Below are positions 1 through 24,955 of a stretch of 24,955 nt of DNA, one piece after another. The stretch is from a virus: IMG/VR virus record IMGVR_UViG_3300006875_000150, positions 1-24,955 of that record. One strand, 5' to 3'. The first letter of the stretch is position 1. Every line of letters begins with the position of its first letter. Both the position numbers and the translations under genes were made by a program. A model generated the notes under the pieces. That model did no database searches. It saw nothing but the letters and a program-made list of their open reading frames with translations, and was not told the DNA's origin.

Positions 1-318
1 GACCTCATGGTTCCGGCACGGTCCAACGACATGATCGTGGGCTTCCCTCTGGACATCGCACGCTACGCGATCATCCTGACGGTGATGGCCAAGATGACTG
101 GCTTCGAGCCACGCTACGTCTACATGCCATCCTCCAACTCCCACATCTACAAGAACTGCTACGACATCGCTGAGGAGCTGATCGCTCGTGAGTCCCGCCC
201 AGAGTGTCGTCTCCTCCTGAACCAGCGTGAGTACACGAGCTGGGATGACGTGCAGCTGGATGACCTCGGCATCTCCAACTACCAGCCTCACGACGCCATC
301 AAGGTGGCGGTCAACTAG
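1..318 (+). CDS. ThyA-superfamily enzyme, C-terminal part; probable dCMP hydroxymethylase
   Basis: The reading frame is open from base 1 and ends at the TAG at 316-318, so only the last 105 residues are present. They align without gaps to the C-terminal part of thymidylate synthase: an RSND phosphate-binding stretch, GFPLDIARYA matching GLPFNIASYA, SHIY matching the conserved THLY/HIY, and a YQPHDAIK ending like YDPHPGIK. The Asn that selects dUMP (Asn177 in E. coli ThyA) is Asp here (codon 52-54). It is established that dCMP hydroxymethylases such as T4 gp42 carry Asp at this position, and that N177D ThyA accepts dCMP. I therefore infer a dCMP hydroxymethylase using methylene-tetrahydrofolate, feeding 5-hydroxymethyl-dCTP synthesis, rather than a thymidylate synthase. 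The catalytic Cys lies upstream of the window. Family assignment is firm; the substrate is inferred from one residue. Confidence 0.85.
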   Translation, partial: DLMVPARSNDMIVGFPLDIARYAIILTVMAKMTGFEPRYVYMPSSNSHIYKNCYDIAEELIARESRPECRLLLNQREYTSWDDVQLDDLGISNYQPHDAIKVAVN

Positions 319-345
319 TGTGACGGTTGGAGAAGTAGCACAAGG
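319..345 (+). repeat. Intergenic repeat, copy 1 (imperfect palindrome)
   Basis: This 27-nt element starts directly after the stop codon of the ThyA-family gene and matches 1178-1204 at 24 of 27 positions. It begins TGTGAC and ends GCACAAGG. The TGTG and CACA arms pair around a central TT/AA pair, giving an imperfect hairpin. It is followed by a weak hairpin (AGGCC...GGCCT, 343-361), a -10-like box and an ATG, the same order as in copy 2. Confidence 0.75.
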
Positions 346-372
346 CCTGTGTCACTGGCCTCGCTGAGGTCG

Positions 373-378
373 TATATT
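373..378 (+). promoter_or_regulatory. Candidate -10 box TATATT
   Basis: TATATT fits the bacterial -10 consensus at five of six positions. No -35 element is obvious. An ATG follows after 6 nt (385), so a transcript from here would start at or next to that ATG. The longer gene at 429 lies 50 nt downstream. The position mirrors the TATGAT box at 1231 relative to the intergenic repeat. Confidence 0.45.
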
Positions 379-384
379 AGGTAC

Positions 385-432
385 ATGAGGGATGAGACCC
401 TCACCTTTCACAAACCACACTTCAAACCATGA
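385..432 (+). CDS. Possible 15-codon leader peptide
   Basis: A short reading frame begins at the ATG 6 nt after the TATATT box and ends in a TGA that overlaps the next start as ATGA (429-432). The spacing matches the start of the real gene at 1243 in the second cassette copy. Either this is a tiny leaderless peptide that couples translation to the 69-aa gene, or it is the remnant of a lost gene, or it is chance. Its length gives no coding statistics, so the call rests on architecture only. Confidence 0.25.
   Translation: MRDETLTFHKPHFKP
386..403 (+). other. Perfect 6-bp hairpin
   Basis: TGAGGG (386-391) pairs with CCCTCA (398-403) around a 6-nt loop. No T-run follows, so it is not a standard terminator. 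It could be an operator or an mRNA structure controlling the 429 gene. Confidence 0.4.
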
Positions 433-638
433 CCGTCATCACCAAGCTCCCCAACCGCGCCCCCAAGCATGGCGCTGGTGAGGTTGCCTGCGGCAAGGGC
501 CGCACCGGTTCCATGACTCCCGCTGCCGGCCTCGGCAAGCAGATGGTTCGGAACCTCGAGGAAGTCGTCAAGAACTACAAGGAGCAGGTCAAGGCTGACC
601 GCCGTCAAGCCGCTCTGGACCGCCTCGCCGGCCTCTGA
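429..638 (+). CDS. Small basic protein of unknown function
   Basis: This 69-aa product is Lys/Arg-rich with a glycine-rich N-terminal half (residues about 15-35) and a charged, probably helical C-terminus (LEEVVKNYKEQVKADRRQAALDRL). It looks like a small nucleic-acid-binding or accessory protein, but I recognise no family. The ATG at 429 overlaps the end of the possible 15-codon leader and no clear Shine-Dalgarno sequence precedes it. A strong intrinsic terminator follows 20 nt after the stop, so this gene closes a transcription unit. The antisense frame across it is a shadow. The reading frame is convincing from its position and codon use; the function is unknown. Confidence 0.65.
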   Translation: MTVITKLPNRAPKHGAGEVACGKGRTGSMTPAAGLGKQMVRNLEEVVKNYKEQVKADRRQAALDRLAGL

Positions 639-658
639 TCCTCTCCGCAATCCATACC

Positions 659-679
659 GCCCCCGCAAGGGGGCTTTTT
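659..679 (+). terminator. Intrinsic terminator
   Basis: GCCCCC (659-664) and GGGGGC (669-674) form a perfect 6-bp GC stem closed by a GCAA tetraloop, followed by TTTTT (675-679). It sits just after the 69-aa gene and ends 3 nt before the next ATG, so that gene needs readthrough or another start signal. Confidence 0.9.
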
Positions 680-682
680 CGC

Positions 683-1177
683 ATGAAGAAAACGCCCGAT
701 CTGACCGCTCGCATGGAGCGCTTCCGTGACGTGCTGCGTGTGAACCTGAATCACTCGATCTTGGACTACGGCGGGGCCAAGCGGGACTTCTACCTGCACT
801 TCCACGAGATCAAGATCGATACAGGACTCTGCACTGCGGATTCGCTCGTGAAGCCGAAGACACGTGACCACTTCTACCGCCCCGAGGCCTTCTTCAAGGT
901 CTTCGTGGAGCGTCCTGAGCTGGTCGACGACGAGCTCTTCCCCGCGATCTACACCGAGCTGTGCAAGACCGTTCGCGTCTCGAAGGAGGAGAACAACTTC
1001 CTCAGCCGTCGCTTCGATGACGTGCTCACCTCACGCCTCTACGAGCACGCGGACATGGATCTGCTGCGCAGGGACGGCAACCGCCACTGGAAATTCGCAA
1101 TTCCGTGCGAAACCAACCTCCTGCCTGTGCCTGCATTCATGGAGGAGATAGAACGCAACATTCTGGGCAGATCATGA
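683..1177 (+). CDS. Conserved-looking phage protein of unknown function
   Basis: This frame encodes 164 aa of mixed charge, mostly helical in appearance, with no signal peptide or membrane segment and no motif I recognise. It has an aromatic-rich stretch (DFYLHFHEIK, residues about 35-44). The ATG at 683 lies 3 nt after the T-run of the upstream terminator, and no Shine-Dalgarno sequence is visible. An internal ATG at 713 (MERFRDVLRV) is an alternative start. The gene ends in TGA directly before the second copy of the 27-nt intergenic repeat and its terminator, so it appears to be a one-gene transcription unit. The whole frame has normal codon use and I am fairly sure it is coding; I can assign no role. 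Confidence 0.75.
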   Translation: MKKTPDLTARMERFRDVLRVNLNHSILDYGGAKRDFYLHFHEIKIDTGLCTADSLVKPKTRDHFYRPEAFFKVFVERPELVDDELFPAIYTELCKTVRVSKEENNFLSRRFDDVLTSRLYEHADMDLLRRDGNRHWKFAIPCETNLLPVPAFMEEIERNILGRS

Positions 1178-1204
1178 TGTGACAGTTGAAGAAGTGGCAC
1201 AAGG
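1178..1204 (+). repeat. Intergenic repeat, copy 2 (imperfect palindrome)
   Basis: This is the second copy of the 27-nt element at 319-345 and again starts on the base after a stop codon. It can fold into a stem with two mismatches and a GAAG tetraloop: TGTG-A-CA-G-TT pairs with AA-G-TG-G-CACA. Its last bases overlap the following terminator stem. Confidence 0.75.
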
Positions 1205-1224
1205 GCTCCGAAAGGGGCCCTTTT
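1203..1224 (+). terminator. Intrinsic terminator
   Basis: GGGCTCC (1203-1209) pairs with GGGGCCC (1214-1220) through six Watson-Crick pairs and one G-U pair, with a GAAA tetraloop, followed by TTTT (1221-1224). A -10 box for the next gene begins 7 nt later. Confidence 0.88.
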
Positions 1225-1230
1225 CTGCTG

Positions 1231-1236
1231 TATGAT
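1231..1236 (+). promoter_or_regulatory. Candidate -10 box TATGAT
   Basis: TATGAT differs from TATAAT at one position. It lies between a terminator and the ATG at 1243, with 6 nt between box and start codon, so the predicted mRNA is leaderless or nearly so. No -35 is clear. Confidence 0.55.
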
Positions 1237-1242
1237 TACTAC

Positions 1243-1437
1243 ATGAGCAAAACACCCACCATGCAAACCAACGCTACTCTCGGCATCCTCAACCTTGACG
1301 AGATGACCGAGAAACAACTCCGCTCCCTGCAGGAGCGTGGCCACATCGCTCGCCGCTGGGGTGCCGTCTGGGGCATGAAGCAGAGCGAGTTCTGGGCTCT
1401 CACTGCCAAAGGCGAACAACTCTGGACCCTCGCTTGA
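1243..1437 (+). CDS. Small protein of unknown function, 64 aa
   Basis: The ATG at 1243 is chosen because it lies 6 nt after the TATGAT box and just beyond the terminator; an upstream in-frame ATG at 1186 would read through both. An internal ATG at 1261 is possible. The product is soluble, with a segment LDEMTEKQLRSLQERGHIARRWG that suggests a helical DNA- or protein-binding element, and a Trp-rich C-terminal half. It resembles the small winged-helix-like or accessory proteins common in phage early regions, but no family is identifiable. Its TGA is followed after 2 nt by the next ATG, so the two genes are cotranscribed. Confidence 0.6.
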   Translation: MSKTPTMQTNATLGILNLDEMTEKQLRSLQERGHIARRWGAVWGMKQSEFWALTAKGEQLWTLA

Positions 1438-1439
1438 TC

Positions 1440-1640
1440 ATGACTCACATCTACATCGTCGAGGCTCGTGGTTCTGACTACTACGACGACCTCGTGTTCC
1501 ACTCCGCCTACGCCAACGAGGCGGATGCTGAGCTCAAGGCTGCAACGCTGAGGGCCATGGTCGAAGATGATGATGACGCCTGCTTCGCCGGCGATCCTGT
1601 CTACGATCAAGTCACTGTCTCCAAAGTCATCCTCCACTAA
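1440..1640 (+). CDS. Small acidic protein of unknown function, 66 aa
   Basis: The ATG at 1440 is preferred to the in-frame TTG at 1434. The start lies 2 nt after the preceding stop. The product is acidic, with a beta-strand-like opening (THIYIVEARGS), a helix (ANEADAELKAATLRAMVE) and a run of four Asp. This layout resembles small phage proteins that begin with a 'xVYVVE' strand followed by a helix, but those have no assigned role. It belongs to the short operon that starts at 1243 and probably continues into the 110-aa gene 6 nt downstream. Function unknown. Confidence 0.6.
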   Translation: MTHIYIVEARGSDYYDDLVFHSAYANEADAELKAATLRAMVEDDDDACFAGDPVYDQVTVSKVILH

Positions 1641-1646
1641 ACCACA

Positions 1647-1979
1647 ATGGACACCAACGCCGCTTTCGCTGAGTTCGAAGCCCACTGGAACGCAGGACGC
1701 GCTCCAAAGGTCGAGAAAGTCGAGACCACACAGCAGATCCAGTTCAACCGCACCGCTGCCGCCCCCGCCGTGGGTCGGCCTCTGACTCAACGTCAGATGG
1801 CTGAGGCCGTTCGCACCGGCAAGCAGCTCAAGGAAGCGGACGACTTGATCGGCGCACAAGTCGGCCTCGGTGCCCTCGCTCTGTACTGTGGAGCAGCTTG
1901 CACCGCTCCTCTCGGTCTGGCTCTCCTCGGAGTCACCGTCGCGGCTCGCCACATGATCGCCTCTGGTGTGAAAGACTGA
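1647..1979 (+). CDS. Putative single-span membrane protein, 110 aa
   Basis: Residues 1-70 are polar, and a helical segment (RQMAEAVRTGKQLKEADDLIG) precedes a hydrophobic, Ala/Leu/Gly/Cys-rich stretch (residues about 72-100). That stretch could form one long transmembrane helix or a helical hairpin. There is no N-terminal signal peptide, so if membrane-inserted it would probably have the N-terminus inside. The gene lies 6 nt after the preceding stop and ends 41 nt before the topoisomerase gene. A holin or membrane-anchored accessory role is possible but unsupported, because no lysis gene is adjacent. The ATG at 1647 is the only good start. Confidence 0.6.
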   Translation: MDTNAAFAEFEAHWNAGRAPKVEKVETTQQIQFNRTAAAPAVGRPLTQRQMAEAVRTGKQLKEADDLIGAQVGLGALALYCGAACTAPLGLALLGVTVAARHMIASGVKD

Positions 1980-2002
1980 GGTGACCGTCACCGAGTGACC
2001 AC

Positions 2003-2008
2003 TACACT
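2003..2008 (+). promoter_or_regulatory. Candidate -10 box TACACT
   Basis: TACACT lies 12 nt before the ATG of the topoisomerase gene. The same hexamer in the context CTACACT also precedes the genes at 4162 and 9376. The predicted transcript would have a 5-6 nt leader. No -35 is obvious. Confidence 0.5.
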
Positions 2009-2020
2009 CCAAACACACAC

Positions 2021-4027
2021 ATGCCGAAACGAAGCGTGAAAGAGAACGTGGTGCCAGTCAATCTGGCCAACCAGATGAAGGAGGACTACGGCGACTACGC
2101 GATGGCCGTGCTCCTCGGCCGAGCGATCCCTGACCTCTACGACGGCCTGAAGCCTGCGGCGAGGAGAATCCTCCAGACGATGATCGAGGAGGGTCTCACC
2201 CCTGAGAAGAAGTTCGTCAAGTGCGCTCGCGTCACCGGCCTCACACTCGCCTACTACCACCCACAAGGCAGTTGCTACGGCACTCTGGTCAACATGGCCA
2301 CCGAGTGGAACAACAACGTTCCGTGGGTGAACGGCCATGGCAACTTCGGTTCCTCCGTCGATGGACCTGCAGCTGAGCGCTACACGGAGGCGAAGCTCCG
2401 TCCCTCAGCAGTGGAACTGCTGCTTCAGGACCGTGCCACGTGGGACACACGACCGAACTACGACGGTTCTCGTCAGGAGGCTGCGCGCTTCAACACTGCA
2501 GTGCCTTCGATCCTCCTCAACGGAGACGCTGGCATCGCAGTGGGCTTCGCCACAACGCTCGCACCGCACAACCTGCGTGACGTCGTGAAGGCAACCACGC
2601 TCGCTGCGACTGGAAACATCAAGAAAGCGCGGGAACTCCTGCTCCCTGACTTCCCCACAGGATGCGAGATCGTTCAGGATGAGAATCTACTTACTTACAC
2701 TCAGACTGGTAGCGGCAGCATTCGCTGTCGAGCACGCTACGAGGTCTCTACGCAGAAGCGTGAGGGTCGGGCGAAGGATCGAGGAGTGGTCACGTTTACA
2801 AACCTACCGCCTCGGATCAACCCTGAAAAACTGGGTGAACAGATCAAGGAAGCCCTCGAGAAGGGGCGAATCGACGGAATCGCAGAAGTCATCGATGAGT
2901 CTGATCTCTCCGGAGACCGTGTCAGTGTTGTTGCGAAGCCCGGTGTGGACGCTGAACAGCTGGCTCAGCAACTCTTCGCAACCACCGATCTTGACACTCG
3001 CTATTCGGCAAAGACGCTGGTTATTGACGGTACGCGACCGGTCGAGCTCTCGCCAGTTGACATTTGTCAGAGATGGTTCGAGTGGAGACTGGGTCGCCTG
3101 GAAGTCAAGTTCAAGCACGAGCTTGACCTGAAGGAGGCACGCCTCGAGATCGTTCGTGGCTTCCTCAAGGCGATCGACAAGATCGATGCCGTCATCAAGA
3201 TCATCCGCGCTTCGGCCACACCGAAGGATGCTCTCACCACACTGGTGACGACCCGCACGCTGAAGTTCACACCGGACCAAGCCAGAGCCATCCTCGAGAT
3301 GAAGCTGCGGCAACTCACCGGCCTGGACCGTGAGGAACTCCTCGCTGAGGAGCAGGAACTCATCTCCACTGTGGCAGAGCTGGAGAACCTGGTGAAGAGC
3401 AAGGACGCACGGAAGACGTGGGCACTCGCTCAGATGGAGGAGCTTGCGAAGCGCCACGGAGAGCGCAGGAGGTCGCCCCTGGTTGGGCCTCCGGCAGGGT
3501 TTGTGAAGGCAACCTCATCCACCGCGGCAAAGCGCGACCAGGGACCCAGGACGGCTCGCCCGCGGTTCATGGTGGTGGACCAACGCAAAGGCACAGTGAC
3601 CCAAGCCAAGGGACCACGCGGTGCTCTGGTGCTGGACCAGAAGGACAAGGTGGTGTTCCTCACGCAGGACGGTCTCCTCAAGAAGGTGCCTGCCACGTTC
3701 AAGGGACCCATCGCCGACTCCTACACGGGTGTGGTGCTGGCCAAGAGGGAGGCGGAGGTTTCCCTCAGGAAGTACCTGATGGTGTTCAAGCTCGAAGGGC
3801 AGCTCAAGGCTCTGACCCTCAGCGGTGAGGATCTGTGCAAGACCACGAGCAAGGGCAAGAGCGCTCTCCCTGAGGGAGCAGAGCTCGTGCATTTCGGAGA
3901 GGATGGCTACACCGTGGAGTTCAAATCGAAGCGGAAGAAGCCGATGCAGATCACACTGGCCACCGCCAAGGCGGGTCGACCAGGTGCAAAGGGCAACAAG
4001 GTCGCCAGTCTGGATGAGCTCGCGTGA
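2021..4027 (+). CDS. Type IIA DNA topoisomerase subunit A (GyrA/ParC-like)
   Basis: This 668-aa protein is the DNA breakage-reunion subunit of a type II topoisomerase. It opens with GRAIPDLYDGLKPAARRIL (residues 33-51), the classic GyrA/ParC N-terminal signature. It carries the active-site motif AAERYTEAKL with catalytic Tyr121 and preceding Arg120 (as Tyr122/Arg121 in E. coli GyrA), and PSILLNGDAGIAVGFAT, the winged-helix/tower region. The long coiled-coil region with EMKLRQLTGLDREEL follows at about residues 430-470. The C-terminal part (about 500-668) is shorter than the six-bladed GyrA beta-pinwheel, and I see no clear GyrA box (QRRGGKG), so it may act more like a topoisomerase IV or T4-type enzyme than a supercoiling gyrase. 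The ATPase (B) subunit is not in the window and must lie elsewhere or be supplied by the host. A TACACT box lies just upstream, and the gene is probably a single transcription unit. Confidence 0.93.
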   Translation: MPKRSVKENVVPVNLANQMKEDYGDYAMAVLLGRAIPDLYDGLKPAARRILQTMIEEGLTPEKKFVKCARVTGLTLAYYHPQGSCYGTLVNMATEWNNNVPWVNGHGNFGSSVDGPAAERYTEAKLRPSAVELLLQDRATWDTRPNYDGSRQEAARFNTAVPSILLNGDAGIAVGFATTLAPHNLRDVVKATTLAATGNIKKARELLLPDFPTGCEIVQDENLLTYTQTGSGSIRCRARYEVSTQKREGRAKDRGVVTFTNLPPRINPEKLGEQIKEALEKGRIDGIAEVIDESDLSGDRVSVVAKPGVDAEQLAQQLFATTDLDTRYSAKTLVIDGTRPVELSPVDICQRWFEWRLGRLEVKFKHELDLKEARLEIVRGFLKAIDKIDAVIKIIRASATPKDALTTLVTTRTLKFTPDQARAILEMKLRQLTGLDREELLAEEQELISTVAELENLVKSKDARKTWALAQMEELAKRHGERRRSPLVGPPAGFVKATSSTAAKRDQGPRTARPRFMVVDQRKGTVTQAKGPRGALVLDQKDKVVFLTQDGLLKKVPATFKGPIADSYTGVVLAKREAEVSLRKYLMVFKLEGQLKALTLSGEDLCKTTSKGKSALPEGAELVHFGEDGYTVEFKSKRKKPMQITLATAKAGRPGAKGNKVASLDELA

Positions 4028-4095
4028 GATCTCAGTGTCCCACTTCTCCGAGGAAACTCAGAGAACCGCAGAGCTGAGAAGCACTTTTCGGGGGC

Positions 4096-4105
4096 GGGTA
4101 AAACC
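4096..4105 (+). promoter_or_regulatory. Recurrent motif GGGTAAAACC, copy 1, overlapping a hairpin
   Basis: Identical decamers occur at 5851 and 23011, and a variant at 13521, each upstream of a gene start. Here it overlaps a perfect hairpin (AACCAC 4102-4107, GAT loop, GTGGTT 4111-4116) and lies 56 nt before the ATG at 4162. The rest of the 134-nt gap 4028-4161 shows no convincing terminator for the topoisomerase gene. Confidence 0.5.
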
Positions 4106-4135
4106 ACGATGTGGTTCACTGGGCCCCCAGCCCAC

Positions 4136-4141
4136 TACACT
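4136..4141 (+). promoter_or_regulatory. Candidate -10 box TACACT
   Basis: TACACT in the context CACTACACT lies 20 nt before the ATG at 4162, 30 nt after the GGGTAAAACC motif. A GGAG at 4148-4151 gives the downstream gene a usable Shine-Dalgarno sequence. Confidence 0.45.
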
Positions 4142-4161
4142 GGACCTGGAGACTGAGACTC

Positions 4162-4704
4162 ATGGAAATCATCTATCCGGTCGATCGTTTGCTAGCCAAT
4201 CCGAAGATCTTCTTCGCGATCGCAGCACACATCGGCGGACCCGACGCACCCACGATCAAGGATCTCTTTTACGAGCTGATCGAGGCTGACATCAACGACT
4301 CAGAACCAGACGAGATAGAATTCCACGCCACCGAGGCCTGCTTCCGCGAGTCGCCCGACGAACCTGGCGTGATCCAAGTGATCCTCGATACAGGCACAGC
4401 TGCAGAGCTCCGGCCTCAGGGCGAGTACGTGGCTGGCATCTCCAACGAAGACGAGATGGCGATCACATCCACGATGTACCGCCGCCTCGTGACTGCCATC
4501 GAGGAGAGCAAGCCGGAGTTCGCAGGAGACATCGTGCTCTGCGACCCACCAATGCCCTCGAACCAGTACCTCCGCTCCGATGACGGAGACTTCTTCAGTG
4601 GGTCGTTCCACCTGCTCTCAGACCCTGATAGAATGTTTGGGTTCAAGATCGAGGTGATCGACATCGCAACCGACCAACTCAAAGCAACCGTGTTCAACGA
4701 CTGA
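4162..4704 (+). CDS. Acidic protein of unknown function, 180 aa
   Basis: The ATG at 4162 is chosen over the upstream in-frame ATG at 4111 because a GGAG lies 10 nt before it and the upstream stretch covers a hairpin and a promoter box. The product is acidic and soluble with alternating strands and helices (for example EPGVIQVILDTGTAAELR and FKIEVIDIATDQLKATVF). It has no signal peptide, membrane segment or motif I recognise. It starts a three-gene operon: the next gene begins 1 nt after its TGA, and that one overlaps a third. The operon carries the GGGTAAAACC motif upstream, which is shared with virion genes, so a virion-associated or late role is possible, but that is inference from regulation only. 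Confidence 0.75.
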   Translation: MEIIYPVDRLLANPKIFFAIAAHIGGPDAPTIKDLFYELIEADINDSEPDEIEFHATEACFRESPDEPGVIQVILDTGTAAELRPQGEYVAGISNEDEMAITSTMYRRLVTAIEESKPEFAGDIVLCDPPMPSNQYLRSDDGDFFSGSFHLLSDPDRMFGFKIEVIDIATDQLKATVFND

Positions 4705-4705
4705 G

Positions 4706-5602
4706 ATGCTCTCACGTGACTATCTAAACTACGCTGCAGGGGCTCTGAAGAATGAGCAACTGCGACTCGCAACGAAAACTGCCAACACGCGACAGAAGGT
4801 CAATGAGACCAGAAGCACCCTGAGCCGCGTCGTAGAACAGGTCTCATCCAAGCTTAATGCCTTGGATGCCATCATTGACACGATGGACAAAGAGATCGGC
4901 TCTTCAAGTGGCAGAATCGACAAGTTCATCTCCAAGTTTGACGCGTATGAGAAGTCGTTGCGTGAGGACTATGAGAAGCGGATTGCTAAGCTTGAGAAGG
5001 AAATAGAGAAGCTCCAAAAGGACCAGCCTTCCAAGGCCGAGGCGTCTGTCAATGAGGTCGTCCTTGGCAAAGCACGCACAATTGCCATCTTCGATGCGAT
5101 TCTGTCCGCCATCACCTCGTGGTCCACACACGGCGACCAGGCTTCAGACGTCGAAGCGGCATCTCAGAGCGTGGTGTTCCCCTCCGTCTACAACCGTGTC
5201 ATGAGCGGTGACGACCCTGCCTACCTCCTCGATGACGTCCCAGTGACCGCCGAGATCGTGGTGCAGCGTGGTCGTGAGTTCGTCAAGTGGATCCGCAGCG
5301 AGTGCGAGACCCACATCACCACCCCAGGCGCGTGGGAGCAGTTCGCACCAAAAGTCCAGGAGTGGTGGGTCCGTGACGCCCTGCCCCTCATCTACGGCGA
5401 GGCAGACCCCGACTGGGAAGACGACCGGCCGTTCTCCCTGGAGGAGATCGACGTGTGGCGCAACAATCCGGCAGACCGGATGATGGCGTTCCCCAAGATC
5501 CACGACGCGATGGATCTGCTGCAGAAGCATCGCAGCGAGATCTACGACTCGACTCGCATCCGCGAGTTCAACCAACACACAGCACAGACACGCCTCTCAT
5601 GA
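4706..5602 (+). CDS. Coiled-coil protein of unknown function, 298 aa
   Basis: Residues about 10-115 are rich in Glu, Lys, Leu and Asn with heptad-like spacing. They end in a strongly charged segment (EKRIAKLEKEIEKLQKDQ, about 91-108) that should form a long coiled coil. Residues about 120-298 look globular, with Trp-rich clusters (WEQFAPKVQEWWV, EEIDVWRNNP). No enzyme motif, signal peptide or transmembrane segment is seen. The start is 1 nt after the preceding stop, and the end overlaps the next ATG as ATGA, so translation of all three genes is probably coupled. A rod-like virion or scaffold-type role would fit a coiled coil followed by a globular domain, but I cannot name a family. Confidence 0.75.
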   Translation: MLSRDYLNYAAGALKNEQLRLATKTANTRQKVNETRSTLSRVVEQVSSKLNALDAIIDTMDKEIGSSSGRIDKFISKFDAYEKSLREDYEKRIAKLEKEIEKLQKDQPSKAEASVNEVVLGKARTIAIFDAILSAITSWSTHGDQASDVEAASQSVVFPSVYNRVMSGDDPAYLLDDVPVTAEIVVQRGREFVKWIRSECETHITTPGAWEQFAPKVQEWWVRDALPLIYGEADPDWEDDRPFSLEEIDVWRNNPADRMMAFPKIHDAMDLLQKHRSEIYDSTRIREFNQHTAQTRLS

Positions 5603-5856
5603 GAGTCATCAGCCCCAAGGCGTCCCACACCAAGATCGGTCCTGACCTGGTGAACAAGGTCGCCTCAACTTACGAGAAGTACGTCGAGAATCCCACACAA
5701 GCCAACCGGAAGGCCTACATGACGTGGCGCCTGCGCATCCACCTGCGGTGCAATCAGTTCATGCGTGCGGAGCTCGAGGTGGTGAATGACCACTTCAATC
5801 TGGGCCTGAACGACCGAGATCCTGGTGAAACATTCTGGGACATCGAGCCGGGGTAA
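5599..5856 (+). CDS. Small protein of unknown function, 85 aa
   Basis: The ATG at 5599 overlaps the preceding stop as ATGA; the frame is open further upstream but lies inside the previous gene. The product is helical and slightly basic in its middle (NRKAYMTWRLRIHLRCNQFMRAELEVVNDHF) with an acidic end. No motif is recognised. Its stop codon lies inside the GGGTAAAACC motif at 5851-5860 (GGG-TAA), which precedes the next gene. It is the last gene of the operon starting at 4162. The reading frame is supported by coupling and codon use; the role is unknown. Confidence 0.65.
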   Translation: MRVISPKASHTKIGPDLVNKVASTYEKYVENPTQANRKAYMTWRLRIHLRCNQFMRAELEVVNDHFNLGLNDRDPGETFWDIEPG

Positions 5857-5860
5857 AACC
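5851..5860 (+). promoter_or_regulatory. Recurrent motif GGGTAAAACC, copy 2
   Basis: This is an exact copy of the decamer at 4096 and 23011. It contains the stop codon of the 85-aa gene and ends 25 nt before the ATG at 5886. The 29-nt gap holds no other clear signal. Confidence 0.5.
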
Positions 5861-5885
5861 CTCCCAGCACTCCTAGCTCCTCCCA

Positions 5886-6080
5886 ATGCCAGATACTCCT
5901 CAGGTGGGTGGCAGCAATCTGAACTCACACTACCCCAACTACGCAGCTGCCTGGACCAGCATCGTCAATTACGACGCCAACGGCTATCCTCTCTACCGGC
6001 TTCCTCAGGTGATGCCTCCGAACCTGCGTTGCGCAGCGATCATCCCGACCGGTAGCACCTCCGTGCCTCCCGCATATTGA
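5886..6080 (+). CDS. 64-aa paralogue of the N-terminal module of the Ig-like protein
   Basis: The short product contains HYPNYAAAW followed by GYPLYRLP. The N-terminus of the 893-aa gene at 6655 has QFPNYANSA followed by GQPLYRLP at the same spacing, and both continue with a short hydrophobic strand (CAAII / AAYV). The two are related at protein level but well diverged in DNA. The gene begins 25 nt after a GGGTAAAACC motif, and its TGA overlaps the homing endonuclease ATG (TGATG). It may be a stand-alone small virion protein, or the leftover N-terminal part of an older copy of the large gene separated by the endonuclease insertion. The coding call is fair; the function is unknown. Confidence 0.6.
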   Translation: MPDTPQVGGSNLNSHYPNYAAAWTSIVNYDANGYPLYRLPQVMPPNLRCAAIIPTGSTSVPPAY

Positions 6081-6661
6081 TGAAACATTACGTCTACTAC
6101 TCCTACGAAGAGTGGGGACGTGGGTACATCGGCGTCAAGTCGTCTGAGGATCCCGTCACTGACGGGTACTTCGGAAGTTACGTTGATCCAACCTTCCAAC
6201 CCACTGACAAGATCATCATCGCTGAGTTCCCTACAAGGGAGCAAGCAGTGGCGGCGGAGGTTATCCTTCACCGCTACTTTGAAGTTGCCGACAACCCCCA
6301 CTTCGCCAACAAAGCTAATCAGCCCTCCCCCGACTTCGGCAGAATCGACACGTGCGCCCTAGGGGGCCACACTCAGGGTCTGGTCAACGTGAAAACGGGG
6401 CACATGCTCCGAGTCCAACAACTTGGGGCTCCCAAAGGCGGGAAGTCTCAAGGAAAGAATAACATTGAGTCAGGACACATTCAGTCCCTAGGAAAACGGC
6501 AAGGGAAAATCAATGTTGAGTCTGGCCTCCTTAGGAAAGCCCAGAACAAACAGTTTGTATGCACCAAGACAGGATTTATCGGTAATGCGGGAAACGTTGC
6601 CCGGCACCAGAAGCGTCTTGGGATTGACTCCTCGCACCGGAAACCCTTAGATCAATGTTAA
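6080..6661 (+). CDS. GIY-YIG family homing endonuclease
   Basis: The ATG at 6080 is preferred to the in-frame TTG at 6077. The 193-aa product opens with YVYY (residues 4-7) and GYIG (15-18), the GIY-YIG signature in its phage variant, followed by DGYFGSY (28-34), a candidate metal-binding Glu60 in EVILH, and NPHFANK (72-78), as in free-standing phage GIY-YIG enzymes. Residues 120-155 hold two repeats of the form QGKxNxESGxx, a DNA-binding repeat commonly seen behind such nuclease domains. It would cut a cognate site in phages lacking the gene and spread by repair. The gene is wedged between two paralogous modules, overlaps both neighbours (TGATG upstream, 7 nt downstream), and is visibly richer in A/T than most of the window, consistent with separate acquisition. 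Confidence 0.85.
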   Translation: MKHYVYYSYEEWGRGYIGVKSSEDPVTDGYFGSYVDPTFQPTDKIIIAEFPTREQAVAAEVILHRYFEVADNPHFANKANQPSPDFGRIDTCALGGHTQGLVNVKTGHMLRVQQLGAPKGGKSQGKNNIESGHIQSLGKRQGKINVESGLLRKAQNKQFVCTKTGFIGNAGNVARHQKRLGIDSSHRKPLDQC

Positions 6662-9336
6662 ACCCTCAATTCCCAAATTATGCCAACTCGGCAGCCGGAA
6701 CAGAAGTCATCGGCTGGACCATTGTTGGCGGTCAACCGCTGTATCGCCTCCCCGTCGCCTACGTCGACACGGGATTCGGTGCGGCTTACGTCTGCGAAGG
6801 CAGTACAGTTGAAGGCCCCACTTATCCGGATGGCGTCTACGCTCCGGATCCGAAGATTGAGTCGGCGGGCACTATCTCCGGCAGTCCAGAAGTTGGGACC
6901 GCCCTGACTTTCGTTCCCGGCACTGTAACCGGAACCGCCCCAATCACCGTTCAATACAACTGGATTCGTTACAATCCGGGTGGAACCTCCTTAATCGTTG
7001 GCACTGGACTGAACTATACCGTTCAGATCGCTGACGCTGCTTACAACCTCGTTGTTCAAACCGTCGCCTCCAACAGCGTCGGCACTGTTGGCACACAAAC
7101 CGTTCCTTACGGGCCATGTCTCGCTCCGGCTCCGATCATCACTGATCCCGGAACCATTGAGATTGCAATTCCTAACTCGGACCCAAGCTACTGTCCAGTT
7201 CCCGGAGATGTTTTGTCATTCTCCGGTGCTACTATCTTCTCACAACAACCCAATTACAGCACCTTCACTACTTGGGTGAACGCCAACAACTCGGACGAGG
7301 TTTGGCAACTAGGTGGCGATACTTTTGTCATTCCACCTACCGCTGTAGGCGACGAAGTGGCTGTGCGTACGACTGTGTTCGGCGCGGGCGGCTCATCGTT
7401 TGCTCTCACTAACACCATTGCTGTGTGCGGTGAGATTGTGATTCAGTCTCCTTCAAAAATCAGCATCAAGGATCCGCTTTATGTCGGAGATGGTTTAACT
7501 GGAACACCAGCGGTCTTTCAGTCGTATGGTCCTCCTAGTGTCTCATTCGGCTTTGTTGACGTCACTGATCCGAACAACCCCATCCCAGTGGGTTATGCCG
7601 ACTCTACGACTTTCTCCGTAACGGCTGCTGATTTTGGTAAGAGCTTCGCGTTCAGGACCATTGGCACTATTGGCATCCTCACCGCAACAAGTCTGTCAGA
7701 GATAGTTGGCCCAGCTGAGGGTTACCTCAATGTGGTCACTAAACCGGTGATTTCCTACACTGGCGACACCGCTTATCCTGGCACAATCGTCACAGGCACA
7801 CCCGCAGTTTTTGATGCTGTTCCCGCCATCACGTCGACCATAAACCGTTTCTACCGCAATGACGGAACGGCTGGCGTGCCGAACTGGGTGGGCATAGGTA
7901 CAATCGGAGACACGACTTACACCCTCACTGAAGCCGAAGTTGGGAAAGACGTCGCTTACGGAACCACAGCTTTCAGCCCACTGTACCCCCTTGGTGTATT
8001 GAGTCTGAGCAACCCAATTCGTCCGGGCCACTTCTTCACCTTCACCTCTCAAGGTAGCTACACCAACCTTACTGTTCCCGGTGCGCCCCCTAAAGTGGGT
8101 GATCGTGTTCAGTTGGTGTACCCACAAAGTCAGCCTCAGAACACTGCGTATGGTGGAACGGTTCCGATCCAAGGGCAGCTGAGAACACTCCAAGGTGGCG
8201 CATCTGCGAGCGATCCTTACACTATCCTCGCCTCGTGGTTCGGGAGAGACGCCTACGCTACCTACAGCGTGACGTTCGAGGGGAACACCTACACTCAAAA
8301 TAGCCCCACCTGGAAAATCGGCGGCACTCGCCCGATAATCACGGCACCCGGAACCGTCACTTCGACAGCTTCTATCCCGTTCCAGCCCGGAACTGTGGCG
8401 ACATTCACCAAGCCAACCGTTCAGGCCGGCATTCCTGCCGCTTACACCGAGGCGTGGACTTGGTACACTGTGAAAGCCGGTGGAACAAAGACTGCGATTC
8501 AGAATGGCGGTCTCACTCTCAACCTCTCGGACGTTTTCGTAGGACTCCTCATCGAGGTGGACTACACCGTAACTAACGCTGCCGGTTCAGACTCAGGCAC
8601 TTACACTTCCTCCGTTCCAGTCCCAGCACCGTCGGTGTACTTCACGTCAGTTGGTCAGCTGACAGTTGGAAGCACGAACTTCGCGAAAGTTGGCCTATAC
8701 GACAACTCTATTCAAGCGACGTACTCTGCTTCAACCGCAACTGATGGAAGCGCAGACCCCATCACGATCACAAAAGAGTACATTCTCTGTAACTCTCTTG
8801 GTAGTGCGCTCCCTTCAGGAATTCAGACACAGAACAATTACCCGAGCGTGGGAAGTTACCTGCTGCGGAACTCCGCCGTTCCAAACTCTAAGCAGTTCCT
8901 ATCTGACCCTCCAGGCGACCCTAGTGACACCCCATTCCCCGGGTCCGGCAACTACACAGCTATTAAGTGGACCGCTGTCAACCCAAAGACAGGCTCTTCA
9001 GCAACAGCCCTGAGCAACATCGTCGGTCCTTTGAATGACCCCACGATTCCTTACGGTGGCACCACTCCCTGGGCTTTCACGGCCACGAAGGGCACAGGCA
9101 CCACGTACAACTGCACTCTAACTCTCCCGACTTTCAACAACGGTGGAGCAGTTCAGGTTAGCTCTCTTGAGATCTGGGTTAGCGCCATCTCTCCTTTTAC
9201 TCCTTCAAGGAAGTATACTGGAGTCACAACCTTTACTGCGACTGAGAGTGAGTTGTACACTCTGGGTCTCTTCGGCATCTACTACGTCACCGGCCCTCAA
9301 GGCAGATTCGGACCGTTCAACGTTACTATCTCCTAA
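6655..9336 (+). CDS. Large Ig-like repeat protein, probable virion surface or adhesin protein
   Basis: This 893-aa protein has no enzyme motif, and its composition (Thr, Ser, Gly, Pro, Val, very little Lys or Arg) is that of secreted or virion beta-sandwich proteins. After an N-terminal module shared with the 64-aa protein (residues 4-50), about six to eight domains follow, starting near residues 66, 162, 265, 360, 460, 562, 660 and 795. Many show the Ig-like pattern: PGT near the start, VG(T/D) before a strand, a YxW or TxW core, and a TY...AxxVG...V ending. Such domains decorate phage capsids, tails and fibres and bind host surface carbohydrate. No collagen-like or chaperone domain is seen. 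The start overlaps the homing endonuclease by 7 nt. An adhesin or fibre role is inference; the Ig-like assignment is by pattern only. Confidence 0.7.
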   Translation: MLNPQFPNYANSAAGTEVIGWTIVGGQPLYRLPVAYVDTGFGAAYVCEGSTVEGPTYPDGVYAPDPKIESAGTISGSPEVGTALTFVPGTVTGTAPITVQYNWIRYNPGGTSLIVGTGLNYTVQIADAAYNLVVQTVASNSVGTVGTQTVPYGPCLAPAPIITDPGTIEIAIPNSDPSYCPVPGDVLSFSGATIFSQQPNYSTFTTWVNANNSDEVWQLGGDTFVIPPTAVGDEVAVRTTVFGAGGSSFALTNTIAVCGEIVIQSPSKISIKDPLYVGDGLTGTPAVFQSYGPPSVSFGFVDVTDPNNPIPVGYADSTTFSVTAADFGKSFAFRTIGTIGILTATSLSEIVGPAEGYLNVVTKPVISYTGDTAYPGTIVTGTPAVFDAVPAITSTINRFYRNDGTAGVPNWVGIGTIGDTTYTLTEAEVGKDVAYGTTAFSPLYPLGVLSLSNPIRPGHFFTFTSQGSYTNLTVPGAPPKVGDRVQLVYPQSQPQNTAYGGTVPIQGQLRTLQGGASASDPYTILASWFGRDAYATYSVTFEGNTYTQNSPTWKIGGTRPIITAPGTVTSTASIPFQPGTVATFTKPTVQAGIPAAYTEAWTWYTVKAGGTKTAIQNGGLTLNLSDVFVGLLIEVDYTVTNAAGSDSGTYTSSVPVPAPSVYFTSVGQLTVGSTNFAKVGLYDNSIQATYSASTATDGSADPITITKEYILCNSLGSALPSGIQTQNNYPSVGSYLLRNSAVPNSKQFLSDPPGDPSDTPFPGSGNYTAIKWTAVNPKTGSSATALSNIVGPLNDPTIPYGGTTPWAFTATKGTGTTYNCTLTLPTFNNGGAVQVSSLEIWVSAISPFTPSRKYTGVTTFTATESELYTLGLFGIYYVTGPQGRFGPFNVTIS

Positions 9337-9362
9337 GAGGGTTTCCTCAAGCCAAACCACGC

Positions 9363-9368
9363 TACACT
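9363..9368 (+). promoter_or_regulatory. Candidate -10 box TACACT
   Basis: TACACT in the context GCTACACT lies 7 nt before the polymerase ATG at 9376. Initiation at the usual distance would give a leaderless mRNA. No Shine-Dalgarno sequence is present. Confidence 0.5.
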
Positions 9369-9375
9369 ACCCTTG

Positions 9376-12171
9376 ATGACAAAACTCAACGTGCCGCACA
9401 TGCGCAAGAACGAACTCGGCTATCCGGTGGTCTCTGACGAGGTTCACCGGAAGCTATTCGGCACAGTTCCCCGCCCGGAACCGACTCAGAAACAGTTGGA
9501 CCGGGCGGTTTCTCTTTTGGAGAAGTTCAAGGTCCCCGTCCCTGTCTCTCACGCCGAAGGCATGTACGACGGGCCACTCCCCCTTCCCGATCTGAAGGGA
9601 GTGACGATCGAGGAACACTTCGAGAAGATCGCAGAAGAGCAGATCGGCCACCACAAGAAAGCAGCAGATGATTTCGCTCAAGCCACGCTCCCGCCGATCC
9701 CAGGCATTGACGACCTTGTCCTCAACCCTGGATGGACTCGCTACACGCTTGGAAAGGATGGCAAGTGGACTACGGAAACAGTCCCGCACCCTCTCGAGCA
9801 AGCGTTCACCTTTGACACTGAGACCTTCGTGGTTGGAGGCGCATTCCCTATCATCGGAACGGCGCTCTCCTCTGAAGCGGCTTACATCTGGCTTGCGGCG
9901 GAACTTATCGATCCTTCGATCCCGCAGTCGGAGTGGACGCAGTACGACATGATCCCCATCGGGGAGAACAAGTTCGTAGCAGGCCACAACATCTCTTATG
10001 ACCGCGTTCGTTCTCGCGAAGCCTATTCCCTCGACCGTTCCGAGCCCGAGAACTTCTACTTCGACACTCTTTCCGCTCACATCGGGGTTTCTGGTCTTGC
10101 TTCTGGTCAGCGTTGGCTGTACGTTCTTGCGGGAAAGGAACCTGAGGAGATGACCGAGGAGGAGAAACGGAAGCTCCGCTTCGCCCCCAAGTGGCTCGAG
10201 GCTGGTTCCACCAACTCCCTGGTCGAGTGCTACAACTTCCACGTCTACGAGGTGCGCAAGTTCTTCGGTGGTGAAGCCAAGAAGCTGGGCTACGAGGACA
10301 AGGAGGTGCGAGACCTGTTCGTGACCGCACCTGACCTCGCTGTCATCCGCCACGCCATCTTCGAGGCTCTCGACTATGCCGTCAAGGACGCGTTCTACAC
10401 CGCTGAGCTGTTCCAAGCCATCTGGCCAAAGTACCTCGACTCGACTCCGAGCATGGTGGGTCTGTGTGGCATGTACCACCTCAACGGCTCGGTGATTCCT
10501 CTGCCTGAGGACTGGACCAAGTGGATCCAGCGTTGTGAGGACACCTACCACAGCTACATCCGTGAGATGGGCGACGTCTGCCGTGAGCTGGCTGAGACCC
10601 ACTACGCGGCGTGGCGTGAGATCTACGACCAGAATCCTGAGAAAGCCCAGGCGTGGGCAGACCGTGACCCGTGGCTCCACCAGCTGGACTGGGATGTCAA
10701 GACTGTGAAAGGCAAGTACGCCCACATCCCCAACTGGTATCGGGACTTCATCAAGGATCCCGACCGACGCATCACGCCGAAGAACCAGCTCGCCCACCTG
10801 CTGCTCAAGCTGAAGTGGGAAGGCAGCCCGATCGTAGCCACCAAGAAACAGGGCTGGTGCTACACCAACGAAGAAGGTGAGCTCACCAAGATCCCCCACC
10901 CCAAGAACCAGAAGGACAATGTGGGTGTGCTGCTGTCCAAGGATTTCGTCGATGACATGAAGGTCGGTCGTCTCGACAGCGACCTGCCTGAGGCCAAGCG
11001 AGCTCTCGAGATCGCCAACGCGACCTCCTACTGGACATCCGTGCGCAAGCGTGTGATGGATCGCATCTTCGTCAAGGCTCACAATCCACACGGTGAGGAC
11101 GCCTACATCACCCTGCCAGAGATCCTGGCTCACGGCACTGTGACGCGACGCACTGTGGAACCGCTCATGGTGACCATGTGCTCGACCAAGAACTGGCGCA
11201 TCGGCACAGAGCTCAAGACCCGCGTGTCTGCGCCTGACGGCTGGAAGATTGTGGGTGCTGACTTTGACGGTCAGGAGCTTCAGATCGCGTCCGCCTACTG
11301 TGACGCGTGGGACACAGGGGTCGTGGGCGGCTCTCCCATGGGTTTCAGTGTGCTCTCCGGCTCGAAAGAGCAGGGAACTGATCCTCACTCCGCACTGGCA
11401 AAAGCGGCCGGCGTGGACCGTGACACTGCCAAGGGTGTGGGCTTCGCAGTTCTCTACGGCGCCGGCATGCGGACTGTGGCCAACACAATCCGCCGCAAGT
11501 TCCCAGACCGAAACGCCAGGGAGCTCAACAACCTGGCGATGAAGATGCTGGAGGCGAAGAAGGGCTACCGTCAGTACAAGAGTGAGCCATTCCAAGGCGG
11601 TAGCGACTCCGGTTGCTTCAACTACATGGAACGTCTCGCTCTCAAGACCAAGGTGCCTCAGCTTCCGTGCCTCGGCACCAAGATCTCGACCGCACTGCGT
11701 CCCGCGGCCGTGGGAGACGACTTCCTGACTGGTCGCATCAACTGGACGATTCAGGCGTCGGGCGCAGAAATCCTGGCCACAATCCTCACCGCAGCCCACT
11801 GGCTGATGCGTGAGTACAAGCTTCAGGTACGCTTCATCATCTCGATCCACGACGAGATCTGGTGGATGGCTCCAGAGAAGCACGCTGAGCTGTGGGCTGT
11901 CGCCTACCAGATCGCCCACCTCTACACCTGGGCTCGCTTCCAGTCCTCTGTGGGACTTCCCGATGTGCCTCTCAGTCGAGCATTCTTCTCGTCTGTGGCC
12001 ATCGACAACCGCATTCGGAAGACACCTCACGAGTGCACCGTCAGTCCGTCCAACCCTCAGGGCAAGGATGAGCCTGACGGCCAGGAGTTCAGCATGCGCG
12101 AGCTGGCTGAGCTGGGTGCCATCGACCGGCTCAAGACCCGCCACGGGCTTGTCCAGCGCGGTTTACTCTAA
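9376..12171 (+). CDS. Family A DNA polymerase, Pol gamma-like, with 3'-5' exonuclease
   Basis: This 931-aa replicative polymerase (ATG 9376 preferred to TTG 9373) has both domains intact. Exonuclease: Exo I FDTE (Asp147, Glu149), Exo II HNISYD (204-209), Exo III YAVKD (Tyr334, Asp338). Polymerase: motif A VGADFDGQEL (catalytic Asp629), motif B with Arg682, Lys686, Phe690, Tyr694 and YGAG, motif C SIHDE (Asp826, Glu827). From memory, these and intervening segments match mitochondrial Pol gamma rather than Pol I or T7: DTLSAHIGVSGLASGQR, DPWLHQLDWD, GTVTRRTVEP, GTDPHS, GRINWTIQAS, and RAFFSSVAIDNRIRK followed by SPSNP. The Pol gamma-type region between exonuclease and polymerase domains (about 345-590) is also present. 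Phe690 replaces the Tyr found in human Pol gamma (Tyr951). No accessory-subunit, primase or helicase gene is nearby. It is preceded by a TACACT box. Confidence 0.95.
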   Translation: MTKLNVPHMRKNELGYPVVSDEVHRKLFGTVPRPEPTQKQLDRAVSLLEKFKVPVPVSHAEGMYDGPLPLPDLKGVTIEEHFEKIAEEQIGHHKKAADDFAQATLPPIPGIDDLVLNPGWTRYTLGKDGKWTTETVPHPLEQAFTFDTETFVVGGAFPIIGTALSSEAAYIWLAAELIDPSIPQSEWTQYDMIPIGENKFVAGHNISYDRVRSREAYSLDRSEPENFYFDTLSAHIGVSGLASGQRWLYVLAGKEPEEMTEEEKRKLRFAPKWLEAGSTNSLVECYNFHVYEVRKFFGGEAKKLGYEDKEVRDLFVTAPDLAVIRHAIFEALDYAVKDAFYTAELFQAIWPKYLDSTPSMVGLCGMYHLNGSVIPLPEDWTKWIQRCEDTYHSYIREMGDVCRELAETHYAAWREIYDQNPEKAQAWADRDPWLHQLDWDVKTVKGKYAHIPNWYRDFIKDPDRRITPKNQLAHLLLKLKWEGSPIVATKKQGWCYTNEEGELTKIPHPKNQKDNVGVLLSKDFVDDMKVGRLDSDLPEAKRALEIANATSYWTSVRKRVMDRIFVKAHNPHGEDAYITLPEILAHGTVTRRTVEPLMVTMCSTKNWRIGTELKTRVSAPDGWKIVGADFDGQELQIASAYCDAWDTGVVGGSPMGFSVLSGSKEQGTDPHSALAKAAGVDRDTAKGVGFAVLYGAGMRTVANTIRRKFPDRNARELNNLAMKMLEAKKGYRQYKSEPFQGGSDSGCFNYMERLALKTKVPQLPCLGTKISTALRPAAVGDDFLTGRINWTIQASGAEILATILTAAHWLMREYKLQVRFIISIHDEIWWMAPEKHAELWAVAYQIAHLYTWARFQSSVGLPDVPLSRAFFSSVAIDNRIRKTPHECTVSPSNPQGKDEPDGQEFSMRELAELGAIDRLKTRHGLVQRGLL

Positions 12172-12199
12172 CTTTCCTCTTCCTAAACTGGTCAAGCCA

Positions 12200-12394
12200 A
12201 TGGCACGCAAATCAAACAAGAAGAAATCCCGAGTCCACGCGTCGCTTCTCTCCCCGTTGCGTCGTCTCTACCCGCATGTTGAGGTCATTCCTCTTGACAA
12301 GCGGGGGAGGGAAATTCCCTCGTCGGTCCGGGTATCCGTCAATCTAGACTACTACTCAATAGAGGAGGCCGAGCGCATGGCCTTCTCCCTCTGA
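12200..12394 (+). CDS. Small basic protein of unknown function, 64 aa
   Basis: The ATG at 12200 opens a 64-aa product with a very basic start ([17 protein letters not shown]) and a mixed C-terminal half with one strand ([12 protein letters not shown]) and one helix (IEEAERMAF). The frame is open upstream inside the polymerase gene, but that part is a shadow. It lies 28 nt after the polymerase stop and 32 nt before the RlpA-like gene, probably in the same transcription unit. The basic N-terminus suggests nucleic acid binding, perhaps linked to the polymerase, but no family is recognised. Confidence 0.6.
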
Positions 12395-12426
12395 CGGATA
12401 GGGGAGGTCGAATTCTATCCAAATTG

Positions 12427-12795
12427 ATGCTACGTTCCATCTTCACGAGCCTCACAGCCACCGTCCTGGGCATTGCGGGTTTAGCGCCCAATGCAGCTCA
12501 GGCGGCGTCATGTACTCAAGCTTCGCACTACGGTGTGGGTGACGGGTACCACGGGCGAACAACCGCCAACGGCGAGAGGTTCAATGCTTATGGCCTGACG
12601 GCCGCCCACAAGAGTCTCCCCTTCGGGACTCGCGTTCGAGTGACCAACCAAGCCAACGGCAAATCAGTCATCGTGCGCATCAACGATGACGGTCCACACG
12701 TCTACGGGCGTTCCCTGGACCTTTCCTACGGTGCCTTTTCCCAAATCGCTTCGCCTTCCCAAGGCGTCGCTTCCGTCTGCTACAGCCGAGTCTGA
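12427..12795 (+). CDS. RlpA-like double-psi beta-barrel protein with signal peptide
   Basis: The ATG at 12427 is preferred to TTG at 12424. The 122-aa product has a signal peptide (hydrophobic core about residues 5-20, likely cleavage after AQA26) and then a complete RlpA/barwin-like domain. Diagnostic elements are ASHYG (32-36), the HGRTTANGE segment ending at Glu50, [17 protein letters not shown] (58-74), and VRIND(D)GP with Asp87, followed by [11 protein letters not shown]. Glu50 and Asp87 match the spacing of the catalytic pair of Pseudomonas RlpA, a lytic transglycosylase acting on stem-free peptidoglycan. An exported version in a phage suggests cell-wall weakening from the periplasm, as a lysis or adsorption-related enzyme that needs no holin for export. 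There is no SPOR domain. The next gene starts 4 nt downstream. Enzymatic activity is inferred from family and residues. Confidence 0.88.
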
Positions 12796-12798
12796 CGC

Positions 12799-13359
12799 AT
12801 GCTCATCCTGTTAGGTGGCCCCGACCGAGTCGGGAAATCAACACTAGCCGCCAACCTCGCCGATCTCACTGGCTTCAAGGTCAAGCATCACAACGCCCCC
12901 GACGTCTTCGATCCCGACATCTTTGACATCTACCGTCGGAATCTGGAGGAGGGTGGCGACCAGATCTGGGACCGCAGCTATCTCTGTGCGTTCATTCTCG
13001 AGCGCTACCGGAAGCGAAACCACGATCATCTCGTGGAGATCATGGATCTCGAATTCGAGCTGAGCAAGAGGCACGAGGTTATTCACGTCGGTGTGACCAA
13101 GCCCTGGCATTGGTGCGCACCACTTCACTGGGAGGAACTGAACAAGAGGCATCACCTGCCAGCCCACTGGGCAAGGCGCGATGCGTTCATGTCGCGGCAG
13201 AATGAACACCACTTCTACATCGACGAGATGGAGAACTTCTACCGCTACGTGACCATGTTCCCCTCATTCATGGTAGACCCTGAATGGGGAGCCGAAGAGG
13301 TCTGGGCAAATGTGCAATCAATCCACTCCATGCAACGACCAAGGTTTGCCTTGTCTTGA
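12799..13359 (+). CDS. P-loop nucleotide/nucleoside kinase
   Basis: The 186-aa product begins with a strand and a Walker A motif, GPDRVGKST (residues 7-15), of the form seen in thymidylate-kinase-like and deoxynucleoside-kinase-like phage enzymes. DRS (58-60) after a hydrophobic strand matches the DR[S/Y] motif of that group, which contacts substrate. The rest is charged, with a possible lid region near LNKRHHLPAHWARRDAF (114-130). It has the size of a dNMP kinase. With a dCMP-hydroxymethylase-like gene at the window start, a role in phosphorylating (hydroxymethyl-)deoxynucleoside monophosphates is plausible, as T4 gp1 does, but specificity cannot be read from the sequence. It lies 3 nt after the RlpA-like gene and overlaps the next frame by 50 nt. 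Confidence 0.8.
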   Translation: MLILLGGPDRVGKSTLAANLADLTGFKVKHHNAPDVFDPDIFDIYRRNLEEGGDQIWDRSYLCAFILERYRKRNHDHLVEIMDLEFELSKRHEVIHVGVTKPWHWCAPLHWEELNKRHHLPAHWARRDAFMSRQNEHHFYIDEMENFYRYVTMFPSFMVDPEWGAEEVWANVQSIHSMQRPRFALS

Positions 13360-13564
13360 GGTTCTCTATGCTGAGGAATGGGCGATCGATGCTTTAGATC
13401 GCCTACTCAGTGGGGACATCAGGGGAGCGAAAACATCGTTCTCCTACGCCAGCATGAACATCATGAAGCTGCCTCCAGGCTCCTCCTACGAGGACTTGGA
13501 GGCATTTCTTGCATGTGTTGGGGTAAAAGTTCATCACACACCCGAACAAAACTCACCAGCATGA
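13310..13564 (+). CDS. Small protein of unknown function, 84 aa
   Basis: The frame from ATG 13310 overlaps the kinase gene by 50 nt. Later starts (TTG 13346, ATG 13454) would reduce or remove the overlap, so the start is uncertain. The part beyond 13360 looks coding: EEWAIDALDRLLSGDIRGAKTSFSYASMNIMKLPPGSSYEDLEAFLACVG, a helical acidic sequence without a known motif. The C-terminal codons contain the GGGTAAAAGT variant of the recurrent regulatory motif, and the TGA overlaps the tail chaperone ATG as ATGA. Function unknown. Confidence 0.5.
   Translation: MCNQSTPCNDQGLPCLEVLYAEEWAIDALDRLLSGDIRGAKTSFSYASMNIMKLPPGSSYEDLEAFLACVGVKVHHTPEQNSPA
13521..13530 (+). promoter_or_regulatory. Recurrent motif variant GGGTAAAAGT, copy 3
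   Basis: It shares the first eight bases (GGGTAAAA) with the three exact copies. It lies inside the end of the 84-aa gene, 30 nt before the ATG of the tail chaperone, at the start of the virion gene block. Confidence 0.4.
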
Positions 13565-13887
13565 AAATCGTTTCGGAACAGGAAGGCACTGAAATCGTTC
13601 AGAAGCCCAAGCCTCAGCCCAAGGTCAACACCTACTCGACCAAGCTCAGCGACGGGCGAGAGATCTTCATCCGCGAGATGACCGGTCGTGACCTCCTCTA
13701 CATGGAGAAGGATCTCGGTAAGTCGGGCGACATCGAGAAGGGCATGAAGATTATCGAGCGCCTAGTTGTCGGCACCGACAAGATCACCTATGACGAGGTC
13801 CTCGATCTCGGCGTGCGTGACTTCCGGAAGCTGAGTGACCTCGTCGCCCAGGCCAGCGGCACTGACGGGGATGAAGACCCAAACTGA
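13561..13887 (+). CDS. Tail assembly chaperone, short (G-like) form
   Basis: The ATG at 13561 overlaps the preceding stop (ATGA). The 108-aa product has the layout of tail assembly chaperones of the lambda gpG/Mu gp41 kind: a strand pair (NTYSTKLSDGREIFIREMTGRDLLYMEKDLG), a middle helix (EKGMKIIERLVVGTDKITYDEVLDLGVRDFRKLSDLVAQ) and an acidic end. The phrase REMTGRDLL...E closely resembles 'lREmtg.dEl' in that group. Such proteins coat the tape measure protein during tail assembly. A slippery heptamer sits directly before its TGA, so a fraction of ribosomes should continue into the downstream frame. Confidence 0.8.
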   Translation: MKIVSEQEGTEIVQKPKPQPKVNTYSTKLSDGREIFIREMTGRDLLYMEKDLGKSGDIEKGMKIIERLVVGTDKITYDEVLDLGVRDFRKLSDLVAQASGTDGDEDPN

Positions 13888-14309
13888 CGGTTAGGGACCG
13901 AGAGGACTTCACCTACGAGGTCTGGGTCGGTGAGAGGGGACCGGCGGAGTTCAGAGATCTGACACCGAAGGACTACTACTACATCCAGATCCTCAAGAAC
14001 GAGGGGGCATCTGACCAGGAAATGGCATTCTCCACCCTGCGTCGCCTCCTCCTTGACGAAGCCGGCCTTGAGCATTTCACCGTCAGCGAGACCCAGTCGA
14101 TCTTCAACTGGGGCATCACCAACCTCCTCGAAGGCAAGATCATGCCGGTCGAGAACTGGCTGACCAACGCATTCCACCTCTCGAAGGAACGGTGGGGCGA
14201 GTCGGTCGACTGGCTGGAAAGGCAACCGGTCCCAAAGATCCTTCTCATGATCGACATCGTGAACGATTTCGTGAAGAAACAGGAAGCCGAGATGAAGAAG
14301 AAGAAATGA
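13561..14309 (+). CDS. Tail assembly chaperone, -1 frameshift (GT-like) fusion
   Basis: A -1 slip at CCCAAAC (13878-13884) joins the 108-aa chaperone to a frame that is open from 13875 and ends in TGA at 14307-14309. This adds 141 residues for a 249-aa fusion. The extension begins LTVRDREDFTYEVWVGERG and continues with FRDLTPKDYYYIQILKNEG before the first in-frame ATG at 14022, so about 46 residues of clear coding sequence have no start of their own and can be reached only by frameshift. This matches the conserved G/GT (Mu 41/42) arrangement of dsDNA phage tails. The extension is helical with a Lys-rich end and overlaps the next gene as ATGA. No tape measure gene is adjacent, which is unusual. 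Confidence 0.8.
13878..13884 (+). other. -1 ribosomal slippery heptamer CCCAAAC
   Basis: In the zero frame it reads C CCA AAC followed directly by TGA. After a -1 slip it reads CCC AAA C, and translation continues CTG ACG GTT. It fits X XXY YYZ exactly and both tRNAs keep two matched bases. It is located precisely where the upstream frame ends and the downstream frame lacks a start. Confidence 0.85.
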
Positions 14310-14716
14310 TCGAGTTCAAGGTCAAAAACCTACCGACGATCAACTTCAACTGGTGGGCTCCCACACAGAAAGAGTGGGCTCCAGTCCTCTTGGAGGCTCA
14401 GAAGCCATTCTGGAAGGATGAGAAGAATCCCACAAGCGGTCGTCCCTGGCAGAAGCTATCTCCCGGCTACGCAGCCTGGAAGGATAAGCGATACCCCGGG
14501 CAGCCCATCCTCAGGGCGACCGGCAAGATGGAGGACACGGCCAAGATCGTGCCCTACCAGAGAGGTTTCGCCGTGGACACCACGTTCTACGGCCCGTACC
14601 ACCAGTTCGGAACCTCCAAAATGCCCGCCCGCCCGTGGGTCGGCATCCCACCAAAAGCGTTGGCCGCACTCGGTGCCATCGCCTTCAAGAACATCTTTTT
14701 CTCCAAACGGAAGTAA
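14306..14716 (+). CDS. Tail completion protein, Mu gpG / P2 gpS-like
   Basis: The ATG at 14306 overlaps the stop of the chaperone extension (ATGA). The 136-aa product matches the phage virion morphogenesis family in layout: GRPWQKLSPGYAAWK near residues 45-60, ILRATGKMEDTAKI where the family has 'iLr.tG.l..si', then YGPYHQFGTSKMPARPWVGIP (about 95-115) where the family has 'YA.iHQfG....ipaRpflG'. Proteins of this family finish the head-proximal end of the tail and are needed for head-tail joining. The next gene begins 2 nt after its TAA, within the same virion operon. Confidence 0.8.
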   Translation: MIEFKVKNLPTINFNWWAPTQKEWAPVLLEAQKPFWKDEKNPTSGRPWQKLSPGYAAWKDKRYPGQPILRATGKMEDTAKIVPYQRGFAVDTTFYGPYHQFGTSKMPARPWVGIPPKALAALGAIAFKNIFFSKRK

Positions 14717-14718
14717 CC

Positions 14719-15210
14719 ATGGCAACTCGCAAACGCCGCGCGCGCAACGAAGACGGCACCCTCAAGGGTGACAATCCCGCAACTCCTGATGTGAACGAAG
14801 CATGGGAAGACGCACCGGCTGCTGAGGAAGCAGCCCCTGAAGCCGCTGTCGAAGAAGCACCGGCACCTGAAGAAGCTCCCGCTGGTGAAAAACCTGCCGT
14901 GGAACCAGAGGCTCCTGTGGCGGTTGAGACACCTGAAGCTGCCGCTCCGGTGGACACAACTGCACTTGCTGAGATGCTGGCGGACAAGCGCAAGGACCCT
15001 GAGAACACGGCTCAACAGAAGGACGAAGGTCTGAAGCCGATGACTGAGGAGCGCCTGGCTGAGATTCGTGCCAGCGCCATCACCCCCGCCTCCGTGGAGA
15101 AGGCTGGTGTGGACCAGATCATTGCCGAAGCCGGCGTGGAGAAAACCCGCGGTCGTGAGATCGCTGCTCGCCTCATGTTCAACGCTCGTCGCAACGGCGG
15201 TTTCATCTGA
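14719..15210 (+). CDS. Ala/Glu/Pro-rich protein of unknown function
   Basis: The 163-aa product has three parts: a basic start (MATRKRRARNEDGTLKGDN), a low-complexity Ala/Glu/Pro/Val linker (about residues 30-82, with repeated EAPAPEE and PEA units) and a C-terminal, probably folded helical part. The last part contains EERLAEIRASAITPASVEKAG and EKTRGREIAARLMFNARRN, reminiscent of small helix-hinge-helix DNA- or protein-binding modules, though no family can be named. Small head or tail proteins with such linkers are common next to tail completion genes. The start is 2 nt after the previous stop, and the TGA overlaps the next ATG (TGATG), so it is part of the virion operon. Confidence 0.7.
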   Translation: MATRKRRARNEDGTLKGDNPATPDVNEAWEDAPAAEEAAPEAAVEEAPAPEEAPAGEKPAVEPEAPVAVETPEAAAPVDTTALAEMLADKRKDPENTAQQKDEGLKPMTEERLAEIRASAITPASVEKAGVDQIIAEAGVEKTRGREIAARLMFNARRNGGFI

Positions 15211-15578
15211 TGAACGTCACGATCACCTGGAATCCTGGAGACACTTGGAGGAAGCTTGGCTACCTCTACTACACGGACTCGCTGCAGTACCGCGCAGTTC
15301 TGGAACAGAATCCACAGTGGTCGGTGATGACGGAGCCCCCAATCGGGGCTTCCCTTCTGCTCGACGTCAACGAGGCCCGGCAGCTTTCCGCAACAGGAAA
15401 CCCGGGCTTCTTCGTGGACACGCCGGACGTGAACATGCAGGAGATGGTGTTCCCGTTCGAGTATCCCGAACAGTACTACGCCCAGGCGGCAAAATACAGC
15501 CTCTACTCCATTGTGAACTACAATGAGTTGAATGGCTACACCATGGACACACCGGAAGCCCTGACGGGCAACCGTTAA
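15210..15578 (+). CDS. Small tail protein, possibly LysM-like
   Basis: The 122-aa product starts at an ATG overlapping the previous stop (TGATG). Residues about 10-50 read TWRKLGYLYYTDSLQYRAVLEQNPQW followed by PPIGASLLL. This resembles the LysM pattern in phage tail gpX-type proteins (start with a helix, 'iL..NP', then 'p.G..l.lP'). The rest is Tyr- and Asn-rich without motif. If correct, it would bind the tail tube, tape measure or cell wall at the tail tip. The similarity is by eye and weak. It directly precedes the sheath gene, with a 142-nt gap. Confidence 0.65.
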   Translation: MNVTITWNPGDTWRKLGYLYYTDSLQYRAVLEQNPQWSVMTEPPIGASLLLDVNEARQLSATGNPGFFVDTPDVNMQEMVFPFEYPEQYYAQAAKYSLYSIVNYNELNGYTMDTPEALTGNR

Positions 15579-15720
15579 CGACCGCGCCGGAAACGGAGGA
15601 CAAAGCGGGCCGTCACTCAGAGACAGACCCCTGGCAGCGACTCTGCGGAGACCGTAGGCGGAACTTCCCCGAAGCCGTCATCGCCGCCCAGGCAAAGAAG
15701 GGACTTCTGACCATATTGAA
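15579..15720 (+). other. 142-nt gap before the sheath gene with a start-less open frame
   Basis: This is the longest non-coding gap in the window. It shows no terminator, no good -10 box and no Shine-Dalgarno sequence before the sheath ATG. One frame stays open from 15527 to the TAG at 15770-15772, across the whole gap, and reads like protein in places (RRNFPEAVIAAQAKKGLLTIL), but it has no ATG or GTG start and no slippery site connecting it to the upstream gene. It could be a decayed gene or chance in GC-rich DNA. Confidence 0.4.
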
Positions 15721-18700
15721 ATGGCAACTATCTCCTTTGGAGGCGCTCCTGGCGTCTACATCAACGAGGTAGCCGGACAGTCGGCTACCCCCGCTATTGC
15801 TCCCTTCTCGACCAACTACATGCTGGTTGAGGTGGAGCCCGATGTGCCCACCACACTGTTCCCCTTCAACACCCCCATCCAAGTCACCAATACTCGCGAG
15901 TATGTGCGACTGATCGGCGGTGTGATCCCCTCCACCAAGATCGAGCTGCTGTCCTACCAGTGTGTGGACGCATTCTTCGCTCAGTGCTACGTGGGCGACC
16001 TGCGCGTGATCCGCGTGGGCACTCCCTCCAACGTGGTGGAAGTGCAGCTGAACCCCTCCGGCTTCAAGACCAACGGTCTGGGTGTCTCCACCCCTCTGCA
16101 GGCTGGTGACACTGTTCACGCCCAACTGCTCATCAACGGCGCCCGTCTCGGCACCTTCACCAACAGCGGCACCTGGAAAGGTGTGCCCGTGGTGATTCCC
16201 GTGGACTACGTCGAGGGCAACTACGACAACAACAAGAAGATCGCCATCGCGATCCGTGATGCTGTTGCCGCCGCCATCACCACCGACCCCAACGTGTCGG
16301 CTGGCACCATCGTCCGTGACATCGGCGTGTGTCAGACTGCCAACAGCGAGTGTGCTTTCGAGTACCTGGCCGGTCGTGAGTTCAACGCTCCTGTGAGCGT
16401 GGTGCCTGAGAGCGAGCCTCCCAGCGACGGTGCTTACTACGTGTTCACTCTGAACACCTACACCGTGGGCCCTGTCATCCCTGACAGCACCAACACCAAC
16501 GAGCTGGTTGCTGACTACATCCAGTGCCTCCGCACCGCATTCGTGGATGAGGAGTCCCAGGGTTACCTGACCGCTCCTTGCGCCTTCGCCAAGTTCGGCC
16601 CCGAAGGTCGTCGCCTCATCGGCCAAGAGATGGCTTTCCAAGCCGAACTCAACAGCCACAAGTGGATGGCCATTGCTGACGCAGGTCCGTACCTGGTGAC
16701 CAGCATCCTCGAGTATGAGGACTTCCTGCAGCATCAGGCTGCTGCTCCTCTGGTGAATGGCCAGGAGTTCCTGGTTGGCAACAGCGTGTACGAGTGGGTG
16801 GCTGATGACACCGACTACCTGCAGCTGCGCTACACCCCGCTGAGCGCTTCTGAGTCTGACCCCTCCTACGCCGTCAACGGCTCGCAGAACCTGAACGTTC
16901 CTTTCGACCGTTTCCTGTCCCTGCGTGACAACGGCCAAATCACCTTCGCCACAAGCACCACACCTTCCTACGACCGTCCCGGTCTTCTGGACCTGGTGGG
17001 TGAGAGCTGGCCTTCCACCAAGGAAGCCGGCACCCCCGTGACCCTGAGTGACTGCCGCGGCGCACTGGCCGAGTTCGAGGGCCTGACAGTGTATGTGGTT
17101 CCCACCTACCTGACACCTGAGAACAAGACCTTCACCGGCTACATCTACTTCGCTGAGACCTATCCTCAGGCGATCACCGCCTACAACTGGATCATCAGCC
17201 AAGGTGGACTGGACGGCGACGGTACTCCTGAGTACCCCGGTGTTCACACCCTGCCCCCAGGCTGCATCCCCGTGGATGCCTCCAGCGGCAACGGCAACAT
17301 CGGCGACGCTGTGACCGGCGTGGTGATCACCAACCCTGGTACCGGCTACAACGCTGGTGACGAGCCGATCGTGACTTTCCCCGCTCCTGCTGCTGCAGGG
17401 GGTGTGACAGCCACCGGTATCGCTATTTTGGGTGACACCGGCAACATCGACGAAGCAGTGGTCGACACCGCCGGTTCTGGCTACACCAACGTTCCGACAG
17501 TGAACGTGGTGCCTCTCGCTGGCGACCCCGGTTCCGGCGGCGTGGTGACAGCTTCCCTCGCAACTGTGGGTGGCAACATCGCCAAGCTGACCCTGACTGA
17601 TGGCGGTTCCGGCTACGAGAGCGCTCCGTCTGTGGCCATCTCGGCTCCTGCCGGCGCTGGTGGCGTGGCTGCAACTGCAACCGCAACTCTGGCTCCCGCT
17701 GGCACCATCAAGACCCTGACCCTGGGCAACCCTGGTCAGAACTACATCGCCGCTCCTTCCGTCAGCTTCTCTGGCTCCGGAACTCTGGCAAGTGCGACCG
17801 CAACTCTGGCCACCACTGGTGGTGCGGCTGTGGGCATCGGCACTTTCGGCGGTGGGTCCCTTTATCAGGCCGTTCCGACTGTGGCCCTCCCCTCCGGTAC
17901 AACCGGTGTGGGCGCTACCTTCTCTGCCACTCTGGCAGTGACTGGCGGACTGGCCGCTGTGAACGTGACCAACGGTGGCGCTGGTTACACTCTGCCTCCT
18001 GTCGTGAATGTGAGCGGTGACGGCACCCTCGCTGCTGCGACTGCCGTTCTCGGCGCCGAAGGCAAGGCTGTGAACGTGACTGCCGCTGGCGAAGTCGCTG
18101 TTGGCCCTGGTCTGGTTGGAACCATCACCATCGCTGGTGCTGGCTCTGAGACCGACATCGTCATCGACTACTCGACCGCAGTGGACTTTACCGCTGGGTT
18201 CTCCATCGGTGCTGCCGGCTCTGGTTGGACTCAAGCCAACCTGACTGCCGCTCTGGCTGGTTCCTACGGAACCGTGACCGACTCGGCCCCTGGCACTTGG
18301 TTCACACCTCCGGTCCTGACCATCACCCTGGGCTTCCCTGTGGCTTCGGTCAGCGTGACTGCCAACGGTTCGGGCTACACTTCCTTCGGCATTGGTTTCA
18401 CCAACGCTGTGGGTGACAGCACTGGCGGCGCTGCTGCTGCTTCCGGTGTTCTGGGTCGTGCCCTGGCCGCCATCAACGTGGTGACTCCAGGTTCTGGCTA
18501 CACCTCCAGCGATGCCAACGTGCTGCAGATCACACCTGCTGCCGGTGACACCACTGGTGACGGTGCTGCGGGCGTCGTGCTCTACGGCTTCCCTCTCGCT
18601 TCTGTCAACCTGACAAACAGCGGTACTGGCTACGACGAAGCCACCCTGGTGAACCTGGTGAACGCCCCTGGCGACACCTACGGTTCTGGCGCTGCCCTGT

Positions 18701-20880
18701 CCTACGTGATCGGTCGCGCTGTGGCCTCCGTGGCCCTGACCACACAAGGCTCCGGCTACGCTACAAGCGATGCCGTGACCGTCACATTCTCCGACGGCAA
18801 CCCCGCTGTTGCTGCTGCTGCCACCGCGACCAAGGGCTTCCCTGTGTCGAGCGTGAGCATCGTGGATCGTGGTGCTGGCTATCTGGCCACCCCTCTCCTG
18901 CAGTTCGTCCCCTCCCCTCTGGATTCGGGCAACACCATTGTCGCTGCTACAGGTCATGCTGAGCTCGGCTTCGGTGTGGTGGATGTGGAGATCACCAACG
19001 CTGGTTCCGGCTACTCGGCGGCTGACATGCCTCTGACCCTGACCTTCAGCGGTGGTACGCCCATCGTTCCTGCTGCTGGCTACGCCTCGCTGCAGTCGAA
19101 GGGAACCGGCATCCTGTCCTACGAGACACCCGCCTGGGACATTTACGTCGAGATCGACGGTCAGACCTCTGACCTTATCCTGAACGGCACCAACCAAGTG
19201 CTGGATCTGAACACTCTGCACCTGCCCGGATCGCTCCAGGACAGCACAGAGAACTTCCAGCTGGCACAGTTCACTCGGACCTTCGCCGAGACAAACATCA
19301 CCAAGCTCGATCCCTCCGTGTCTTCGAGCCCGGCTGTGTTCAACTGTCTCAATCACGGTCTGAACAACGGCGGCATCGTCTACTTCACTGCCCCTCTGAC
19401 CAAGATCGGCGGTGGCACACTGGTGAACGCCTCCACTTCGCAGGCTTCTGTGAAGTACTACGTGAACGTGATCAACGGTAACCAGTTCATGCTGGCGACC
19501 ACACTGACCAACCTCAACAGCCGGATCTTCATTCCTTATCCGAATGGCGGTCTCACAGCTGGTCAGACCACGCTCTCGTACAGCACCCTGCTGATCGCTC
19601 CCGAGAACACCAGCCTCTACAACAACGAGGGTCTGGTGAACCTGATCCGCGGTCGGAAGTACGGCTTCAACACGTACAACGTGATGCCGACCTTCTATCC
19701 AGCGAACCTGGATCCCCTGTCCGGTCCTGCCGGCCAAGGCGACACCCACACACTCGGTTTCTACCGTGTGGAGAGCCAGCCCGACGCGAAGTACTACTCC
19801 GCCTACGGTGAGTTCGACGCTGGCTATCCGAACCCGGACAACGCTGGATTCCTCGGAGACCTCGTCCTGGCTTCCCAGGACACTGTGAGCTTCTTCTGCG
19901 TGCCCCTGGTCGCCCAGGAGCGTGCTACCGAGGCTTACATCACCCCGACCTACACAGACGGCACTGGCACAAAGGTCGTGCTGTGGGGTGCTTCTCTGAC
20001 TCTGCGCTACACTGCCTACAAGGAGGCTCCGTCCAACCTGTGGCGCTTCAACGCAGTTACTTCCGAGGAGCTGGTGGACTACGCTCTGCGTGGTACCTTC
20101 AACGAAGGCGTGCCTGCTGCCGTTCTGCTCGCGACTGGCATCGACGATGCCCAGAAGCTGCTCGAGGACAGCCAGCAGTACTACAACCCCCGTGGCTTCA
20201 TCGCCTACTACGGTTCGTACCTCAAGAACGCCTCCGGCGCTTGGATTCCTCCGAGCCCCTACGTCACCGGTGTGGCCATCCGCCGCTACCGCAGCGAGGG
20301 CTTCCAGTATCCACCTGCTGGTGTCAAGTTCCCCCTCAACGGTGTGTCCGCTGTTCAGATTCCGATCAACAGCACCCAGCAAGACATTCTCAACCCACGT
20401 GGTTGCAACGTCTGCCGCACACTGCCTGGATACGGTGCTACCGTGTTCATCTGGGGTGGTCGTACTCGCATCAACCAGGACGACGCCGAGCAGCGCCTGT
20501 TCCAGTTCGTGAACACTCGCGTGATCATGAACGTGGTGTACGGTTCGCTCCGCCGCGCCTTCGACAGCCAGATCTTCAACGTGATCGACGGTTTCGGCCT
20601 CGTTTACAACAAGATCATCTCCATCGGCAACAGCATCCTCAACGAGCTGTATGTCCGCGGAGCGCTGTTCGGTGCTAAGCCGGGTCAAGCCTTCCAGGTG
20701 ATCTGCGACGAGCGCATCCAGACTCCGGCAGCGCTGGAGAATGGCATCGTTCACGCCAAGGTGTTCGTGGTTCCGGTGCCAACACTGGAGCGCATCGAAG
20801 TCGACCTCATCCGTGTGGCCATCGGCAACATGCAGAACGAGCTCGACGCACTGGGCGTGGGCCAAGACAACTCCATCTGA
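15721..20880 (+). CDS. Giant contractile tail sheath protein with inserted repeat domain
   Basis: At 1719 aa this is several times longer than usual sheath proteins (roughly 400-700 aa). The N-terminus has the sheath signature GGAPGVYINEV (residues 7-17) followed by TREYVRLIGGV and a strand-rich region. The conserved C-terminal sheath domain is clear from about residue 1450: NPRGFIAYYGSYLKN (near 1490), PSPYVTGVAIRRY, NGVSAVQIPI, WGGRTRI, FQFVNTRVIMNVVYGSLRRAFD, and a final strand ending in VDLIRVAIGNMQNEL. Between them, residues about 525-1115 hold twelve GSGY-type repeats plus further insert sequence to about 1300. The sheath forms the contractile tail sleeve; the inserts should project from the tail surface. 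No RBS or promoter is visible at the ATG. The next gene overlaps as TGATG. No tail tube gene follows, unlike most myoviruses. Confidence 0.92.
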   Translation: MATISFGGAPGVYINEVAGQSATPAIAPFSTNYMLVEVEPDVPTTLFPFNTPIQVTNTREYVRLIGGVIPSTKIELLSYQCVDAFFAQCYVGDLRVIRVGTPSNVVEVQLNPSGFKTNGLGVSTPLQAGDTVHAQLLINGARLGTFTNSGTWKGVPVVIPVDYVEGNYDNNKKIAIAIRDAVAAAITTDPNVSAGTIVRDIGVCQTANSECAFEYLAGREFNAPVSVVPESEPPSDGAYYVFTLNTYTVGPVIPDSTNTNELVADYIQCLRTAFVDEESQGYLTAPCAFAKFGPEGRRLIGQEMAFQAELNSHKWMAIADAGPYLVTSILEYEDFLQHQAAAPLVNGQEFLVGNSVYEWVADDTDYLQLRYTPLSASESDPSYAVNGSQNLNVPFDRFLSLRDNGQITFATSTTPSYDRPGLLDLVGESWPSTKEAGTPVTLSDCRGALAEFEGLTVYVVPTYLTPENKTFTGYIYFAETYPQAITAYNWIISQGGLDGDGTPEYPGVHTLPPGCIPVDASSGNGNIGDAVTGVVITNPGTGYNAGDEPIVTFPAPAAAGGVTATGIAILGDTGNIDEAVVDTAGSGYTNVPTVNVVPLAGDPGSGGVVTASLATVGGNIAKLTLTDGGSGYESAPSVAISAPAGAGGVAATATATLAPAGTIKTLTLGNPGQNYIAAPSVSFSGSGTLASATATLATTGGAAVGIGTFGGGSLYQAVPTVALPSGTTGVGATFSATLAVTGGLAAVNVTNGGAGYTLPPVVNVSGDGTLAAATAVLGAEGKAVNVTAAGEVAVGPGLVGTITIAGAGSETDIVIDYSTAVDFTAGFSIGAAGSGWTQANLTAALAGSYGTVTDSAPGTWFTPPVLTITLGFPVASVSVTANGSGYTSFGIGFTNAVGDSTGGAAAASGVLGRALAAINVVTPGSGYTSSDANVLQITPAAGDTTGDGAAGVVLYGFPLASVNLTNSGTGYDEATLVNLVNAPGDTYGSGAALSYVIGRAVASVALTTQGSGYATSDAVTVTFSDGNPAVAAAATATKGFPVSSVSIVDRGAGYLATPLLQFVPSPLDSGNTIVAATGHAELGFGVVDVEITNAGSGYSAADMPLTLTFSGGTPIVPAAGYASLQSKGTGILSYETPAWDIYVEIDGQTSDLILNGTNQVLDLNTLHLPGSLQDSTENFQLAQFTRTFAETNITKLDPSVSSSPAVFNCLNHGLNNGGIVYFTAPLTKIGGGTLVNASTSQASVKYYVNVINGNQFMLATTLTNLNSRIFIPYPNGGLTAGQTTLSYSTLLIAPENTSLYNNEGLVNLIRGRKYGFNTYNVMPTFYPANLDPLSGPAGQGDTHTLGFYRVESQPDAKYYSAYGEFDAGYPNPDNAGFLGDLVLASQDTVSFFCVPLVAQERATEAYITPTYTDGTGTKVVLWGASLTLRYTAYKEAPSNLWRFNAVTSEELVDYALRGTFNEGVPAAVLLATGIDDAQKLLEDSQQYYNPRGFIAYYGSYLKNASGAWIPPSPYVTGVAIRRYRSEGFQYPPAGVKFPLNGVSAVQIPINSTQQDILNPRGCNVCRTLPGYGATVFIWGGRTRINQDDAEQRLFQFVNTRVIMNVVYGSLRRAFDSQIFNVIDGFGLVYNKIISIGNSILNELYVRGALFGAKPGQAFQVICDERIQTPAALENGIVHAKVFVVPVPTLERIEVDLIRVAIGNMQNELDALGVGQDNSI
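17300..19090 (+). repeat. About twelve tandem GSGY-type protein repeats inside the sheath
   Basis: Each unit is about 40-45 aa: a strand such as VTVTNGG, then G[ST]GY, a short loop, a strand, a Gly/Ala-rich turn (often GGVTATA-like), and a closing strand. Cores lie between residues 540 (GTGY) and 1095 (GSGY). Units 1-6 and 7-12 form two blocks separated by about 80 non-repeat residues. In units 8-12 the linker alternates FP and RA/FG before the strand, which suggests recent pairwise duplication. Function unknown; presumably surface display. Confidence 0.8.
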
Positions 20881-21203
20881 TGAGACGGGAATCCATGACG
20901 AAACGCCTACTGGTCGACGTCGAGGATTCCCTCCATTCGAAACTCAAACAACGGGCAGCGCTGGAGGGTGTTTCTATGAACGCCCTCTGCGCTCGCCTCC
21001 TTGAAGAGTCCGAAGAAAGGGAACCTGCGACTCAAATCGAACCAGCCAACGAGCTGTTCGAACCAATGCTTTACGCTACACTCCCCCTGAATCTCCTCCG
21101 AGAGGAGCTGCAGAGAGTGGCAAATACGAAGATGGAGAGCCAGGAAAAGCGCTCCCGTCTGTTGAAGATCAACTTCGAGATGGCCAAAAGGTATCGTAGA
21201 TGA
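20880..21203 (+). CDS. Ribbon-helix-helix (Arc/HicB-type) small protein
   Basis: Residues about 6-43 (TKRLLVDVEDSLHSKLKQRA followed by ALEGVSMNALCARLLEE) fit a ribbon-helix-helix fold: one strand, a helix, a short turn with the typical GVSMNAL, and a second helix. This fold is mostly used by DNA-binding repressors and antitoxins. The C-terminal 60 residues are helical and charged. The start is either ATG 20880 (TGATG overlap with the sheath stop) or ATG 20895, which has a weak GGGA upstream. The gene sits between sheath and gp25-like genes, where a tube or baseplate gene would be expected, so it could be a late regulator or a virion protein that reuses the fold. The stop overlaps the next ATG (ATGA). 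Confidence 0.75.
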   Translation: MRRESMTKRLLVDVEDSLHSKLKQRAALEGVSMNALCARLLEESEEREPATQIEPANELFEPMLYATLPLNLLREELQRVANTKMESQEKRSRLLKINFEMAKRYRR

Positions 21204-21571
21204 GTGTCAATCCTCTCAGCCCTCGCATCCAGGGGATTAGCTATCCCCTCCAAATCAAAAACGGAACACTCGCCACATCGCGTGACCTAGATCTAGTTAC
21301 CGAGCACGTGATTTCAGTGGTGCAGACTCGCTGGTACGAGCGAGTGATGAGAGCGAACTACGGCACAGACGACTACATCTTCGAGGTCCTCAATCCCCCT
21401 CTCATCAACGCCCAGATCCAGAAGGCGGTACAGGAGAATGTGCCCGAACTGGACGCGGTGGTGGTCAATGGGGACTGGGTTGCCGGCGACGCCGGATTCT
21501 ACCGCCTCATCATCACATACTACATCGACGGGGCACCGCAGCCTCCACTCTCCTTCACTCTGAGCTTCTGA
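21200..21571 (+). CDS. Baseplate wedge protein, gp25/GPW-like
   Basis: The 123-aa product matches the gp25/GpW family in size and layout: GISYPLQIKNG near the start ('G..yPf....G.l'), DLDLVTEHVISVVQTRWYERVMRANYGT (residues about 29-56, the hallmark 'I...I..iL.T..gER.mrp.yG'), and a C-terminal strand pair. This is a conserved baseplate wedge component of contractile tails that initiates sheath polymerisation on the baseplate. Both ends overlap neighbours (ATGA upstream; TGATG with the portal gene). The assignment is firm. Confidence 0.9.
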   Translation: MSVNPLSPRIQGISYPLQIKNGTLATSRDLDLVTEHVISVVQTRWYERVMRANYGTDDYIFEVLNPPLINAQIQKAVQENVPELDAVVVNGDWVAGDAGFYRLIITYYIDGAPQPPLSFTLSF

Positions 21572-23010
21572 TGGCGAAAAGATTCAACATCCCACCGGTT
21601 CCGTCGGGAGAGGTCGCGAAGTATACGACGGACCCGTACAATCTGTCGTCCATCTACATGTTCGGGTCTTCGAGCCCGTTCACTGGCCAGGGCAACACGA
21701 TCGTCCGCCCTGACGACGACTTAATCATCCAGAAGGGTGGCAACCGCGCCCTCATCATCTACAAACGACTGTTCTGGGACTCGTCAGTCCAGGCGTCGTT
21801 CATGAAACTCTGCCAGGAGATCACTTCCCGTGACTGGCTGCTGACCCCAGCTTCCGAGAAGCCCGGTGACCTTGCAGTGAAGGACTACGTCGAACAGGCA
21901 CTCCAGTATCTGGACGTCGACGACCTCTACAAAGGCCTCGGTGAGGCACTCATCTGCGGGTTCAGCGTGGGCGAGGTGATGTGGAAGAAAACAGCTCAAG
22001 GCATCATTCCGTTTGACGTTCGCATCCGCGACCAGCGCCGCTTTGTCTTCCAGGAGAGTGAGGAGGCAGACACTGGCTTCACAATGCGTGTGCTGACCTT
22101 CAACCGGATGTTTGAAGGTATTGAACTGCCGGCACGCAAGTTCATCATCCAACGCTACTGGCTCTCTCACACAGGAGATCCTTATGGAACGGGCCTGGGT
22201 CGCATCCTGTATCCGATCGTTAAGTTTCGTCGTCGTGCTATCGAGTCTTACGTGCTGTATGGCGACCGTTACGCAACGCCAACCGCAATCGCGAAGGCTC
22301 CTCTCTCGGCCTCAAACATTGAGATTGACACACTGTACGACCACCTTTCCAACCTGTCTCAAGAGACAGCAATGATCCTCCCCGAGGGTTATGAGCTGGA
22401 GTTCCTGAATCCATCGGGTTCAGCGGACATCTTCATGAACCTCATCGAGTACATCGACAAGGAGATCTCTCTGCTCATCTGCGGTGAGGACGAGGCGGGA
22501 CAAGCGGAAGCCGGCAGCCGAGCTTCATCTCAGGTGGCAAACCTGGTGCGAGTGATCCGCGCTTCGGAGCTTTCCCAGCTCATCTCTCAGACGCTGAGTG
22601 ACACCCTCATTCGTTGGATCGTTGACCTCAACTTCGGTGTCGACGTTGAGGCACCGAAAATCAGCCGCCAGTTTAACCTGGAAGAGTCCACTCTGACCAT
22701 GGCAGATGTGAGCCTCATGATCCAATCGGGCTACAAGCCGAAGAAGGAGTGGATCCAGAACCACTTCAAAGTGGATCTCGCTGAGGAGGAGGACTTCCAG
22801 GCTGCCGCTCCAGGCACCGAAGTGGAAGGCGCCCCTGAGGAATACGACCCTGAGGCGGACGGCGACCTCTATGACAAGATCTTCGGTGGTGGTGGTGAAG
22901 AGGAAGAAGGTGGAGAGAAGCCGTTTGGCGACGATCAAATAACTGAGGACGAGGCCACATCGATGGCCAACGATGAGGACGAGGAGGAGGCGAAGGTGAA
23001 GCCCACCTGA
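21571..23010 (+). CDS. Portal protein, Mu gp29-like (DUF935)
   Basis: The 479-aa product is the head-tail portal of Mu type. Diagnostic parts are RLFWDSSVQASFMKLCQEITSRDW near residues 67-90, a conserved LICGFSVGEVMW segment (about 128-139), and SHTGDPYGTGLGRILYPIVKF (about 200-220) followed by GDRYATPTAIAK, equal to the 'npyG.gl.r.l.w...K......f.eryG.P..vgk' signature. An interface helix with DEAGQAEAGSRASSQVANLV lies near 311-330. The last 80 residues are acidic and Gly/Glu-rich (GGGGEEEEGGEKP), longer than needed for the fold and probably disordered. It overlaps the gp25-like gene upstream (TGATG) and is followed by a regulatory motif and the protease gene. The portal should form the dodecameric DNA channel. 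Confidence 0.92.
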   Translation: MAKRFNIPPVPSGEVAKYTTDPYNLSSIYMFGSSSPFTGQGNTIVRPDDDLIIQKGGNRALIIYKRLFWDSSVQASFMKLCQEITSRDWLLTPASEKPGDLAVKDYVEQALQYLDVDDLYKGLGEALICGFSVGEVMWKKTAQGIIPFDVRIRDQRRFVFQESEEADTGFTMRVLTFNRMFEGIELPARKFIIQRYWLSHTGDPYGTGLGRILYPIVKFRRRAIESYVLYGDRYATPTAIAKAPLSASNIEIDTLYDHLSNLSQETAMILPEGYELEFLNPSGSADIFMNLIEYIDKEISLLICGEDEAGQAEAGSRASSQVANLVRVIRASELSQLISQTLSDTLIRWIVDLNFGVDVEAPKISRQFNLEESTLTMADVSLMIQSGYKPKKEWIQNHFKVDLAEEEDFQAAAPGTEVEGAPEEYDPEADGDLYDKIFGGGGEEEEGGEKPFGDDQITEDEATSMANDEDEEEAKVKPT

Positions 23011-23020
23011 GGGTAAAACC
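23011..23020 (+). promoter_or_regulatory. Recurrent motif GGGTAAAACC, copy 4
   Basis: It begins on the base after the portal stop codon, identical to the copies at 4096 and 5851, and lies 84 nt before the protease ATG. The gap to 23104 also holds a possible hairpin (TGGGG 23050-23054 with CCCCA 23071-23075) and a -10-like TACTAG preceded by TG (23089-23094), 10 nt before the ATG. Confidence 0.5.
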
Positions 23021-23104
23021 TGACCAGTTACCGGCGACGGGAAACCACCTGGGGAGTCAAAGCTTCTCACCCCCAATAACCCCGTTGCTACTAGGTTTGA
23101 GACA

Positions 23105-24955
23105 ATGTTTCAAAAGCGCATCCACGTGTTCAAAGCTGGCGATCAAACGTCAGCCCAGGGCGTGGCTCGAACCTTCTCCGAGAAAGACCTCCAACAGGTG
23201 GTCGACTCTTACAATCCGTCGATCCACGAGGCTCCGCTGGTGCTTGGTCACCAGGGCGACTCGGACAGTCTGCCATCCTACGGATGGATCAAGGGTTTCA
23301 CCCGTCAGGGCGACAACCTCTACGCAGACGTCGCATTCACGGATGTAGCCAAAGACCTCGTGAAAGACGGTCACTACCGCAAGGTGTCGATCTCTTTCTA
23401 CTCACCTGACTCCCAGATCAATCCCCACCCCGGAAAGTGGACCGCACGCCATCTGGCGCTGCTCGGTGCCGCTCCTCCGGCTGTGAAAGGTCTGGAGCCC
23501 TTCAACTTCGCTGAGTGGGACACTCGCGTCGGAGTCTACGACTTCGCCGTGAAGCTGAACCCAGCCGACGTCTTCGATGAGGACCTCGGCCCGACACTGA
23601 TCCGTGACCAGTCTCCGCTGGAGATGCTCAAGGAGAAGCTCGACCTGGCTCGAAGCGAGATGCAGGCTGCCGTGGCCGAAGCCGTGGGCACGCCCGAGGA
23701 ACAGGAGGAGGAGGACACTTCCGCTGATGTGGCGGAAGCTGAGGATCAGGCGTCAGAGGTGGAGAATCCGAGCAACCCCTCCAACTTTTCGGAGCGTCCT
23801 CGCAAGGGGGACAATGCCCGATCTGTTGCAGATCTTGAAGACCAGTTCCCCCAGGACGATTTCATGGAAAAAGCAGGCATCAGCCGCAAAAAGAAGAGCA
23901 CTCCGCATGGTTCTGTCTCCCAGGTGGTGGAGAACGTGTACGAGGAGGGCGAAGAGGAGGACATGGGCGCCAACGCCCCCAAGATGCGGAACCCCCGCAT
24001 GGAGCCCGGCAAGACCAACTTCGCAGAAGGCGGTCCGAAGAATGACCTCGGCGAAGATCGCTACGAGACCGCCAAGAGCGGCGAGCAGCAGGCCGATCGC
24101 TACAAGACCGGCAAGACCACTCCCGAGAAAGCGACCTTCGGTCGCGACAAGATCTCCACAGGCAAGGAGCAGCACGACGCAGGTCGTCCCGCAGCCAAAA
24201 ACAATGACATCGAAGAGGACCGTCGCAAGACCGGTCGTTTCGTAGACCCTGACGATGAAGGACGGTACGACGAAATGAGTCGTGAACAGATGTACAACAA
24301 CGACGTCTACGATGATGACGTTGACTACGGCGTGAACGACGCCGAGACCGCTTCTGGCACCAACCCTGCCGGTCGTGTGGACTCTGAGACCAAGATGCCC
24401 ACCGAGACCGAGGAGATGCCTGACGACGAGGTGTTCGCAAGCAAGGTGGAGAACTCCACTCGCGCCAAGAACGCCCGCGTGATGCAGATCAAGAGCGGCC
24501 AGAAGATGCCTCACTCCCATGGTGGTGGCATTCCTGGTTCCGTGATGGCTGACTACGCCGAGCCCGAGCCCGCTGAGGTGACAGGTAAGGATGGCGTGTA
24601 CGCCGAGGGCGGCAAGAAGAAGCAGCTCTCCGGTGAGTTCGAGGGTGGTCCCGATGAGATGACCCTGAAGACTGGCGGTGTGTACGCTGAGTCCTACCGT
24701 GGTGAGCCCAAGTCCAGCAAGAAAGCCCTGACTCCTGGCGCATTCGACTCCGATGAGGATGACGAGCCCGCTGAGCGCACAGGTCCTTCCGGTGTGACTG
24801 GTGGCGCTGACCACGCTGAGCCCAAAGCTGAGCGCAAAGCTGCTGCCGACCGCGCTTTCGAGGCCAAGCGTCTCAAGAAGGAAGGCAAGCCGGGCGAAGC
24901 CGAAATGGCCAAGCGCTTCGGTAAGGAAGAGGACGAGATGCTCTCCGACGAGCAC
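23105..24955 (+). CDS. Head maturation protease fused to scaffold, Mu gpI-like, C-terminally cut by the window
   Basis: The frame from ATG 23105 stays open for 617 codons to the end of the window; no stop is seen. The N-terminal 130 residues match the Mu I protease family: a YNPSIHEAPLVLGH segment with candidate His49, SYGWIKGFTRQGDNLYADVAF, HYRKVSISFYS with candidate Ser95, and ARHLALLGAAPPAVKGL (114-130). The remainder is highly charged and Glu/Lys/Gly-rich with little hydrophobic core, as expected for a scaffold (in Mu, gpI and the nested scaffold gpZ share one gene). Short [YF]AE motifs recur in it and may be self-cleavage sites. The next gene is probably the major capsid protein. Protease family is firm; the catalytic residues and scaffold function are inferred. 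Confidence 0.85.
   Translation, partial: MFQKRIHVFKAGDQTSAQGVARTFSEKDLQQVVDSYNPSIHEAPLVLGHQGDSDSLPSYGWIKGFTRQGDNLYADVAFTDVAKDLVKDGHYRKVSISFYSPDSQINPHPGKWTARHLALLGAAPPAVKGLEPFNFAEWDTRVGVYDFAVKLNPADVFDEDLGPTLIRDQSPLEMLKEKLDLARSEMQAAVAEAVGTPEEQEEEDTSADVAEAEDQASEVENPSNPSNFSERPRKGDNARSVADLEDQFPQDDFMEKAGISRKKKSTPHGSVSQVVENVYEEGEEEDMGANAPKMRNPRMEPGKTNFAEGGPKNDLGEDRYETAKSGEQQADRYKTGKTTPEKATFGRDKISTGKEQHDAGRPAAKNNDIEEDRRKTGRFVDPDDEGRYDEMSREQMYNNDVYDDDVDYGVNDAETASGTNPAGRVDSETKMPTETEEMPDDEVFASKVENSTRAKNARVMQIKSGQKMPHSHGGGIPGSVMADYAEPEPAEVTGKDGVYAEGGKKKQLSGEFEGGPDEMTLKTGGVYAESYRGEPKSSKKALTPGAFDSDEDDEPAERTGPSGVTGGADHAEPKAERKAAADRAFEAKRLKKEGKPGEAEMAKRFGKEEDEMLSDEH

Follow-up and report, generated by a model that had tools for sequence, protein, structure and literature searches.

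The gene at positions 9376 to 12171 of a 24,955-nucleotide viral DNA stretch (the window) encodes a Pol gamma-type family A DNA polymerase, homologous to Pol gamma from its N-terminus to its C-terminus and through the spacer. With high confidence, we read it as the phage's own single-chain replicative polymerase of this type, belonging to the Aokuangvirus branch and sharing an ancestor with opisthokont Pol gamma, with Mic1-like phages standing nearest to the mitochondrial enzyme. The gene is of a known kind and adds one member to a published cyanophage Pol gamma family.

The open reading frame is intact, running on the + strand from an ATG at 9376 to a stop codon ending at 12171 (931 amino acids). 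A Pfam search of the protein detected the mitochondrial polymerase exonuclease domain PF18136 at residues 69-353 (E 5.6e-59) and PF00476 (DNA_pol_A, E 4.8e-11); PF18136 was present in 46 of the 46 members of our phage alignment, the window polymerase included. In a phmmer search of all PDB sequences the top 14 matches were Pol gamma chains (E 1e-112 to 6.5e-108), with best values of 1e-112 for yeast and about 1e-110 for human; the third species among these chains we take to be mouse. To judge from these sequence matches, the similarity to Pol gamma is far beyond chance. Domain limits were set by sequence alignment to human, yeast and T7 polymerases, and the features of the window are as follows.

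1..318, + strand: thymidylate synthase gene, 3' part (PF00303, E 2.1e-23)
2021..4027, + strand: gyrase/topoisomerase IV subunit A-like gene, upstream of the polymerase (PF00521, E 1.2e-99)
9376..12171, + strand: Pol gamma-type family A DNA polymerase gene, 931 aa (Pfam, PDB phmmer, phage-record match, Foldseek)
9400..9729, + strand: N-terminal domain, aa 9-118, common with Pol gamma; T7 polymerase has no aligned counterpart
9730..10461, + strand: 3'-5' exonuclease domain, aa 119-362 (PF18136 and alignment limits)
9814..9822, + strand: Exo I, D147-T-E149, aligning with human FDVEV
9982..10005, + strand: Exo II, GHNISYDR, D209, aligning with human GHNVSFDR
10375..10389, + strand: Exo III, Y334-AVK-D338, aligning with human YCAQD
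10462..11115, + strand: spacer region, aa 363-580 (alignment), inside the full-length structural match
10666..10695, + strand: spacer signature DPWLHQLDWD, aa 431-440 (yeast DPWLSQLDW, human DPWLWDLEWD; absent from outgroups)
11116..12075, + strand: polymerase domain, aa 581-900 (alignment, PF00476)
11134..11163, + strand: GTVTRRTVEP, Pol gamma-type signature ahead of motif A (alignments)
11254..11280, + strand: motif A, GADFDGQEL, catalytic D629 (alignment)
11419..11460, + strand: motif B, R682-K686-F690-Y694-G, with phenylalanine at the human Y951 position
11845..11856, + strand: motif C, IHDE, D826 (alignment)
12799..13359, + strand: thymidylate kinase-like gene, after the polymerase (PHROG 761, E 4e-7)

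Compared with human Pol gamma, the window polymerase is 29% identical in the N-terminal domain (104 columns), 35% in the exonuclease, 30% in the spacer (187 columns) and 39% in the polymerase domain. The corresponding values for yeast are 21%, 33%, 30% (209 columns) and 38%; for T7 they are 20% in the exonuclease, 13% in the spacer and 20% in the polymerase domain, with the N-terminal domain unaligned. Because all four domains align to human at 29-39%, the first-pass annotation of this DNA was right that the likeness to Pol gamma extends along most of the protein, spacer included. The Pol gamma segments that it had named can likewise all be found in the protein, and the PDB alignments pair them with human and yeast counterparts. 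Window DTLSAHIGVSGLASGQR pairs with human DTMSMHMAISGLSSFQR, and window RAFFSSVAIDNRIRK with VAFFSAVDIDRCLRK; GTVTRRTVEP pairs with GTITRRAVEP, GADFDGQEL with GADVDSQEL, GTDPHS with GTDLHS, GRINWTIQAS with SRVNWVVQSS and SPSNP with TPSNP. The catalytic residues of Exo I-III and of motifs A, B and C are all kept in the alignment, and the Pol gamma-type letters GTxTRRxVE, DxDxQE and HDE are all found in the motifs.

An AlphaFold2 model of the window polymerase, built from 46 phage sequences, reached a pLDDT of 89 and a pTM of 0.88. Used as a Foldseek query against the PDB, the model matched Pol gamma structures at every rank from 1 to 36, with TM scores (query length) of 0.83 for human 8d33 and 0.79 for yeast 9c51. 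The first-pass annotation had proposed a structural comparison with human POLG that took in the spacer, and the spacer does lie inside this match. Together, the 30% spacer identity and the full-length structural match therefore indicate that spacer homology is present in shortened form; the phmmer alignment passes over human residues 467-561 and 603-716, and the window spacer is shorter. The window enzyme thus resembles human POLG and yeast Mip1 in domain order, catalytic motifs, spacer and fold; it differs from human POLG in these spacer segments and in having phenylalanine for Y951.

Near full-length homologues were found in 11 of 50,697 phage records, all of them cyanophages (S-CBWM1, S-TIM5/54/61/66, Mic1 and A-HIS1/2), and several of the 11 are already annotated as DNA polymerase gamma. 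One IMG/VR scan yielded 183 contig stretches with relatives, and further scans recovered S-TIM5-like and Mic1-like homologues and one very divergent homologue. The best named match among the phage records is the polymerase of Synechococcus phage S-CBWM1 (ATW62761.1, Aokuangvirus), with 54% identity over 99% of the protein and the same phenylalanine in motif B, although S-CBWM1 is a different species and its enzyme has additional sequence between motifs A and B. S-TIM5 and its relatives (Aurunvirus) have a full-length homologue with 37% identity but form a separate clade (100/100), with tyrosine in motif B and HDS rather than HDE in motif C. The full-length homologues of Microcystis phage Mic1 and Mic1-like contigs (L230 and L255; 36% identity between window and L230) differ in that they group with the human and yeast enzymes, and in several copies motif A is interrupted. 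The polg genes of Acaryochloris phages A-HIS1 and A-HIS2 are also full-length homologues, with about 32% identity, but lie on a separate branch. The very divergent homologue (L265:4614-7217), full-length and about 25% identical, lies on a 15.7-kb viral contig.

Beyond phages, plasmids gave zero matches, and among 84,980 bacterial and archaeal species genomes a single MAG contig matched. This sole genome match is a partial Pol gamma gene with 58% identity on a Microbacteriaceae MAG contig (L099:6001-6984). We set aside a bacterial origin, since this one contig is possibly phage or misbinned DNA.

In the window, the thymidylate kinase-like gene is followed by tail sheath, baseplate, portal and head protease genes. 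S-CBWM1, whose host is Synechococcus, similarly has gyrase A (gp73) ahead of its Pol gamma gene and tail genes after it. Because both share this arrangement and the polymerases are best matches at 54%, the window contig most likely comes from a relative of S-CBWM1 in the Aokuangvirus lineage, to go by gene order and sequence, and the window phage presumably has a cyanobacterial host. Between gyrase A and the polymerase lies a 194-aa open reading frame (window 6077-6661) whose start looks by eye like a GIY-YIG homing endonuclease; it had no Pfam match. Window 15721-20880 encodes a 1719-aa tail sheath-like protein with its best sheath match confined to residues 1485-1703 and a long glycine-rich repetitive middle matching other phage structural proteins. 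Long antisense open reading frames opposite the polymerase and tail sheath genes were put down to composition effects, as an assumption.

To place the gene, we built a main maximum-likelihood tree of 22 phage sequences, human and yeast Pol gamma and five outgroups (T7, CRP-171, Lbo-JY12, BRock and Klenow), which are very distant from the Pol gamma group and have long branches. The two eukaryotic sequences, both opisthokont, were taken from printed PDB alignments in which the human spacer is incomplete. The window polymerase fell in the S-CBWM1 clade (97/97). Human and yeast joined each other (100/99) and grouped with Mic1-like L230 (97/99). In a reduced full-length tree, from which L265, two outgroups and five other rows were taken out, the Mic1-eukaryote group had 100/99 support and adjoined A-HIS (98/98); it also appeared in exonuclease-only (100/99) and polymerase-only (100/97) trees. 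The grouping was thus recovered in four of four maximum-likelihood trees with support of 97-100. Placement of L265 was unsure in the main tree (branch length 4.1), and we abandoned it as a rooting intermediate: a scan for close relatives in IMG/VR returned its own contig and no other.

We weighed several other readings of the gene against this tree. That it is an ordinary T7-like or Pol I-like phage polymerase, its Pol gamma look a coincidence, has a practically negligible chance. Family A motifs A, B and C are indeed held in common, but the next family after Pol gamma among the PDB phmmer matches was Klenow, at E 0.0015 versus 1e-112, and the phage G20c, Klenow, T7 and Aquifex enzymes that Foldseek ranked after Pol gamma had TM scores of 0.33-0.39 versus 0.83. 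The main tree also split the whole Pol gamma group from T7, CRP-171, Klenow, BRock and Lbo-JY12 at 100/100. T7 polymerase is accordingly as distant a match as the first-pass annotation had held, and a position inside T7-like or Pol I phage enzymes with no spacer homology, the outcome it had named as contrary to its proposal, did not occur. The window polymerase does not branch with T7/Autographiviridae enzymes, and membership of the T7-type DNA polymerases was rejected. An uptake of the window gene from a eukaryote, which the same annotation had raised, found no support and is very unlikely: although the Pol gamma root is not fixed and direction therefore not proven, the gene sits in the large and diverse phage clade found by the IMG/VR scan, S-TIM5-like, A-HIS and Mic1-like phage branches lie beside it, and human and yeast stand at a large distance. 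A tree holding two eukaryotic sequences is still compatible with an ancient passage of the gene from a eukaryote to Mic1-like phages.

The other proposal made at first pass, that the window lineage is close to the source of Pol gamma, would place it as immediate source or closest relative of the mitochondrial enzyme, and full-length similarity with 35% identity to human and 33% to yeast could be cited for it. We regard this as extremely unlikely. Mic1-like L230 is closer to both: its identity is 42% with human and 41% with yeast, rises to 51% and 48% when the polymerase domain is taken by itself, and comes near the 43% that human and yeast have with each other. When forced, a clade of Pol gamma and the window lineage was rejected with an AU p of 1.8e-5, a value to be taken as a guide only, the test having been picked after the Mic1 grouping had been seen. 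The window polymerase did not branch next to eukaryotic Pol gamma; mitochondrial Pol gamma, itself a mitochondrial and not a phage gene, is sister to the Mic1-like phages, which take the place of immediate sister. On this two-eukaryote sampling, the phage branch nearest to mitochondrial Pol gamma is Mic1-like and not the window lineage.

A tree with all phages as one clade and eukaryotes and outgroup opposite was not rejected (p 0.127 and 0.24) and cost 4-6 log units. A non-reversible model of a small tree without outgroup gave the Mic1-eukaryote group 64% and human with yeast 77%, and left most root positions open. The Mic1 grouping is kept and the root not fixed, so common ancestry of the cyanophage Pol gamma family and opisthokont mitochondrial Pol gamma is supported, and the window lineage as closest source is not. 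Three histories fit: an origin of Pol gamma within the phage family, a sister-group relationship between the two, or an early eukaryote-to-phage transfer into the Mic1-like lineage; under none of these histories is the window lineage the nearest relative of mitochondrial Pol gamma. The direction of transfer between phages and eukaryotes is one that we infer, and we give a little less than even weight to animal and fungal mitochondrial Pol gamma having arisen within the cyanophage family from a Mic1-like relative.

Given the intact catalytic motifs and the family assignment, a replicative, proofreading role is likely for the window polymerase. Its layout comprises an N-terminal domain, a proofreading 3'-5' exonuclease, a spacer that helps in holding DNA and a family A polymerase domain, and its presumed task is replication of the phage genome inside a cyanobacterium, with no POLG2-like partner. 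The accessory-subunit contact of animal Pol gamma presumably maps within human residues 467-561 and 603-716, the segments that the window polymerase skips, so the enzyme would be a single-subunit polymerase like yeast Mip1. Mip1 works without an accessory protein (PMC12220841).

F690 in motif B occupies the human Y951 position; phenylalanine there is common to the window clade and A-HIS1/2, and tyrosine is found in S-TIM5-like and Mic1-like enzymes. In Pol I and T7 polymerases, phenylalanine at this position leads to discrimination against dideoxynucleotides, and by analogy F690 predicts the same for the window enzyme. The lack of tyrosine from motif B in S-CBWM1 and A-HIS has been described (PMC7156551). 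In 13 Pol gamma phage records, several of them fragmentary, we found no DnaB_C/Twinkle-type helicase (PF03796) and no T7-type RNA polymerase (PF00940); both were detected in T7, the positive control. With these two absent from the 13 records, a mitochondrial-type replisome is not recognisable as a set in Pol gamma phages.

Three Mic1-like Pol gamma genes are broken directly after GADVDS in motif A (L220:4779-5082, L231:6825-7674 and L048:7822-8050). The interruption in L220 is a group I intron by Rfam (71 bits), and that in L231 encloses an additional 237-aa open reading frame; L230 and L255 have no such break. Motif A is also split, following VQADYD, in an S-TIM5-like Pol gamma gene (L216:4813-6830); Rfam found no intron in the interrupting segment, which holds two open reading frames resembling homing endonucleases by eye. 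The same active-site region is thus struck in a second phage lineage.

The cyanophage Pol gamma genes of A-HIS1/2, S-TIM5, S-CBWM1 and Mic1 were published between 2011 and 2020. PMC7156551, the Mic1 paper, credits the first reported phage Pol gamma genes, in A-HIS1/2, to Chan 2011, the S-TIM5 gene to Sabehi 2012 and the S-CBWM1 gene to Xu 2018. That paper proposes an ancestor common to phage Pol gamma and mitochondria (PMC7156551), and a 2014 paper already cites Chan for the possibility that Pol gamma came from cyanophages (PMC3914683). The phage link of the mitochondrial replication enzyme on which the first-pass annotation drew is, as a general idea, already published (Chan 2011, as cited in PMC7156551 and PMC3914683).

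Apart from one MAG contig, and with no plasmid match, the non-eukaryotic relatives of Pol gamma at hand are all phage enzymes. Where the mitochondrial replicase came from is a long-standing question, and from the collected set of more than 100 contigs, among them intact Mic1-like genes and L265, a tree with proper sampling could be built. The split between tyrosine and phenylalanine at the human Y951 position among phages leads to a direct biochemical prediction on dideoxynucleotide sensitivity. Closeness to the source of Pol gamma fits the Mic1-like lineage rather than the window lineage; if mitochondrial Pol gamma did come from a Mic1-like relative, the window lineage would be one outer branch needed to show such an origin.
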